Source of the DNA: Acidobacteriota bacterium
GTDB lineage: Bacteria > Acidobacteriota > Terriglobia > Terriglobales > SCQP01
Length of the DNA stretch: 64,000 nucleotides
Assembly (NCBI GenBank): GCA_021818955.1
Contig: JAKASR010000006.1
Location: 78,886 to 142,885 of the forward strand
Direction of reading: 5' to 3'
Shown piece after piece: positions 1 to 64,000 of this stretch (position 1 is the stretch's first letter; each line of letters begins with the position of its first letter). Position numbers and translations under genes: made by a program. The notes under the pieces are model-generated. The model was not told the DNA's origin. It made no database searches and saw nothing but the letters and a program-made list of their open reading frames with translations.

Positions 1-75
1 GAGCAACCGTCGGCATCATCTCCCCCACTGCCGGAATTCCCAGCACAGGCGGGAAATTCTGGAATCGAGTCGTGA
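1..75 (+). CDS. 3' end of an upstream CDS (partial, unidentified)
   Basis: Frame 1 is open from the window edge to a TGA at 73-75. It encodes a short tail rich in Pro and Ser (ends ...AGNSGIES). The TGA overlaps the GTG start of the next gene as GTGA, the kind of coupling seen repeatedly in the operon that follows, so this is probably the C-terminus of the preceding operon member. Too little is visible to identify a family, and a chance open frame cannot be excluded. Confidence 0.35.
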   Translation, partial: EQPSASSPPLPEFPAQAGNSGIES

Positions 76-377
76 CCCTCATGCCTTCTTCCTTGGCCGG
101 CGCCTGTGGTCTGCATCCCCGGCGCGCGGCCGTTGCCGCCTGCAACCGATGCCGTCGCGGTTTCTGCCGCGAGTGCATCGTCGAACATCAGGGACGCATG
201 CTTTGCCCCGCCTGTATCGAGTTGCTCGCGGCGGAAGCCACCCACTCCCGGGTTGGCATTTGGTTGTGGATCCGCGTGCTTCTGCAGTCGGGCTTCGCTA
301 TTTTCGCTTTTTACATGGTTTTTTATGTGCTGGATCGCCATCTGGCGAGAATCCCGCCACAACTGCCGTTGCCATAA
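72..377 (+). CDS. small B-box-like zinc-finger membrane protein
   Basis: A 101-aa protein. Residues 12-50 carry a Cys/His array (CGLHP, CNRC, FCREC, EHQG, CPAC) with the spacing of a B-box-type zinc finger, followed by one hydrophobic helix at about 63-86 that would anchor it in the membrane. The metal-binding reading comes from the motif; the cellular role is unknown. The GTG at 72 overlaps the stop of the upstream frame (GTGA); an ATG at 81 (MPSSLAG) is an alternative start. It is the first complete gene of an operon of MoxR/DUF58/DUF4129/DUF4350 genes, so it may be an accessory membrane factor of that system. This is inferred from position only. Confidence 0.6.
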   Translation: MTLMPSSLAGACGLHPRRAAVAACNRCRRGFCRECIVEHQGRMLCPACIELLAAEATHSRVGIWLWIRVLLQSGFAIFAFYMVFYVLDRHLARIPPQLPLP

Positions 378-419
378 GCATATGTTCCAATCAAAGAATC
401 GGTTAACCTGAGCCACACA

Positions 420-1325
420 GTGGACGCCAGCGCGCAATTTTCGGAGGCTAAAAGCGTTAACGGCCGGGTCGGACAGCAGTTTTCGTCCGAGATCGCAGGC
501 CGAAGCGCGCGGTTCTCCCCCAACACCTTGGGCCTGGTCGAGTTATTGGAAGGCGCTTGGCGTCTGCATCGCCAGACCTTGCTCTCGCATGCTTGGCGCT
601 ATTACCTGGGCGCGCTGCCGTTCGTGTTGGCTCTGCTCTGGACCTGGTCCAGGCTGGCGAGTCTGGAAGCTTCCCCGGACCAAATTGCCGGTTATAGTCT
701 GCTGCTGGCGGTTCTTTATGGCGGCAAAATCCTGGCCCAGGCCGCCTGGATGCGAGACGTGTTCGATCTATATCATCTCCGCGCCGCTTCGGCGTTCAAC
801 GCGAGCGCCCGCCTGCTGGCCGCGCATGCCCTTTTGCTCCTGATCTGGTTGTTGAGTTTGCCGGTGTTGGCGCTGGCCGCGCCCATCTATGTGGCTATGC
901 ATTATCTGCCTTGCGCTGCTGGCGCCGAAGCCCAGCCCTCCCTTTTGGGCCAAATCCGGCAGGCGCTGCGGATGGCGCTGCGCTGGTATCGGGGACAACA
1001 TATTTTGTGGTTCTGGACCGCCTGCCTTTATCTGGTCGTCGCTTTCGATCTTATGATTGCTTTGCTGGTCATGCCCGGGCTGTTGCAGGGCCTGCTGGGG
1101 GTGGCGCAGCTATGGAGCCGCGCTGGCGGCTACCTGCTCAATACCACTTTGCTGGCGCTGGTATTCGCAGGAACCTATTTGCTGTTGGACCCGGTGATCA
1201 AGCTCGCGCTGGCCGCCTCTTGGCGCCATTTCAGCGATGAACGCGACGGCGCCGGCTTATTTGCCCGGTTGGAGACGCTGCGCCTGGCGTCTGCCTCCGC
1301 TTCGCATGGCGTGGAGAGGGCATGA
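420..1325 (+). CDS. multipass membrane protein upstream of DUF4129; N-terminus overlaps repeat
   Basis: A 301-aa protein with about six hydrophobic segments after residue 50, no recognisable catalytic motif, and an acidic/aromatic start (GLVELLEGAWRLHR) of the type seen in membrane proteins placed before DUF4129 genes. Its stop overlaps the next start (ATGA, 1322-1325), so it is translationally coupled. The first 35 residues of the frame (GTG at 420) include [12 protein letters not shown], which is the translation of module A of the dispersed repeat at 451-515. The repeat is therefore inside the 5' end of the frame and the true start is uncertain; the conserved part begins near the TTG at about 527. 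Function unknown. Confidence 0.7.
   Translation: MDASAQFSEAKSVNGRVGQQFSSEIAGRSARFSPNTLGLVELLEGAWRLHRQTLLSHAWRYYLGALPFVLALLWTWSRLASLEASPDQIAGYSLLLAVLYGGKILAQAAWMRDVFDLYHLRAASAFNASARLLAAHALLLLIWLLSLPVLALAAPIYVAMHYLPCAAGAEAQPSLLGQIRQALRMALRWYRGQHILWFWTACLYLVVAFDLMIALLVMPGLLQGLLGVAQLWSRAGGYLLNTTLLALVFAGTYLLLDPVIKLALAASWRHFSDERDGAGLFARLETLRLASASASHGVERA
451..515 (+). repeat. composite repeat, modules A+C (copy 1)
   Basis: Module A (GCGTTAACGGCCG...GGACAGCAG) followed by the GCAGGCCGAAGCGCG part of module C. B, D and E are absent. It lies in frame inside the 5' end of the membrane-protein gene at 420. A degenerate B-like string (GCGCAATTTTCGGAGG) precedes it. Confidence 0.75.
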
Positions 1326-2083
1326 CGGACGCCCCCGCCGCTTCGGTCGAACAGTTGCAGGCCGCCTTGCGCCGCGCTCTCGCCCGGCCTGAATATCGTT
1401 GGCATCGCCCGCCGAAGCCTCTGCCGGCGCGGCACGGCTTTTGGGGCTGGCCTGGACGCGCGCTCGCGGCGCTGGGCCGGTGGCTGGATAAAATCTTTCA
1501 CTGGCTGGTGCTTTGGCTGGATCGCCTGATCCGTTTTTTGTTTCACCGCGGCGCGGCAAAAAAGCTGCCTTCGCTCTCGGTCGCCGGCAGGGGTTGGATC
1601 ATCTGGCCATTGCTGTTCCTGCTGCTGGCGCTCGCCGTCTGGTTCTTGCTGCGCCATGCGCGCGGAAGGTCCGCCGCGATCTCCGCCCCTCCCATCACCG
1701 CCGCGACGATGGAAGATGCGCTGGCTGGCGAGCCCACGCGTCATCCTCCCGAGGCCTGGCTGCGTCTTTGTCACGAGCTTCAGGCCAAAGGCGAGACACG
1801 GCTGGCGCTCCGCTCTGCTTTTCTCGCCTTGCTGGCCTTGCTGGCCGCCCGTCGCTGGCTGCGCCTGCATGCCGGACGCAGTAATCATGATTACCTGGTC
1901 GAGTTGGCCGAAAATGAGCGCCGCCGCAATTCGCGGCTTGGCTTGGCGGCCCTGGTGGCCAAGCAAATCGAAGTCTTCAATCGCGTCTGGTACGGAGGCC
2001 AGCCCGTCTCGGACGAATTGCTGGCTGGTTTTTTAGCCGGTTTTAAGATTTTGGAGGAACGGGTAGATGCGGCACAAAGTTAA
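1322..2083 (+). CDS. DUF4129 domain membrane protein
   Basis: A 253-aa protein. An amphipathic N-terminal part is followed by one clear membrane helix at about 91-110 (IIWPLLFLLLALAVWFLL) and a C-terminal cytosolic DUF4129-type domain (AWLRLCHELQ...SNHDYLVEL...FNRVWYGG). DUF4129 proteins commonly sit beside MoxR and DUF58 genes, as here. The gene overlaps both neighbours: ATGA with the gene before and a 17-bp overlap with DUF4350 after. The domain's biochemical role is not established. The neighbourhood suggests a membrane subunit of a MoxR-AAA/von Willebrand-like complex in the cell envelope. Confidence 0.8.
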   Translation: MTDAPAASVEQLQAALRRALARPEYRWHRPPKPLPARHGFWGWPGRALAALGRWLDKIFHWLVLWLDRLIRFLFHRGAAKKLPSLSVAGRGWIIWPLLFLLLALAVWFLLRHARGRSAAISAPPITAATMEDALAGEPTRHPPEAWLRLCHELQAKGETRLALRSAFLALLALLAARRWLRLHAGRSNHDYLVELAENERRRNSRLGLAALVAKQIEVFNRVWYGGQPVSDELLAGFLAGFKILEERVDAAQS

Positions 2084-3374
2084 GCCCGGTGCCCTCTGGC
2101 TGGGCATGCTGGTTTTAGCCGCCGGCGCCGCCGCTTTCCTTTGGATGGGCGCCCGCCTGTTGCGGTTGCGGCTCGAGCGCGGCGGTTATCCCGCCTATTC
2201 GTCTCGCCGCACCGATACCGCCGGCAGCGCCCTGCTGGCGCAAACTTTGCGTATGGCCGGCTTGCGCGTCTCGCCGATGTATCGCCTGGAGTCTTACCCT
2301 TCTGGTCCGGCTGCGCGGCAAAGCTTTGTTTTTGTGCTCGCGCCTCAACCGGTTTTGCCGCCGCGCCTGCTGCGCGCCTGGCTGAATTATCTCCACTCCG
2401 GCGGCGCGTTGCTGCTTGCCTCCCATTTCACCCCGCGGGTTTTTCACAATCCTTTGGCGGGCGCGCCCGCCGGCTTCGATTTCGGCCATGTGCTGGATGT
2501 TACTTGGAGCAGTTCTGGAAAAAAAACGCCGCCGGTCGCACTACGGTCTCCGGCAAAAAGCGCAAGGCCCGTATCGCTGCTGGGGTCACTCGGAAAAACA
2601 GCTCGCGCCCAGGCTCAGGGGCCCATCGATAAATACGCTATCCCTCGCTCTCATGAAAGCGGAAGATATTGGGCTTACCCCGCCGCCGCGGGTTCGCCGC
2701 CGCTGCCGCTCGATTCCTTGATTTACTTGAAACTTTCAACCCCCGCCTGGCGAGTGCTTTACCGGATGCGTTCACGGTCGCCTGGACGCCAGGGCTTGCC
2801 GGTTTTCGCCGAGCGGCGCATGGGCGCGGGGCGCCTGTTTGTGACCAGCGATCTCGCCGTGTTTTCCAACCAGGTGATCGGGCAAGGCAAGGTCTTGGGC
2901 TTGGTGGCTACCCTGCTTGGGCGGCGGCGCGATATCAGATTCGATGAAACTGTGCATGGAATGACGAATCAGCATGGTTTTCCTTGGTTGATTCACCAGG
3001 CCGGATTGCTTCCCGCGCTCGCGCTTTGGATCATGGCGCTACTGGCCGCCGCCGCCGCGCAAGCCTTCGCCTTGCTACCGCCGCCGGCTGCGGCAGCGGG
3101 CGAGCCGGCAGCGGCCGATCCAATGTATGGTTCGCAAGCGGCCGCAGTCGCCTTGCTGCGCCGGGCGATTCCCCGCTCCCGCCTGCTCGAGGCCTGCCGC
3201 CAGGCGTTCAGACCGGAATGTGCTGTCGCAGCTTCCGCGCCGGCGCCACGCCAAAAGCTTTCCGAAGCCGAGTTGGTGGCGGGCTTTCTCCGCTTGGAAG
3301 CTGAACTGGCCCCGCCCGCGCCTCTGCCGGCGGCCGTACAAAATCATTCGCAAACTTCAGGTTCCCGGTTATGA
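2067..3374 (+). CDS. DUF4350 domain-containing membrane protein
   Basis: A 435-aa protein with an N-terminal membrane helix at about 10-30, a periplasmic domain beginning with the DUF4350-like segment (YSSRRTDTAGSALLAQTLR...GLRVSPMYRLE...LNYLHSGGALLLAS), and a second helix at about 313-335 (LLPALALWIMALLAAAAAQ). The strand-turn pattern around SFVFVLAPQP and GGALLLAS is a GATase-like Rossmann fold, as predicted for the family. The last 100 residues are Ala/Pro-rich and cytosolic. It overlaps DUF4129 upstream and moxR downstream (ATGA at 3371). Probably a structural partner of the MoxR/DUF58 system. No enzyme activity is claimed. Confidence 0.78.
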   Translation: MRHKVKPGALWLGMLVLAAGAAAFLWMGARLLRLRLERGGYPAYSSRRTDTAGSALLAQTLRMAGLRVSPMYRLESYPSGPAARQSFVFVLAPQPVLPPRLLRAWLNYLHSGGALLLASHFTPRVFHNPLAGAPAGFDFGHVLDVTWSSSGKKTPPVALRSPAKSARPVSLLGSLGKTARAQAQGPIDKYAIPRSHESGRYWAYPAAAGSPPLPLDSLIYLKLSTPAWRVLYRMRSRSPGRQGLPVFAERRMGAGRLFVTSDLAVFSNQVIGQGKVLGLVATLLGRRRDIRFDETVHGMTNQHGFPWLIHQAGLLPALALWIMALLAAAAAQAFALLPPPAAAAGEPAAADPMYGSQAAAVALLRRAIPRSRLLEACRQAFRPECAVAASAPAPRQKLSEAELVAGFLRLEAELAPPAPLPAAVQNHSQTSGSRL

Positions 3375-4357
3375 ATGAATCCGCTTCTCCCGCTCCTCTT
3401 GCTGCTTCGCCGCTGGTCGCAACCGCCGAGCGCCTCCGCCACGCCTTGAGTGCCATCATCCTGGGCCAGGAAGCGGCGCTCGATCTGGCGCTGATGACGC
3501 TGTTCAGCGGTGCGCATGCCTTGATCGAAGGCGTTCCCGGCACCGCCAAGACGCTGCTGGTGCGTGCCTTGGCGGCCGCCTGCGCCTCCGAATTCCAGCG
3601 CGTGCAATTCACTCCCGACTTGATGCCCGCCGATATTACCGGCACGAATGTCTTCGACCTGCGCGCACAGGAATTCCGCCTGTTGCGTGGTCCCGTCTTC
3701 ACCGATTTTCTGCTGGCCGATGAGATCAACCGCGCTCCCGCTAAGACCCAATCGGCGCTGCTGCAGGCCATGCAGGAACGCGCGGTCACGATTGATCGCG
3801 CCAGCTATCCACTATCGCCCGGCTTTACCGTTTTTGCGACGCAAAATCCGATCGAGTTTCAGGGTACGTACCCTTTACCCGAAGCGCAGAAAGACCGTTT
3901 TCTGGTGAAGATTCCCATGCCCTATCCCGCCTTGGAGGCCGAGCGCGCATTGCTCGATCGCGCCATAGCCGGCGCCGCCCCCGAACCCATGCTGCCGCAA
4001 TTGCTGCCCACGCCGGTGCTGAGCTCGGAAGAGCTGGCGCGGGCGCGCGCCGGCCTGTCCGCTATTCGCCTCGGGCCGGAGGTGGCCGGCTACCTGCTCG
4101 AATTGGTGCGTGCCACCCGTGAACATCCCGCCCTGCTGCTGGGAGCCGGGCCGCGCGCTACCTTGGCCTTCGAGCGCGCCGTGCGCGCTTGGGCGCTACT
4201 GCGCGGCCGTGACTACGTGATTCCGGAAGATGTGCGCGACCTTGCCCGGCCCGTGCTCGAACATCGCCTGCTGTTGCGCCCGGAATGGGAATTGGAGGGC
4301 GGCAGCCTGGCCGAGGTCATTGTGGAGCTGCTGGAAAAAGTCGAGGTGCCGCGCTGA
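3371..4357 (+). CDS. MoxR-family AAA+ ATPase
   Basis: A 328-aa cytosolic ATPase of the usual MoxR length. Visible motifs are Walker A GVPGTAKT (54-61), Walker B LLADEIN (114-120), sensor-1 ATQNP (156-160), and the MoxR signature GTYPLPEAQKDRF with its arginine finger (164-177). MoxR proteins are chaperone-like ATPases that act with von Willebrand-type or DUF58 partners to insert cofactors or mature envelope proteins. Start ATG 3371 overlaps the DUF4350 stop. The stop at 4355-4357 overlaps an ATG at 4357, the likely ancestral start of the DUF58 gene, but that frame now runs into the repeat and terminates (see findings). Confidence 0.95.
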   Translation: MNESASPAPLAASPLVATAERLRHALSAIILGQEAALDLALMTLFSGAHALIEGVPGTAKTLLVRALAAACASEFQRVQFTPDLMPADITGTNVFDLRAQEFRLLRGPVFTDFLLADEINRAPAKTQSALLQAMQERAVTIDRASYPLSPGFTVFATQNPIEFQGTYPLPEAQKDRFLVKIPMPYPALEAERALLDRAIAGAAPEPMLPQLLPTPVLSSEELARARAGLSAIRLGPEVAGYLLELVRATREHPALLLGAGPRATLAFERAVRAWALLRGRDYVIPEDVRDLARPVLEHRLLLRPEWELEGGSLAEVIVELLEKVEVPR

Positions 4358-4393
4358 TGACGCCGGCTGTCTCCAGCGCGGCGTCTCGTGCCG

Positions 4394-4582
4394 AAAGCGT
4401 TAACGGCCGAGTCGGACAGCAGTTTTCATCCGCAATCACAGGCCGAAGCGCGGGTTTCTTTTAGGTCCAGCGCCTATGAACGACATTAAACTTTCGGCAG
4501 CCATGAGTATTCGCCATGCGTCCGGTTTCGGCCGGACCTTGGCGAAAGCGTCAGCGCCTAAAAGTAAAAGCGGCCGTGCCGC
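4394..4582 (+). repeat. composite repeat, modules A-C-E (copy 2)
   Basis: A (4394 on), C (GGCCGAAGCGCGGGTTTC...GGTCCAGCGCCTA), a short linker (AACGACATTAAACTTTCGGC) and a complete E (from ATGAGTATTCGCC at about 4503 to GCGGCCGTGCCGC ending 4582). There are no B or D hairpins. It sits between moxR and the conserved part of the DUF58 gene, and both candidate starts of DUF58 lie inside it. Confidence 0.9.
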
Positions 4583-6218
4583 TTCCAACGGCGGGTTTCC
4601 GCTGCCCGGGAAAAGCGTGAGCTCGGCCGCCGGTTTCACCCGCGCCGCCGGGGAGCAGCCGGCAGGCGCGGCAGCGCCAGTATCCCTCCACAAGCTTATT
4701 TTGCCCGGTCCCTGGTTGGTGCGCTGTCTTTTCATTCTGGCTGTGCTGGCGCTGTTGCTGCCCATAGCGGCGTATCTGCGGCTGCCGTTAATCGTGGCGG
4801 CGGCTTTACTGATTTTGGCTGCCACTTTGGATCTGCTGCGCTCCCGCCGCGAATTTCGCCCGCTCGAGATTGAGCTCGCAGCCGGGCATTGGGTGGCTTC
4901 GGCGGCCTCGCCGGACCCTGAGGATGCCAATTCGCCGGCCAGCTCCGTGCTCGTCCCTTCTTTCCCGCTGGTGCGCTTGCGCCAGCATCAAGCCGGTTCG
5001 CTCGATTGGATCATTTCCGGATTGCCGGCTGGGCGTCGGCTCCGGCTACGCCTGGCCATAGGTGCCATGGATGCCGGCACCCAGGAAGCGCTCGGGTTGA
5101 GCGGCGAGCCGAAGATCTGGAATCTGGCCGCGGCATCGGATTCGGCTCGGCGCCGGTTGCGGGTGCGGACGCTGCTTACTCCGCTCCGGCGCGGCAGCTA
5201 TAGCGGCTTGTGCGCCGCCATCGAAACCGAATCGCGCTGGCGGTTATGGCGGCTGCGCCGCCGTTTTGGGCTGCGCGGCTGCCTGCGCGTCTATCCCGAT
5301 TTGCGCGGCGCGCGCCGCCAATTGTTGCGTAGCCGGTTGTATTACTCTGCGCTCGGCGCCCGCCCCCAACTTACTGGCCAGGGACGGGATTACGAACGCT
5401 TGCGCGAGTACCTGCCCGGAGATCCTTACAGCGACCTGAGCTGGAAAGCGACCGCCCGCCGCGGGCATCCGGTGGTGCGCGTTTTTCAATGGGAGCGCTT
5501 GCAGCCGCTGTTGGTCGTGCTCGATCATTCGCGCCTGGCGGCGCGCCGCCAGGAATGGAACGTGCCCGCCATGCACCCCCTGGCGAGCGGCAAAGCCGCT
5601 GCGGCCGAGCCGCTTCTGGAGGCTTACCTCCGCGCCGCGCTGCTGGCCTCGGAAACCGCCGTGCGCCTGGGCGATCAGGTAGGCTTGGCTTGTTTCGCCG
5701 GCGAGTTGACGCATTTTCTGACGCCCGGCATCGGCTCGCGCGCGCTGGCTGCCTGCCGCCGCATTCTGGTCGGCTTGTCGGCGGAGCACTCGACTCCGGA
5801 TTATCCGGCCGTCTGTGCCGCGCTCGCCGCCGCCCTGCGCCGGCGCTCGCTCTTGCTCTGGCTCACCGACTGCGCCGAGCCCGCGCTGGCGCCGGAGTTG
5901 ATGGCCGGATTTGACCTGCTGCGCCAGCGCCATGTTGTGGTCGTCTCCTCGCCGCTGCCCGCCGCCGTGGCGCCTTTGTTTGGACGCGACTCTGGGGTGC
6001 GGTCGTCCGCGGCGGCGCAGGCGCAAGCCGCGGAATTGGCCCGCGAGGGAAGCGCCGCCATTTATCGCCGCCTGGCCGGACATCGCGAGTACGTGCGCCT
6101 GCTCGAATTGCGCCGCCGCCTCGAACGCCGGGGAGTGGCGTTGCGCTGGGCGCGCTCCGATCTGGAGTTGAGCGCGGTCGAAACCTACCTCGAAGCCAAA
6201 CGGAACCAGCGCCTATGA
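4476..6218 (+). CDS. DUF58 domain protein; N-terminus supplied by repeat
   Basis: The conserved protein begins near residue 68 (HKLILPGPWLVRCLF) with two membrane helices (about 76-115). It then runs through a beta-rich segment to the DUF58 core (YLPGDPYSDLSWKATAR...PLLVVLDHSRL), where the last part resembles the metal-binding strand of a von Willebrand A fold. DUF58 proteins are usual MoxR partners. Residues 1-36 (ATG 4476) or 10-36 (ATG 4503) are translated repeat (MSIRHASGFGRTLAKASAPK). The ancestral coupled start at 4357 reads only 36 codons before a stop inside the repeat. The real start is uncertain; the domain assignment is secure. The stop overlaps the SpoIIM-like start (ATGA at 6215). 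Confidence 0.85.
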   Translation: MNDIKLSAAMSIRHASGFGRTLAKASAPKSKSGRAASNGGFPLPGKSVSSAAGFTRAAGEQPAGAAAPVSLHKLILPGPWLVRCLFILAVLALLLPIAAYLRLPLIVAAALLILAATLDLLRSRREFRPLEIELAAGHWVASAASPDPEDANSPASSVLVPSFPLVRLRQHQAGSLDWIISGLPAGRRLRLRLAIGAMDAGTQEALGLSGEPKIWNLAAASDSARRRLRVRTLLTPLRRGSYSGLCAAIETESRWRLWRLRRRFGLRGCLRVYPDLRGARRQLLRSRLYYSALGARPQLTGQGRDYERLREYLPGDPYSDLSWKATARRGHPVVRVFQWERLQPLLVVLDHSRLAARRQEWNVPAMHPLASGKAAAAEPLLEAYLRAALLASETAVRLGDQVGLACFAGELTHFLTPGIGSRALAACRRILVGLSAEHSTPDYPAVCAALAAALRRRSLLLWLTDCAEPALAPELMAGFDLLRQRHVVVVSSPLPAAVAPLFGRDSGVRSSAAAQAQAAELAREGSAAIYRRLAGHREYVRLLELRRRLERRGVALRWARSDLELSAVETYLEAKRNQRL

Positions 6219-7342
6219 TGCTCGACCTGGAACGCTTTCTTCGCCAGGAACAGCCCGCCTGGAGCGAGCTGGAGGCCTTGCTCGATGAGTTGCGCCAACG
6301 TGCTTCGCCCGCGCTCAGCCTCGAGGAGTCCGACCGCCTGCTGGCGCTCTATCGCCGCGCCATCACTGGACTCAACCGCCTGCAGCATGGCGCCTCCGCC
6401 CTGGCGCTGACCGCCTCGTTGGAACGGCTCGTCGCCCGCGCCTACGGCGAAATTTATCAGACCCGTCCATCCCGCCGCTGTGCTTCCCGCCGGCGGCCGG
6501 CCGAGTGCGAAGCGGCGACGCCGGGTGCAGTCGCCTGCTTTCATCGGGAGCCGCTCCTGCGGCGGATCGCGGCTACGGTGACTCTTTTCCCCGTCGTCTT
6601 CCGTCGCCATGCCGGCGCCTTCCTGCTTGCCTTGCTGCTGACGATGGGAGGCATGCTTTTTGGCGCGCTCGCCGTCGGCATGAATCCGCATGCTGCCCGC
6701 CGCCTGCTGCCCGCTGCCTATCTGCGCCATCCGCAGCGCCGCATCGCCTCCGAAGCCCGGCTGCAGAAGCTGGGAAATCCCTATGAGGAAAGTGTCTTTT
6801 CCTCGTTCCTGATGTCGCACAATATCTCCACCTCGATCCTTGCTCTGCTGCTTGGCTTGAGCCTGGGCGTAGGGACTTCGGTGGTGCTGGTCGAAAACGG
6901 CATTCTGCTGGGTGCGGTAGTCATGCGCTATGCCTCCGCTGGCGCGGGGGTGTTTACCGCCGCCTGGCTGCTGCCGCATGGCGCCTTTGAGATCCCTGCC
7001 GTCCTGATCGCCGGTCAGGGCGGGTTCATGCTGGCGGCGGTTTTATTGCGGGGCGACGCCCAGCCTCGCCGCCGCCGCCTGCGCGCCCTGCTGCCCGAAC
7101 TCTGGACCCTGATCTTCGGCTTCAGCGCCATGCTGGTCTGGGCGGGCCTGATTGAAGCGTTCTTTTCCCAGCGCTTGGCGGCGCAGACGCCCTATGCCGC
7201 CAAAATCGCCTTCGGCCTTGTCGAACTCGCCGCGCTCGCCGCTTGGCTGGCCTTCGCCGGCCGCGTACGCAACCCGGCTTCCGTCCTGTCTGCGGCTGCC
7301 GCCAGGCCGGCAGCCGCGCTCCATGCGGATAAGAGGCCATAA
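6215..7342 (+). CDS. SpoIIM-like (stage II sporulation protein M family) membrane protein
   Basis: A 375-aa protein. The first 120 residues are a soluble helical region. Several membrane helices from about 130 follow, with the family signature HNISTSILALLLGLSLG...VVLVENGILLGAV...LPHGAFEIPAVLIAGQGG. The family is named from Bacillus forespore engulfment, but members are widespread in non-sporulating bacteria, where they lie next to RDD, MoxR and DUF58 genes. Nothing in this window indicates sporulation. It overlaps DUF58 by 4 bp and is followed immediately (TAA then ATG) by the RDD gene, so it belongs to the same transcript. Molecular function unknown; membrane-complex assembly is plausible. 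Confidence 0.85.
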   Translation: MMLDLERFLRQEQPAWSELEALLDELRQRASPALSLEESDRLLALYRRAITGLNRLQHGASALALTASLERLVARAYGEIYQTRPSRRCASRRRPAECEAATPGAVACFHREPLLRRIAATVTLFPVVFRRHAGAFLLALLLTMGGMLFGALAVGMNPHAARRLLPAAYLRHPQRRIASEARLQKLGNPYEESVFSSFLMSHNISTSILALLLGLSLGVGTSVVLVENGILLGAVVMRYASAGAGVFTAAWLLPHGAFEIPAVLIAGQGGFMLAAVLLRGDAQPRRRRLRALLPELWTLIFGFSAMLVWAGLIEAFFSQRLAAQTPYAAKIAFGLVELAALAAWLAFAGRVRNPASVLSAAAARPAAALHADKRP

Positions 7343-8116
7343 ATGCCGGCCTGCGATTTCGCCATCACTACTCCGGAAGGCGTCAGCTTTCATCTCACCC
7401 TGGCTGGTCCGCCCGTTCGCATCGCTGCGGCGCTGGTCGATTATGGGCTCATGGGCGCGCTCTTTTCGGCGTTTACCCGGCTCAGCGGCCCCCTCGGCCT
7501 GCCGCTGGCGTTTTTGGTTTTTGCCCTGGGTCCCATCCTTTATGGCGGACTGTTTGAATGGTTCTGGCGCGGCCAGACACCAGGCAAGCGCCTCCTTCAT
7601 TTGCGCGTGCTTGATGCCGAGGGCCTGCGCCTCGAATGGCGACAGGTGGCGACGCGCAATCTGGCTCGCGTGCTCGATAATGTGCTTCCGTTTTATCTGC
7701 TGGGCGGGCTGGTGGCGCTGGCGAATGCGCGGATGCGGCGCATCGGCGATCTGCTGGCTTCGACCCTGGTGGTGCGCGAAACCCCCGTGCCCGTTCCTGC
7801 CGCCGGTGCGCTGGCTTCGCCTAAATACAATTCCCTGCTCGCCGACCCGGGTTATATTTACCGTCTGCGCCGCGGCGTGCGCCCGCAAGAAGCCGGCCTG
7901 CTGCTGGATGCGCTGCTGGCCCGTCCGCGGCTTGAACCTGAGGCGCGGCTGCGCCTGTATCGCGAGCTGGCCGATTATTTCGCCGCCCGCTCCGCCTGCC
8001 CCGAGCCGCTGCGCGCGGGCTTGAGCGATGAAAGCTTTTTACGCGACGCCGCCGACATCGTCTTTCGCCCTGCGCTGCCTTCACGAAAAATTGAAATCAA
8101 TGCAGTGAAATCGTGA
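7343..8116 (+). CDS. RDD family membrane protein
   Basis: A 257-aa protein starting at the base after the upstream TAA. The RDD domain occupies about 20-150: R-A-A-LVDYGLMG at the first helix, a second hydrophobic helix (LAFLVFALGPILYGGLFEWFWRGQTPGKRLLHLRV) and a third helix ending in RRIGDLLASTLVV. These are the Arg-Asp-Asp positions for which the family is named. The C-terminal 100 residues are a soluble tail with few clear features. RDD proteins are membrane proteins of uncertain role, proposed as transporters in some bacteria. It is the last gene of the 0-8.1 kb operon; the repeat begins 6 bases after its stop. Confidence 0.85.
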   Translation: MPACDFAITTPEGVSFHLTLAGPPVRIAAALVDYGLMGALFSAFTRLSGPLGLPLAFLVFALGPILYGGLFEWFWRGQTPGKRLLHLRVLDAEGLRLEWRQVATRNLARVLDNVLPFYLLGGLVALANARMRRIGDLLASTLVVRETPVPVPAAGALASPKYNSLLADPGYIYRLRRGVRPQEAGLLLDALLARPRLEPEARLRLYRELADYFAARSACPEPLRAGLSDESFLRDAADIVFRPALPSRKIEINAVKS

Positions 8117-8121
8117 GCCAT

Positions 8122-8384
8122 AAGCGTTAACGGCCGAGTCGGACAGCAGTTTTCGTCTTGGGCAATTTCGGAGAAATTGCCTGAACATTCTCAATTTCGG
8201 AGAAATTGCCTGAACATTCTCAATTTCGGAGAAATTGCCCGAACATTCTCAATTTCGGAGAAATTGCCTGAAGCCTGCGCAATTTCGGAGAAATTGCCCG
8301 AAGCAATGCCCGCAGGCCGCTTTCGCGCGGGGTTCCTTTGAGGTTCCGCGCCTATTAACGACGAAGTAAAAGCGGCCGTGCCGC
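8122..8384 (+). repeat. composite repeat with five B hairpins (copy 3)
   Basis: Module A, then five B hairpins with centres spaced about 29 bp (8162-8180, 8192-8209, 8221-8238, 8250-8267, 8280-8297; linker mostly CTGAACATTCT), module C, and only the 3' end of E (AAGTAAAA + GCGGCCGTGCCGC). D and the first half of E are missing. It fills the space between the RDD stop (8116) and the gyrA stop (8389) almost exactly. Confidence 0.92.
8364..8384 (-). terminator. repeat-derived terminator-like hairpin after gyrA
   Basis: On the minus strand the end of module E reads GCGGC-ACG-GCCGC followed by TTTTACTT, 4 bases after the gyrA stop. The five-bp GC stem followed by a T-rich tract fits a weak intrinsic terminator. 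Function is inferred from structure only. Confidence 0.45.
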
Positions 8385-8388
8385 CCGC

Positions 8389-10908
8389 TTATTTGCCGCC
8401 CAGTTCACCCTGAGCTGGCTCGTTGCCGTTGGTTTCATCCGGAGGGATCACGCTAGTGGCGGCGACGTGGTCGCCCTCATCCAGCCGCAACAGGCGTACG
8501 CCCTGCGTGGCGCGTCCGACTTCGCGAATCTCGGCCATGCCCACGCGAATGATCTTGCCCTGCTGGCTGATGATCATGATCTCGGTGTCTTCCTCGACTG
8601 CCATGACGCCCACCACCCGGCCATTGCGCTCGGAGGTGCGGATGTTAATCACGCCGCTGCCGCCGCGGCTTTGCAGCCGGTAGGCGTTGAGCGGCGTGCG
8701 CTTGCCGTAGCCGTGTTCGGTGACGCTCAAGATCAGTTGCTTATCGTGGTGCGCGATTTCCATGCCCACCAGGTAGTCGTTTTCCGCCAGCGTCATGCCG
8801 CGCACGCCATGAGCATTGCGGCCCATGGTCCTCACGCCTCTTTCCGAAAAACGAATGCTCTTGCCCTGCTCGCTGGCGAGGAAGATTTCGCTCTTGCCGT
8901 CGCTGAGCTTGGCCTGCACCAGATAATCGCCGGGCTCGATGCCCATGGCGATAATGCCGCCCGAGCGCGGGTTGGAAAAGTCGCTGACCGCGCATTTCTT
9001 GATGACGCCGCTGCGCGTGACCATCACGATATATTCGTCTTCGCGGTTCAGGTCGCGTACCGGCAGCAGGGCGCAGTGCTTTTCCCCGGGCTGGAAGTTG
9101 ATCAGGTTGGTGATGCCCTTGCCTTTGGCGTTGGCCGCGGCGTCGGGGATCTCATACACCTTCAGCCAGTACACCCGGCCGGTCTGGGTGAAGACCAGGA
9201 TATAGCTGTGGGTGGAAGTGATGAACAGGTGCTCGACAAAGTCTTCGCCGCGCGTGCCCGCGCCGATGCGGCCGCTGCCGCCGCGGCGCTGATGGCGGTA
9301 GGTGGAAATCGCGGTGCGCTTTAAATAGCCGGAATGAGTGATGGTCAGCGCCACCGTCTCTTCCTGAATCAGGTCTTCCAGGCTCAACTCGCGCGCCTCG
9401 TCTTCGATCAGCGTTCGCCGTGGATCTTTGTCGCCGCCGTAATCGTTGCGGATTTCCTTGAGCTCGTCGCGAATGACCCCGCGCAGTTTTTTTTCGCTGC
9501 CCAGAATGGATTCCAGGTATGCGATGCGCTTGCGGATCTCTTCCAGCTCGTCCAGGATCTTTTGCCGTTCCAGGCTGGTCAGGCGATGCAGTTGCAGGTC
9601 GAGGATGGCCTGCGCCTGCTTTTCGCTCAGCTCGAACTTGGCCACCAGGCCGTCGCGGGCTTCCTTCGGGCTGGCGGCGGCGCGGATCAGCTTGATGACC
9701 GCGTCGAGATGATCGAGCGCGATCTTGTAGCCTTCGAGAATGTGTTCGCGATCGCGCGCCCGCGCCAGCTCGTATGTCGTGCGCCGCCGCACCACATCCA
9801 CCCGATGCTCGATGAAACGCCGCAGCGCGTCCGCCAGGCCCAGCTCGCGGGGCTGGCCGTTCACCACCGCCAGCAGGATCATGCCGAAGCTGGTTTGCAG
9901 GTTGGTGTGTTTATAGAGCTGGTTGAGAATGATCTCCGCCTGCTCGCCGCGCTTCAGCTCTAGCACGATGCGCATGCCGTCGCGGTCGCTTTCGTCGCGT
10001 AGATCGCTGATGCCTTCGACCTTCTTTTCCTGCACTAGTTCGGCGATGCGCTCGATCAGCCGCGCCTTGTTCACCTGGTAGGGAATTTCGGTGATGATGA
10101 TCGCCTCGCGCTCCTTGGTCAGCGTCTCGATATGCGAGCGCGCGCGCACCATGAAGCTGCCGCGGCCTTTTTCGTAGGCGTGCTGGATTTCGGATTTTCC
10201 GTAGAGAATGCCGCCGGTGGGGAAGTCCGGCCCTTGCACGTGCTGCATGAGCTGCGCGGTGGTCGTATTCGGTTGCTCCAGCAGCAGCAGGGTCGCGTCC
10301 AGCACCTCGGTCAAATTGTGCGGCGGAATCTTGGTCGCCATGCCTACCGCGATGCCGTCCGCGCCATTGATCAGCAGGTTGGGAATGCGCGTCGGCAGCA
10401 CCACCGGCTCCTCGGTGGCTTCATCGAAGTTGGGCGTGAAATCGACCGTATCTTTATCGATGTCGGCCAGCATTTCTTCCGCGATCTTGGCCAGCCGCGC
10501 TTCGGTGTAGCGGTAGGCCGCCGGCGGATCGCCGTCCACCGAGCCGAAATTGCCCTGGCCATCGATCAGCGGATAGCGCAGGTTGAAATCCTGCGCCATG
10601 CGCACCAGCGCGTCATACACTGCCATGTCGCCATGAGGATGATATTTTTTCAGTACCTCGCCCACCACGCCGGCGCACTTGGAATATTTTTTATTCGACA
10701 GCAGCCCCTCGCGGAACATGGCGTAGAGAATCCGCCGGTGTACCGGCTTGAGCCCGTCGCGCGCGTCCGGCAGCGCGCGGCCTATGATCACCGACATGGC
10801 GTAGTCCAGATAGGACCGCCGCATTTCTTCTTCAATGTTGATCGGCAACAGGTTCTTGCCGCCGTCTTCGCCGCCGCCGAGAGGTAGTGTCAGATTGTCG
10901 TCAGGCAT
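8389..10908 (-). CDS. gyrA: DNA gyrase subunit A
   Basis: An 839-aa protein, typical for GyrA. It is the DNA-breaking subunit of the A2B2 topoisomerase that introduces negative supercoils. The winged-helix region contains HPHGD (90-94) and the active-site tyrosine Tyr134 in [10 protein letters not shown]. The C-terminal beta-pinwheel domain begins after about residue 520 with the GyrA box QRRGGSG, which distinguishes it from ParC. The residue matching E. coli Ser83 is Met95 ([10 protein letters not shown]), an unusual residue in the quinolone-binding region. gyrB is not in the window. Both ends abut repeat copies: the stop is 4 bases from copy 3, and copy 4a lies 22 bases upstream of the start. 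Confidence 0.96.
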
Positions 10909-10930
10909 GGTGAAAGCAGAAAATTGTTAC

Positions 10931-10989
10931 GGTTTCGGCCAGACCTTTGCGAAAGCGTCAGCGCCTAAAAGTAAAAGCGGCCGTGCCGC
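10931..10989 (+). repeat. composite repeat, module E only (copy 4a)
   Basis: GGTTTCGGCCAGACC hairpin, GCGTCAGCGCC, AAAAGTAAAA, GCGGCCGTGCCGC. A 5'-truncated E directly upstream of the gyrA start, in + orientation. Confidence 0.85.
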
Positions 10990-11075
10990 CTTAACTCTTT
11001 ATTTTACTGGAATATGCGCTGCTTGACCAGAGCGCATTTCAGAACGAATATGAGCTGAAACTGATAAGGATTACT

Positions 11076-11236
11076 TCCGCGCCTATTTACGACAATACAA
11101 AGCAATTCCGCAGGAATTGCATTATTCAAGCCGGCAATTCCGCAGGAATTGCGCCCGGCAATGCCCGGCATCCATGAGTGTTCGGCCGGACCCTTGCGAA
11201 AGCGTCAGCGCCTAAAAGTAAAAACGGCCGTGCCGC
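11076..11236 (+). repeat. composite repeat, modules C(3')-D-D-E (copy 4b)
   Basis: CCGCGCCTA end of C, two D hairpins (11102-11120 and 11134-11152, GCAATTCCGCAGGAATTGC), the linker GCCCGGCAATGCCCGGC, and an E with an internal deletion (ATGAGTGTTCGGCCGGACC). It ends in ACGGCCGTGCCGC. Confidence 0.88.
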
Positions 11237-11403
11237 TGGTTGATACCGTCAACCAGTTGCTATCGTCAACCATGGTTAAATACTTATCTTAGAATTATTT
11301 ACAGCCATGTTTACGGTTTAAATAGAATGGGGGATCGGAGAAAATCTGGTACAACCGGAGTTAAATCCTTGAATTTAAAGATCATTCCCGTTGTGCCAGG
11401 CTT

Positions 11404-11461
11404 GGAACAACGGCCATTTTTTTGGAATAACCGCCCATTTAGTGGAATAACGCTTTATTTT
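11404..11461 (+). repeat. three 20-bp tandem repeats in an AT-rich segment
   Basis: GGAACAACGGCCATTTTTTT, GGAATAACCGCCCATTTAGT and GGAATAACGCTTTATTTT follow each other with an exact 20-bp period. A second short repeat, GTCAACCA, occurs twice 17 bp apart near 11249-11273. The whole segment is far more AT-rich than its surroundings. Such arrays are typical of transposase-binding ends (for example IS21-like elements) or other protein-binding iterons; no transposase is present. Confidence 0.6.
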
Positions 11462-11478
11462 CAATAATTTACATCTAT

Positions 11479-11582
11479 AAGCGTTAACCGCCGCGTCGGG
11501 CGGCAGTTTTCGTCATTGGCAATTTCGGAGAAATTGCCTGAAGTTATGCTCAATTTTGGAGAAATTGCCTTTGCCCGGCATA
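11479..11582 (+). repeat. composite repeat, modules A-B-B (copy 4c)
   Basis: Module A with GCGTTAACCGCCG, B hairpins at 11519-11537 and 11549-11567 (second diverged: CAATTTTGGAGAAATTGCC), then TGCCCGGCAT. C and E are missing. It ends 10 bases before the GH116 stop. Confidence 0.85.
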
Positions 11583-11591
11583 CGCGCCCTG

Positions 11592-14408
11592 TTAAGTTGT
11601 AATGGCAAAGGTTTGTCCCGACCGAATCGCGACCAGCGTTGCGAACTCCATCGCCGTCAATTCATGCTCGCGCCGCGAGTGCGCTTCGAGCCGCCGGCCC
11701 GCCAGTTGTGCTTGGGGCATCGCTTTCGTCGCTTTCACGCGTAGCGTCTTGAACTCCAGTTGGCCGGCCACGCAGGCCAACTCCAGCCGCGCGCCGCGAC
11801 GGCGGAGCTGCCCGTATCCCTCGGCGGTTACCCAGGGAGCGTGAAAATCGCCCGGAACGGCTGGCGCCAGGGTCAGCGCCTGCGCCGGGCGGTCGGGTTT
11901 GAAGCCGGTGGCCGCCAACAGCGTGGTCCAACTGCTCATGGCGCGGGTGTAATGCGTGCCGCACTCGACGTGATTCCATGGCATGCCGGCGCGCAGGTAG
12001 CGGCGGTGCACGGCTTCGACTATTTGCGCGCCCTCGGCATAGCGCCCGTGATCCATCAGGAAGGAGGCAAAAGCGTATTCGATCCCCGACCAGACGCCGC
12101 CCGCCTGCAGATTATCCATCACCAGCAGCCCGCTGCCGCCCTGAGGCGCGGTGGCGTTGCGCAGCCCGGTATCCGGACTGAAGTTGTTGCGCCAGACGCT
12201 TTCCGCCGCCGCCGCGAGTTTGTGTGGGTCGGTGGTGGTTTCAAGCCCCATCAGGTGGCTGAACCACTCGCCGCTCATCTGATCGCTCATGCAAATCTCG
12301 TCGCGTTTCACGCCGCCCGAGGCCAAGGCTGCCGGGGAATCATCCACCCATAGGCTGAAGTAGCGGCCATTAAACAGCAGCCGGTCGTAGCTGGCCGAGG
12401 CTTTATCCAGCCAGCCCTGCCAGCGCCGGACTTCCTCCGCATGTCCCAAATCGCGCGCCATGCGTGTCATCGCCCGCAGCGCGCCGATCCAGAGCGAAGC
12501 GATATAGGACGGCGCGCCGCGCATGCGCCACTGATCGTAGGTCTGAAAACCGCAATTTTTATCGGGCAGGCCGTCGCCGTTGGTGTCGAGCGCGGCGGTA
12601 TATTCCATCGCCTTCGTCAATCCAGGCCAGAGCGCTTCGAGATACGCCCTGTCGCCGGTCCATAAATAATCGCGGCATGCCATCATGACGAACTGCGGGT
12701 TCATGTCCACCCGTCCGTAGCCGCCCTCGTCCACGCCATTGAAGCCGTTGCTGTAGTTGTGCGGCACCTGCCCGGCGGCATTCTGGAAACGCATGATGTC
12801 GCGCATCTGGCTCATCTTCAGCTCGGGAAACAGCGCCAGAATCGACGAGCTGCCGTCGTAATCCACGTCCGTCGTGCTCAGCCCGCAGCAGCCCAGGCCT
12901 TCCCAGATGGCGTAATGCCCGTCCTCGCTCCACCAGCAATTTTTAAGCAGCGTGCCCAGATGGCTCGACCAGGCGAACGCCTGCGGAGCCGGCAGCGAAG
13001 TTTCAGCCAGTGTGCGCGCAAACTTCTCGGTGGACGCGCGCTGTGGACGATAGTTTTCCGCCAGAGTTTCGGCCACTTCGGCCGCGTTGCGGTACCACCT
13101 CGAGTAGCGGTGGCCGATGTGCTCGCCGCCGGCGTTGCGATGGTGCGGAAAATGCCAGCCGAAAGTAAACCGCGTCTCGGCCGCCTCGCCCGGCCCCAGC
13201 CGCCGCGTGGAGGCGAGCGCGCCCGTGCCCCAGCTGGATTTCGTGCGCTCCGGCCCGGCCAGCTCGCCGTCGAGATTTTCGGCAATCTCGTGTAACAGCG
13301 TGCGCATCCCTTCTTCGCTGGCCGCCATTTGCGGGTTCGCCTGCCGCGCTTCCTCGATCACGCGATGGAACAGGGCATCGCCCTGGAGCCGTCCCAGCCA
13401 GCTTGCCATCTCCGCCGCGGATAGCGCATTGATCTGCGCTCCCCGCAGCTTGAATGCCTGCGCGAAATCGCGCTCGGCGGCGGTATTGGGCAGCCGCCCG
13501 GTTTGATAAAAATCCTGCAGGCAATCGAGCAGCATCCAGTTCACTCGTCGGCTCTTCCAGCGGCACAGTCCGGGCAGCATGTACTGGCGGTAGGTGCCGC
13601 TGATCCAGGACGCCTCGCCCCCCTCCAGCGCCAGGCATAAGCTGCCCCAATCGGCGGGGTCTTGCGGCTGCGCTTCCGAAATCATGAATAGCCGCGCGCC
13701 GCCGGCCTGATTGCGCAGCTTGCGGTCGGCCAGCGTCGAGACGATGGGATTATCCATTACCGCTAGCAGCGTGGCTTCCACCGGCTGCCGCGAGCGGTTT
13801 TTCAGGTTGAAGGCGAGATGGAAGCCGGGCGTGGCGGAGGCGCGCGCTTGGCCGGGGATGAACGGCGAAAACGCCGTCGCGCTCGCTTCCACCGGCAGGG
13901 TGCGGTCGCGGTAGCGCAGGCTGATCATCGGAAACCAGGCCTCATATTCGATCGCTTCGACGTCTTGTACATAGCCGAGCGAATAAAGATCGTTTTCGCG
14001 TGGACGCAAATACAGCCGCCGCAGTTGCGGTTGGGCTTTTTCCGCGCGGGTCCAAAGAAAAAATTCCAGCCGCGGCGGCGTGGGCGGGTTGACGCGTTCC
14101 GGCGAGGGCAGCGGCCCCGAAGCCGCCCAGGCGCCCAGGTTCGTAATTTCCCAGTCGTCGAAATAGCCATCCGGACGCAGCTCGACCGAGCCTGCGCCCA
14201 ACCCGCCCAGCGGCGCGCCCGATTCCATGCCCGCCATCGACTGCAAATGCAGCGGCGCGGCGGCGCCGCTGGCTTGGGCGGTGGCTCCAGCTTCGCTTCG
14301 CGAGACGGTGATGCGATAGGGCGCGGCCGCGCCTCGGCTCCAGGCCGAAGCCAGCGCCCAGTTGCCCGCGGCGGCGCCGGCGGTCGAGAAAAATTCACGT
14401 CGCTTCAT
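11592..14408 (-). CDS. Tat-exported GH116 family glycosidase (GBA2-like beta-glycosidase)
   Basis: About 938 aa from ATG 14408. This start gives a twin-arginine signal (MKRREFFSTAGAAAGNWALA), so export to the periplasm is likely; the longer frame is rejected. A GBA2-type N-terminal beta domain (APLGGLGAGSVELRPDGYFDDWEITNLG) is followed by the DUF608/GH116 (alpha/alpha)6 barrel. Candidate catalytic positions are Glu in YAIWEGLGCCGLSTTDVDYDGS (nucleophile region) and Asp in NCGFQTYDQW (acid/base region), aligned with the family pattern. GH116 enzymes hydrolyse beta-glucosides, beta-xylosides or glucosylceramide; the substrate here cannot be told. No co-oriented partner gene follows. Copy 4c lies directly downstream. 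Confidence 0.85.
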   Translation of the reverse strand: MKRREFFSTAGAAAGNWALASAWSRGAAAPYRITVSRSEAGATAQASGAAAPLHLQSMAGMESGAPLGGLGAGSVELRPDGYFDDWEITNLGAWAASGPLPSPERVNPPTPPRLEFFLWTRAEKAQPQLRRLYLRPRENDLYSLGYVQDVEAIEYEAWFPMISLRYRDRTLPVEASATAFSPFIPGQARASATPGFHLAFNLKNRSRQPVEATLLAVMDNPIVSTLADRKLRNQAGGARLFMISEAQPQDPADWGSLCLALEGGEASWISGTYRQYMLPGLCRWKSRRVNWMLLDCLQDFYQTGRLPNTAAERDFAQAFKLRGAQINALSAAEMASWLGRLQGDALFHRVIEEARQANPQMAASEEGMRTLLHEIAENLDGELAGPERTKSSWGTGALASTRRLGPGEAAETRFTFGWHFPHHRNAGGEHIGHRYSRWYRNAAEVAETLAENYRPQRASTEKFARTLAETSLPAPQAFAWSSHLGTLLKNCWWSEDGHYAIWEGLGCCGLSTTDVDYDGSSSILALFPELKMSQMRDIMRFQNAAGQVPHNYSNGFNGVDEGGYGRVDMNPQFVMMACRDYLWTGDRAYLEALWPGLTKAMEYTAALDTNGDGLPDKNCGFQTYDQWRMRGAPSYIASLWIGALRAMTRMARDLGHAEEVRRWQGWLDKASASYDRLLFNGRYFSLWVDDSPAALASGGVKRDEICMSDQMSGEWFSHLMGLETTTDPHKLAAAAESVWRNNFSPDTGLRNATAPQGGSGLLVMDNLQAGGVWSGIEYAFASFLMDHGRYAEGAQIVEAVHRRYLRAGMPWNHVECGTHYTRAMSSWTTLLAATGFKPDRPAQALTLAPAVPGDFHAPWVTAEGYGQLRRRGARLELACVAGQLEFKTLRVKATKAMPQAQLAGRRLEAHSRREHELTAMEFATLVAIRSGQTFAITT

Positions 14409-14988
14409 AGGAGGCCAGCATACCGAAGTTGGAATGCGGAAGAAAGAAGGCGCGTAAAAATGTTGATGGCCGAGCCGGGCAGCCGCGCTTGTCCAGGATC
14501 GCGGGCCCGGGCGCTCGGCCTGAAGCGTCGCTCGGCGGGAAAGCTTCCTGCCGGGCATCGGATTATCGGTTTATGGCCGCTTCCGCTCGGCCATGATGCG
14601 GGCCGGTTCCTGCCGTGAGATTTCCAGAAGCGTTAACGGCCGAGTCGGGCAGCAGTTTTCGTCATGGGCATTTTCGATGAAATTGCCCAAACATTCTCAA
14701 TTTCGGAGAAATTGCCTGCAGCCATGCTCGCAGGCCGGGTTCGCGTGGGGTCCCTTTGAGGTCCAGCGCCTGGGAATGGCAACACAAAGCAATTCCGCAG
14801 GAATTGCATCAAGCAAGCCGGCAATTCCGTAGGAATTGTGCCCGGCGATGCCCGGCATCCATGAGTATTCGCCATGCGTCCGGTTTCGGCCGGACCATTG
14901 CGAAAGCGTCAGCGTCTAAAAGTAAAAGCGGCCGTGCCGCGCCTACCTGATTTCTGGCTGCCGGCCCCGCCGCGGTATATGAGTGCTG
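14409..14988. other. 580-bp intergenic region filled by repeat copy 5
   Basis: Apart from the full repeat copy at 14628-14940 it contains a degenerate module-A-like stretch at about 14456-14484 (GTTGATGGCCGAGCCGGGCAGC) and a GC-rich hairpin-prone stretch to 14620. I see no protein gene. Confidence 0.65.
14628..14940 (+). repeat. composite repeat, full architecture A-B-B-C-D-D-E (copy 5)
   Basis: A complete copy of 313 bp: A, two B units (first diverged: CATTTTCGATGAAATTGCC), C (GCTCGCAGGCCGGGTTCGCG...GGTCCAGCGCCTG), two D units (second GCAATTCCGTAGGAATTG), GCCCGGCGATGCCCGGC, and E from ATGAGTATTCGCC to GCGGCCGTGCCGC. Its right end is 48 bases downstream of the Amt stop, where the E hairpin could act as terminator. 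Confidence 0.93.
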
Positions 14989-16335
14989 CTATAAAAACTC
15001 ATCCCCGTGGGTAACCATCTCGGGATAGGCGCTGCTGCCCAACTCATATAGATCCAGGCCCCGAGCTTCGGCTTCCGGCGTCACGCGTCCCGGCCACAGC
15101 CGTTCGATCAGCCAGATCACGGCATAGGCGAGCGGCAGCAGGCAGCCGAGCAAGGTAACCACGACGACAATCTGTGCAGCCCATTGTCCCCAGCTGGGAA
15201 ATATGGGTAAGGGGACGCCATGGAATGAGGGGACAACGCCTTGCATCAGGAACCTCGGGGAGCCAGCCGGCCAATAAAACCACAGCCGGGCAAACAACCC
15301 GGCGGCGAGCAGGCCCCAGATTCCGGCGAGCAGATGCGCGGGAATGACGCCGGCGGGGTCGTCCAGCCGCAGCGTCTGCTCCAGCCAGGGGATGGAAAAG
15401 AAGACGATGGCGCCGGCGGCAATTGCGGTCAATACATTGGCGGAGAGCGAGAGAAAGGGCGCGGCGGCGCTGGAGGCGACCAATCCACCCAGCCAGGCGT
15501 TGACAGCAATCGAGGCGTCAGGCCGCCCAAACCGCCAGCGCCCCAACCCCAGGGCGCACAAAAAGGCGCAAATGGCGGCCAGTAGCGTATTGATCTCCGT
15601 CCGCGCCAACAGCCATGGCGAAATATGCGCCACCATCAGCGCGGAGATGGCGTTCCAGGCGAGCCAGCCGGCTAGCGTCAGCCCGCATCCGGTCAGCATC
15701 AGCACGGTACTATGGCCGGGCAGGGCATTGGGCTCGCCCTGCGAATTGAACTTGTGCCGGCGCGCTCCCACTTGCCAAGCCAGCGCCAGCGCGCCTGCGC
15801 CTCCGCAAGCTTGAATGGCGGTCGTTTCGCCCAAATCCATAGCGCCATGTCCGAGGCCGAAATTTTGTCCAAGCATGGCCAGCCATCCGCCGTTCCAGAG
15901 CCAGTGTAGCGGCAGCGGCGCTAGCAGCGCGCCAAATATAAACGCGGCCAGTACGGTGCGGCTTAGTTTCCAGCGTTCAAGCGCGCCGGCCGAAATCACC
16001 ACGGCCATCCATCCTGCTGCCAACAGCCCAAACAGCCGCCAGGCATAAGCGGGAAGCAAGAACTGCTCTGGAACGCGCCATACCCAAGCCAGATAGTTCC
16101 ACGCCGTTCCGTGCAGCCTGAAAACCAGCGCTGGGCTGCCGGGATAGCCGGCAAGATGAAATCCGATCAACGCATAGCCGAGCGCTGCGGCGCCCCAAGC
16201 GGCCAGCGCGGTCAGCAGCGTATGAGTCACATGGCGGCCGCGCCCCAGCCCTGCCGCCATTAGCGCCACTCCCAGCGGTGCCAGCAGCGCCGGCCCGGCA
16301 AGCGGGAACAGCCAGGCGGCATCGTTGAATCGCAT
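14989..16335 (-). CDS. divergent ammonium transporter (Amt) family protein
   Basis: A 448-aa, about 11-helix protein starting at ATG 16335 (MRFNDAAWLFPLAG), 8 bases after the hemD stop. Amt hallmarks are GHGAMDLGETTAIQ (helix V), DDPAGVIPAHLLAGIWGLLAAGLFA (helix VIII-IX) and the C-terminal tail EARGLDLYELGSSAYPE, matching the Amt GLDLSEHGE-type regulatory tail. Amt trimers conduct ammonium across the inner membrane. The pore twin-His pair looks altered: the helix V position is Gln (AIQACGG) while the second His (PAHLL) remains. No glnK gene follows. It could be a sensor-like or altered-selectivity Amt. The family call is strong; function is less certain. Confidence 0.8.
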   Translation of the reverse strand: MRFNDAAWLFPLAGPALLAPLGVALMAAGLGRGRHVTHTLLTALAAWGAAALGYALIGFHLAGYPGSPALVFRLHGTAWNYLAWVWRVPEQFLLPAYAWRLFGLLAAGWMAVVISAGALERWKLSRTVLAAFIFGALLAPLPLHWLWNGGWLAMLGQNFGLGHGAMDLGETTAIQACGGAGALALAWQVGARRHKFNSQGEPNALPGHSTVLMLTGCGLTLAGWLAWNAISALMVAHISPWLLARTEINTLLAAICAFLCALGLGRWRFGRPDASIAVNAWLGGLVASSAAAPFLSLSANVLTAIAAGAIVFFSIPWLEQTLRLDDPAGVIPAHLLAGIWGLLAAGLFARLWFYWPAGSPRFLMQGVVPSFHGVPLPIFPSWGQWAAQIVVVVTLLGCLLPLAYAVIWLIERLWPGRVTPEAEARGLDLYELGSSAYPEMVTHGDEFL

Positions 16336-16343
16336 GCGCCAGC

Positions 16344-17219
16344 TTACCTTGAATTCTCGTCGCGAAGGCGCGCTGAAGCGTTTTTTTTGCGCCACAGCCC
16401 CGGGGCGGCTGCCGCGGCTTCGCGCACCAGAAAGCCCATATGTGGATGGCTGGCCTCGAGGTCGGGCTCGAGCCCAAGCTCGCGCAAGCTGCGCGAAGTA
16501 TCTGGGCCAATTGAGGCAATAACGGCGCGGCGCAACGCGGCGTGTACCGGCTCGTCCACTGCCGCCTCCCGGGCGACCTGTAGCAGATGCGCTGCCTGTT
16601 GCGAGCTGGTTACGAGCACGACGGCAATCTCGTCCGCAATCAAGGCTTGCAGGGCGGCTCGTAGCGGAGCCGTATCCTCCGGCAAAGCGTAGCAATAGAG
16701 CCGCAGCACGCGCGGCTCAGCCCCGCGCCGCTTGAGCCCTTCCAATAATTCCTCCGCCGGGGTTCCATGCTCCTGTACCGCGACCCGGATGCCCGCCAGT
16801 CCTTGCGGGTACGCGGCATCGAGTGTGGCAAGAATTTCGCGCCACGTGTTCGGTTCCGCAATCTGCAATTCGGGTTCGAGCCCCAGCCGCCGCAACTCGG
16901 CCGTGGGCTTGGGGCCGCGCGCCAGCTTGCGCACGCGCCGCAAGCTGCTTGCGATCTCGGTTTCCGTGAATGGCCCGCGCGCCGCTTCCACCAGCCGTCG
17001 CAGCCCGATTCCGGTGAGCAGAATGAGTAGGTCGAATCCGCCCCCGTTCAATTCACGCAGAAAGGTTTCGACCTCGCCGGCGTTATCGAGCGGCAACTCG
17101 CGCAAGGCCGGAGCCACAAGGGCCTGCCCGCCATAGTTGGCGACCAGATGGGCGATTTCGTTCGCGCGCCGGCTTTCCAGCGCCAGCACGGTTAAATTTT
17201 CAAAACTGGGTTCGGGCAT
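16344..17219 (-). CDS. hemD: uroporphyrinogen-III synthase
   Basis: A 291-aa protein with the two-domain HemD fold. It opens with LTVLALESRRANEIAHLVANYGG and APALREL, has the segment FDLLILLTGIGLRRLVEAA, and the second half carries DEIAVVLVTSSQQAAHLL and VIASIGPDTSRSLRELGLEPDLEASHPHMGFL. It closes and inverts ring D of hydroxymethylbilane to give uroporphyrinogen III, in cytosolic tetrapyrrole synthesis. The family is poorly conserved in sequence, but the TGIG and SIGPxTS-type motifs are diagnostic. Other hem genes are not nearby. It is upstream of and probably co-transcribed with the Amt gene. Confidence 0.88.
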   Translation of the reverse strand: MPEPSFENLTVLALESRRANEIAHLVANYGGQALVAPALRELPLDNAGEVETFLRELNGGGFDLLILLTGIGLRRLVEAARGPFTETEIASSLRRVRKLARGPKPTAELRRLGLEPELQIAEPNTWREILATLDAAYPQGLAGIRVAVQEHGTPAEELLEGLKRRGAEPRVLRLYCYALPEDTAPLRAALQALIADEIAVVLVTSSQQAAHLLQVAREAAVDEPVHAALRRAVIASIGPDTSRSLRELGLEPDLEASHPHMGFLVREAAAAAPGLWRKKNASARLRDENSR

Positions 17220-17239
17220 GGGAATGGCTGAAGCTTGAC

Positions 17240-18685
17240 TTAGTGGGTGAGGGCCGCGGGAGCCGTTTTGGCGTTTGCCGGGCAGGCGCAGCGCTGGAAC
17301 GAGGCGGCGTTCAGGTGGCTTATGCCGCAGCGGAAATCCGGCCAGGCCAGGCGGGAAAAATTGGGCGCCAGGCTGCCGGCATTATAGAAGCCCTGGAAAC
17401 GGCGCCGCAGGGCGGCGTCGGCAGCCAGGCGAGGCGCCAACGCCGGCAGGTCGGCTGGAGAGTTGACGGCATAGCTCCGGTCGAAATCGTATTCCAGCCG
17501 CCAGCGCGGATGCGATGCGGCTAGATTCATGCGGTACACGCGATAGTCTTTGACCCGCCCGCCGCCAAGACGCAGCAGCGTGAAGCTTGGATTGTTGCCG
17601 AAGATCGGCGATAGCGAGGGCGCGATTTTCAGCGGCACGGCGCCGGCCAGCCGGAATTCGTCCTGGTGGGTATGGCCGAAAAGCCCCAGGCGCACGATCG
17701 CGGCGTACTGCCGCAGAAGAGTCACCAGCTCGCGATTGTAAGAGGCCGCGAGAAACATGACTGGCGGGCGGGCGCAGGCATTGCCGGTATGATTCAGGCT
17801 GCTGAAAACGTCGGCGCCGGGCGGAATGTGCGCCATCACCCAAACCCGCTCATCTCGCAGCGCCGAGGCATAAAGCGTGGCGCGCAGCCAGCGCATCTGC
17901 TCCGCCCCGGCCTGGGCGTCCCGCGGCGTCCCGCAGCCATTGTGATAGTGGGGCGACCAGTCGATGTCATTCAGCACGATGGCGCGCACGGGGTGGGCGC
18001 CGCCTGCAAGCGGCAGGCGGACGCTGTAATACCCGTCGGCGGCGAATTGCCGGTCCGCATGGCGCGAGGCGAGCAGGCCGCTCCAAGCGGCGGCTAAGCC
18101 GCTCATGAATGGCGCCCCCGGGCGGGGTTGATAATCGCCGCAATCGGAGTCGTTATTGCCCAGCGCCGGCAACAGCGGCACGCCGGGAAAGCTGGCCCGC
18201 AGGCGGGCGATGACATAACGGAACATCCGCTGTACAAAGGCGTCGTAATCGGCCTGGGTATGCTGCGGCGTCGCGGCGAGAAAATGATGATGAAAGCCAT
18301 GCGCCAGCAGGTCGCCGGTAATCACGATGAAGGCTGGGCGGCCTTGACGCGCCGCCGCTTTTCGCATCGCCGCGAGCGCTGAATCGAGCAGCAGGGCATT
18401 GCTGTCCATCCCATAGGCGCCATAGCTATTTTTGGCTCCCGCGGGCCTGGGGCTGTGCCGCAGCGCCGCCAGCCAGAGCGCGCGCCAGCGCCGCAGCGGA
18501 GCGTGCTGCAGCCGGGTTACCAACCCGGGCACGGTGTAGGGGTTGAGATGGATATCGGTGATCCAAAGCGCGGCTTGCTGCGCCCGGGGGCGATGAGTGC
18601 TGGGCGGTGCAGCCCAAACCCGACCAGCCATCCAGCCGCCCAAAAGGACTATGATGAGCGCCTGCTTCTTCATTTCTGGAATCAT
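17240..18685 (-). CDS. secreted acid-sphingomyelinase-like metallophosphoesterase
   Basis: About 481 aa from ATG 18685 (MIPEMKKQ; ATG 18673 also possible). An N-terminal signal peptide (KKQALIIVLLGGWMAGRVWA) indicates export. Calcineurin-type metal motifs appear in order: DIHLNPY, ITGDLLAH, ALGNNDSDCGDY, MAHIPPG and FGHTHQDEFRL. The order and the extra C-terminal helical part (YDFDRSYAV...FQGFYNAGS) match acid sphingomyelinase-like phosphodiesterases. Likely a periplasmic phosphodiesterase acting on phosphodiester lipids or nucleotides; the substrate is not determinable. The C-terminus is Cys-containing (CGISH, CACPAN). The intact repeat copy 6 begins about 110 bases upstream of the start. 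Confidence 0.82.
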   Translation of the reverse strand: MIPEMKKQALIIVLLGGWMAGRVWAAPPSTHRPRAQQAALWITDIHLNPYTVPGLVTRLQHAPLRRWRALWLAALRHSPRPAGAKNSYGAYGMDSNALLLDSALAAMRKAAARQGRPAFIVITGDLLAHGFHHHFLAATPQHTQADYDAFVQRMFRYVIARLRASFPGVPLLPALGNNDSDCGDYQPRPGAPFMSGLAAAWSGLLASRHADRQFAADGYYSVRLPLAGGAHPVRAIVLNDIDWSPHYHNGCGTPRDAQAGAEQMRWLRATLYASALRDERVWVMAHIPPGADVFSSLNHTGNACARPPVMFLAASYNRELVTLLRQYAAIVRLGLFGHTHQDEFRLAGAVPLKIAPSLSPIFGNNPSFTLLRLGGGRVKDYRVYRMNLAASHPRWRLEYDFDRSYAVNSPADLPALAPRLAADAALRRRFQGFYNAGSLAPNFSRLAWPDFRCGISHLNAASFQRCACPANAKTAPAALTH

Positions 18686-18793
18686 GTTTTCAGTTTCCCG
18701 GAAAAATTCTCGCTTGTCAGCCGCGCTGATCTGCCTGAAATTAAAAAACTTAGCTGTAAAAATCAGCGCGGGTGCCCTGCAAGGGAATAACAT

Positions 18794-19106
18794 AAAGCGT
18801 TAACGGCCGAGTCGGGCGGCAGTTTTCGTCATGGGCAATTTCGAAGAAATTGCCTGCAGTATGCTCAATTTCGAAGAAATTGTCTTCAGTATGCTCAATT
18901 TCGGAGAAATTGCCTGCAGCCATGCTCGCAGGCCGGGTTCGCGCGGGGTTTCTGTTAGGTCCCGCGCCTATGAACGACGATACCAAGCAATTCCAGAGGA
19001 ATTGCGCCCGGCCATGCCCGGCAGCCATGAGTATTCGCCCTGCGTCCGGTTTCGGCCGGACCTTTGCGAAAGCGTCAGCGCTTAAAAGTAAAAGCGGCCG
19101 TGCCGC
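18794..19106 (+). repeat. composite repeat, full architecture A-B-B-B-C-D-E (copy 6)
   Basis: A at 18794; three B units (two as CAATTTCGAAGAAATTG, one as CAATTTCGGAGAAATTG) separated by TGCAGTATGCT-type linkers; C with GGTCCCGCGCCTATGAACGACG; one D (GCAATTCCAGAGGAATTGC); GCCCGGCCATGCCCGGC; and a complete E. It occupies nearly all of the space between the phosphoesterase and GH27 genes. Confidence 0.93.
19082..19106 (-). terminator. repeat-derived terminator-like hairpin after GH27 gene
   Basis: Minus-strand GCGGC-ACG-GCCGC stem followed by TTTTACTTTTAA, 32 bases downstream of the GH27 stop. It is the 3' end of module E. Inferred. Confidence 0.4.
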
Positions 19107-19138
19107 TATGGTTTTTTTCAGATTTTGCCTTTCCGCCT

Positions 19139-20875
19139 TCATCTTTCACTTTTGATAAGCGCGCTTGGCAATGCCCAGATCTGTGAGGCGAGATTATGCC
19201 CGCAGTGCTGCAGCGTGAGCGCGCCGGTGAGTCGTCCGGTAAGGCAAAGCCGGTCGCTGCGATTGATGAGATTGCCCGCCAGCGTGTAGTACCAGCGTTG
19301 CTGCGCGCTGGAATGGCAGCCGGTAAGAAGGACTTGGCCGCCTCCCGCCGACAGGCATTTCCCGCCGGATTGCAATTCGCCGCTGGGCGTTACGGTCCAG
19401 GTCTCCACGGCGGTGCCCTTGCAGGCTTCCACCTGCCCGGAACGCGCGAGGCAACGCGTATAGCTTTCGTAATGATGTCTTGCGGCGGGAACGATTCTGA
19501 CGATCGTGCCGGTGCGAGACGGCGTGCCGCACGAGGCCGAGGGGCGAATGCGCCAGATGGCCGTGTCATCGGCAGCGACCGTAGCTCGTAATGTAGAGGC
19601 TGATGAATGTTCCGAGCCGGTCCACAAATCGCGCGCATTGAAGCGGCAAGCCCGGGCGCCGAAGCCGAAATCGGAAGGATGAAGCTCGCTGTGCAGCGGT
19701 GCCGTCCCGCGATTCAGGACGGCAACGGCGTAATCACCATTGTGGAGCGGCTTCAAGAGGACATCTTCTGTGGGCGTGCGGCGGATCAGGGTGGCCATCC
19801 GTCCGAGCGGGTCCTGATCGATGGCCAGCACCGATTGATTGCCTAGTATGGCGATCGCCGCCGGGCTCAAATGACTCAGGTCCGAGCTGAGAATCAGCGG
19901 AGCGGACATCATCGACCACAGGGCCAGTTGGCTGCGGGTTTGCGGCAGCGTTAGGCCGCTATCGCCGCCGATGATGAAATCCGCATCGTTCCAGTTGCCG
20001 GGCTTTTGGAAACGTCCTAGCGGCAAATTGTAAGCGTAGTTCCACAGCACGCTGGCAAAGCGCGGCCGGTCGGGATGGCGCCTATTGAAGGTGGCGATAT
20101 CGGAGCCTTCGCGCCAGAGCTGGCCATAGTAACGCACCCAGGTGAGCACGTCATACCATGCGGGGCTTCCCTGAAAATAGGCCGGCGCCGATTCGGAAAA
20201 AACGATGGGCCGGCCGGCGCGCTTCAGCGCATTCCGTTCCTCGCGGTATGCCTTGCGATACGCCTGGTTTTGGCTCTCGCCTTTGGCGGCAACCACGTTG
20301 CATCCGTCGAGCTTCAGGTAATCCACGCCCCAGGTTGCGAAGAGTTTGGCGTCCTGGAAAAAATGGGCCGGGCCGCCGCTTTGGGGCTGGCCGCTGCCCG
20401 CAAAACCTCCGCAAGTGGCGTAGCCGGCATCCTCATAGATGCCAAATTTCAATCCCAGCGCGTGTATGGCTTCAACTACGGGCTTCATGCCATCGGGAAA
20501 GCGCGCCGGATCGGGCTGAAGATTGCCTTGGCGATTGCGGGTTTTTAGCATCCAGCAGTCGTCGATCGTGACGGTATTGTATCCCCGCGCCGCGAGGCCG
20601 GTCTTGACCAGTTCGCGGGCGTTTTCCAGGATGGTTTGCGCGGTGAAATGGCATTGATAGTGCGCCCAGTCGTTCCAGCCCATCGGCGGCGTGGCGGCCA
20701 GCAGGTGCGGCTTTGCCGCCTTCGCCGGTTGGCTGGTCCAGCCAATGCCGCACAAGACCATCAGCCCCAGGGGAATAGCTGCTTTGCGCTGCTGCACTGG
20801 CATCCGGTGGCGGCGCGACGCGGCGGCGATGAAAAACATGGATACCGCCAGGTAGGTCGAAACGATGGTAAGCAT
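19139..20875 (-). CDS. secreted GH27 alpha-galactosidase / alpha-N-acetylgalactosaminidase with C-terminal lectin-like domain
   Basis: A 578-aa protein (ATG 20875, preceded by AGAGAG; a start at 20803 would give a neater signal peptide MPVQQRKAAIPLGLMV). The GH27 barrel starts at TPPMGWNDW (62-70). The nucleophile is Asp190 in DYLKLDGCN and the acid/base is Asp259 in REGSDI. The specificity loop reads FSESAPAY (226-233), with Ser229 and Ala232 at the positions that are Ser/Ala in alpha-N-acetylgalactosaminidases and Glu/Leu in alpha-galactosidases. The last 130 residues have paired Cys and repeated QxW-type strands (QRWYY, QIWAL), a ricin-B-like sugar-binding domain. It lies beside AgaS and PfkB genes in the same orientation. 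Confidence 0.9.
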   Translation of the reverse strand: MLTIVSTYLAVSMFFIAAASRRHRMPVQQRKAAIPLGLMVLCGIGWTSQPAKAAKPHLLAATPPMGWNDWAHYQCHFTAQTILENARELVKTGLAARGYNTVTIDDCWMLKTRNRQGNLQPDPARFPDGMKPVVEAIHALGLKFGIYEDAGYATCGGFAGSGQPQSGGPAHFFQDAKLFATWGVDYLKLDGCNVVAAKGESQNQAYRKAYREERNALKRAGRPIVFSESAPAYFQGSPAWYDVLTWVRYYGQLWREGSDIATFNRRHPDRPRFASVLWNYAYNLPLGRFQKPGNWNDADFIIGGDSGLTLPQTRSQLALWSMMSAPLILSSDLSHLSPAAIAILGNQSVLAIDQDPLGRMATLIRRTPTEDVLLKPLHNGDYAVAVLNRGTAPLHSELHPSDFGFGARACRFNARDLWTGSEHSSASTLRATVAADDTAIWRIRPSASCGTPSRTGTIVRIVPAARHHYESYTRCLARSGQVEACKGTAVETWTVTPSGELQSGGKCLSAGGGQVLLTGCHSSAQQRWYYTLAGNLINRSDRLCLTGRLTGALTLQHCGHNLASQIWALPSALIKSER

Positions 20876-20922
20876 GGGTGCTCTCTTTCTGGGTAACGCA
20901 AGCGGCCGGCCTCAGCCCTCTT

Positions 20923-22110
20923 TCAGTGAACTTCAATCGGCTGCACGACGCGGCTGATGGCTCCGGTGGGACTGGGAGCATCGGGTTTGAGCCCGCATCG
21001 CAGGCTGCTGAACAATCCGAGCAACTGCGCAAAAAGAATATCCACCGGTGGCCGATAGAGGTCCGGTATGGCATAAGTTTTGGCGGGTGCGAGCATTTCG
21101 GCCGCATCCAACTTCGGCTGCGCCGTAGCGCCTGCGCCCACAATGGCGATGCAATGCCCCGCCAGGTGTTTGCGTTCGATCTCGCGCAGCAGATCGATTT
21201 CGTATCGCTGCCGTCGTTCGTGCGTCGAGAGGAAACTGACAAGAAGCGTGTGGGGGCTGAGGGCGGCCATGGGGCCATGCCGCAATCCCAGCGGGGTTTG
21301 CGCCATGGTTTTCACCTGGCCCGCGGTCAACTCCAGCAGCTTTAAGGCCGCTTCCGTCGCGGCCCCGGCCTCGGCGCCCGCGCCGACAAAACAGACCTGC
21401 GGGTATGCCTGTTCGGCCAGAACTTTCGCCGCCTGCGCCGCCAGCGGGAGAAACTCTTCCGCCGCGTCGCATAACGCCGCGGCGATGGGGTCGTACGCCT
21501 CCGGCGACCAGGCATGCGCCAGGGCTTGGCCCGCAATCACCATGTTGGTGAACGAACTGGTCATCGCCAGGCCGCGATCGTTGGTCTCCTCGGCCAGCAG
21601 AACGCCGGCGCAATGGGGCCGGTTGGCGATGCGCTGCATCATTTTTCCGGAAGCATTGCAGGAAATGACTAGGTGGTGAATGTGAGGCTGTTCTGCCAGG
21701 GCTCGTTCCAGCACCGCCACCCCCTCCGGGCTGTCGCCGGAGCGGGAGAAGGCAATCCACAGCGCGGCGCGTTCCGGCAAAACCATGTCCCCGAAATCGA
21801 TCAGCAGATCAGTGCTGGGCACGGCCGTGACCTCGCATTTCCAGGCCTGCCGCAGCAGTTGATAAAGGCAGCGGCCGATGTAATCGGAAGTGCCGGCGCC
21901 CACGAGAAACACTTCGGGCCGCTGCGCCGGCTGCCCCTGGATTCCCGCACCGGCGAGAAACGATTGGAGAGCCGGAAGCTGCGCGCGCAATTGGCGCCAG
22001 GTTCGCCGCCAGGTAGCGGGTTGCTGGGCGATTTCGCGGGCCGTGCAGGTATAGCCGCGGCGCTCCTGCTCCTCAATCGGCGCATGCAATAGTTCTTCGA
22101 GCGGGTTCAC
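20923..22110 (-). CDS. agaS: AgaS-like SIS-domain isomerase/deaminase
   Basis: A 395-aa protein with two SIS domains. The first carries VFLVGAGTSDYIG and the phosphosugar-binding serines WIAFSRSGDSPEGV. The second carries VCFVGAGAEAGAATEAALKLLELT and QTPLGLRHGPMA. The length and the GTSDYIG/SRSGDSPE/LRHGP set match AgaS proteins, which convert galactosamine-6-phosphate to tagatose-6-phosphate with release of ammonia (formerly called tagatose-6-phosphate ketose/aldose isomerase). It is coupled to the PfkB gene by a 4-bp overlap (22107-22110). A GlmS-like isomerase is less likely because there is no glutaminase domain. Confidence 0.85.
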   Translation of the reverse strand: MNPLEELLHAPIEEQERRGYTCTAREIAQQPATWRRTWRQLRAQLPALQSFLAGAGIQGQPAQRPEVFLVGAGTSDYIGRCLYQLLRQAWKCEVTAVPSTDLLIDFGDMVLPERAALWIAFSRSGDSPEGVAVLERALAEQPHIHHLVISCNASGKMMQRIANRPHCAGVLLAEETNDRGLAMTSSFTNMVIAGQALAHAWSPEAYDPIAAALCDAAEEFLPLAAQAAKVLAEQAYPQVCFVGAGAEAGAATEAALKLLELTAGQVKTMAQTPLGLRHGPMAALSPHTLLVSFLSTHERRQRYEIDLLREIERKHLAGHCIAIVGAGATAQPKLDAAEMLAPAKTYAIPDLYRPPVDILFAQLLGLFSSLRCGLKPDAPSPTGAISRVVQPIEVH

Positions 22111-23114
22111 GTGATGGTGCCTCTTGCATCCGGCTGGTTTCCGCCGCAGCGGGCGCTCGGCGTGGTGCGAATGACCGGAAACTGCCTGGCGCTTAAGAAA
22201 ACCTCGCGCTGCTCTTTCGAGCGAAAGGCCTCGGTTCCTCCCACGCCCAGCGTGGAGAGCGCTCCGGCGATATTACCCGCGGCGGCGCAAGTGCTGAGAT
22301 TGTAGCCGGAAAGCCAGGCCGCAAGAAATCCGGCATTGAAACTGTCGCCGGCGCCGATGGTATCGACCGGCTGGATATTGTCCTGTCCCGCAACGCGCAC
22401 TCTTTCCTCCCCGCTCTGCACGACCGCGCCGTCGCGGCCGCGTTTGACTGCGATGATGGGCACGATGCCGGCTAATTCATTCAAGGCGGCGTCGAGGGTG
22501 TCCCGCCGCGCGATGCGGCAAACCTCCCGCTCGTTCGGCAGCAGGATGTCAACCAGCGGCAGCAGCTCATGGAGTACCCCGTCCCAGTGGTCTTCCGGAT
22601 CGTCGTTCGTGTCGAGCGAAAGCGTGAGTCCGCGGCGTTTGAGCTCGCGAAAAAGATCGGGTAAATCGGGTTGCAAGGCCCGGTGCAGGAACAGGGAAGA
22701 AAGGTGAAAGTGGCGCGCAGCAGCCAGATAGTCGATATCCAGGTCTTGCCGCGTCATCGCAAACATCGTGCCGGGATAGGTGAGAATGTGGCGCTGTTCG
22801 CCATGATGCAGCAGGATGGTGACTCCGGTTTTTGTGCCTTCTTGCGGCGGCGCCACTCTGGATAGGTCGACGCCGCTTTCCGCCAGCCGGCGCCGGGCAA
22901 TCGCACCCAGTTCATCGCTGCCCATGCGGGTTACGAAACCGGTTGCGATGCCGAGAACCGCGAGATTATGCGCAAGAATCGCGGACGAGCTGCCCAGCGT
23001 GATTTCAAAGTTGTCAGCCAGCAGTTCGCGTTCGGGGGGCAGCGCTAGCGGCAGTCCGTAGAGAATGAGATCGAGATTGATTTCACCCGCGACCGTCACG
23101 TCGAAGCTAGGCAT
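22107..23114 (-). CDS. PfkB-family sugar kinase (candidate tagatose-6-phosphate kinase)
   Basis: About 335 aa from ATG 23114 (MPSFDVTVAGEINLDLIL); the frame extends to 23171 with a weaker N-terminus. PfkB signatures are the N-terminal GEINLDLIL...LGSSSAILAHNLAVLG and the C-terminal catalytic DTIGAGDSFNAGFLAAW, with the Asp base and anion hole. It transfers phosphate from ATP to a sugar or sugar phosphate. The overlap with agaS and the nearby GH27 suggest the substrate is tagatose-6-phosphate or a related galactose derivative. This is inference: PfkB specificity cannot be read from sequence. It is the first gene of the GH27-agaS-pfkB unit. Confidence 0.85.
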   Translation of the reverse strand: MPSFDVTVAGEINLDLILYGLPLALPPERELLADNFEITLGSSSAILAHNLAVLGIATGFVTRMGSDELGAIARRRLAESGVDLSRVAPPQEGTKTGVTILLHHGEQRHILTYPGTMFAMTRQDLDIDYLAAARHFHLSSLFLHRALQPDLPDLFRELKRRGLTLSLDTNDDPEDHWDGVLHELLPLVDILLPNEREVCRIARRDTLDAALNELAGIVPIIAVKRGRDGAVVQSGEERVRVAGQDNIQPVDTIGAGDSFNAGFLAAWLSGYNLSTCAAAGNIAGALSTLGVGGTEAFRSKEQREVFLSARQFPVIRTTPSARCGGNQPDARGTIT

Positions 23115-23267
23115 GCTGGCGGAATCCTGTGCGCATGTTCCGATTTCAATAATAATTGCGCTAGGCCGCAATGGGAAAACATTGGAGTGGTATTTCTTTT
23201 AGCTTTTCAGCTTTTACTTGCAGCCGCGGCCCCGTCCTGGCGGCTGCGGCTAGTAGCCACCGCTTGT

Positions 23268-23432
23268 TCAGCCGCGCCGATGCGCCAGCGCCAATAGCGC
23301 AATTCCGGCGATGGATAGGCCGAGGCCGGCGGCCAGGAAGGCGCCGCGCGCTACGCCGGACGGCAGAAATACAAGCGCGCATAAAGCCAATATCCATCCG
23401 CAGGGCAGGAAAAATAAAGCTAGAGCTTTCAT
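23268..23432 (-). CDS. 54-aa two-helix membrane peptide
   Basis: A short minus-strand frame starting ATG 23432 and ending TGA 23268. The product begins MKALALFFLPCGWILALCAL, continues with a second hydrophobic stretch (GAFLAAGLGLSIAGIALLAL) and ends AHRRG, so it is predicted to span the inner membrane twice. There is no family match that I recognise. Positive-inside residues and a clean hydrophobic pattern support a real gene, but such short frames can arise by chance. It lies between pfkB and repeat copy 7. Confidence 0.4.
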   Translation of the reverse strand: MKALALFFLPCGWILALCALVFLPSGVARGAFLAAGLGLSIAGIALLALAHRRG

Positions 23433-23468
23433 CGTCGGCGACGTCAGTTTAACAACAAAGAACGCTAA

Positions 23469-23813
23469 AAGCGTTAACGGCCGAGTCGGGCGGCAGTTTT
23501 CGTCATCGGCAATTTCAGAGATATTGCCTAAACATTATCAATTTCGAAGAAATTGCCTCAAGCCATGCCCGCAGGCCGGGTTCGCGCGGGGTTCCGGTTA
23601 GGTCCCGCGCCTAGGAATGACGATACCAAGCAATTCCGTAGGAATTGCGCCAAGCCAGCCGGCAATTCCGTAGGAATTGCGCCAAGCCAGCCGGCAATTC
23701 CGTAGGAATTGCGCCCGGCCATGCCCGGCCGCCATGAGTATTCGCCATGCGTCCGGTTTCGGCCGGACCTTTGCGATAGCGTCAGTGCCTAAAAGTAAAA
23801 GCGGCCGTGCCGC
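23469..23813 (+). repeat. composite repeat, full architecture A-B-B-C-D-D-D-E (copy 7)
   Basis: The longest copy (345 bp): A; two B units (first diverged CAATTTCAGAGATATTGCC); C (GGTTAGGTCCCGCGCCTA); three nearly identical D units (GCAATTCCGTAGGAATTGC with the linker GCCAAGCCAGCCG); GCCCGGCCATGCCCGGC; complete E. It ends 3 bases from the porin stop codon. Confidence 0.94.
23791..23813 (-). terminator. repeat-derived terminator-like hairpin after porin gene
   Basis: Minus-strand GCGGC-ACG-GCCGC followed by TTTTACTTTT, three bases after the porin stop. It is the 3' end of module E of copy 7. Inferred. Confidence 0.45.
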
Positions 23814-23816
23814 AGC

Positions 23817-24950
23817 TTAAAAATACACGCCGACTTCGGCGGCGCCGCGCGCCTGGTTGGGATTGTTGCCGCCGCCGCCAAAGACCATGCCGGGAATGTA
23901 GTTGAGGGCGCGGGCATACGAAAGCTCGGCGCGCGCGAACAGGTCCTTTTCCTGCCAGGTGGGCGTGATGCTGAAAGTGACGGCTTTGGCGCCGGCCCCG
24001 AAGCCGAGCAGGTTCTGGTTGGGGCTGGTTGAAGCGGCCGTGCCGTTGCTGAGGGCGTACTCGCCGCGGAAGCCCAGCAGCCATTGCTGGTTGATGCGGT
24101 AGCCGCCGAGCACGGCGCAGCCCCAGCCATGCGCGGCGCGGGTGAAGCTGTTATTGGGGGTGGCGGGTGAGTTCAGCCACAGCACGTAGGGCGTCCAACT
24201 CCAGCGCTTGCCGGTATAGGTGTACATCCAGTCGTAGAGCTGGGCGTTGGCATCATAGAAGCTGCCATTGGGCGGAGTAATTCGGTTCGGCAATAAGGTG
24301 GTGAAAGTAAACGTATTTTTCGAATTGAATGCGTAGGCGAGAGCCGCCGAGGGCGCACCGAAGTGTCCGGAATAGAAGCCGTCGCCATATTGCAGGTTGA
24401 GCGTCACTTTGCCGTAGACGAGATTCAATTGCGCGCCGCGGCTGACCAGGTTTTCCATATCGTTCCAGATGATGCCGCGCTGGATGTTGTAGTTGAGGTA
24501 AGAGAAAGTGCTTTCCTGGCCGATCAGGGTGGGCAGCTTGCCGGCCTCGATGGAGACATGGGCATTAAAAACGTACTCGGCATAGGCCTCGGGGACGGCG
24601 CCTAATATCTGCGTGTACTGCAGCGTGGTTGTGCGGCGCGCGCCCAGCGCCGGAAAGGCATAGGCTCCCGCCAGCGCGAAGAACTGCCATTTGCCGCTGG
24701 TCTTCTGCAAAATCGCCAGGCCATCGGTGAGGTCGCCGCCATTGTCTTCCTCTGGAAACGGCTGGCTGGATGCTACGCCGGCATAGCTAACCACCCCGGA
24801 AAGCGACCAGTTGCCCAGCGGTCCGGCGGAAATGGGAATAGGCTCGGGCGCTGTCAGGGAAACCTGCGCGGCCAGCCGTGGGCTGATCAGCCCTAAACCG
24901 GCGATCAGTAACAAAGCGGAAAAACCTGAAGCGCATAAACGGATCTTCAT
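23817..24950 (-). CDS. outer-membrane beta-barrel porin (BBP2-like)
   Basis: A 377-aa protein with a signal peptide (MKIRLCASGFSALLLIAGLGL...LAAQ). Alternating hydrophobic/aromatic strands run to the end, closing with GAAEVGVYF, a terminal Phe as in barrel proteins recognised by the Bam machinery. The motif block EYVFNAHVSIEAGKLPTLIGQE...RGIIWNDMENLVSRG is characteristic of the BBP2 putative beta-barrel porin family, which is frequent in Acidobacteriota. It would allow diffusion of small solutes across the outer membrane; the substrate is unknown. It is monocistronic, with copy 7 abutting the stop. Confidence 0.82.
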   Translation of the reverse strand: MKIRLCASGFSALLLIAGLGLISPRLAAQVSLTAPEPIPISAGPLGNWSLSGVVSYAGVASSQPFPEEDNGGDLTDGLAILQKTSGKWQFFALAGAYAFPALGARRTTTLQYTQILGAVPEAYAEYVFNAHVSIEAGKLPTLIGQESTFSYLNYNIQRGIIWNDMENLVSRGAQLNLVYGKVTLNLQYGDGFYSGHFGAPSAALAYAFNSKNTFTFTTLLPNRITPPNGSFYDANAQLYDWMYTYTGKRWSWTPYVLWLNSPATPNNSFTRAAHGWGCAVLGGYRINQQWLLGFRGEYALSNGTAASTSPNQNLLGFGAGAKAVTFSITPTWQEKDLFARAELSYARALNYIPGMVFGGGGNNPNQARGAAEVGVYF

Positions 24951-25421
24951 CGGATGCCTCCGGGGTCAGGCAGGTTTTGCCTGCTGAAATTTCGAGCTTG
25001 CTTGGCTACCGCCTGCGGCGGTGCTTGCGGCCGGGGTTTCGCTCGAAACGTGGAGGCGAGAACCGTAATGCGACGCGCCGGTAACCGGCACGGGCATGCG
25101 CGCGCGTATTCTGGCGCGAGCCATGCCGCGATCGTTCGGGGATCGCGCCACTAGACTGCCGCGATCCTGGGCATGTTGTCCAATTGCTTTTTTTAATCCG
25201 CCACCCGGTCACGTTTGTATTCATGCGGACAATGCTGCGTATCCAAAATTTGCGTTTGTGCCATCCGGCCGAAATCGCCATCATGGGCGCGAGGCAAACG
25301 GTGCAGGCCGTTTTGCCAGCTTCGCGCACCCCGCCGTGCGCTGGGCTTCCGGGACCACGATCGTCCTGAACTTCGCGGCCGCTTGCCGGCCGCTCGATCG
25401 CAATCCCCAAGGAGGCTGCGC
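24951..25421. other. 471-bp divergent intergenic region
   Basis: It lies between the porin (minus) and the permease (plus), so it should hold the promoters of both. It contains palindromes (GCGGCCGCTTGCCGGCCGC near 25377) and a T-run near 25184. Open frames here on both strands lack family features. I cannot assign a specific promoter or riboswitch. Confidence 0.5.
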
Positions 25422-27245
25422 ATGGTGGAAACCCGCACCGAAACCAATTTCAAACCGACTCTGGGCCTGACCGGTCTTACCGTGAACGCGATGGCGCTGA
25501 TCGCGCCGGGAGCGTTTCTCTGGCTCTCCTTCTACATTCAAGCCACCACCGGAACCACTGCGCCGGCCATGTGGCTGGGAATCCTCGTCGCTTTGCTGCT
25601 CTGCTTGGCAACGGCGATCTCCTACGCCGAGTTGAGCAAACTCTTTCCCGGCACCGGCAGCAGTTATTACTACGCCGAGCAGTCGTTTTTAAACCATGAA
25701 AAGGGCTGGAAGTACGCCCGCATTTCCAAATTCGTCGTCGGCTGGGCCTCGCACCTGTATTACTGGATCTATCCCGGCGTCATGGTCGCCACGCTGGGTA
25801 TCTTCTGCGGCTATATGGCGGGCACGCTCTGGCCCAACTTCATGAGCGCCTCCAATCCCGGTCCGGCCTTTATGGGATTGGTGGCGATCATCGGCGCCTT
25901 TGCCATCTCCTACATCGCCTTTCGCGGTGTTACCGGCTCGACTGCGGTGAGTTTTGCCATCAATGTGATTCAAATCAGCGCGTTGCTGATCTTCTCGGTC
26001 ATGGCGTTGAATTATCGGCTCAGCCATAAGCCGGGCAGCGTGGGCTGGCAGTGGGATGCGCTGAGCGGCGAAGCTTATAACTATCAGTTCCTCGCTAAGG
26101 TCCAAACAGTGAATGGCGCGGCGACAACCGTGATTCAGCGCGACGCCCATGGCATTCCCTTGCCGCGTTTGGGGCCGGACCACAAACCCTTGCCCTATGT
26201 TGTCAGCTACCCGCACCAGGACGGTAGCGGAGCGTTCCTCACCCACAATTCGGCCGCTTCGGTGGTGAGTATGCACAATTTAAGCTGGTTGATGATCCAG
26301 GCGGCGGTGGCGATTGTCATCCTGGTCGGCTTCGAATCGATTACTTCCATGGCCGGCGAAGCGAAAAATCCGCGCCGGGACATCCCCCGGGCGGTGATCA
26401 TCTCGTTACTGGTCCAGGGCGCATTCTGTTACCTGATCGAATATTTCTGCGCTAACTACTTTCTCAGCAGCGGCTACACCATGCAAAACGCCGCCGGCTC
26501 GGCCGCGCCGATTGGCGACATGATGGTCATGGTCGGTGACGCGCTCTTCGGGCCCGGCCGCGGCCGCATCTTCATGTTGGCCGAGGCGGCAACCGTGTTT
26601 CTGGCGATCATCGGCACCACGCTGGCCTGCATCAATACCGGCGCGCGGGTCACCTACGCCATGGGCAAAGATGAAGAAGTGCCGGAGCACTTCGGCCTGC
26701 TGCATGGCAAAAAGCTGACGCCGCACCGCTCCATCTGGGCTCTGGCGGTGGTCTCCGCTCTGGTGGGCTGCGCTGGCGTCTCCTTCGTCTTTGCCGACGC
26801 GGGCGCGCCCACGCAAGCCGCCCTGAATGCCCTGCCTCGCGGCTTTTGGTCGCATTGGGGTTATTTAAGCTCGGCCACGCTAGCGCATATTCCCAATTCC
26901 TTGTTGACGATTACGCTGGCTTCGAACTTTGGGACCTTCCTGCTCTATGGCATGACTTGCCTGATCTGCTTGCTGGCTTTTGGCAAGCGCGAGGATCGCA
27001 AGCTGTTTAAGCATGTCTTGATTCCCTGGTTTGGTTTGCTGGCCAACCTGGCCTTACTCGTGATGTACATGATTATGCCGTTCCTCGGTTATGGAACCGT
27101 TATGGAGCCCTTGGCGGCAATCGGTATTGCCCTGGCCTGGGGTATTTATGGCGCGGTTTATTTCAAGCGCGCCAGTCGTAGGAAGGGACGGGAAATCCTG
27201 CTCAGCGCCAGCCCGGCTGCCGCCGTTGCGCAGCCGCAAGCTTGA
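25422..27245 (+). CDS. APC-superfamily amino acid permease
   Basis: 607 aa from ATG 25422, chosen because AGGAGG lies at 25410-25415; the frame reaches back to 25215 without coding features. About 12 membrane helices. The family signature in helix 1 is GLTVNAMALIAPGAFLWLSF, and CLATAISYAELSKLFPGTGSSYYYAEQSF matches the APC helix 2-3 loop. VILVGFESITSMAGEAKNPRRDIPRAVIISLL is the conserved helix 6 to loop 7 region. A long hydrophilic loop lies between about residues 200 and 280. It imports or exchanges amino acids or polyamines at the inner membrane; the substrate is not determinable. Confidence 0.9.
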   Translation: MVETRTETNFKPTLGLTGLTVNAMALIAPGAFLWLSFYIQATTGTTAPAMWLGILVALLLCLATAISYAELSKLFPGTGSSYYYAEQSFLNHEKGWKYARISKFVVGWASHLYYWIYPGVMVATLGIFCGYMAGTLWPNFMSASNPGPAFMGLVAIIGAFAISYIAFRGVTGSTAVSFAINVIQISALLIFSVMALNYRLSHKPGSVGWQWDALSGEAYNYQFLAKVQTVNGAATTVIQRDAHGIPLPRLGPDHKPLPYVVSYPHQDGSGAFLTHNSAASVVSMHNLSWLMIQAAVAIVILVGFESITSMAGEAKNPRRDIPRAVIISLLVQGAFCYLIEYFCANYFLSSGYTMQNAAGSAAPIGDMMVMVGDALFGPGRGRIFMLAEAATVFLAIIGTTLACINTGARVTYAMGKDEEVPEHFGLLHGKKLTPHRSIWALAVVSALVGCAGVSFVFADAGAPTQAALNALPRGFWSHWGYLSSATLAHIPNSLLTITLASNFGTFLLYGMTCLICLLAFGKREDRKLFKHVLIPWFGLLANLALLVMYMIMPFLGYGTVMEPLAAIGIALAWGIYGAVYFKRASRRKGREILLSASPAAAVAQPQA

Positions 27246-27316
27246 GCGGCGCTTAGGTAAACCGCATGCGCCGTGACCGCGGCGAGGCGGCTGCGGCGCA
27301 GGGACTTGGAGCCAGG

Positions 27317-28126
27317 ATGCTCCGGCTGGAATTCGCCCATCATACCGATCCCGGCAAGCTGCGCGCGCACAACGAAGACGCGCTGGGCTGGTGCGCGCCC
27401 GCGGTGCAAGGTGGGGATTGGCTTTTTGTGCTGGCCGATGGCGTGGGTGGGCAGGATGCCGGCGAACTGGCGTCGCGCTGGACCGTGGAAACTTTAACCG
27501 GTGATTTTACCCGGGGCGAATTGGCGCTGGCGCCACGCCTGCGCCAGCTGTTACAAGCCGCCAACCAGCGCCTGCACGATGCCGGCTTGAGCGGAGAGTT
27601 TGGCAAAGGTATGGCTTCGACCGTGGTCGCCTGCGCGCTCAGCCGCGACCGCGCCATAATCGCCCACGCCGGCGACTCCCGCTGCTATCTCCGCCGGCGC
27701 GGTGAGCTGCGGCAATTGACTCAGGACCATACCTTCGCCGCGGAACAACAGGCGCTCGGCCTGCTTTCCGGCGATGAGCCGGGTTGGCTGCCGGCGCGGG
27801 GATGCCTGAGCCGTTCGCTGGGCAACGATCTCTTCGTGCAGCCGGAGCTGCGCGAACTGCGGCTTGAGCCGGGCGATTTGCTGTTGCTTTCCAGCGATGG
27901 CCTGCATGGCGCGCTCGAGGGTCCGCGGCCCGGCGCGGCGGCTTCCACTCGACTGGCCCGCCAATTGGCTTCCCCGCTGCCTTTGCCCGAGTTGGCCCAA
28001 CACCTGGTCGAGCTTGCCCGTGATGTCGATGGCGGCGACAATATTAGTGTTCTGCTGATTCGCATCCTGGAAGTGGAGCGGCTGGGCATGTATCGCGGTC
28101 GCCCTTACCGCCTTCCTGGTTCATGA
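27317..28126 (+). CDS. PP2C-type Ser/Thr protein phosphatase
   Basis: 269 aa from ATG 27317 (preceded by GGAGCCAGG; the longer frame from 27266 lacks a good start). PP2C metal motifs are RAHNED (about 16-21), FVLADGVGGQDAGE (37-50), GMASTVV, AHAGDSRCYLRRRGEL, LLSSDGLHG and the final Asp in GGDNISVLLI. It is a cytosolic Mn/Mg-dependent phosphatase. Its stop overlaps the start of the kinase gene (ATGA, 28123), so the phosphatase and its opposing kinase are co-translated, a common pairing for Hanks-type signalling modules. Confidence 0.92.
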   Translation: MLRLEFAHHTDPGKLRAHNEDALGWCAPAVQGGDWLFVLADGVGGQDAGELASRWTVETLTGDFTRGELALAPRLRQLLQAANQRLHDAGLSGEFGKGMASTVVACALSRDRAIIAHAGDSRCYLRRRGELRQLTQDHTFAAEQQALGLLSGDEPGWLPARGCLSRSLGNDLFVQPELRELRLEPGDLLLLSSDGLHGALEGPRPGAAASTRLARQLASPLPLPELAQHLVELARDVDGGDNISVLLIRILEVERLGMYRGRPYRLPGS

Positions 28127-29088
28127 ACCCCCTGTGCCCAGGCGATCGTCTCGACCATTACCGGCTTGATGCCGAAGTCGGCCATGGCGGCATGAGCACC
28201 ATTTATCGCGCCACCGATCTGGCCGACGGCGCTCCGGTTGCGATCAAGATTCCTAGCCTGGAGCTGGAAAGCGATCCTGTCTTTTACGAGCGCTTTCGCC
28301 GCGAAGAAGCCACGGTGGCGAAATTGGCGCATGCCGGCGTACCGCGCATTCGACGGGATGGCGACCGCAGCCGCCTTTACCTGGTCACCGATTGGGTGGA
28401 AGGCGAGTTGCTGCGCGACCTGTTGCGCCGCGAGGCGCCGTTGGCAGAAGAGCGCGCGACCCGGCTTGCCATCGCCATTGCCGGCATCCTGGAATATATT
28501 CATGCCCACGGCATCATCCATCGCGATTTGAAGCCGGAGAACCTGTTGATCGGCGCCGGTGATCGCCCGGTGTTGATTGATTTCGGTCTGGCCGGCAGCG
28601 CCGGCGCGCGCCGCCTGACCTTTGGCAAATTGTCCCAACTGATGGGCACGCCCGACTATATCTCGCCCGAGCAGGTGCGCGGACGCCGTGGCGATGCTCG
28701 CAGCGATCTGTTTGCCCTGGGCGCGATTTATTACGAAATGCTGGTCGGCCGGCCGCCCTTTCAGGGGCCGAATGCTTTTGCCATCATGAATGATCGCCTG
28801 CTCAACTACCCGCCGCCGCCGCGAGAAATCAATCCGCGCATCTCGGAACAAGCGCAGGAAATCGTTTATCGCGCGTTGGAACGCGATCCGGCGCGGCGTT
28901 ATGCCGGCGCGCGCGAGATGATTTGGGACCTGGAGCACAAGGAAGCTGTCGGCGTGGCCGAACGCGATGAACTGCGCTCCTGGCGGCGGCGGCGCAATCC
29001 GGAGCGGCGGCGCCGCTGGCTCTATGCCGGCCTGGCCTTGCTGCCGGTGCTGCTTTTTTGGCTGCTCTTCTGGCTGGCCCGCAAATAG
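28123..29088 (+). CDS. Hanks-type Ser/Thr protein kinase with C-terminal membrane anchor
   Basis: A 321-aa protein. The kinase domain spans about 10-285: glycine loop GHGGMS (20-25), Lys42 in VAIKIP, catalytic HRDLKPEN (133-140), DFG (153-155) and the activation-loop end GTPDYISPEQVRG. After an Arg-rich linker (SWRRRRNPERRRR) the protein ends with one hydrophobic helix (LYAGLALLPVLLFWLLFWLARK) and no extracellular domain, so it is a tail-anchored kinase without PASTA or other sensor repeats. Start ATG 28123 overlaps the PP2C stop. Targets unknown. Confidence 0.93.
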   Translation: MNPLCPGDRLDHYRLDAEVGHGGMSTIYRATDLADGAPVAIKIPSLELESDPVFYERFRREEATVAKLAHAGVPRIRRDGDRSRLYLVTDWVEGELLRDLLRREAPLAEERATRLAIAIAGILEYIHAHGIIHRDLKPENLLIGAGDRPVLIDFGLAGSAGARRLTFGKLSQLMGTPDYISPEQVRGRRGDARSDLFALGAIYYEMLVGRPPFQGPNAFAIMNDRLLNYPPPPREINPRISEQAQEIVYRALERDPARRYAGAREMIWDLEHKEAVGVAERDELRSWRRRRNPERRRRWLYAGLALLPVLLFWLLFWLARK

Positions 29089-29133
29089 GCGCCGTTTGCC
29101 CTCGGGCGGTTGTCCGAAGTTGCAGCAGCCAAT

Positions 29134-29517
29134 CTAAAGCACGATCGCCTCGGCCTCGATTTCTACTAACATTCCAGGCGTAATCAGCGCCCGCACTTCG
29201 ACCAGGGTTGTCGCGGGCCGAATCGTGCCGAACCTTTCGCCGTGCGCGCGGCCGATCTGCTCCCAATCGCGCGCGATGTTTGTGCAATACATGCGCGTGC
29301 GGACCACCTCTTCGAGCCGAGCCCCGGCTTTCTTTAACGCGGCTTCAATGTTGCATAACGTTTGTTTCGTTTGCGTGTAGGCGTCGCCTTCGATCAGCTT
29401 GCCATCCGCGCCGGTTGCAGTCGTGCCGGAAACATGAATGACATTGCCGGCGCGCACGGCGCGTGAATAACCGACGATCGGTTCCCAGGGTGTGCTGCTG
29501 GAAATATTTTGGCGCAT
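29134..29517 (-). CDS. RidA/YjgF family protein
   Basis: 127 aa from ATG 29517 ([22 protein letters not shown]), the usual length and start for this subfamily. Signatures are [42 protein letters not shown] with the ligand-binding Arg, and [24 protein letters not shown]. RidA proteins are cytosolic trimers that hydrolyse reactive enamine/imine intermediates to keto acids; some relatives have other roles. The longer frame to 29667 is rejected. Repeat copy 8a lies about 85 bases upstream. Confidence 0.92.
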
Positions 29518-29600
29518 TTTTTTACGGGCCTTTCTGGAAGCGGTAACGGCGGGTTGAACCGGCGTTTGGTTCCCGAGCATTTTCGCAGAAAAGGCGCAAA

Positions 29601-29752
29601 AAGCGTGAACGGCCGGGTCGGGCAGCAGCTCGTGTTCAGGCAATTTCGAGGAAATTGCCTGAAGCATGCTCCATGAGTTTTCGCAAAGCGTCCGGTTTCG
29701 GCCGGGCTCTTGCGAAAGTATCAGCGCCTAATAATAAAAGCGGCCGAGCCGC
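29601..29752 (+). repeat. composite repeat, modules A-B-E (copy 8a)
   Basis: Diverged A (GCGTGAACGGCCGGGTCGGGCAGC), one B (GCAATTTCGAGGAAATTGC), a direct join to E (CATGAGTTTTCGCAAAGCGTCC...), ending GCGGCCGAGCCGC. Confidence 0.85.
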
Positions 29753-29774
29753 TTCGAAGAATTATTCGCCTGAG

Positions 29775-29876
29775 GCTATGCTCGCAGGCCGGTTCGCGCG
29801 GCGTGGCTTCTGCAGTTGGAGGGGTGGCTTGATAGGGCGAGCGTCAGCGCCTCTAGGTAAAAGCGGTCGAATCGCT
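29775..29876 (+). repeat. degenerate composite repeat, modules C and E (copy 8b)
   Basis: GCTATGCTCGCAGGCCGGTTCGCGCG followed by a decayed E end (GCGTCAGCGCCTCTAGGTAAAAGCGGTCGAATCGC). It follows copy 8a in the same orientation, as if from a tandem event followed by decay. Confidence 0.65.
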
Positions 29877-29877
29877 T

Positions 29878-29911
29878 AAAAAAGGGCGGCGCCGCGGTCG
29901 GGTGCCGCCCT
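29878..29911 (-). terminator. intrinsic terminator of the Spy/CpxP-like gene
   Basis: Read on the minus strand: AGGGCGGC, an 11-13-base loop, GCCGCCCT, then TTTTT. A 7-8-bp GC stem with a T-run, 33 bases after the stop at 29944. This is the best conventional terminator in the window. Confidence 0.8.
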
Positions 29912-29943
29912 GGGATGCGGAGTGATTTATCTATCTAAAGCTC

Positions 29944-30684
29944 TTAATTGTTGGCTCCCGCATCGGGCGGTGCCGGGGGCGACGGTTTCGGCTTCAGCGG
30001 CCCGCGCCAATTCTTGCGAAAACGGCCAGCGCCCGGGCCTCCCCGCCGTCCCATCCAGAACATATTGCCGCCTGCCCCGCGAAATTGCCTGAAAAAGAAT
30101 CGTCCATGCATGCGGCGCATCATCGCCATCATGCGCAGATGGCGCGCGATCAGGCGGCGCGCCTGTTGCCGCTGCGATGGGGTGAGCACGGCTTCGCCGG
30201 CCAGCAGCGCTTTAACCCCGCGGGTCATCATTTGCGTGCGCAAGTTGCCCACGGTATTGACCTGCGCCAGGATGGCCGCCTGGTCCGGCGGTTCCGCCTG
30301 CAGCAGGTGATGCAAGGTCAATTGCGCGATGGCCAGATTGGCGCGTTCGCGAATTAAAGTTTTGCGCGTGTTAAATTCCAGATCGCGCAATTGCCGCAGT
30401 TGCGCGGGGGTGAGATGCAGTTGCCGCGCCAGCATGCTTAAGGGGGGCAGCGGAATTCCCATCGGCCCCCGCCGCATGGCCCCGCCCATCATCCCGCCGC
30501 CGAAACCGCCGCGCATCATCATTCCCATTTGCATTCCCGGACCCGGCCTGGCCGCGGCGCGATGGCCGGGCATTTGCGGCTCGGCCGTAGCTTGAGCTCC
30601 GAGCACGGCTGCCATAAATAGCAGGATAACCATCGCCACCCAACTCGCGCGTATGACCTTGGTCTGGATCACTTCGTAACGCAT
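29944..30684 (-). CDS. Spy/CpxP-like periplasmic protein (LTxxQ motifs)
   Basis: 246 aa from ATG 30684, chosen because GGAGG lies 5-9 bases upstream on the minus strand. Signal peptide or anchor: VIRASWVAMVILLFMAAVLGAQA. A Gly/Met-rich segment (MQMGMMMRGGFGGGMMGG) is followed by two LTxxQ-type motifs (LTPAQLRQL and LTPSQRQQ) separated by about 75 residues, as in Spy/CpxP and zinc-responsive relatives. A Met/Arg-rich region (LRMMAMMRRMHGRFFF) and a basic Pro-rich tail follow. The family acts as periplasmic chaperones or metal/envelope-stress sensors. The Met content suggests possible copper binding, which is inference. A strong terminator follows it. Confidence 0.78.
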   Translation of the reverse strand: MRYEVIQTKVIRASWVAMVILLFMAAVLGAQATAEPQMPGHRAAARPGPGMQMGMMMRGGFGGGMMGGAMRRGPMGIPLPPLSMLARQLHLTPAQLRQLRDLEFNTRKTLIRERANLAIAQLTLHHLLQAEPPDQAAILAQVNTVGNLRTQMMTRGVKALLAGEAVLTPSQRQQARRLIARHLRMMAMMRRMHGRFFFRQFRGAGGNMFWMGRRGGPGAGRFRKNWRGPLKPKPSPPAPPDAGANN

Positions 30685-30954
30685 CTTCGCCTCCTCCAAC
30701 TCATAAGAAATTTACGGTTCCGCCAGTCGATCGTGATTTGCGGGACTCTATCTGGAAATACGGCTCGAATGCGGTTTGCGTTTCGCCTGATAAAATGAGC
30801 TAAATCGTTTAAATTCAATAATTTTAATTTCCTTAATCATAATCTTGCAGGGTTAACACGACTTTCGTCTCTTGCGCTTTTGGCCAGTTTTGCGTTCTTT
30901 TCCGCTAGTAACCTTTCCGCTCAAAGTGGAATCAAACCACACGTGAATACTTCC

Positions 30955-31145
30955 CTTAACGTCAATGGCCAAGTCGGGCAGCAGTTTATATCCGGGATGG
31001 CAGGCCGAAGCGCGGGGTGTCTTTTAGGCCCCGCGTGTGTTTACGCCAAAATATTTTCAGTATCCATGGGTTTACGCCATGCGTCCGGTTTCGGCCGGAC
31101 CCTTGCGAAAGCGTCAGCGCCTAAAAGTAAAAGCGGCTGTGCCGC
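30955..31145 (+). repeat. composite repeat, modules A-C-E (copy 9)
   Basis: Diverged A (CTTAACGTCAATGGCCAAGTCGGGCAGC), C (GCAGGCCGAAGCGCGGGGTGTC...), a linker, and complete E ending GCGGCTGTGCCGC. It has the same layout as copies 2 and 17. It runs into the DUF2844 reading frame. Confidence 0.87.
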
Positions 31146-31599
31146 TCTGCGGCGCTTTGGCTTCATCCTCTGCCTGCTTTCCTTGCCGGCTTGGGCGGTG
31201 CTGGGCCAATCCGCCGCCAGCCTGAAAACGGATCAAGCCGTCTTGCACAGCCGCTGGACCATGGTGCGGCACGCCACCTACACTGTGGCCCGCTTGCATG
31301 CGCCTGATGGTTTGAGCGTGGAGGAATACATCTCGCCCGCGGGCTTCATCTTCGGCCTGCAATGGCGTGGCCCGCATCCACCCGATATGTCCGCCCTGCT
31401 GGGCGCGTATTTTGCCGAATATCGCCATGCGGCCTCGAGCTTGCGCCGCCATTTTGGCCCCTGGATTCTGACCACCGCCCATCTGACCATCAGCATGAGT
31501 GGACACATGCGCGCCTTCCGGGGCAGCGCCTGGGTGAATGCGTTGCTGCCGCCCGGCATGCGCCTCGCCGGTAGCCGCTTGGTTCGCAACGAATCTTAA
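31066..31599 (+). CDS. DUF2844 family exported protein; N-terminus overlaps repeat
   Basis: From ATG 31066 the product is 177 aa. Residues 1-27 (MGLRHASGFGRTLAKASAPK...) are translated repeat module E, followed directly by a signal-peptide-like segment (LRRFGFILCLLSLPAWAVLG). The mature domain matches DUF2844 in pattern: ASLKTDQAVL, VEEYISPAGFIFGLQWRGPHPPDMSALLGAYFAEY, and the end RGSAWVNALLPPGM. The ancestral start cannot be placed; only non-ATG codons remain between the repeat and the hydrophobic stretch. The gene is followed after 5 bases by DUF3443, the usual neighbour of DUF2844. Function unknown. Confidence 0.75.
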   Translation: MGLRHASGFGRTLAKASAPKSKSGCAALRRFGFILCLLSLPAWAVLGQSAASLKTDQAVLHSRWTMVRHATYTVARLHAPDGLSVEEYISPAGFIFGLQWRGPHPPDMSALLGAYFAEYRHAASSLRRHFGPWILTTAHLTISMSGHMRAFRGSAWVNALLPPGMRLAGSRLVRNES

Positions 31600-31604
31600 T
31601 CTTT

Positions 31605-32834
31605 ATGTCAAATACTCCCTCTCGCAGCGCTTATTTGTCGGGTCGAACGCGCGCGGCTTTGGCCATGACCTGGACCCTGCTGGCCGCCCTGCTGGCGGCC
31701 GGTTGCAGCAGCAACGCTTCCTCCAACTCTGCATCCGTGAATAATGTGCAAGCCATTGCCGTTAACGCCGGTCCCGCTCAAAATTATGTGGATGGCGCCT
31801 TTACCAGCGTAAAAATCTGCGCTCCGGGCAGCACCAGCAACTGCCAGACGATTAACGGTGTGCTGGTGGATTCCGGCTCTTCCGGCCTGCGCCTGCTGGC
31901 TTCAGCCGTTTCCTTGTCTTTGCCCATCCAGGCCGTCAACTCCAATCAGATTGGCGAATGCCTCCCGTTCGTTAGCTTCTATACCTGGGGGCCCATCGAA
32001 ACCGCTGATATTTACCTGGCTGGCGAAGAAGCGCCCTCGGCCGCGGTGCAGATCATTGGCGATAGCACCTTTGCTTCCGCCCCTTCAGCTTGCACCAGTG
32101 GCGGCACTACCGGCATCAGCACGCTTTCCGATTTGGGCGCGAATGGCATTCTGGGCGTCAGTGTGTTCCAGCACGACTGTGGCGCCGGCTGCACCCTTTC
32201 CGGCGGCTCCAATCCCAATATTTATTTTTCCTGTTCCGGTTCCACTTGCACCGCCACCTCGGAGCCGCTGGATAGCCAGGTGCAGAATCCGGTCGGTCTG
32301 TTCGCGCAGGATAACAACGGCGTCATCCTGCAATTGCCCACCGTGAGCGCCAATGGGGCTGCGACCGTGAGCGGCAACATGATCTTCGGCATCGGCACGC
32401 AAAGCAATAACACGCTCGGCTCGGCTACGATCTTTCCCACCAATTCGCAGGGCGATTTTACCGTGCAGTACAATGGCCAATCGTATGCTTCCAGCTATAT
32501 TGATAGCGGATCGAATGGCATCTTTTTTCTTGATTCCAGCACGGCCGGAATCCCCACCTGCCCCAGTCCAAACGCTAGTTTTTACTGTCCCGCCAACACC
32601 CAGAATTTAACGGCTACGAATGTAGGAAACGACGGCACCTCTGGCGCGGTTAACTTCAGCATCGCCAACGCCAATGACCTGTTCAATACCGGCAACACCG
32701 CTTTCGACAATTTAGGCGGTGTCAACTCCGGCAGTTTCGATTGGGGTCTGGCGTTCTTTTTCGGCCGCAAGGTTTATACCGCCATTAACGGCCGTCCGGC
32801 GGGAAAAGCCACGGGACCATATTGGGCGTATTGA
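31605..32834 (+). CDS. DUF3443 family lipoprotein, pepsin-like motif pattern
   Basis: A 409-aa lipoprotein with the lipobox LLAAGC (Cys34). Family features are NAGPAQNYVDGAFTSVKIC, paired Cys and LLASAVSLSLP. Two Asp-Ser-Gly motifs, VLVDSGSSGLRLL (Asp89) and SYIDSGSNGIFFL (Asp300), together with ANGILGVSVFQ (about 179-190), resemble the two catalytic DTG/DSG sites and the GILGL segment of pepsin-fold aspartic proteases. A bilobal protease fold is therefore plausible, although the family is annotated as unknown as far as I am aware. It lies just downstream of DUF2844 and is probably co-transcribed. The surface location is inferred from the lipobox. Confidence 0.8.
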   Translation: MSNTPSRSAYLSGRTRAALAMTWTLLAALLAAGCSSNASSNSASVNNVQAIAVNAGPAQNYVDGAFTSVKICAPGSTSNCQTINGVLVDSGSSGLRLLASAVSLSLPIQAVNSNQIGECLPFVSFYTWGPIETADIYLAGEEAPSAAVQIIGDSTFASAPSACTSGGTTGISTLSDLGANGILGVSVFQHDCGAGCTLSGGSNPNIYFSCSGSTCTATSEPLDSQVQNPVGLFAQDNNGVILQLPTVSANGAATVSGNMIFGIGTQSNNTLGSATIFPTNSQGDFTVQYNGQSYASSYIDSGSNGIFFLDSSTAGIPTCPSPNASFYCPANTQNLTATNVGNDGTSGAVNFSIANANDLFNTGNTAFDNLGGVNSGSFDWGLAFFFGRKVYTAINGRPAGKATGPYWAY

Positions 32835-32898
32835 TCCGGCGACTTCGAGGCAGTGCTGGCGAGTCGCGCCGCGCTCGGCTTATCGCCGCGCGTTTCCT

Positions 32899-33654
32899 TT
32901 AATTCATCCACCGCCGGCTATTATCATGCCGGTCGCGCTTGCTCATATAGACTTCGAAGCGGCGTTGCTGGCGCCGGCGCTTCCAGTGATCGTAGCTGGA
33001 GCGCAGGCCAAAATTCGGCCTGCGGCTCTTTAAATATAAAAAGGCGAACAGCATGCCTCCTAGATGAGCAATATGGGCCACCTTGTCCGAAGTCGGGTTG
33101 ACGGCAAAGAAAAACTCCAGCACGCCGTAGCCCAGCACCAGCCATTTGGCTTTGATCGAAACCGGTGGCAGCAGCAGAAATACCGGCTGGTTCGGAAACA
33201 TGATCCCGAAGGCCAACAGAATTCCGAAGATCGCGCCGGACGCCCCAATCGTATAAACCAGGGGATTAACGGCATGGAGTATCCAGTGCAGGAATACGTC
33301 CACCAAGCCGCCGCCGACACCGCTGATGATATACAGGCGCAGAAAACGGCTATATCCCAGCGCCTCTTCCACCGCTACGCCAAACATCCAAAGTCCGAAC
33401 ATGTTCCAGAACAAATGCCAGAAGCCGGCGTGTAGGAATAGATAGGTGAACGGTTGCCAAAGCGCGCCGTGGAGAAAGGTGTTGGTGTTGAGCCCAAACC
33501 AGTTAATAAAGCGGATTTGGGCCAACGGAGGTATGCCGGCGTTTCCCAGCCATTGCAGGATGAATACGCCGCAGGTGATGAGAATCAGCAGTTTAACGCC
33601 GCGCGAGAATCCCGGAACACTGAAGGTGTAGGTCGGAGTCGAGCGGTAAGCCAT
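32899..33654 (-). CDS. rhomboid family intramembrane serine protease
   Basis: 251 aa from ATG 33654 (MAYRSTPTYTFSVPG); the 25 codons further upstream are not needed. About six membrane helices. Catalytic motifs are the serine in GASGAIFGILLAFG and the histidine in VAHIAHLGGMLFAFL, with WNMFGLWMFG providing the oxyanion-side Asn-containing helix. The C-terminus is a basic cytosolic tail (WKRRRQQRRFEVYMSKRDRHDNSRRW). It cleaves substrate transmembrane helices; the substrate is unknown. It lies convergent to DUF3443 (64 bases apart) and about 150 bases downstream of tamB. Confidence 0.9.
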   Translation of the reverse strand: MAYRSTPTYTFSVPGFSRGVKLLILITCGVFILQWLGNAGIPPLAQIRFINWFGLNTNTFLHGALWQPFTYLFLHAGFWHLFWNMFGLWMFGVAVEEALGYSRFLRLYIISGVGGGLVDVFLHWILHAVNPLVYTIGASGAIFGILLAFGIMFPNQPVFLLLPPVSIKAKWLVLGYGVLEFFFAVNPTSDKVAHIAHLGGMLFAFLYLKSRRPNFGLRSSYDHWKRRRQQRRFEVYMSKRDRHDNSRRWMN

Positions 33655-33806
33655 GAGAGTTTGCAAGCACGAACGGCTTTTGCCATCAGTATAGCCGGGT
33701 TTTGCCCCCCGGCGCGGATGGGATTTCATCCGGTATGCTGCCGGCTAAGATGGAGTCAGCCGGGAAGATTGAGTGTTTCCAGGCTGGTTCTCCGCCGGGT
33801 TGCCGT

Positions 33807-36800
33807 TCATCGCGCGCTATGGTGGAAGTGAAAGCTAAGCCCGTAAATGCCGTATTGATCGCGGCTGATGACCACCCCGAAATGGGGGTTTAGGGTCCAG
33901 GTGACCTGAATGATGTCTTGCGAGCTGGTGGAAAGATTTTGGGTGTAAGTGAAAGTGATTTTCGGAGAAATCTGCTGCTCGATGGTAATAAAACCGCTGC
34001 CGCTGTTGTAAGTGCTGCCGGTGTTGGGGTTGACGGAGATGCGGGTAATGCCGAACATGCGCTCGACCTGGTTGGCCGCGGCGTTTTCCAGGGCCGCGTT
34101 GAGCAATTGTTCCGATTGGCCGACGAAAGTGCCCGTGGCCTGCTGCGACATCCCGGTGTTTTCCATCGTGTGTCCGGTGGCCAGCAGGGCAATGATGTCG
34201 GTATTCGATAGCGGCGGATTGCTGCGATAGGTCAGGCTTAGCCTGTTCACCGGGCCGCTAATGTTAAGCGTGACCTCGTATTGCTGCACCGTGGTGGAGA
34301 GGGCGACATTCAAGATGGGCCGGATGCGGAACGGGTCGGCAAATTCGACATCGCCTTTGTCCACGCGGTAGTAATTGCCCGCAAAGCGAATCCGCCCTTC
34401 TTCCGCCATCACCCGGCCCAGCAGGATGGGATTCCCAATGGTGCCGCGCAAATACAGGTCGGCGTGGACCTGTAGCCGGGCGGCGGAACTGGAGATCTGC
34501 AATCTCGGGCCGGTAAGGATATGGATATCCAGCCGCAGCGGACTCAGCAGCGAGGTGTTGGCCGGGCCGGCGCCTGCGCCGCGGCGGTTGGCGATGAATA
34601 CCGCCAGATCGAATTGTGGCGTGAGCGCCAGCCGGTTGAGCGTGACCATGCCGGTCAGCAGTCCATGGGCTCCCGACCCGGCTAAGTGCAAATTCATGTC
34701 GGCCGTGGTGCTGATGCCCTGATACCGCATGCGTAGCTGCTGGCCAAGGATGGCGAGGTCGTAATTTATGCTGGTGGCGGAGTAGGATGCGTTGCCCATC
34801 ACCTTCAATTCCCCGCCGCCGGCGTTGGCGGTGAAGCTTTCGATCGCGACTCGATTGCCGCGGAGCCGTAGCGCGGCATTAAGATGATCGAGCGCCAACG
34901 GCAGGCCGGTGTGCGCCAGCAGGCCATCTTCGATCCGCAACCTTCCGCCGGGTAAAGGATGAAACAGGCTGCCGTTCAGTTGCAGGTCGACATCCATGCG
35001 GCCGCTGGCCCGCGTATGCGGGTTAAAGCTCTCGAGCAGCGCCAATCCCAAACCTCCCTTCACCGCAACCTGCATGGGCGCTCCCCGGCTGACGCCAATG
35101 TGGCCGCTGGCGCGCAGGTCGGTATCCGTGCCACGGAGGTGAAAACGGTCGAGCGCCAGTCGGCTGCCGCTTAGCTTCAGCTCAATCGGACCGGCATTAT
35201 GCAGTTCCAGCCCTTCCACGGCCACTTCAAACCGCGAAAAATCCGCCCGCGCGCTCAGCTCTTGAGGTTTTTGCAGGGGGCCTTGCAGCGTCAGCACGCC
35301 GCTGAGTTGACTATGGCCGGTGAGATGAAACGAGGTGAACCGGCGCAGCCAGGCATCGGCATCGTAGTGATCCAGGCTGAGCCGCGAGTCGATCAGGTAC
35401 GGCGAGGTGAGGCGGCAGACCGCGGAGAGCTTGAGTTCGCCTCCGGGAAGTTGATCGGTGGCATTGAGCCGCGCCGCGCCGTTCGCGGCATTGACGGTGG
35501 CTTGCAATTTTCCCAGCGATTCGCCGGCGCCGCGCAGGTTGATGCCTTCCAGGCTTAACTCTCCCTCGGGCTGCGTCAGCCGGCCGGCCCCGCGCAGGCT
35601 GCCGCGCACCAGCCCGGTAATGTGCAACCGCGGCGATTGCAATGCGCGCACGCTCTCGATCGGAATGCCCGCGGTCGCAAGCTGCAGGCTGTAGAGCCCC
35701 CGGTTAGGGTTGTAGCCGGCTTCGCCCTGGATGCTTCCGGAAGGCATCTTCATTTGCAGCCCGGTCAAGCGCCACCATCCCTGCTCCATTTGCAAATGGG
35801 CGGCGATATGCGGAATCGGTTGTCGCCAGAGCGACAGCCGGCTGCCGCTGACCTGGCCGCTGCCCTGTGGTTGGGCATACGTCCCATGTACCCGCAGACT
35901 GGCATCGACGCTTCCGCCAAGGGGTAGCGGATTCGGCCAGAAATGGGCGAATCGCGCCAGATTCAGTTGCCGAACGGCGATTGCCAGATCAATCCGGCTG
36001 CCCGGCTGTATATGATACCGGCTCCAGGCAATGCTGCCGATGACGCTCAGCCGCGTCGGACCGGATTGCAAGGCGAGCGATTGCAGGCGTAACTGATTGG
36101 CCGCGATCGTGCCCGCCAGCGTCAGATGGTCCGCTTGCCAGTTTTGGTAATGCAAGGCTTGGGCTTGTATCGTGCCTTGAAATTCCGGTAAGCGGAAGCT
36201 GCCCGTCAGCCTGCCGGAAGCGTTGAGCTGGCCTGCTGGCGGGGCGTGGAGATTCCAGGCGGCCAGCACCGGCGCCAAGTCGGCTAATTGCCGGCTGTGG
36301 AAGCGCAACTGCATCCCCAATTGACGGGGATTGAATTTTCCCGATGCGCTCAGTTCGCTTCCGGCAAATTTCAAATCCATGCTTCGGATCTCGCCCGCGG
36401 AAGCAAACGGCCGCAGTTTGGCATCGAGCTGCCCCTGCAGCCGCAGCGATACCGTTGGGGATTTACCGGCGCTTGCTGCCGCGGTCGAGGCCGTCAGCCT
36501 GCTATCCAACTCCAATCGTGTCTGCCGCCAGTTGTGCTCGGAAGCCTGAATTTGATAGCTGCCGCTGAAGCGCGACAACAACCGCAAGCGGCGCGGCGGA
36601 TGCGGCAGGGAAGGGGCCAGGACGGCTAAGGCCTGCAGGATCGGCTCGAGCTCTACCCCCTGAAGCTTTCCTGTTGCGGTCAGATTTCCATTGGGCCCAT
36701 ACTGCGCCCCGCCTGCCAGCCGGCCCCTCCAGCCGGTGGCAATGAGATGCCGCAGAACCAGCGTCCCTGGTGTTGCGATAAAGTCGGATTGCCCCGCAAT

Positions 36801-37727
36801 CGGTTCGGCGTCCGGCAGCAGCCGTAATCCCTGAACGGCTACTCCTCCGGCCAGCTTCCAGCTCTCCGGCTGCCATTCGATCTGCGCATGAAGGGCGAGA
36901 CTGCCGCTTGCCCCCCTTATTGGTGGCGGCGGCGCCCCGGCGAAAAGCATTCGCAACAGTGCTGGGATTGGTCCTTGCAAAATGGCGTCGCCCTCAAACC
37001 GGGGACGGGTCAACGGCTGCAGGGTGCCCCTGAACGCCAGTTGCATGCCGTTCCCGCTCAGCTTCAGCGATTGCAACTGCAAGGCCTTCGGCGATAGCCG
37101 GAATTGCGCTTTCGCCTGCTGCCACGCCGCCGCCCAGCCGCCATATTGCATCGGGCTGCGCTCGAAACTCATCTGCCCCTGAAAGGCTCCCTTCACCGCG
37201 CGCAACTCGATGCGAAGTCGGCGAAGCGTGGTGTTCAGCGGAATGCGGCGATCGAAAAACACCAATTCACCCTGCTGCAAGATGAGTTGCCGCACGCCTA
37301 ACTGGAACAAGGGGCCGGCGGCAAAGCCGCCAGGCCGGGGCGAGGGCAGATTGCTTTCTCCCGCCGCTGTAATCGAGAGATGCACCTCCGGATGCTCCAG
37401 CCGCATACGTGTGAGTCGCACCTGCGGCTCCCATAACGACACCAGCCGCAAATGCATCCGTATCAGCTCGATACGCGCCAGCGGGGGCGCCCCCGGCATT
37501 TCTTTGCCGCGCAAAATTACGCCCCGCAGTTCAATGATCAGTGGGTGAAGCGAAAGGTGAAACCCTGCCGCCGAGGCGCGTGTCCCGGTAATGGTTTCAA
37601 TCCGGCCGAGTACATAGGTTTCAGCGTGGCGCTGAAATGCGCGCGAGTGCAGGTACCACCAGCCCGCGCTGGCCGCCAGCGCCAGCACGAGTCCCATCGC
37701 CAGCGTCCATTTGAGCCGGCGCGGCAT
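33807..37727 (-). CDS. tamB: TamB-like translocation/assembly module protein
   Basis: 1306 aa from ATG 37727 (MPRRLKWTLAMGLVLALAAS), 5 bases after the stop of the SurA-like gene; the frame upstream overlaps that gene. One N-terminal signal anchor is followed by a long run of AsmA/DUF490-type beta-strand repeats and the conserved TamB C-terminal domain (GRVMAEEGRIRFAGNYYRVDKGDVEFADPFRIRPILNVALSTTV...NISGPVNRLSLTYRSNPPLSNTDIIALLATGH). TamB forms a periplasm-spanning groove with an Omp85 partner and is implicated in outer-membrane protein and phospholipid delivery. The BamA/TamA-like barrel two genes upstream is the natural partner. Confidence 0.92.
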   Translation of the reverse strand: MPRRLKWTLAMGLVLALAASAGWWYLHSRAFQRHAETYVLGRIETITGTRASAAGFHLSLHPLIIELRGVILRGKEMPGAPPLARIELIRMHLRLVSLWEPQVRLTRMRLEHPEVHLSITAAGESNLPSPRPGGFAAGPLFQLGVRQLILQQGELVFFDRRIPLNTTLRRLRIELRAVKGAFQGQMSFERSPMQYGGWAAAWQQAKAQFRLSPKALQLQSLKLSGNGMQLAFRGTLQPLTRPRFEGDAILQGPIPALLRMLFAGAPPPPIRGASGSLALHAQIEWQPESWKLAGGVAVQGLRLLPDAEPIAGQSDFIATPGTLVLRHLIATGWRGRLAGGAQYGPNGNLTATGKLQGVELEPILQALAVLAPSLPHPPRRLRLLSRFSGSYQIQASEHNWRQTRLELDSRLTASTAAASAGKSPTVSLRLQGQLDAKLRPFASAGEIRSMDLKFAGSELSASGKFNPRQLGMQLRFHSRQLADLAPVLAAWNLHAPPAGQLNASGRLTGSFRLPEFQGTIQAQALHYQNWQADHLTLAGTIAANQLRLQSLALQSGPTRLSVIGSIAWSRYHIQPGSRIDLAIAVRQLNLARFAHFWPNPLPLGGSVDASLRVHGTYAQPQGSGQVSGSRLSLWRQPIPHIAAHLQMEQGWWRLTGLQMKMPSGSIQGEAGYNPNRGLYSLQLATAGIPIESVRALQSPRLHITGLVRGSLRGAGRLTQPEGELSLEGINLRGAGESLGKLQATVNAANGAARLNATDQLPGGELKLSAVCRLTSPYLIDSRLSLDHYDADAWLRRFTSFHLTGHSQLSGVLTLQGPLQKPQELSARADFSRFEVAVEGLELHNAGPIELKLSGSRLALDRFHLRGTDTDLRASGHIGVSRGAPMQVAVKGGLGLALLESFNPHTRASGRMDVDLQLNGSLFHPLPGGRLRIEDGLLAHTGLPLALDHLNAALRLRGNRVAIESFTANAGGGELKVMGNASYSATSINYDLAILGQQLRMRYQGISTTADMNLHLAGSGAHGLLTGMVTLNRLALTPQFDLAVFIANRRGAGAGPANTSLLSPLRLDIHILTGPRLQISSSAARLQVHADLYLRGTIGNPILLGRVMAEEGRIRFAGNYYRVDKGDVEFADPFRIRPILNVALSTTVQQYEVTLNISGPVNRLSLTYRSNPPLSNTDIIALLATGHTMENTGMSQQATGTFVGQSEQLLNAALENAAANQVERMFGITRISVNPNTGSTYNSGSGFITIEQQISPKITFTYTQNLSTSSQDIIQVTWTLNPHFGVVISRDQYGIYGLSFHFHHSAR

Positions 37728-37732
37728 ATAGA

Positions 37733-38437
37733 TTACTGCCTTGTCTCCGCCTTCACGGCGGCGGCGGGCCGGCTTGGCCAGCGCAGGCGGATGCGAATGC
37801 GCGCCGCGCCCCGCCGCCGGCGTAGCCAGGCTTGTTCCAACCACCCTAATTGCCGTCGGCGAAGCAGGGCGATAATCAGTGTTCTCACCGCCGCAAGAGG
37901 CGCCGGCCGCACATGTTTCTGCCGCGTCAGGGGCAGATATTCCTGGGTGTAATAGTCGCGCACCGCCTCCGCCGCGGGTTGTGCGCGCGCCTCGAATTTC
38001 CGGTCGAGAAAATTCAACAAGGCCAGTTGCAGGCGCATAATGCGCTGCGCTTCTTTGGGGCGAAGATGAAACCGGCTCCAGGCGCGCTCTAATCCCTGCT
38101 GCCCTCCATATAGCGGTTCGAGCCGCGCCAGTTGGGGCGCCAGCCGGGGCCGCGGCGCGCGCGCGGGCATGGCGGATGCGATCAGGGCTTCATTAATTAA
38201 ATGCTCGAGCGACTGCCGGCAGTCTTCGGCGCTCAGCCGCGCGGGCGCATGCCTGGCCGGCGGGCGGGCCGCCGAAAACCGCGCGTACCAGGCCGCTTGC
38301 CGCACCTGGCTGGCTAGAATGGGCCGGCCGTCCACAATCGCGGCAATCCGATCCACCACGTTTCCCCTTGCGGCGGCCGGCGGCCGGCATTGTCCCGTGG
38401 CGGCGCCGGCGAGTCCGAGCGAAATGCCCAGCAGCAT
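37733..38437 (-). CDS. SurA_N-like periplasmic chaperone without PPIase domain
   Basis: 234 aa from ATG 38437 (MLLGISLGLAGAATGQC), a signal sequence that may be lipidated or cleaved. The mature part begins VVDRIAAIVDGRPILASQVRQ, the canonical start of SurA and parvulin-type foldases, and continues with helices (EDCRQSLEHLINEALIAS). After about 130 residues there is no parvulin domain, and the tail is very Arg-rich. It is probably a holdase for outer-membrane proteins. The position between bamA-like and tamB genes supports this. The upstream extension of the frame is translated repeat (copies 10a/10b in reverse), so the start was set downstream of it. Confidence 0.72.
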   Translation of the reverse strand: MLLGISLGLAGAATGQCRPPAAARGNVVDRIAAIVDGRPILASQVRQAAWYARFSAARPPARHAPARLSAEDCRQSLEHLINEALIASAMPARAPRPRLAPQLARLEPLYGGQQGLERAWSRFHLRPKEAQRIMRLQLALLNFLDRKFEARAQPAAEAVRDYYTQEYLPLTRQKHVRPAPLAAVRTLIIALLRRRQLGWLEQAWLRRRRGAARIRIRLRWPSRPAAAVKAETRQ

Positions 38438-38454
38438 TAACGGCCGCTTCGGAT

Positions 38455-38486
38455 CGGCGGCTAAAAAGAAAAGCCGCCGGGCCGCC
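38455..38486 (+). repeat. degenerate module E end (copy 10a)
   Basis: CGGCGGCTAAAAAGAAAAGCCGCCGGGCCGCC resembles the GCGCCTAAAAGTAAAAGCGGCCGTGCCGC end of E with several changes, in + orientation, 37 bases before copy 10b. It lies upstream of the SurA-like gene start. Confidence 0.5.
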
Positions 38487-38522
38487 AGCTTCGCCATGCG
38501 CCGGGCCAAGGTTACGGGCGCC

Positions 38523-38602
38523 ATGAATATTCGCCTTGCGCCCGGTTTCGGCTGGACCTTTGCGAACGCGTCAGCGCCTAAAAGTAAAAGCGGCCGTGCC
38601 GC
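38523..38602 (+). repeat. composite repeat, module E (copy 10b)
   Basis: A nearly complete E (ATGAATATTCGCCTTGCGCCCGG...GCGTCAGCGCC...GCGGCCGTGCCGC) between the BamA-like stop and the SurA-like start, in + orientation. Confidence 0.9.
38580..38602 (-). terminator. repeat-derived terminator-like hairpin after the BamA-like gene
   Basis: Minus-strand GCGGC-ACG-GCCGC followed by TTTTACTTTT, 37 bases after the BamA-like stop. If active it would attenuate read-through into the SurA-like and tamB genes. Inferred. Confidence 0.35.
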
Positions 38603-38639
38603 CGTCCCTGTCGTTAGGTTTTGGGCTCCGCGTGGCATG

Positions 38640-41633
38640 CTAAAAGGTCTGGCCGATGCTGAAATAAAACTGCAGATGCGGCAAGGTTTGGGTTTGTAGA
38701 TATGGTTTTTTGACCGAAGTGACGTAGTCCTGAATGAACGGCGGATTCAGATTGTAGCCCACATCCACTCGCACCGGCCCCACGGGCGTTTTGTAGCGCA
38801 GTCCCAGTCCCAGGGTATGGGTGGTGTAGTTCAGGTCGGTGGGCGACGGCTCATGCAAGCGCGCCAGGCCGTGAAGCATGCCCGTGAAGGTGGAATAAAC
38901 GTTGCCAGCATCGTAAAATCCTACTCCGCCGATATCCGGGCCGATGAGCGGAAACCGGAGTTCCAGATTGTTGATGAACATCGTATTGCCGCCCACCGGA
39001 AACCCTGTGATCGGATCGCGGGGGCCGGCTTGATCGAAACCGAACCCGCGCAGCGAATCGGCGCCGCCGCTGAAAAAGCGTTCGGGAAGCGGAATGATAT
39101 GGCCGATGGTGGTGGTGGTGAGGTGCGTGATGGGGTTGGTGATTTGCAGGGTTTCGACCGGCCCAAAGGGAGTTTCGATGCCGACCCGCGTGGCGTTGGC
39201 CAGCACCAGCGAATGCCGCGGACCGAAGGGCAGATAGAACGCATGCTCGCCCAGGAGGCGGGAAAAATCCGATGCGCCAAAACTGTGCGCCACCGCAAAC
39301 GTGATCATATCGTAGCTGCCGTGATGCGTATCCAGCGGGTTATCGCGATGATCGCGGATCATCCCCGCGCCGGCGATGGCGAGATTCACGGGACGGCTCA
39401 GGATGGGCACTTCCTCGGCCGGCACTTGTAAATCCAGCGCTTCCACCCAGCGGTAGGCTAGCCGGTAAAACAACCGCATTCCGTTGGAAGGCTCTTGGGA
39501 AAGCTGGACAGCGGCCTGCCGTCGTACCGCGCGAAACGTGTTCAGATCGAAACGATCGTCATACAACGTGGTCAAATCGGCTTTCAAGGAAGAATGATTC
39601 AGAAATCGGGGCAGGGAATAATCCAGCCCGGCTCGGCGCTCGAGCGAACTGTATAGCGTCTTGAGCGAAATCGTCTGCGGTCTTCCGGTCATCGCCAGCC
39701 GGGTCATATTGAAGGCTAAAAACGGACTCCAGCCCGTTTGGCCGAGAAGGTTGGAAGGGATGCGCGGTCCGCCGGTGCCGCTTTGCACTTGCAGCCCCAC
39801 GCCTTCGGAAAAACTGTAACGTGAGGCTTCGTGTACGGCGACGATGACGTTTTTCGAGGGCAATTGTCCGTGCGGATTCTGCACCGCCACATTCACCCCG
39901 GTGAACAGGTCGAGGTTGTACAGCCGGCTTTGCGTATTGAGTATGGCCAACTGGCTGAGCGGCTGGTGAGGATGCAATTCGACTTCATGGGCGATGACAT
40001 TGCGTTTGACGAAACGTTCGCCGCCGATAAAAACCTGATGCACCGTGCTGACCGGGCCTTCGGTAATGATATAGGCGACGTCCATGCGGGGTTGATGAGC
40101 GACGCGTGCGGCTTGGCTGTGGCACTGCGCCTGCAAATACCCGGAATTGTAGTAATGCGAAAGAATCTGGTCGCAATCGGTGGCCAGGTTGAGTCTCGAA
40201 TACGGCTCGCCGGGCGCGGTGGTCAGCAGATTTTCAAGGTGCCCGGCGCTGAAAGCATGATTGCCCTCCAGCTTCAGCCTGCGCACCAGCCACTGTTGCC
40301 CTTCCTGGATATGGAAAACCACTGCCAGTCTTCCCCGGTGGCCCTGGTAATGGTTCACCAGCTCGGGCTGCACCAGGACATTGGGGAAGCCGTTTGCCTG
40401 GTAGAGCGCGGTAATCGCGCCGGCATCGGCTTCCATCAGGCCCCGGGAAAAATTCCCCCGCACCCCGGGAATGATATTGGGCAGCCAGCCGATGTTGGGG
40501 CGTTCCGCTATTTGCGCGTCCAGGTCGTCTTCGCTGAAATAATGATTGCCCTGAAATACTACCGCATCGAGTTGCTGCTTCGGCCCGGGCTGCGCCTGGT
40601 AGACGATCTGTAATTTATCCGGATAGGGCTGGGTGCGTGTCGCCTTTACTTTTGCCCCATAATACCCTTGCTTTTGCAGATAATTCTGCAGGTTATCGCG
40701 CCCTTCATCGATCAACTCTTCATCCACGGCATGTTCCTGGAAGATCGGCACCTGCTTTTTCAAATCGCCGCGAGAAATCCGGGCGCCCGCCACTCTCACC
40801 GAGACCAGTGGGCCCGGCGCAATCTGGAAGGTGATATTCAGGCGATTGGTGGCGCCCTCATACTGCGTGGTCAGGTGTATGGCTGCCCCCAAATGTCCGC
40901 GCTTCGCATAGAACTGGTGCAGCCGCCGCAGGGCGTGCCGCAAGCGCGATTGCGATAGTTTCTCGCCGCTACGCAGCTTGGTCGTTCGCATCAGCCGCGC
41001 GTGCGTATCCGGAGCGCCGCCTGAAAAGCTGACCGTGCCCACCCGCGCCAGCGGGCCGGCTGCGATCAGGAACGTCAACACCACTTCCGCTTGCTGCGGG
41101 CGAAAAGCCAGTTCCGGGGTGATTTTTGCCTGACGGTAGTTATACGCCTCCAGGCGCTGCTTCATTTGCGTCAGCGCCTGTTGCTGCCGCGCCCGGTCAT
41201 ACAATTCGCCTAGCTGTAGTCCGCTGACATCCATCAACTCCGTGTTGCTGGGAGGATCGGGGGCGCCCTTCACCCGCACTCCGCCCAGAAAATAATTGGG
41301 CCGCGTTTCGAAACGCAATTCGATTCCACCCGCTACCGGGCGTTCGACGGCGGAGATATCGGCAAAAACTCCGGTCGAGAATAAGTTTTCAATGCTGCGT
41401 TCGATCGCCGTGCGATCCAGCGGCTGGCCGGTTTTTTGCGCCACCAGGGGTAAAAAAGCGCTTGCTTGCCAGGTGGGCGGCGGTTGCACTGCAATCGCAA
41501 CCACGATGGGTGCTTTAGAAGACGCTTTTGCTGGTGCCGGCGCGGACGGGTTGGGTTGGGCGCCAGTCAAAGGCGCGGTGCAGAGCAAGGCCGCGCTGAT
41601 CCAACGGGCGAATTGATGCAAACCACGATTCAT
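38640..41633 (-). CDS. BamA/TamA-like outer-membrane assembly factor (Omp85)
   Basis: A 997-aa protein with a signal peptide (NRGLHQFARWISAALLCTAPLTGAQ). The N-terminal 600 residues contain several POTRA repeats (for example VAGGIELRFETRPNYFLGGVRVKG, TVSFSGGAPDTHARLMRTTKL, RRLKLEGNHAFSAGHLENLL). The C-terminal Omp85 barrel has the lid-loop motif SLRGFGFDQAGPRDP and ends HLQFYFSIGQTF with terminal Phe. It inserts beta-barrel proteins in the outer membrane. The extra POTRA-like region makes it longer than E. coli BamA (about 810 aa). The linkage to tamB suggests it may serve as the TamA equivalent rather than the housekeeping BamA. The start of this operon faces the gene-free 1.7-kb region. Confidence 0.9.
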   Translation of the reverse strand: MNRGLHQFARWISAALLCTAPLTGAQPNPSAPAPAKASSKAPIVVAIAVQPPPTWQASAFLPLVAQKTGQPLDRTAIERSIENLFSTGVFADISAVERPVAGGIELRFETRPNYFLGGVRVKGAPDPPSNTELMDVSGLQLGELYDRARQQQALTQMKQRLEAYNYRQAKITPELAFRPQQAEVVLTFLIAAGPLARVGTVSFSGGAPDTHARLMRTTKLRSGEKLSQSRLRHALRRLHQFYAKRGHLGAAIHLTTQYEGATNRLNITFQIAPGPLVSVRVAGARISRGDLKKQVPIFQEHAVDEELIDEGRDNLQNYLQKQGYYGAKVKATRTQPYPDKLQIVYQAQPGPKQQLDAVVFQGNHYFSEDDLDAQIAERPNIGWLPNIIPGVRGNFSRGLMEADAGAITALYQANGFPNVLVQPELVNHYQGHRGRLAVVFHIQEGQQWLVRRLKLEGNHAFSAGHLENLLTTAPGEPYSRLNLATDCDQILSHYYNSGYLQAQCHSQAARVAHQPRMDVAYIITEGPVSTVHQVFIGGERFVKRNVIAHEVELHPHQPLSQLAILNTQSRLYNLDLFTGVNVAVQNPHGQLPSKNVIVAVHEASRYSFSEGVGLQVQSGTGGPRIPSNLLGQTGWSPFLAFNMTRLAMTGRPQTISLKTLYSSLERRAGLDYSLPRFLNHSSLKADLTTLYDDRFDLNTFRAVRRQAAVQLSQEPSNGMRLFYRLAYRWVEALDLQVPAEEVPILSRPVNLAIAGAGMIRDHRDNPLDTHHGSYDMITFAVAHSFGASDFSRLLGEHAFYLPFGPRHSLVLANATRVGIETPFGPVETLQITNPITHLTTTTIGHIIPLPERFFSGGADSLRGFGFDQAGPRDPITGFPVGGNTMFINNLELRFPLIGPDIGGVGFYDAGNVYSTFTGMLHGLARLHEPSPTDLNYTTHTLGLGLRYKTPVGPVRVDVGYNLNPPFIQDYVTSVKKPYLQTQTLPHLQFYFSIGQTF

Positions 41634-41784
41634 CCGTTTGGAATCAGCAATACGGGGATCGAAGGGTCAGTTCGGGTTCTCTGTTATCTTCCGCACCACT
41701 GCTGGCAAGAAAAGTCATGGGCGAGGCGAAGCGTGGTGTGAAGCGAAGCGCCAATAGAAACCGTGAGCAGAGCGGGGCTGCGGC

Positions 41785-41803
41785 GCAATTTCGCGGAAAT
41801 TGC
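41785..41803 (+). repeat. solitary B hairpin
   Basis: GCAATTTCGCGGAAATTGC, a perfect 8-bp stem with a GCG loop, identical in stem to the B module of the composite repeats but with no A, C or E next to it. Confidence 0.7.
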
Positions 41804-42114
41804 CAAAAGAAACGCCGCCAGGCGGCTGATTTGTACATGCACGTACATGAGAATTGACGAGCGTCTGAAAGCAAAACCGAAAATTGTGCGTCTGGCCTGC
41901 CCGCTGCTGTGCGATGCTTACCGCCTCGCTTTTCCATGGTCTGTTCGCCGTGCGGCATGCTTATGGGGTAACACTTTCTCCCCCCCCCATCATAGAGGAG
42001 CATTGCCTGAAGAGTAATGTCCGGAAAAGCCCTAAATTTTAGCTGGCTAAAATAATCGCTTCGCGCTATCAAGCATGAATCGAAATTTAAAATTATTCAA
42101 AAACGAAAATCCCG

Positions 42115-43036
42115 GGTGACCTGCGCTTATCTCGGCCAGCAGCTAACCGCGGATCCTTGCTTTGCCTGCGGATCGGAACTTGCGCCCTGACCTGCGACTC
42201 GGCTCGGACTTTTTTTCGCCGCCAACCGGAAAGCTCAAGCCTCCCGGGACTTTTCTGAATCCCCGGTTGCAGTACCTGACTCGCCCGGCAGTGGGTCTGA
42301 GTTCCTTGCCGCCCGCCCGCCGTCGCCCTCGCGGGCTGTGGCGAATCGAGCTGACGCTTGGAATGCTTTGCTGCGCTGCCAACCGGCCAGACACCCATCT
42401 GTTCGGAGTTCGCTGAGCTCCAGGTGAACCGGGCCTTGCCTCAACCCTGTCCGCTCCCAAGCCTTCTTGCTCACCCTCCGGCCCGCTCCTCCGGCTGCTG
42501 CCGGCCGCGCACCGGTGATGCCGCTCGAAGCTCCCAGACGTCCAGAACCGGGAAGCGTCCTGGCTGCTCCTGGAGCTCGGCGAACCCCGAACGATCCGAG
42601 TTTTTCTTTCCCCCAGCGGCTCGCTTGGTCGCCTCGTCCGGCCTTCGCCCGTAACCGTTGCCGGCCGCGGGCGCGACCCGACTTGGCGTGGAAAACTGCC
42701 GCCAACAGAAGAAATCTGCAACCGACCCGGGATTCAGTGAATCCCGGCTGACCGTTGCGTTCTCGACCAGCCTTCGCCTCAGACGCCCTTGCTCCGCCTC
42801 GGCCCGCTTCCTTTCGTCCACGGGCGGCCTGAACTTGGGCTGCGCAGTTCCAGCCAATCGGAACGTGCCCGTCCTCCGGGATTCACTGAACCCCGAGTTG
42901 TTCGGCTCGCCGCGGCCCGTCGCCTTTTCCCGGCATCTCGCCGCCTGTACGCGGCTTCTGGTTGAAGTCGCCGGCGGCTCAATCCCGCGGAATCGGCTGG
43001 CTGCCTTGAGCTTTCCGAACTGCTCTCGGAATTCGT
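42115..43036 (-). ncRNA. candidate long structured noncoding RNA (unrecognised)
   Basis: Boundaries are inferred from a minus-strand promoter-like sequence ending at 43042 and the opposite AT-rich edge, where T-rich sequence follows a GC block on the minus strand. Visible hairpins include TTCCGA-GAGCAGT-TCGGAA at the 5' end, CGGGGTTCAGTGAATCCCGG (42879-42898), CCGGGATTCACTGAATCCCGG (42729-42749) and GTTCC/GGAAC near 42846-42863. I know no RNA family with this sequence. A decayed coding region is the main alternative. Confidence 0.3.
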
Positions 43037-43041
43037 TATCG

Positions 43042-43070
43042 TTTTTAAATTTCGATGAAAATTTCGTCAA
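43042..43070 (-). promoter_or_regulatory. minus-strand sigma-70-like promoter candidate
   Basis: On the minus strand, TTGACG (43065-43070), a 17-base AT-rich spacer, and TAAAAA (43042-43047). The -35 matches 5/6 and the -10 4/6 of the consensus, in the most AT-rich spot for kilobases. It reads leftwards into the hairpin-rich core. No ORF with a ribosome-binding site follows closely. Confidence 0.45.
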
Positions 43071-43302
43071 GAGTTTTTTTGCAACTTTATTTGCTTTGTT
43101 TTCTGCGGCTTGGAAGCCGCGTTGGCGGCCTGCACCAGATGCGGGGCAACGCCGCCTCCGCAGGACGCATCCATCGCCCCCGCCCGGGTTTTTCCTCATG
43201 TGAATAACTGGGGGCAATGCAGAAAATATGCGGCTTCCCGCAGGACCCGCAAATTAGAAAAATGGCGATGGCCGCGACGGGCGGTTGGACCGTTACCCGC
43301 CG

Positions 43303-43335
43303 AAAGCGTTAACGGCCGAGTCGGGCGTCAGCGCC
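43303..43335 (+). repeat. minimal composite repeat, A joined to E fragment (copy 11)
   Basis: AAAGCGTTAACGGCCGAG + TCGGG directly joined to CGTCAGCGCC of E; everything between is deleted. It ends 12 bases from the aroA stop, in + orientation. Confidence 0.75.
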
Positions 43336-43347
43336 GCTCGCGATCGC

Positions 43348-44652
43348 TTATCGTTCTGCCAGCTTTTCCAGCAGCGTGAAGTATTCCGGATACGAAATCC
43401 CCGCGCAGTCCGGGTCCTCGAGTTCGGAATCGCCTTCCGCCCGCAGCGCCGCGATGGCAAACGCCATCGCGATCCGGTGATCGCCGAAGCTTTGCAGCCG
43501 CGCGCCGTGTAATCGCTGCGGCCCGGGAACGTATAACCCGTCGGCGGATTCTTCGCATTCCGCTCCCATGGCGCGCAGATTATGCGCGAGGGCGGCAATG
43601 CGGTCGCTTTCCTTGACGCGCAACTCGCCGGCATCGCGAAAACGCAGCCCGCCTGCGCAGCTGGTGGCCAGCACTGCCAGGATGGGTATCTCATCGATCA
43701 GCGCCACCGTTTCCGCGCCGGCCACTTCGCCGCCCCGCAAGCCGCCTTCGCTGCCGCCGGCTTGCAGGCTGCCGCAAAGTTCGCCGCCCCGCTCCTCGAC
43801 CGACACCACGCTCAACTTCGCCCCCAGCCGGCGCAGCAGATCGAGCAGCGCGGTGCGCGTGGGGTTGAGCGAGACTTCTTCCACCAGCAGGTTGGCTTCG
43901 GGAAACATCGCCGCCGCGCAGAGAAAAAACGCGGCTGAGCTGGGGTCGCCCGGAATGCGATAGTCGCGCCCCGGCCAATCGCCCGCCGGCCCCGTGAGCG
44001 CGATCGCGCCGCGGCGGCGGGCGATTTCAACTCCCAACTCCGCCAGCGCCAGTTCGGTGTGATCGCGCGTCGGCAGCGGCTCTTCGATCGTGCTTTCGCC
44101 CGCGGCGTACAGCGCCGCCAGCAGTAGTGCGCTCTTCACCTGCGCGCTGGCCACCGGCAGGGTGTATTGCAGCGGCCGCAAGCCGCCGGCGGCCGGCTCG
44201 AACTCGAGCGGCGGGCGTCCATCCGCCGAACCGATTCGCGCGCCCATGGCCGACAGCGGATCGATTACCCGCCGCATCGGGCGCCGGGAAAGGGATGCGT
44301 CGCCGCCGATCTTCGTCGTGAACGGCTGCGCCGCCAGGATTCCGGCAAGCAGCCGGATGGTGGTTCCCGAGTTGCCGGCATCCAGCTCGCTGGTCGGCGC
44401 GCGCAGCCCATGCAGGCCGTGTCCCTCGATTTCCACCGTCTCGCCGTCTTTCCAGCTCACTTCCGCGCCCAGCGCCGCCAGGCAGCCCAGCGTGCTGCGG
44501 CAGTCGGCCCCGGTGGAAAAATGCGAGAGCTGCGAGCGCCCCGCCGCCAGCCCCGCAAATAGGGCGTAGCGGTGCGAGATGGATTTGTCTCCCGGCGGCC
44601 GCAACGCGCCATTCAGATTGCGGGCCGGGTGCAGCACAAGTGCGTGGGCCAT
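43348..44652 (-). CDS. aroA: 3-phosphoshikimate 1-carboxyvinyltransferase (EPSP synthase)
   Basis: A 434-aa protein, the normal length. Signatures are PGDKSISHR (20-28, with Lys23 binding both substrates), LDAGNSGTTIRLL (90-102) and the late RVKESDRIAA-type motif (LRVKESDRIAALAHNLRAMG). It condenses shikimate-3-phosphate with phosphoenolpyruvate in aromatic amino acid synthesis, in the cytosol. No other aro genes are adjacent. The upstream neighbour on the same strand is the RNase P RNA gene, only about 47 bases from the start. Repeat copy 11 lies 12 bases after the stop. Confidence 0.96.
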   Translation of the reverse strand: MAHALVLHPARNLNGALRPPGDKSISHRYALFAGLAAGRSQLSHFSTGADCRSTLGCLAALGAEVSWKDGETVEIEGHGLHGLRAPTSELDAGNSGTTIRLLAGILAAQPFTTKIGGDASLSRRPMRRVIDPLSAMGARIGSADGRPPLEFEPAAGGLRPLQYTLPVASAQVKSALLLAALYAAGESTIEEPLPTRDHTELALAELGVEIARRRGAIALTGPAGDWPGRDYRIPGDPSSAAFFLCAAAMFPEANLLVEEVSLNPTRTALLDLLRRLGAKLSVVSVEERGGELCGSLQAGGSEGGLRGGEVAGAETVALIDEIPILAVLATSCAGGLRFRDAGELRVKESDRIAALAHNLRAMGAECEESADGLYVPGPQRLHGARLQSFGDHRIAMAFAIAALRAEGDSELEDPDCAGISYPEYFTLLEKLAER

Positions 44653-44699
44653 GAATTTACTAGTTTAAAGGGGCTGGCTCTTCCGCGCCGTGAAGAGCA

Positions 44700-45129
44700 G
44701 GGAACTCGCGCCGCGGCTATAAGCCGGATTCTGTAACCCGCTCCGGTTGAAGCGGGCCGGCAATCATTCCTCTGGGCCGGACATTGCTGTCCGGCTCTAG
44801 CAACCTACCCGAGAGTCAGACCGCCCCTCCCGTTGTGCGGGACAAGCGGAATGGGCCGGGCCGGCCCGTCCTCTCCTATTTGGTCTTGCTCCGTGTGGGG
44901 TTTTCCCTGCCTTCGCCGTCGCCGGCGAAGCGGTGCGCTCTTACCGCACCTTTTCACCCTTATCCCGGCGTGCCGGGACGGTATGTTTTCTGTGGCACTG
45001 TCCGTCAGCCGGCTTTCTGCTGCCGGCCGCCTGGCCGTTAGCCAGCACACTGCCCGGTGGAGTCCGGACTTTCCTCCCCCGACCCCTTGCGGAATCAGGA
45101 GCGATTGCCCGCCGCCGCCGCGAGTTCCC
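44700..45129 (-). ncRNA. rnpB: RNase P RNA, bacterial type A
   Basis: On the minus strand the hallmark sequences appear in order: GAGGAAAGTCCGGACTCC near the 5' end, GGGCAGTGTGCTGGCTAACG, GTGAAAAGGTGCGGTAAGAGC, AAACCCCACACGGAGCAAG, GGGTAGGTTGCTAGAG, and ACAGAATCCGGCTTATAG at the 3' end. The ends were set by the P1 helix, where 5' GGGAACTCGC pairs with 3' GCGAGTTCCC. It is the ribozyme that matures tRNA 5' ends. The neighbouring tRNA-Leu is on the opposite strand. Confidence 0.95.
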
Positions 45130-45149
45130 CTTCTATTTTAACGCTTTTA

Positions 45150-45190
45150 AGAAAACAGCCGAGTCGCTAAGTAAATGGCCGAGCCGCCGT
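45150..45190 (+). repeat. possible decayed module E end
   Basis: AACAGCCGAGTCGCTAAGTAAATGGCCGAGCCGCC resembles GTAAAAGCGGCCGTGCCGC plus part of module A. Weak, but in the same orientation and between rnpB and the tRNA. Confidence 0.3.
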
Positions 45191-45299
45191 CGGTTAATTT
45201 GACGGCAACGCCCGCCCTCTGCGATGATGATTGCTGCGCCTCTTCTCGCCGGCCTCTAGCGCCCATCCCGGCGCGGGCGGGGAGTTTGGCCGTCGCTGG

Positions 45300-45386
45300 G
45301 CCGCAGTGGCGGAATTGGCAGACGCGCATGGTTCAGGTCCATGTTCCGGCAACGGAGTGGGGGTTCGAGTCCCTTCTGCGGCACCA
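45300..45386 (+). tRNA. tRNA-Leu (anticodon CAG)
   Basis: An 87-nt class II tRNA. The acceptor stem GCCGCAG (45300-45306) pairs with CTGCGGC (45376-45382), followed by A73 and an encoded CCA. The anticodon arm CATGG-TTCAGGT-CCATG gives CAG; a long variable arm follows (TTCCGGCAACGGAG), then T-loop GTTCGAGTC. Leucine isotype from the class II shape plus the anticodon. Repeat copy 12 begins 2 bases after CCA. Confidence 0.97.
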
Positions 45387-45387
45387 G

Positions 45388-45514
45388 AAGCGTTAACGCC
45401 CAGGTCGGGCAGCAGTTTTCGCCCCGGGCAATTTCGGAGAAATCGCCCAAGCATGCTCAATTTCGAAGAAATTGCTTGAACGTCAGCGTATAAAAGTAAA
45501 CGCGACCGAGCCGC
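45388..45514 (+). repeat. composite repeat, modules A-B-B-E(3') (copy 12)
   Basis: A (GCGTTAACGCCCAGGTCGGGCAGC), two B units (GCAATTTCGGAGAAATCGC with one mismatch, and CAATTTCGAAGAAATTGC), then only the end of E (ACGTCAGCGTATAAAAGTAAACGCGACCGAGCCGC). It starts directly after the tRNA-Leu CCA. Confidence 0.87.
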
Positions 45515-45562
45515 TTGCAGCCGGCCACGAGTCATCGGCTCGAGCGCGTCAAAAACTGAAAA

Positions 45563-46555
45563 CTATTTGAACCACGCTCCCCAGATCACATCCACCAGCG
45601 TATGCGTCACCGCCGAAGCGCCCAGGCGTTGTTCTCTTCGCCAGGCATTTCCATAAAACCAGCCGGCAATCGCCGCCAGTATCACGTAGCGCCAATTGAA
45701 CACCGGGCCGTGGACATAGTGCATCAGCCCGAATATTGCCGCTGCCAGCGCCTGCGCCCGCAACGGCGGCAGCCGGGTGGCGAACAGGTTCTGCAGCAGG
45801 CCGCGGAAGAACAACTCCTCCGGCAGCGCTACGAATAGAAACGTGACCAGCGCCGCGCCGGCCAGGCGTCCCGCGCCCGGCCAGACGGGATGAAAACGTA
45901 TGAAGCCCAGCGCGAAGCCCAGCCCGATGGCGATGGGCGTGTACCAGGCCCACTCGCACGCTCCGTTTTTCAGGTCGCTCCAGCGCAGCCGCAAATCGAA
46001 CCCCACTCCCGCCAGCGGGCGTATCACCAGATACAGATACAGCGCGATATCGGCCATCAGAAATTTCGGCAAGTCGCCCAACCCCGGCTGCGGCAGCGCG
46101 CGGCGCAGCCAGCCATACTCGATGGGCAAGCCCAGCGCGGCCAGCGTGACGGCATCCTGCCAGCCCAATTTTTCTCCCGGCGGAAGCCACAGCAGCAGCG
46201 CCGCCAGCGCGGTGGGCAAAGCCCAATAAATGACCGCATAGCCGGCTTGAAACTCCGCCATCGGCGTGCTGAGCAGGGCATAAACCAGCAGCGAAAAAAA
46301 ACCCGGAGCGAGCAGCTTGGCCCGGCGCGAACTGAGCGCGCGGCGCAGCCAGTCGTCCGCGCCCCAGCCCATGCCCCAAAACACCGCCAGCAACGCGGCC
46401 AGGCCCAGAAAGGGAACCAACAAATGCCCGTGCAGTGGGCGCGAGAGGCCGTAGAAATGCGCCGCTCGCCAAAACGCGTAAAGCAGCAGGGCATACAGCC
46501 CCGCGCCCAGGCGAGGGCTCCATCCATAGCGGCCAGGCTGGCGATTGCCGCTCAT
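45563..46555 (-). CDS. CPBP family intramembrane protease
   Basis: A 330-aa, multi-helix protein. The CPBP (Abi/CAAX protease-like) catalytic motifs are in the C-terminal third: PEELFFRG (245-252, the EExxxR motif), FGLMHYVHG (275-283) and VTHTLVDVIWG (316-326). The N-terminal 200 residues add membrane helices with no known motif. Family members cleave membrane substrates, including prenylated proteins in eukaryotes and peptides or immunity-related substrates in bacteria. It overlaps the upstream CPBP gene by 4 bp. Targets unknown. Confidence 0.87.
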   Translation of the reverse strand: MSGNRQPGRYGWSPRLGAGLYALLLYAFWRAAHFYGLSRPLHGHLLVPFLGLAALLAVFWGMGWGADDWLRRALSSRRAKLLAPGFFSLLVYALLSTPMAEFQAGYAVIYWALPTALAALLLWLPPGEKLGWQDAVTLAALGLPIEYGWLRRALPQPGLGDLPKFLMADIALYLYLVIRPLAGVGFDLRLRWSDLKNGACEWAWYTPIAIGLGFALGFIRFHPVWPGAGRLAGAALVTFLFVALPEELFFRGLLQNLFATRLPPLRAQALAAAIFGLMHYVHGPVFNWRYVILAAIAGWFYGNAWRREQRLGASAVTHTLVDVIWGAWFK

Positions 46556-47223
46556 TGCTTGGTTTGCCGCGCGGGCGCCGGGTGAAAGCGCACATAGCCG
46601 ATGCCTACCCGCATATTGTGCAGCGTCGGACTGGGCACGGTAACCGCCAAACTGAGCGCCACCAATATGTGCGCCACGGCCAGCGTATAAATGCTGCGAT
46701 AGCGGTAAAACAGCGCGCTCAGCACGGCGCCTCCGGCCAGCGTCACCGGCACCAGTACCGGGTTGGGAATATGCGCCGCGCCAAACAGCAGCGCATTGGC
46801 GGCGATCGCTTTGGGGGCGCTCTGTAAAATTTGTTCAAAGCGCAAAAAGAAAAAGCTTTGGGCGATGAATTCCTGCGCCAGTGCCCAAACGGCATAGCCC
46901 AGCACATGCCAATAAATCACTTTGGGCCCAAACAGCCGGTGCGCGGTGCCCAGTTCGCGCCCGATGAGGATGATCAGCAGTCCCAGTCCCAGCCCGCCGG
47001 GCGCAATCCACCATCCATAACGTATGCGCCGCGGTTCAATACCCAGCTTCGGCCAGAATTGGCGCTCGGCCAGGCTGAAGGCGACGATCAGTCCCATCGC
47101 CGCGCCCGACCAGAATGCGCGCGTGGTATGGAGCGTCCACAACGCGCCTTCCAGCGCGCCATAGACCAGCGCAATCTGCAGCCAGAGCCTCGCCGCGAGT
47201 GTCGCCGTCTGTTCTTGCGGCAT
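46552..47223 (-). CDS. second CPBP family intramembrane protease, degenerate first motif
   Basis: A 223-aa protein with about six helices. Motif 1 reads QEFIAQSFFFLRFE instead of EExxxRG, motif 2 is FGAAHIPNP, and motif 3 is VAHILVALSL. One Glu and the His residues remain, so activity is possible but motif 1 is atypical. It is translationally coupled (ATGA, 46552-46555) to the larger CPBP gene downstream, suggesting a heteromeric or regulatory relationship. This is inference. Confidence 0.75.
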   Translation of the reverse strand: MPQEQTATLAARLWLQIALVYGALEGALWTLHTTRAFWSGAAMGLIVAFSLAERQFWPKLGIEPRRIRYGWWIAPGGLGLGLLIILIGRELGTAHRLFGPKVIYWHVLGYAVWALAQEFIAQSFFFLRFEQILQSAPKAIAANALLFGAAHIPNPVLVPVTLAGGAVLSALFYRYRSIYTLAVAHILVALSLAVTVPSPTLHNMRVGIGYVRFHPAPARQTKQ

Positions 47224-47390
47224 CAGAAACCTGCCACGGAATCGAATGCAGCTCCCGGGGCGGCCCGAACCCCCATTATGATGATCTTCGTTCCATCGGG
47301 AGTTTTTGCATGCCTGTTATTGAGTTGAAAAAGCCTCTTCGCTCGTTCCATCTCGTTTAGGCTCGCCTTGGCTCTGCGCTCTGCGCCTCC

Positions 47391-49223
47391 TCATTCCTTC
47401 GGATACATCGCCGCGATCTGCTCGCGGTATTTTTCCGCAATCCGCCGCCGGCGTACTTTGATGGTCGGTGTAATCTCGCCCTCTTCCAGGGAGAACTCTT
47501 CACTCAGCAGCGTGAAGCGTTTGATCGTCTCAAAGCGCGCCAGCGTCTGGTTCACCGCATCGATCTCTTGCTGGTAGAGCGCTTGGGTCTCGGGCCGATT
47601 GCTGAGTTCGGCGCGCGACTGCCAGGTCCAGCCCTGTTTGCGGGCCCAATCCTCCAGCGCGGCGAAATTCGGAGTCAGCAGCGCGCAGGCGTACTTGTAT
47701 CCGTCGCCCACCACCACGGCTTCGGCGATGTAGCTGGAAGCCTTGAGCCGGTTTTCAATCGGCTGCGGCGCAATGAATTTGCCGCCGGAAGTCTTCAGCA
47801 GATCTTTTTTCCGGTCGGTAATGAAAAGAAATCCGTCCGCGTCGAGATGGCCGATGTCGCCGGTGGCAAACCAGCCTTCTTCGAATACGGCGGCGGTTTC
47901 TTCCGGGTTCTGGTAATAGCCGGAAAAAACCGTGGGACCTTTGACCAGTAATTCGCCGTCGGGACGGAATCGCACCTGCAGGTTGGGCAGCGGCTTGCCC
48001 ACCGAGCCGGGGCGGCGGGCGCCGGGCTTATTGACGGCGATCACCGGCGAGGTCTCGGTCAATCCGTAGCCCTCATCCACCATCAGCCCGAGGTGCAGCA
48101 GGAATTCGGCCAACTCGCGCCCGAGTGGCGCGCCGCCGGCGATGGCGATGCGCAAGCGTCCGCCCAGCCGCTGCCGCAGCCGGCGATAAACCAGGCGATC
48201 GGCAAGGCGATAGCGCAACTGCAAGCCCAACCCGGGCATTCCGGTTTTTTCCTTCAGCTTGTAAGGCGCCATCTCGCGCCCGGTTTTCAAAGCCCAGGCG
48301 AACAACCGCCGGCGCGCTGGCGAGGCCGCTGCCGCCTGCGCCCGTACCGCGGCGGCGACCTTTTCATAAATGCGCGGCACCGAAGCGATCACCGTGGGAC
48401 GGATTTCCAGCAGATTCTCCGCGACTTTTTCCAGGCTTTCGGCAAAGCAGGTTTGGATGCCGAAGACCTGGTCGCCGTAGTTGAGGTGGCGCTCGGTAAT
48501 ATGCGAAATCGGCAAAAACGACAGCCGCACATCGCCCGGGCCGAAATCGAAGCCCACGGCGGCGTAGTTGAGGCAGGCGCAAAGATTGCGGTGCGTGAGC
48601 GGCACGCCCTTGGGCACGCCGGTGGTGCCCGAAGTATAGAGCAGGGTGGCGATGGTATCCGGCCGGGTGGCATTCAGGCGCGCCTCAAATTCGGCTTTGG
48701 CGAACGGCGCATGATGTTGCAGGCTGCTCCAGCTCGGCAGCCGCGATTGCGGCCCGATCGGCGGCGCCGGTTCCGGCCGGTCGTCGAAACAGCAGAGCGC
48801 GCGCAACTCGGGCAGCGTGGACCATTGCGCATGCACCTTCTCCGCCTGCTGCGCGGTCGAAACCAGCGCCAGGCGCGCCCCGGAATGGCGCAGAATGTAG
48901 GCGGTTTGGTCTGCCGGCAGGGTGGGATAAATGGGTACGTCCACCAGTCCTAGCGCCAGGCAGGCGAAATCGCACATCAGCCAGGCCGGCCGGTTTTCCG
49001 ACAGGATCGCCACCCGCTCGCCCGGCTGCAGCCCCAGCGCCTGGAATCCGCTCGCTACCGAGCGCACGCGATCGTAAAACTGGCGCGCCGTCACCGTGAC
49101 CCATATCCCCTCGCGCTTGTAGCACATCAGCGGCGCCTCGCCCCGGCGACGCGTCCACAGCAGCAATTGATTCAGCGTTTCCAGTCCGGGAAACTCCGGA
49201 CTTTGCCAGAACTCCAGGCTCAT
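47391..49223 (-). CDS. long-chain acyl-CoA synthetase (AMP-forming)
   Basis: A 610-aa protein of the ANL superfamily. The P-loop-like motif YTSGTTGVPKGVPLTH is at 196-211. A5-type YGLTETSPV and the ATP/Mg motif GWFATGDIGHLDADGFLFITDRKKDLLKTSGGKFIAPQPIEN (hinge and catalytic Lys region) match FadD15-type synthetases. It activates fatty acids to acyl-CoA via acyl-adenylate at the inner face of the membrane. No beta-oxidation genes are nearby. The 167 bases between it and the CPBP gene hold nothing I can assign. Confidence 0.93.
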   Translation of the reverse strand: MSLEFWQSPEFPGLETLNQLLLWTRRRGEAPLMCYKREGIWVTVTARQFYDRVRSVASGFQALGLQPGERVAILSENRPAWLMCDFACLALGLVDVPIYPTLPADQTAYILRHSGARLALVSTAQQAEKVHAQWSTLPELRALCCFDDRPEPAPPIGPQSRLPSWSSLQHHAPFAKAEFEARLNATRPDTIATLLYTSGTTGVPKGVPLTHRNLCACLNYAAVGFDFGPGDVRLSFLPISHITERHLNYGDQVFGIQTCFAESLEKVAENLLEIRPTVIASVPRIYEKVAAAVRAQAAAASPARRRLFAWALKTGREMAPYKLKEKTGMPGLGLQLRYRLADRLVYRRLRQRLGGRLRIAIAGGAPLGRELAEFLLHLGLMVDEGYGLTETSPVIAVNKPGARRPGSVGKPLPNLQVRFRPDGELLVKGPTVFSGYYQNPEETAAVFEEGWFATGDIGHLDADGFLFITDRKKDLLKTSGGKFIAPQPIENRLKASSYIAEAVVVGDGYKYACALLTPNFAALEDWARKQGWTWQSRAELSNRPETQALYQQEIDAVNQTLARFETIKRFTLLSEEFSLEEGEITPTIKVRRRRIAEKYREQIAAMYPKE

Positions 49224-49283
49224 GGGGTAGCATCCTAGCGCGTTTGGGCGGGCATTGCAGCCCGCCGCGCGCCTGAGGTGGGT

Positions 49284-49502
49284 TTACTCCTGCTGTTCCG
49301 CTTCGCGCTTGGGATATTTGCTCGGCCGCCGGGTTTTGGGCGTGATCTTGCGCGTCGGCGGCGGCTGGCCCTGGCGCCGCGCCCGCAATTTCTGCAGCTT
49401 GAGGCTGAGCTCATCCATGCCGGACGCTTCCGTTCGGCTCTCCTGTCCGGACTCTGCCCTGCCGCCGCGCCGCTTCATGCCCTGCTGCGGGCCTTTTGCC
49501 AT
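49284..49502 (-). CDS. small basic hypothetical protein
   Basis: 72 aa from ATG 49502 (MAKGPQQGMKRRGG). It is very rich in Arg, Lys, Gln and Glu, with a short helical centre (MDELSLKLQKLRARRQGQ) and a basic Pro-containing tail (TPKTRRPSKYPKREAEQQE). I recognise no family. Composition suggests a nucleic-acid- or ribosome-associated protein if real. It lies alone between the acyl-CoA synthetase and tatD, with no clear ribosome-binding site, so it may be spurious. Confidence 0.35.
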   Translation of the reverse strand: MAKGPQQGMKRRGGRAESGQESRTEASGMDELSLKLQKLRARRQGQPPPTRKITPKTRRPSKYPKREAEQQE

Positions 49503-49644
49503 GATGGGTATTCTAAAATGCCGTCGTCGCAATTGCACGACAACTCTGCGCTGCCTCGGCATCGGCTAAAAGTTGATGCTTGGCTGTGAGCCGCCCTGAA
49601 ATGTTGGAAACTGAATATTGACGACTGGCGCTTGGTAATGGCTC

Positions 49645-50448
49645 ATGCTGACCGACTCTCATTGCCATCTCGATATGGAGGATTTTGCCCCCGACCGTGA
49701 CGAAGTTCTGGCGCGGGCCCGCGCCGCCGGCGTGACCACGCTGCTCGCCATCGGTGGCGGCGCCGCTCCCGGCACGCTCGATGCCGCCCTGCGCCTCGCT
49801 GAAGGGTGCGACGGCGTTTGGGCCTCGGTGGGCATTCATCCGCACGAAGCCCAGGCGGCCCTCGCCGCCTCGCCTTCTGCCGGCTCCAGCCTGGAAGAAC
49901 TGCGCCGTCTGGCGGCTCATCCCAAAGTGGTGGCCATCGGCGAGATTGGCCTCGATTACCATTACCTGCACTCGCCTCGGGAAACTCAACTCGAGCTGTT
50001 TCGCGGCCAGCTCGCCCTTGCCGCCGAGCTGGATCTGCCGGTCTCCATCCACAGCCGCGAGGCTTGGGACGATTGCTTCTCCTGCCTGCGCGCGCTGAGC
50101 GGACGCGTCCGCGGCGTGCTGCATTGTTTTTCCGGCGGCCCGGCGGAAATGGAAAAGGCTTTGGAGCTCGGCTTTTACCTTTCCTTCAGCGGCATGCTGA
50201 CCTTCGCCCGCGCGCAATCCTTGCGCGAGGTGGCCCGCCTCGTGCCCGCCGGCCGGCTGCTCGTCGAAACCGACTCGCCCTATCTCGCCCCCGTGCCCTA
50301 TCGCGGACGCCGGAACGAGCCCGCTTACGTCGCTGAAACCGCGCGCGCGCTGGCCGCCGCCCGCGGCGCCGGCTTCGAGGAAATCGCCGCCCTCACCTCG
50401 GCGAATTTCCTCGCCCTCTGTCCCCGCGCCCGGCCAACCGGGGCTTAA
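49645..50448 (+). CDS. TatD family metal-dependent hydrolase/DNase
   Basis: A 267-aa TIM-barrel metalloenzyme. Metal ligands and signatures are the N-terminal DSHCHLD (4-10), GIHPHEA (62-68), IGEIGLDYHY (98-107) with the bridging Glu, VSIHSREAW, HCFSGG and LVETDSPYLAP near the C-terminus. The family includes 3'-exonucleases and D-aminoacyl-tRNA/DNA-repair related hydrolases. The first Met at 49645 fits the family start. Repeat copy 13 separates it from yajQ. Confidence 0.94.
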   Translation: MLTDSHCHLDMEDFAPDRDEVLARARAAGVTTLLAIGGGAAPGTLDAALRLAEGCDGVWASVGIHPHEAQAALAASPSAGSSLEELRRLAAHPKVVAIGEIGLDYHYLHSPRETQLELFRGQLALAAELDLPVSIHSREAWDDCFSCLRALSGRVRGVLHCFSGGPAEMEKALELGFYLSFSGMLTFARAQSLREVARLVPAGRLLVETDSPYLAPVPYRGRRNEPAYVAETARALAAARGAGFEEIAALTSANFLALCPRARPTGA

Positions 50449-50462
50449 TCTGCGGTTCCATC

Positions 50463-50544
50463 CATAAGTTTTCGCCCTGCGTCCGGTTTCGGCCGGACCC
50501 TTTGCGAAAGCGTCAGCGCCTAAATGTAAATGCGGCCGAGCCGC
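50463..50544 (+). repeat. composite repeat, module E (copy 13)
   Basis: CATAAGTTTTCGCCCTGCGTCC, the GGTTTCGGCCGGACC hairpin, GCGTCAGCGCC, then GCGGCCGAGCCGC. Starts 14 bases after tatD; 75 bases before yajQ. Confidence 0.9.
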
Positions 50545-50619
50545 GGCAATCTGGCGCCGCCGCGCGGTGTAGCCGCGCCAGCCATGTTTTAATAATCTTT
50601 ACCGCTCCGTGAGACCGTT

Positions 50620-51123
50620 ATGCCCCAGGAAAACACCTTCGATGTCGTCAGCCAGGTCAACCTGCAGGAAGTCTCCAATGCCGTGCAGCAGGCGCTGAAG
50701 GAAGTGCAGACCCGTTACGATCTGAAATCCAGCGGCAGCCGCATCGAGCTGGTGGAAAAAGACCTGAAGCTGCAGCTCTCCGCTCCCGACGAGTTCAAGC
50801 TCAAAGCGGTGACCGAGATTTTGCAGCAAAAGCTGGTGCGGCGCGGAGTTTCGCTGCGCGCCTTCGACTATGGCAAAATCGAGCCTGCCGCCGGCGCCAG
50901 CGTGCGACAGGAAATCTCGATCAAGCAGGGCATCTCCTCGGAAACCGCCAGGGAAATTGTGCGCGCCATCAAAGATTCGAAAAAGAAGGTGCAGGCCTCC
51001 ATCCAGGGCGACACCGTGCGGGTCAGCAGCCGCGATCGCGACGTCTTGCAGGAAGTGATTGCGTTGATCAAGCAGCGTGACTTCGGCCTCGACCTGCAAT
51101 TCACCAACTACCGTACGCATTAA
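50620..51123 (+). CDS. yajQ: YajQ family cyclic-di-GMP-binding protein
   Basis: A 167-aa protein, the standard family length. Signatures are SFDVVSxV-type start NTFDVVSQVNLQEVSNAVQQALKE, TRYDLK, the ELVEKDLKLQLSAPDEFKLKAV block, and the C-terminal IKDSKKKVQASIQGDTVRVSSRDRDVLQEVI. Homologues bind cyclic-di-GMP or nucleotides and influence transcription factors in Xanthomonas; in others the role is unknown. It is followed after 5 bases by the polyprenyl synthetase gene. Confidence 0.95.
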   Translation: MPQENTFDVVSQVNLQEVSNAVQQALKEVQTRYDLKSSGSRIELVEKDLKLQLSAPDEFKLKAVTEILQQKLVRRGVSLRAFDYGKIEPAAGASVRQEISIKQGISSETAREIVRAIKDSKKKVQASIQGDTVRVSSRDRDVLQEVIALIKQRDFGLDLQFTNYRTH

Positions 51124-51128
51124 ATGGC

Positions 51129-52130
51129 ATGAACGCCCCGCCGCCATCGTCGTCTCAACTTGCCGCGGACTGGCTGGCGCTGATCCGTCCCGACCTGGAG
51201 CGGGTGGAGGCGCAGTTCCAACGCGAGGCGGTTTCGCGCGTCGAGGCCATCACCGAAATCAGCCGCTATTTGCAGCAGGGCGGCGGCAAGCGCCTGCGCC
51301 CGGCGCTGCTGCTGCTGGCCGCCGGCGCCTGCGGCGGGGCGGGCTCGCCCCAGGCCATCCGCCTGGCCGCCATCGTCGAGATGATTCATTCCGCCACCTT
51401 GATTCATGACGACATCCTCGACGGCGCTCAAACCCGCCGCGGTCGTCCCGCCACCCACCTGAAATGGGGCTCGCCGGCTTCGGTGCTGGCCGGCGACTGG
51501 CTCTACATGCAGGCCTTTCATTCCGCGCTGCGCGAGCGCAGCTTCGAAATTCTCGATATTTTAATTTCCCTTACCCAGCAGATGGTCGAAGGCGAGTTGA
51601 AACAGCGCCAGATGCTGGGCACCGTGGTGACGCCCGAGGCTCATCGCGAGCTGATCGAGCGCAAAACCGCCTGCCTGTTCGCCGCCGCCGCCCGCCTCGG
51701 CGCGCTCGCCGCCGGCGCCGACCCCGCCCGGCAAGAGCGCCTCGCCGGCTTCGGACGCCATCTCGGCATGGCCTTCCAGATGATGGATGACATCCTCGAC
51801 TTCACCGCCTCCGAGGCCGTCTTGGGCAAACCCGTGGGCAGCGATTTGCGCGAAGGCAAAATGACCTTGCCCGCGCTTTACGCCTACGCCCGGGCGGATG
51901 AGCGCGATCGCGCCGCCTTCCTTGCCGTCATGCGCGATAGCGCCTATGCCGGCGCCAGCTTCGATGCCATTCTGGCATCCGTTCGCCGCCACGGCGGCCT
52001 GGATCGGGCCCGGGCGGAATCCCGCCGCGAAGCCGAGTTGGCCGCCGCCTGCCTGCCCGACCTGCCCCCTTCGCCCTACCGCTCCGCCCTCGAACTCCTC
52101 CCCGTGCTTGCCGTCGAACGCGAGCATTAA
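51129..52130 (+). CDS. polyprenyl diphosphate synthase
   Basis: A 333-aa all-helical trans-prenyltransferase. It has GGKRLRPAL (52-60), the first Asp-rich motif DDILD (94-98) and the second Asp-rich motif DDILDF in QMMDDILDFTAS (about 218-229), each binding Mg-diphosphate, plus KPVGSDLREGKMTLPAL. It elongates isoprenyl diphosphates to a long all-trans chain, probably the quinone side chain (octaprenyl/nonaprenyl class). The residues before motif 1 that set chain length are Ser/Ala/Thr-type (MIHSATLIH), consistent with a long product. The exact length is not determinable. Confidence 0.93.
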   Translation: MNAPPPSSSQLAADWLALIRPDLERVEAQFQREAVSRVEAITEISRYLQQGGGKRLRPALLLLAAGACGGAGSPQAIRLAAIVEMIHSATLIHDDILDGAQTRRGRPATHLKWGSPASVLAGDWLYMQAFHSALRERSFEILDILISLTQQMVEGELKQRQMLGTVVTPEAHRELIERKTACLFAAAARLGALAAGADPARQERLAGFGRHLGMAFQMMDDILDFTASEAVLGKPVGSDLREGKMTLPALYAYARADERDRAAFLAVMRDSAYAGASFDAILASVRRHGGLDRARAESRREAELAAACLPDLPPSPYRSALELLPVLAVEREH

Positions 52131-52175
52131 CCCCTTAGCATTAGCGGCCGGGCCGCGCCGTTTCGCCTAGCCAAT

Positions 52176-52269
52176 AAGCGTTAACGGCCGAGAGTATTCG
52201 CCCTGCGTCCGGTTTCGGCCGGATCATTGCGAAAGCGTCAGCGCCGCAAAGTAAAAGCGGCCGTGCCGC
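52176..52269 (+). repeat. composite repeat, A fused to E (copy 14)
   Basis: AAGCGTTAACGGCCGAG joins directly to AGTATTCGCC of E; B, C and D are deleted. It ends GCGGCCGTGCCGC, 6 bases before the ATG of the CYTH gene. Confidence 0.9.
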
Positions 52270-52275
52270 TTTGAA

Positions 52276-52857
52276 ATGTTAAGTTATCTCGAGTCGCCAA
52301 TGCGTTCTTCGTCCAGGCTGGAAGTCGAAATCAAGCTCCCGGTTGCCGATCCGGCGGCGTTGCGGCGCCAACTCCGGGCTTTGGGTTTCCGCCTCGCCGC
52401 GCCCCGCGCCCGCGAACGCAATTGGATCTTTGACGATCCCTCCGGCCGGCTGCGCCGCTCCGGACGCCTGCTCCGCCTGCGCCGCCAGGGCCGCGCTTGG
52501 CGCCTCACCGCCAAAGGCCCCGCCCTGCCCGGACGCCATAAGCGCCGGCCGGAAATCGAATTGCCGCTCCGGGACGGCGAAGCCTTTCGTCGCCTGCTCT
52601 TGCTGCTTGGCTTTGTCGAAAGTTGGTTTTACGAAAAATACCGCGCCCGCTATCGCCCGCCGCGCTCCCCCGGATCGGGCGAAGCCGCGCTTGATCAGAC
52701 GCCGATCGGCTGGTTTTTGGAACTCGAAGGCCCGCCGGCCTGGATTGACCGCACCGCCCATGCCCTGGGCTATCGCCGCGCCGATTACATTCTCGCCAGC
52801 TACGCCGATCTGTTTCGTCGCTGGCATCCCCGCGGCCCTATGAAATTTGAATCGTAG
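52276..52857 (+). CDS. CYTH domain protein (class IV adenylate cyclase / ThTPase-like)
   Basis: 193 aa from ATG 52276 (ATG 52300 also possible). The CYTH tunnel-fold signature is near the N-terminus, LEVEIKLPV (ExExK variant), followed by alternating charged strands (RLRRSGRLLRLRRQGRAWRLTAKGP, EIELPL, YEKYRARYR) and FLELEGPPAWIDRTAHALGY. CYTH enzymes act on triphosphorylated substrates with divalent metals. The substrate (ATP, thiamine triphosphate, polyphosphate) cannot be told. The start lies immediately downstream of repeat copy 14. Confidence 0.87.
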   Translation: MLSYLESPMRSSSRLEVEIKLPVADPAALRRQLRALGFRLAAPRARERNWIFDDPSGRLRRSGRLLRLRRQGRAWRLTAKGPALPGRHKRRPEIELPLRDGEAFRRLLLLLGFVESWFYEKYRARYRPPRSPGSGEAALDQTPIGWFLELEGPPAWIDRTAHALGYRRADYILASYADLFRRWHPRGPMKFES

Positions 52858-52953
52858 TATCTATTCCCGCACGGTCGCTGAATGGGTAATGCTCGAGCCG
52901 GTCAGACAGCCGCCGTTTGTTGGTTGAATGATGTCGTCCTATGATGGTGTGGC

Positions 52954-53524
52954 ATGAAATCGAGTATCTATGCTGCCGGTTTGGCAATGATCCTTGCTTT
53001 GAGTGTCTCATCGTCGGCTTGGGCCCGGCACTCCGCTTGGGGTAATGCCTTCGCCGGCATCGCCTCGGGATTGGAAAAGGTGGATAGCGTCAGTTATTCC
53101 GAATGCTCCGTGCAATCTGGTCCGCTTATTCCTTGTACGATTCCCGGTAATACGGGCTTCGCTTTTGGTTTCGGGGGAGGGTTGGATTTCCGCTTGTTGC
53201 CGCATGTGCAGGGCGAGTTCTCGCTCACCGGCCTACGGGCATTTTCCACCACCCGCGGCATGCTTTCTATGGATGGCCGCTATATCTGGCATCCGCGGCG
53301 CGCTGCGGCCTTTTGCCGAAGCCGGTTACTCGCGTCTGGCCATGGGCATCGGCCCTCATGCGAATTTGGCCAACTTCGGCTTGGGCGCCGATGTTTGGAG
53401 CGCCGCCCACTTGGGCTGGCGCGCCGGTTTTCATGTCTGGCTCCAGCCCGGCTTCAATCAAAATGGGCTCCCCGTCCCGGCAATGCAAATCTATGCCTTC
53501 GAAGTGGATCTCTTGCTGCGCTGA
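52954..53524 (+). pseudogene. frameshifted small outer-membrane beta-barrel protein
   Basis: Frame 1 from ATG 52954 encodes a signal peptide (MKSSIYAAGLAMILALSVSS) and barrel-like strands to GRYIWHP at about 53293. The sensible continuation, GALRPFAEAGYSRLAMGIG...VWLQPGFNQNGL...YAFEVDLLLR, is in the +1 frame and ends at the TGA 53522-53524. The switch lies within about 53288-53305 (GCATCCGCGGCGCGCTGCGG). Without repair, frame 1 runs on as Arg-rich nonsense to 53544. It is either a recent pseudogene, a sequencing error or programmed. The joined product is about 189 aa and resembles small OmpA/OprB-type barrels of Acidobacteriota. Confidence 0.65.
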
Positions 53525-53562
53525 ATTCCAGAAGCGAAATTTAGATCTGAGGCTGGTTTCCG

Positions 53563-56379
<2,817 letters not shown>

Positions 56380-56588
56380 GGGTGAGAGGGCTTGTCGGCT
56401 CTGTTCGCCGCCCGCCGGCGGGCCAGCTCCCCCTTCCGCGCTGGCGGCATGGGTGCGGGCGCAAATCGTGGCCGGCCCTGGCGTTCTAGTCGCGGCGGAG
56501 GCCGCATGGGCTGAGACTGGCGACGACGGCGATTCGATCAATTTTAACATGCCGCCTGCGGCGGTTTCCCCAAAGCCCGCGCCCTGCG

Positions 56589-56663
56589 TTTTCACCCCGC
56601 GTCCGGTTTCGGCCGGACCTTTGCGAAAGCGTCAGCGCCTAAACGTAAAAGCGGCCCTGCCGC
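56589..56663 (+). repeat. composite repeat, module E (copy 15)
   Basis: TTTTCACCCCGCGTCC, the GGTTTCGGCCGGACC hairpin, GCGTCAGCGCC, AACGTAAAA, GCGGCCCTGCCGC, followed by a second small hairpin AGCGGCCGAGCCGCT. Between divergent secA and the MgtE_N/CBS gene. Confidence 0.88.
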
Positions 56664-56765
56664 CAAGCGGCCGAGCCGCTGCTTGCGTCTTCCTGTATGC
56701 TGTCTCCGGGCTCCGCTTGAGGCTGGTTGTAAGCTGTTTCTAGCGGGCGCTTGGCGGTTTGCCGA

Positions 56766-57998
56766 ATGTATCACCTTACCGAATTACTGGGCTTGCCCAT
56801 CTACGGCCCCACCGGCGTGCGCCAGGCGCGCTTGCGCGATGTCGTCGTCGAGCCGGCCACCGATCCCCGCCTGGTGCAGATGATCCTGTTCCGCCAGAAC
56901 CGGCGCTGGTGGCAGTTGCCCGCGCGCTTTGTCAACCTCAATTTGCATGGCCTGCGCCTGCTGCCCGACGCCCCCCCGCCTCAGCCCTTCGATCCCGGCC
57001 CCGGGCACCTGATGCTGACCCGCGATGTGCTCGATCAGCAGATTCTCGATGTCAACGGCCGCAAAGTCGTTCGCGTCAACGATGTCGGCTTCGAGTTGCA
57101 CCGTAGCGGAGACCTGTTGACGCTGCGCGCCGCCGAAGTGGATGTCGGCGTCTCCGGCGCCCTCCGCCGTCTCTTCCAGGGCGCCCTGCCGCGCCGCTGG
57201 CTGGCCCGGGCTTCGCATTGGCCTTCCTCGCGCCGCATTCCCTGGAATGTTTTCAATTTGATCGAAACCGATCCGGCGCGCCGCGTGAAGCTGCAAATCA
57301 CCTATCAGGACCTCGCCAATCTCCACCCCGCCGATGTCGCCGATATCGTCGAAGATCTGGCCCCGGCCGAGCGCGAAGCCGTGCTCGAAAGCCTCACCGA
57401 CGAGGTCGCCGCCGACGTGCTGGGCGAAATGGAGCCCCGCATGCAGCGCTCCCTGGTCGAATCGCTCGATAGCGAAAAAGCCGCCGATATTGTCGAGGAA
57501 ATGGACCCCGACCAGGCCGCCGACCTGCTCGCCGATCTGCCCCAGGAAACCACCCGCGAAATCCTGCGCGATATGCAGGCGGAAGAGCGCGCCGAGGTCA
57601 GCGATTTGCTGGAGTTTCGGGAAGATACGGCCGGCGGCCGCATGACCACCGACGTGGTGGCGCTGCCCGCCGATGCCACCGTCGGCGATGTCGCCGCCGC
57701 CCTGCGCCGCTTCGAAGGCCCGGTCGAGCCGCTGAATACCATTTTTCTGGTGGATGACCAGCACCGCCTGCTCTCCGCCGTGCCCCTCGCCCGCCTGCTG
57801 CTCGCCCCCGCCGAGTCCCGCCTGGCCGCCCTCGGCGTCGAGCCGGTCGTGGTCGAAGCCGATGAAAAGGATTCGGCCATCATCCAGCGCTTCGATAAAT
57901 ACAATCTGCTCGCCTTGCCCGTGGTCGACCGCGAACGCCGCCTGCTGGGCATGGTCACCGCCGACGACGTCATCACCCTGCTCCGCAGCCGCGGCTGA
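56766..57998 (+). CDS. PRC-barrel/MgtE_N/CBS cytosolic protein without channel domain
   Basis: 410 aa from ATG 56766 (MYHLTELLGLPIYG). The N-terminal 130 residues look like a duplicated PRC-barrel (VRQARLRDVVVEP, LMLTRDVLDQQILDVNGRKVVRVNDVGF). A MgtE_N superhelix follows at about 175-285 (HPADVADIVEDLAPAEREAVLESL, SEKAADIVEEMDPDQAADLLADLP), then two CBS motifs to the end (MTTDVVALPADATVGDVAAAL, LPVVDRERRLLGMVTADDVI). These are the Mg-sensing modules of MgtE transporters, but the five-helix channel is absent. Similar proteins accompany separate metal transporters (for example Nramp) elsewhere; none is adjacent here. It is likely a metal- or nucleotide-sensing regulator. Confidence 0.88.
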   Translation: MYHLTELLGLPIYGPTGVRQARLRDVVVEPATDPRLVQMILFRQNRRWWQLPARFVNLNLHGLRLLPDAPPPQPFDPGPGHLMLTRDVLDQQILDVNGRKVVRVNDVGFELHRSGDLLTLRAAEVDVGVSGALRRLFQGALPRRWLARASHWPSSRRIPWNVFNLIETDPARRVKLQITYQDLANLHPADVADIVEDLAPAEREAVLESLTDEVAADVLGEMEPRMQRSLVESLDSEKAADIVEEMDPDQAADLLADLPQETTREILRDMQAEERAEVSDLLEFREDTAGGRMTTDVVALPADATVGDVAAALRRFEGPVEPLNTIFLVDDQHRLLSAVPLARLLLAPAESRLAALGVEPVVVEADEKDSAIIQRFDKYNLLALPVVDRERRLLGMVTADDVITLLRSRG

Positions 57999-58040
57999 AT
58001 GCGGCTTGAGCTTTTAGCTTTTGGCTCTTAGCCTGAGTGC

Positions 58041-59069
58041 ATGAACACTCGTCATCAGTCTCACCCCGATCCCGGCTCCGATGCCGATCCCAATCCGCTG
58101 CAATTGATCGAACTGCAGTTTCGCGCGGCGGAAAGCCGGGTGCTGACCGCCGCGGTGCAATTGGATGTTTTTACCCATATCGCCCGCGGCGCCTCGACCG
58201 CCGCCACCGTGGCTGCCGCCGCCGCCGCCGACCCGCGCGCCATGCGCATGCTGCTCGATGCCGCCGCCGTCTTGGGCCTGCTGCGCAAGCAGGGCGAAGC
58301 CTATGCGCTGACGCCGCTGAGCGCGCGCTATCTGGCCGAAAATTCCCCCGATTACCTGGGCGAGGGCCTCAAGCTCGATCGCCATTGGCCGGGCTGGACG
58401 CATCTCGCCGACGCCGTGCGCGCCGGCCGGCCGCCGCGCGCAGGGCGCCCTCAGGGCGAGCGTTTCGCCGCCCCGGCGCTGCGCGGCATGTATGCCCAGA
58501 ACCGTCCCGCCGCCGAACGCTTAGGCCAGGCCCTGAGCCCGGCCTTGCCTCCCTCCGCCCGCGTGCTCGATGTCGCCTGCGGCTCCGCCGTCTGGAGCCT
58601 GGCCCTGGCTCGCGCCCAGCCCGCGCTGCGCGTCACCGCGCTCGATTTTCCGCCCGTGCTCGAGCTGGCGCGCGAGTTTATCGCGCGTGAAAACGCCGCC
58701 GCGCAATACGAATTTCTGCCCGGCGACATGCATGCCGTGGCGCTCGAGCCGGCAGCTTACGATCTCATTCTTTTGGCCAACGTGGCGCACAGCGCCGGCG
58801 AAGCCAAACTGCGGCAATTATTGCATCGCCTCGCCGCCGCGCTGCGTCCCGGTGGGCGTCTGGCGATTGTGGATATGATTCCCGACCCGGAGCGCACCGG
58901 GCCGCTTCTGCCCGTAATCTTTGCGCTCAACCTGCTGTTGCACACCGAGCAGGGCGATGCCTATACGCTCGGCCAATACCGCGCCTGGCTTGAAGCCGCC
59001 GGCTTTGAGCCGCCTGCAACCATCGAAATCGGCTGGGCCTCGCCCGCCCTCCTCGCCCGCCGCCGCTGA
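58041..59069 (+). CDS. SAM-dependent O-methyltransferase (family 2-like)
   Basis: A 342-aa protein. The N-terminal winged-helix dimerisation domain (LIELQFRAAESRVLTAAVQLDVFTHI...MLLDAAAVLGLLRKQGEAYALTPLSARYL) is typical of O-methyltransferase family 2 and related bacterial enzymes. The Rossmann SAM-binding motif is VLDVACGSAVWSLALA (about 175-190), followed by ALDFPPVL, GDMHAV and LRPGGRLAIVDM. The substrate is unknown; homologues methylate small aromatic or polyketide metabolites. No biosynthetic cluster surrounds it, so a quinone or housekeeping substrate is possible. It is independent of the uppS operon, with copy 16 in between. Confidence 0.83.
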   Translation: MNTRHQSHPDPGSDADPNPLQLIELQFRAAESRVLTAAVQLDVFTHIARGASTAATVAAAAAADPRAMRMLLDAAAVLGLLRKQGEAYALTPLSARYLAENSPDYLGEGLKLDRHWPGWTHLADAVRAGRPPRAGRPQGERFAAPALRGMYAQNRPAAERLGQALSPALPPSARVLDVACGSAVWSLALARAQPALRVTALDFPPVLELAREFIARENAAAQYEFLPGDMHAVALEPAAYDLILLANVAHSAGEAKLRQLLHRLAAALRPGGRLAIVDMIPDPERTGPLLPVIFALNLLLHTEQGDAYTLGQYRAWLEAAGFEPPATIEIGWASPALLARRR

Positions 59070-59090
59070 TTGGCTTGCAGTCTTTCCGCC

Positions 59091-59170
59091 ATGAGTTTTC
59101 GCCATGCATCCGGTTTCGGCCGGACGTTTGCGAAAACATTAGCGCCGCAAAGTAATAGCGGCCGTGCCGC
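59091..59170 (+). repeat. composite repeat, module E (copy 16)
   Basis: ATGAGTTTTCGCCATGCATCC, the GGTTTCGGCCGGAC hairpin, AACATTAGCGCC, AAGTAATA, GCGGCCGTGCCGC. It ends 32 bases before the uppS start. Confidence 0.92.
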
Positions 59171-59202
59171 TTGCCGCGCTCCGTGCTACCTTAAATTTCC
59201 GC

Positions 59203-60048
59203 ATGCCTCGCGCTCCCAAGACGAAAGCCACGCCTGCTGGCTCGCCGGGCGCCGCTCGGCCCCAGGCCATTAAAACGGATGCTCCCGCCGGCGCCGAATT
59301 CGAGGCTCTTCGCGCCCGGCTCGACCCCGAGCGCATGCCCCGCCATCTGGCTATCATCATGGACGGCAACGGCCGCTGGGCGCGCCGCCGCCATCTGCCC
59401 CGCGTCGCCGGCCATCGCGCCGGCATCGCAGCCGTGCGCTCCACGGTTGAAACCTGCGCCCGGCTGGGCCTGCCGGTGCTGACGCTGTACGCCTTTTCCG
59501 CCGAAAACTGGAAGCGCCCGCGGCTGGAAGTCGGCTTTCTGATGCGGCTGCTGCGCGAGTACCTGCGCCGCGAATTGCCCCTGCTGCGCCGCCACCAGAT
59601 CCGCTTGGAGGCCATCGGTCGGCTGCGGGAGTTGCCGCCGCGGGTGCGCGACGACCTGGAAAACACCTGCCGCCTGACCGCCGGCCATGCCGGCATGCGG
59701 TTGGTCTTGGCGCTCAACTACGGCGGCCGCGCCGAATTGGTGGATGCCTGCGCGGCGCTGCTGCGCCGCGCCCGCCCTCGCGCCCGGAAAGACTTCGAGC
59801 TGAGCGAGGCCGCCATTCAGGCCCATCTCTACACCGCCCATTTGCCCGATCCCGACCTGATCCTGCGCACCAGCGGCGAGCTGCGCTTGAGTAATTTCCT
59901 GCTCTGGCAATCGGCCTACGCCGAGTTCTGGGTGACGCCGGTGCTGTGGCCCGATTTTCGCCCCCGCGATCTGTTCGAAGCCTTGCTGGAATATCAGCGC
60001 CGCGAGCGCCGCTACGGCGGCGTGCCGCCGGAAAGCGACCTGGAATGA
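59203..60048 (+). CDS. uppS: isoprenyl transferase (undecaprenyl diphosphate synthase)
   Basis: 281 aa from ATG 59203 (MPRAPKTKAT); the frame upstream is translated repeat and is rejected. Cis-prenyltransferase signatures are IIMDGNGRWA (Asp54, P-loop), GHRAGIAAVR, LTLYAFSAENWKRP, LNYGGRAEL and the C-terminal DPDLILRTSGELRLSNFLLWQSAYAEFWVTPVLWPDF. It makes undecaprenyl diphosphate, the carrier for peptidoglycan and O-antigen. It overlaps cdsA by 4 bp (60045-60048). Confidence 0.95.
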   Translation: MPRAPKTKATPAGSPGAARPQAIKTDAPAGAEFEALRARLDPERMPRHLAIIMDGNGRWARRRHLPRVAGHRAGIAAVRSTVETCARLGLPVLTLYAFSAENWKRPRLEVGFLMRLLREYLRRELPLLRRHQIRLEAIGRLRELPPRVRDDLENTCRLTAGHAGMRLVLALNYGGRAELVDACAALLRRARPRARKDFELSEAAIQAHLYTAHLPDPDLILRTSGELRLSNFLLWQSAYAEFWVTPVLWPDFRPRDLFEALLEYQRRERRYGGVPPESDLE

Positions 60049-60953
60049 AACGCGTTCTCACCGCCCTGATTCTGGCGCCGCTCGTGCTGCTGGGGACGCT
60101 GCGCGCCCCCTGGCCTATTTTTGCCGTGGCGCTGCTGCTGCTTAACTTCCTCGCCCAGCGTGAGCTGCTCGCCCTGGCCGACCCGCTCGATTTGCGCCCG
60201 CATCGCCGCTTGGCGCTGCTGGCGGGCTTATGGCTGGTGCTCGAGCTCAGCGGCCTGGCCGGCATCTTCGCCATCGCCTTGCACCGCGCCGTTCCCGCCA
60301 GCTTGCCGGTGCTGGGCTTTTTTCTCCCCTTTTTCGATCCCTTCACCACCCTCGTCGCCTGCTTGGTCGCGGTGTTGCTGGCGGCGCTGCTGCGCGGCGG
60401 CCGCTTGCCCCAAGTCCTTGCCGACAGCGGCTGGACCCTGCTGGCGATTTTCTACCCCGCCCTGTTGCTTGGCTTGCTGGCAAAAATTCGCGTTACCGCC
60501 GGCGCTTGGTGGGTGCTGTTTCTGCTGCTGGTCGTCTGGTTGGGCGACGTCGCCGCCCTCTATATAGGCCGGCTCTGCGGACGCCATCGCCTGGCCCCGC
60601 GCCTCAGCCCGGCCAAAAGTTGGGAAGGCATGGCGGCTTCGCTGGCCGCCGCGCTGGCCGCCGCCGGCCTGCTGGCGCATTTTGCCCCGGCGATTACCCA
60701 ATTCCTGCTGCGCCTCGATCTCAGCCCCTTTGCCTTCTCGCGCCCGTTTCCGCTGGCGCCGCTGCTGCTGCTCGGGCTCGCCCTCAATCTCGCCGCCCAG
60801 GCGGGCGATTTGGTCGAATCCGCCTTCAAGCGCGCCGCCGGCGTCAAAGATTCCGGCGCGCTGCTGCCCGGCCACGGCGGCCTGCTCGACCGCCTCGACG
60901 CTATGCTGCTCGCCATTCCGGTGCTGTGGTACTATCTCAGCCTGCGGAGTTGA
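60045..60953 (+). CDS. cdsA: phosphatidate cytidylyltransferase
   Basis: 302 aa from ATG 60045 (MKRVLTALILAPLVLLGTLRAP), coupled to uppS. About eight membrane helices. The C-terminal CdsA signature covers LSPAKSWEGMAAS and AGDLVESAFKRAAGVKDSGALLPGHGGLLDRLDAML, with the metal-binding Asp residues. It makes CDP-diacylglycerol from phosphatidate and CTP at the inner membrane. The stop is followed after 37 bases by repeat copy 17, which separates it from dxr. Confidence 0.94.
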   Translation: MKRVLTALILAPLVLLGTLRAPWPIFAVALLLLNFLAQRELLALADPLDLRPHRRLALLAGLWLVLELSGLAGIFAIALHRAVPASLPVLGFFLPFFDPFTTLVACLVAVLLAALLRGGRLPQVLADSGWTLLAIFYPALLLGLLAKIRVTAGAWWVLFLLLVVWLGDVAALYIGRLCGRHRLAPRLSPAKSWEGMAASLAAALAAAGLLAHFAPAITQFLLRLDLSPFAFSRPFPLAPLLLLGLALNLAAQAGDLVESAFKRAAGVKDSGALLPGHGGLLDRLDAMLLAIPVLWYYLSLRS

Positions 60954-60990
60954 TTTTCGCTTGTTTAATTACCGCTTGGCCTTGCTCTGA

Positions 60991-61179
60991 AAGCGTTAAC
61001 GGCCGAGTCGGGCAGCAGTTTTCGTCCGAAATCGAAGGCCGAAGCGCGGGGTTCCTGTTAGGTCCCGCGCTTATTAATGACGAAAAACTTTCGGCATCCA
61101 TGAGTATTCGCAATACGTCCGGTTTCGGCCGGACCTTTGCGAAGGCGTCAGCGCCTAAAAGTAAAAGCGGCCGTGCCGC
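60991..61179 (+). repeat. composite repeat, modules A-C-E (copy 17)
   Basis: AAGCGTTAACGGCCGAG, GTCGGGCAGCAGTTTTCGTC, GAAGGCCGAAGCGCGGGGTTCC, GGTCCCGCGCTTA, a linker (AACTTTCGGCATCC) and complete E. It has the same layout as copies 2 and 9, and nearly the same linker as copy 2. It lies inside the uppS-cdsA/dxr-rseP-ispG string. Confidence 0.93.
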
Positions 61180-61352
61180 CGCCCTTTCCCGTATCCCCAT
61201 GCGCCGTCTGCTTAAAATTAAGAGAGCCGAAAATAAATGGTAAGTTTGAGGACAAGCGGCGTGAAGCCGTGGGTTTTGCGCCTGGCAGGCTCGAAGCTAT
61301 GGGAAGCTAATCGCCTCGTATTTCTACTTACGTGCCTACGCCCACCATTCCC

Positions 61353-62570
61353 ATGACCACCGCTCCTGCGGCCCTCGACGATTTTCCGGCTGCGCTGCCG
61401 TTTCCGCGCCGGCTGGCAATCCTCGGTTCCACCGGATCGATTGGCGCCAGCACCCTGCGCGTGGTTGACAGCCTGCCGGAACGCTTCGAGGTCGTGGCGC
61501 TGGCCGCCGGCGGCAATCTGGATAAATTGGAAGCCCAGGCGCGCCGCTACCGCCCGCGGCTGCTCTCGGTGCGCGCGCCGGAAGACGCGCGCGAGCTTGC
61601 TCGCCGCTTGGCCGGCCTGGAGCCGCGGCCGGAAATTTTGCACGGCCCTGCCGGGCTGTGCGCGGCGGCCGCTTCCTCGGGCGCGCGCATGGTGGTGGCG
61701 GCCGTGGTGGGCATTGCCGCGCTCCAAGCCGCCTACGACGCCCTGCGGGCCGGCTGCTGGCTGGCGCTGGCCAATAAGGAAATTCTGGTCGCCGGCGGCG
61801 AGTTGGTGATGGCGGCGGCGCAACGCTCCGGCGCGCCCGTGCTGCCGGTCGATAGCGAGCATAGCGCCCTGCATCAATGCCTGCGCGGCGGCCGCCGCGG
61901 CGAGCTGCGCCGCCTCATCCTTACCGCCTCCGGCGGCCCTTTCCGCCAGTTGCCGCTCGAGCACTTTGACCGCCTTACCCCGGAGCAGGCGCTGCGCCAC
62001 CCCACCTGGACCATGGGCGAGCGCGTCACCCTCGATTCCGCCACTTTGATGAATAAAGGTTTCGAGATTCTGGAAGCCTGCCACCTGTTTGGCGTGAGCG
62101 AGCGCCAGGTGGATGTGCTCATCCACCCGCAATCGCTGGTGCATTCGCTGGTGGAATTTCGCGATGGCTCGCTGCTGGCGCAATTGGGCTGCGCCGATAT
62201 GGCCTTGCCGGTGCAATACGCCTTGACCTGGCCCGAGCGGCTCGAAGTCGGGCGCGAGCTGCGGCTGCAGGAATGGAGCCGGCTCGACTTCCATTCGCCC
62301 GACCCCCGGCGCTTTCCCTGCCTGGAGCTGGCCCGCGCCGCCGGCCGCGCCGGCGGCGCGGCCGGCGCCGCCCTCAATGCCGCCGATGAGGTGGCGCTTG
62401 CCGCCTTTCGCCGCGGTGCCCTCCCCTTTCCCGCCATTGCCCGGGTGATTGAGGCGGTACTCGGCCGTTTCCACGCCCCGACGCCGCGCTCGATTGGGGA
62501 TATCCTGGAAATAGATTCCCAAGTCCGCCGGTTGGCCGAAGACCGGGTCGCGGCCGAGATAAAAGCATGA
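61353..62570 (+). CDS. dxr: 1-deoxy-D-xylulose-5-phosphate reductoisomerase
   Basis: 405 aa from ATG 61353 (GTG 61332 is an alternative). Signatures are the NADPH-binding LAILGSTGSIGASTLRVVD, ALANKEILVAGGE, the metal/substrate motif VDSEHSALHQCL, and LTASGGPFR followed by HPTWTMGERVTLDSATLMNKGFEILEA. It is the second step of the MEP isoprenoid pathway. Downstream rseP overlaps by 4 bp, and ispG, another MEP gene, appears to follow rseP, so isoprenoid precursor supply is grouped with uppS. Confidence 0.96.
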   Translation: MTTAPAALDDFPAALPFPRRLAILGSTGSIGASTLRVVDSLPERFEVVALAAGGNLDKLEAQARRYRPRLLSVRAPEDARELARRLAGLEPRPEILHGPAGLCAAAASSGARMVVAAVVGIAALQAAYDALRAGCWLALANKEILVAGGELVMAAAQRSGAPVLPVDSEHSALHQCLRGGRRGELRRLILTASGGPFRQLPLEHFDRLTPEQALRHPTWTMGERVTLDSATLMNKGFEILEACHLFGVSERQVDVLIHPQSLVHSLVEFRDGSLLAQLGCADMALPVQYALTWPERLEVGRELRLQEWSRLDFHSPDPRRFPCLELARAAGRAGGAAGAALNAADEVALAAFRRGALPFPAIARVIEAVLGRFHAPTPRSIGDILEIDSQVRRLAEDRVAAEIKA

Positions 62571-63910
62571 ATTCTGTGCTGACTGAAATTGTGGCTGTCG
62601 CCGTCGTGCTCGGCTTAATCGTGTTTATCCACGAGCTGGGGCATTTCCTCGCCGCCAAATTCTTTAACGTCCGGGTGGAGACTTTTTCGCTGGGTTTTGG
62701 CGCCCGCCTGATCGGTTTCCGGCGGGGCGAAACCGACTACCGCATCAGCGTTTTGCCGCTGGGAGGTTATGTCCGCATGGCGGGCGAAAACCCCATGTCG
62801 GGCTCGACCGGCGACCCGCGCGAGTTCATGTCCAAGCCGCGCTGGCAGCGCTTGCTCATCGCCTTTGCCGGGCCGCTGATGAATATCCTGCTGGCGATCG
62901 GGCTGATGGTGCCGATCTTTATGCGGCGCTTTCCCCGCAATTCCTACCTCGATCAGCCTGCGGTGGTGGCCGCGGTGCGCCCCGGCTCGCCCGCGGCGAA
63001 AGCCGGGGTGCTGGCCGGCGACCGCATCGTCCGCGCCGGCGGCCAGGCGAATCCCAACTGGCAGCAGTTGGGCATGGCCGCGTCCTTGTCGGTCAACCGG
63101 CCGCTGCCGCTCCAGGTGCGGCGCGGTGGACGCATCCTGCATTTGACTCTGGTGCCGGTTGCCGTGGGCGCTTCCGATCAGTTGTCCATCGGCTTGGTGC
63201 CGCGCCAGCCGATTACCGTGGAAAGCGTCAATCCCGGCTCGCCCGCGGCGCAGGCCGGCATCAGGCCGGGCGACCGTATTTTGGGCATCAACGGGCAGTC
63301 GGCGCTGGCTTTGGATTCGATCAGCCAGGCCATCCGCCAGGCCCGCACCCGGCCGGTGCGGCTCAAGCTGCGCCGCGGCCGGCAAATCCTCCATCTTGCC
63401 GTCACCCCCCGGCTGATGCTCCCGCCGGGCGGCAAAACCCGGCGCTACATGATTGGCATGATGTACTCGTACGGCGAAGAGCATTATATTCACCTGCCGT
63501 TTGGGGAAGCGCTCCGCCAGGCGGTGCTCATCAACCGGCAATACGCCGTGCTGATTCTCGACCTGATGAAGAAGCTGGTTTCCGGTCAGGCGTCGCCGGC
63601 CGCGCTGGCCGGCCCCATCGGCATTGCCAGCATTACCGGACAGGCGGCGCGCCAGCCCACGCTCTATCCGCTGGTGGGCGTGACCTCGATGATCAGCCTC
63701 AATCTCGGCATCCTCAACCTGCTGCCGGTGCCCGTGCTCGATGGCGGTTTGATTCTCTTCCTGCTGATCGAAAGCCTGCTGCGCCGCGATGTCAGCCTGC
63801 AGGTCAAGGAACGGGTGTACCAGGCCGGCTTCGCCTTCCTCGTGCTGTTGATGACCTTCGTGGTGTATAACGACATTGCCCGCGCCGTCAGCCATCATCA
63901 TTTGCATTGA
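62567..63910 (+). CDS. rseP: site-2 zinc metalloprotease RseP
   Basis: 447 aa. The zinc-binding HELGH (22-26) is in the first helix. Two PDZ domains follow: PAVVAAVRPGSPAAKAGVLAGDRIVRAGG and ITVESVNPGSPAAQAGIRPGDRILGINGQ. A C-terminal membrane domain carries NLLPVPVLDGG (third zinc ligand). It cleaves anti-sigma factors within the membrane after a first cut and releases envelope-stress sigma factors. Two PDZ domains match the E. coli arrangement. It is coupled to dxr (62567-62570), a conserved arrangement. Confidence 0.95.
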   Translation: MNSVLTEIVAVAVVLGLIVFIHELGHFLAAKFFNVRVETFSLGFGARLIGFRRGETDYRISVLPLGGYVRMAGENPMSGSTGDPREFMSKPRWQRLLIAFAGPLMNILLAIGLMVPIFMRRFPRNSYLDQPAVVAAVRPGSPAAKAGVLAGDRIVRAGGQANPNWQQLGMAASLSVNRPLPLQVRRGGRILHLTLVPVAVGASDQLSIGLVPRQPITVESVNPGSPAAQAGIRPGDRILGINGQSALALDSISQAIRQARTRPVRLKLRRGRQILHLAVTPRLMLPPGGKTRRYMIGMMYSYGEEHYIHLPFGEALRQAVLINRQYAVLILDLMKKLVSGQASPAALAGPIGIASITGQAARQPTLYPLVGVTSMISLNLGILNLLPVPVLDGGLILFLLIESLLRRDVSLQVKERVYQAGFAFLVLLMTFVVYNDIARAVSHHHLH

Positions 63911-63927
63911 TCTTGCGCGCAGTATCC

Positions 63928-64000
63928 ATGGCCGCCCCTGACATCAGCGCTGCCTTGCCCTCGCCGCTTCTGGCGCGGCGCCGCAGTGTCGCCGTCAACG
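63928..64000 (+). CDS. ispG: probable start of ispG (partial at window edge)
   Basis: ATG 63928 begins MAAPDISAALPSPLLARRRS and stays open to the window end. The R-R-S-V-A-V-N end resembles the N-terminus of 4-hydroxy-3-methylbut-2-enyl diphosphate synthase, and ispG is the usual gene after dxr-rseP. Only 24 codons are visible, so the call rests mainly on position. Confidence 0.5.
   Translation, partial: MAAPDISAALPSPLLARRRSVAVN

Follow-up and report, generated by a model that had tools for sequence, protein, structure and literature searches.

A predicted pepsin-like fold in DUF3443, a bacterial lipoprotein family encoded beside DUF2844

Does the DUF3443 lipoprotein encoded in this 64,000-nucleotide stretch of DNA (the window) belong among the pepsin-fold aspartic proteases, and what part might be played by the small DUF2844 gene beside it? 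Our analysis makes it likely that DUF3443 is an envelope-anchored, two-lobed aspartic endopeptidase of the pepsin fold with a dedicated periplasmic partner, DUF2844. The gene (31605..32834, + strand, ATG start, 409 aa) is covered by the Pfam profile PF11925 over profile positions 2-367 of 367 (E 6.1e-130), a full-length match that scores 433.9 bits against a curated cut-off of 25. An NCBIfam search with the protein gave no match, and a chance match to DUF4156 (E 0.02-0.03) was dismissed.

The preliminary description had claimed a pepsin-like motif layout, and the elements were found where it had placed them. The first catalytic motif, Asp89-Ser-Gly-Ser-Ser (31869..31883, + strand), follows VLV and is the predicted equivalent of pepsin Asp32, judged by conservation and by its hhalign pairing with the DTGSS of bacterial pepsins. 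The second, Asp300-Ser-Gly-Ser-Asn (32502..32516, + strand), follows SYI 211 residues further on and is matched to pepsin Asp215 by its conservation. GILGVSVF (32145..32168, + strand), which had been placed about 90 residues past the first Asp, is found at residue 181, 92 after Asp89, and is identified by alignment and hhalign as the hydrophobic-hydrophobic-Gly psi-loop element of lobe 1. The hydrophobic-Gly psi-loop element of lobe 2 is DWGLAFF (32739..32759, + strand), recognised in the alignment, where the columns NGILG and DWGL[PA]FF provide one such element per lobe. Phe122 (31968..31970, + strand) is the putative equivalent of the pepsin flap Tyr75; it is conserved, lies on a beta-hairpin in the model and is placed by hhalign onto the flap Tyr of L077, a shewasin-like bacterial A1 peptidase. 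The window holds 150 open reading frames of at least 150 codons; apart from this gene, none carries a pair of D[ST]G[ST] motifs and one carries a single such motif.

Homologues were gathered from the genome collection and by profile searches of Acidobacteriota and of genomes holding four proteobacterial loci. An alignment was made of 58 of these, with 37-76% identity to the window protein, chosen on overall similarity and not on the Asp motifs. The AF2 model built on this alignment has a pLDDT of 95.6 and a pTM of 0.93. When it was compared with the PDB by Foldseek, all 50 matches listed were aspartic proteinases (E about 1e-11), including endothiapepsin, BACE1, penicillopepsin and rhizopuspepsin. 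VIA-align, for which models without a clear match typically peak at Z 7-8, matched it to Irpex lacteus proteinase (1wkr; Z 24.3, rmsd 2.9, 279 aligned residues), with porcine pepsin at Z 21.9 and endothiapepsin and rhizopuspepsin at Z about 22; the alignment spans residues 8-372 of the model and 1-329 of the chain, the whole of the target. The model strands 43-52 and 255-262 (model numbering) run up to Asp89 and end just before Asp300, respectively, in psi-loop-like fashion. Structure prediction and fold search, the check that had been proposed, thus gave a model that is pepsin-like over its whole length, and a two-lobed pepsin fold with both catalytic Asp residues is predicted with high confidence for DUF3443.

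At the sequence level the relationship is very remote, at the edge of noise. No match at E 10 was found in a PDB sequence search with either the protein or the 58-member profile, and PF00026 matched neither the protein nor the homologues searched. Profile comparison by hhalign with three shewasin-like bacterial A1 peptidases (L077, L081, L082) gave E 0.006 and a probability of 6%, in an alignment that, as expected, sets VLVDSGSSGL against VLLDTGSSTL, Phe122 against the flap Tyr and NGILGV against GGILGL; six bacterial A1 peptidases from two groups, compared in the same way, gave a weaker result than these three. When the profiles of the two DUF3443 lobes are aligned with one another, their Asp motifs coincide exactly (P 0.05), and two homologues weakly match aspartyl-peptidase Pfam profiles over lobe 1 (PE-PGRS_C, E 8e-4; Asp_protease_2, E 1e-3). 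Because no PF00026 match, no PDB match and an hhalign probability of just 6% were obtained, we place DUF3443 in a family of its own within the pepsin fold rather than in A1 itself. Bacterial pepsin homologues had been called rare, in keeping with the occurrence of PF00026 in 1 of 297 Acidobacteriota genomes and in 7 of the 398 sampled from the phylum that holds the Paraburkholderia genome G297.

Compared with the eukaryotic enzymes (endothiapepsin, pepsin, BACE1), DUF3443 shares the whole-chain fold (Z 21-24), the lobe order and the dyad, whereas identity in the structural alignment is 10-18% and no attached pro-segment is seen in DUF3443. With shewasins A and D and other bacterial A1 peptidases it has in common two lobes, two D-[TS]-G motifs, hydrophobic-hydrophobic-Gly elements and a flap Tyr or Phe (PMC2761423; PMC4814920). 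The Asp-to-flap spacing is 33 in the window protein and 32 in several Shewanella and Colwellia members, and the Asp-to-Asp distance of 211 lies inside the 190-358 of the bacterial A1 table (PMC2761423). These A1 enzymes are, however, cytoplasmic and have no signal peptide. DUF3443, in contrast, is a lipoprotein that is exported, has conserved cysteines and comes with a paired gene, and sequence profiles barely connect the two groups. A second comparison is with mycobacterial PecA and the C-terminal domain of PE_PGRS16 (PF20729), which, as predicted for DUF3443, represent an exported bacterial aspartic protease with DTG/DSG motifs (PMC6819658). The PF20729 profile is the one matched by a DUF3443 homologue at E 8e-4; the PecA/PE_PGRS16 structure was absent among the 50 VIA-align matches listed. 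Unlike DUF3443, PecA leaves the cell by type VII secretion, carried by a PE domain, and no lipid anchor or DUF2844 is reported for it (PMC6819658).

The window protein begins with a signal sequence (31605..31706, + strand) that ends at the lipobox LLAAG-Cys34 (Cys codon 31704-31706), the combination that defines a bacterial lipoprotein. A lipobox was found in 64 of 68 homologue frames and is usually followed by a Gly-rich tether. Of the statement that the protein is surface-anchored, this lipoprotein signal supports the anchoring; the anchor could lie on either membrane face. There are ten conserved cysteines, and their absences come in sets that fit the pairs 192/196, 210/215 and 319/328; this loss in pair-like sets suggests that the cysteines form disulphides and that the protein leads an extracytoplasmic life. 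DUF3443 would cross the membrane by the Sec pathway, receive a lipid on Cys34 and be held by a flexible Gly/Ser-rich linker, with up to five disulphides to stabilise it. For PecA the cleavage sites are pairs of small residues within linkers, and the enzyme cuts itself too (PMC6819658); by analogy, and as a guess, DUF3443 might release itself by cutting its own Gly-rich tether.

The pairing with DUF2844 that had been claimed was confirmed in the window and well beyond it. The upstream gene (31066..31599, + strand; likely ATG at 31066) matches PF11005 (E 2e-31), encodes a small protein predicted to be exported and mature from about position 31198, and ends 5 bp before the DUF3443 start. DUF2844 is present at 68 of the 69 DUF3443 loci fetched, some of which are copies of the same gene. 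At the exception, L052 of genome G411, the DUF3443 gene looks to be split across two contigs, since an N-terminal DUF3443 fragment adjoins DUF2844 on another G411 contig. A 4-nt overlap, typical of translational coupling, occurs in 22 of 66 pairs, and the median nearest-start gap is 4.5 nt; DUF2844 lies downstream of DUF3443 rather than upstream at L009 and L022. Of 200 genomes sampled from the order to which the window belongs, 36 carry DUF3443 and 35 of these also DUF2844, the 36th having just a DUF3443 fragment with a stop. Among 150 genomes of the order around G297, DUF3443 was found in 15 (14 above the cut-off) and both genes in 13. DUF2844 alone was found in none of the 200 and none of the 150 (0 of 350 over both samples). 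In genome G938 DUF2844 was not detectable, and plasmid copies of DUF3443 in Caballeronia and B. vietnamiensis adjoin a TAXI-type solute-binding protein, with no annotated DUF2844. The plasmid DUF3443 genes of L075 and L076, which come after a gene for a TAXI-type TRAP solute-binding protein and have no annotated DUF2844 as neighbour, represent a second lineage of the family.

DUF2844 has no lipobox, and its model (pLDDT 88.6) is a compact predicted domain of helix, four strands, helix and strands. Foldseek gave no match for it at E 0.001, and the best VIA-align match, Z 7.7, is within the range of chance. PepSY/BLIP-like domains have the same order of helix, four strands, helix and strands, and appear as weak VIA-align rows (DUF2874 proteins, and the YpeB C-terminal domain at Z 5.3). 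Such an identity has no backing from Pfam profiles, and a fold assignment was dropped because the fold searches gave no firm match.

DUF2844, a small alpha/beta protein that would be co-translated with DUF3443 and exported, is most likely a periplasmic binding partner of the enzyme, as inhibitor, folding helper or chaperone, or trans-acting pro-domain. We prefer such a role as regulator, chaperone or trans pro-domain to that of dedicated substrate, a less likely option, because shewasins have no pro-segment (PMC4814920) and an enzyme that is exported would have to be kept in check. A more specific and tentative suggestion, which we hold to be rather less than probable, is that the function of the pepsin pro-segment, to give a folded but silent enzyme, has been moved onto the separate, co-translated periplasmic DUF2844. 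We know of no split pepsin system of this kind.

The strict pairing and the coupling would suit a protease and its substrate as well as a protease and its inhibitor, and PecA, which cleaves co-secreted proteins as well as itself, offers a precedent for DUF2844 being a dedicated substrate that the DUF3443 protease processes (PMC6819658). This we nevertheless consider unlikely, given that one dedicated substrate beside each of six paralogues in a single genome would be unusual and that the partner is predicted to be a compact domain.

Conservation bears on whether DUF3443 is itself a catalyst. Neither Asp89 nor Asp300 varies across the 58 aligned homologues, which answers the question raised at the outset about these two residues, and among the 20 acidic residues of the window protein that the alignment covers, Asp191 is the only other one to be identical in all 58. 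Ser92 and Gly302 are likewise identical in all 58, and Gly91 in 54. The flap site Phe122 is Phe in 57 and Tyr in one, and according to Rawlings and Bateman bacterial pepsins have either Tyr or Phe there (PMC2761423). An invariant Trp-Gly lies within the peptide FYTWGPIE used for searching, so that its invariance is slightly favoured for loci found in this way. Arg96 is also invariant, at a place that we take to be that of Trp39 in pepsin (pepsin numbering). Ser303, at the position of Thr218, is of the acidic-enzyme type, and the residue is Ser or Thr in all 58 homologues; it predicts little, as shewasins with Ala at this position are still active at acid pH (PMC4814920).

If DUF3443 does catalyse, Asp89 and Asp300, one from each lobe, would activate a water molecule for general acid-base cleavage of a peptide held in the envelope under the flap that bears Phe122. 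A pepsin fold alone is no proof of such activity. Plant xylanase inhibitors (TAXI) have the fold without proteolysis, and DUF3443 could in the same way be a binding protein or pseudo-protease whose cleft holds a peptide or glycan. Some members do deviate: DTA replaces DTG in lobe 1 of four Paraburkholderia homologues (Ala for Gly91), and DLG stands in lobe 2 of one homologue, so that some members could be impaired. In a divergent Paraburkholderia relative (L042, 976-2079, - strand) the first DTG is kept, in ALDTGTQG, and the likely second site has ATG, in FATGNSG; it is possibly an inactive cousin, and such cousins seem to exist. We nonetheless regard a non-proteolytic role for the family as quite improbable, since the retention of both Asp residues, the Ser after the first D-x-G and a Phe or Tyr flap in every one of the 58 homologues, at this range of identity, is hard to explain without catalysis. 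Extremely improbable is a chance resemblance of motifs in a beta-rich, low-complexity lipoprotein, a reading that draws on the shortness of D-S-G-S and the Ser/Gly-rich composition of the protein and is contradicted by shuffling (two hydrophobic-D[ST]G[ST] motifs in 6 of 20,000 shuffles), by the invariance of both Asp residues and by the whole-length fold.

Exported bacterial aspartic proteases as a kind are already known, from PecA (PMC6819658) and the retropepsin-like enzymes of Pseudomonas (PMC12239564). No paper mentioning DUF3443 or DUF2844 was found in a literature search; Plasmodium papers retrieved under their Pfam accessions were set aside, as a P. falciparum gene name merely starts alike. 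As far as the literature searched goes, with structure-based annotation such as Pfam clan assignments outside that search, no pepsin family has been described that is two-lobed, anchored by a lipid and paired with a near-obligate partner, and DUF3443 very probably forms a new branch among the aspartic proteases anchored in the envelope. It is present in many Acidobacteriota and Burkholderiales, where a genome can hold as many as six or seven copies. If the assignment is true, it adds to the few exported pepsin-like enzymes of bacteria and bears on whether bacteria have had two-lobed pepsins from early on or borrowed them from eukaryotes. An orphan family gains a testable enzyme hypothesis with named catalytic residues, and a second one, DUF2844, found only beside it, gains a first lead.

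Several further features of these loci were noted. The four Paraburkholderia homologues with DTA (L010, L013, L015, L019) also lack two of the cysteine pairs, and L042 has a weak TAXi_C match near its end. The Paraburkholderia genomes G297 and G298 (L037, L041, L038, L040) have six or seven DUF3443 matches, some in tandem DUF2844-DUF3443 cassettes. In the window, a rhomboid intramembrane protease gene (PF01694; 32899-33729, - strand) faces the DUF3443 gene, and GC-rich inverted repeats (CGCGGGG...CCCCGCG and GTCCGG...CCGGAC) lie at 31000-31120, upstream of or at the DUF2844 start. An Rfam scan of the whole 64,000 nt gave no match upstream of the gene pair, the inverted repeats included, and located a bacterial RNase P RNA of class A at 44703-45120 (- strand).
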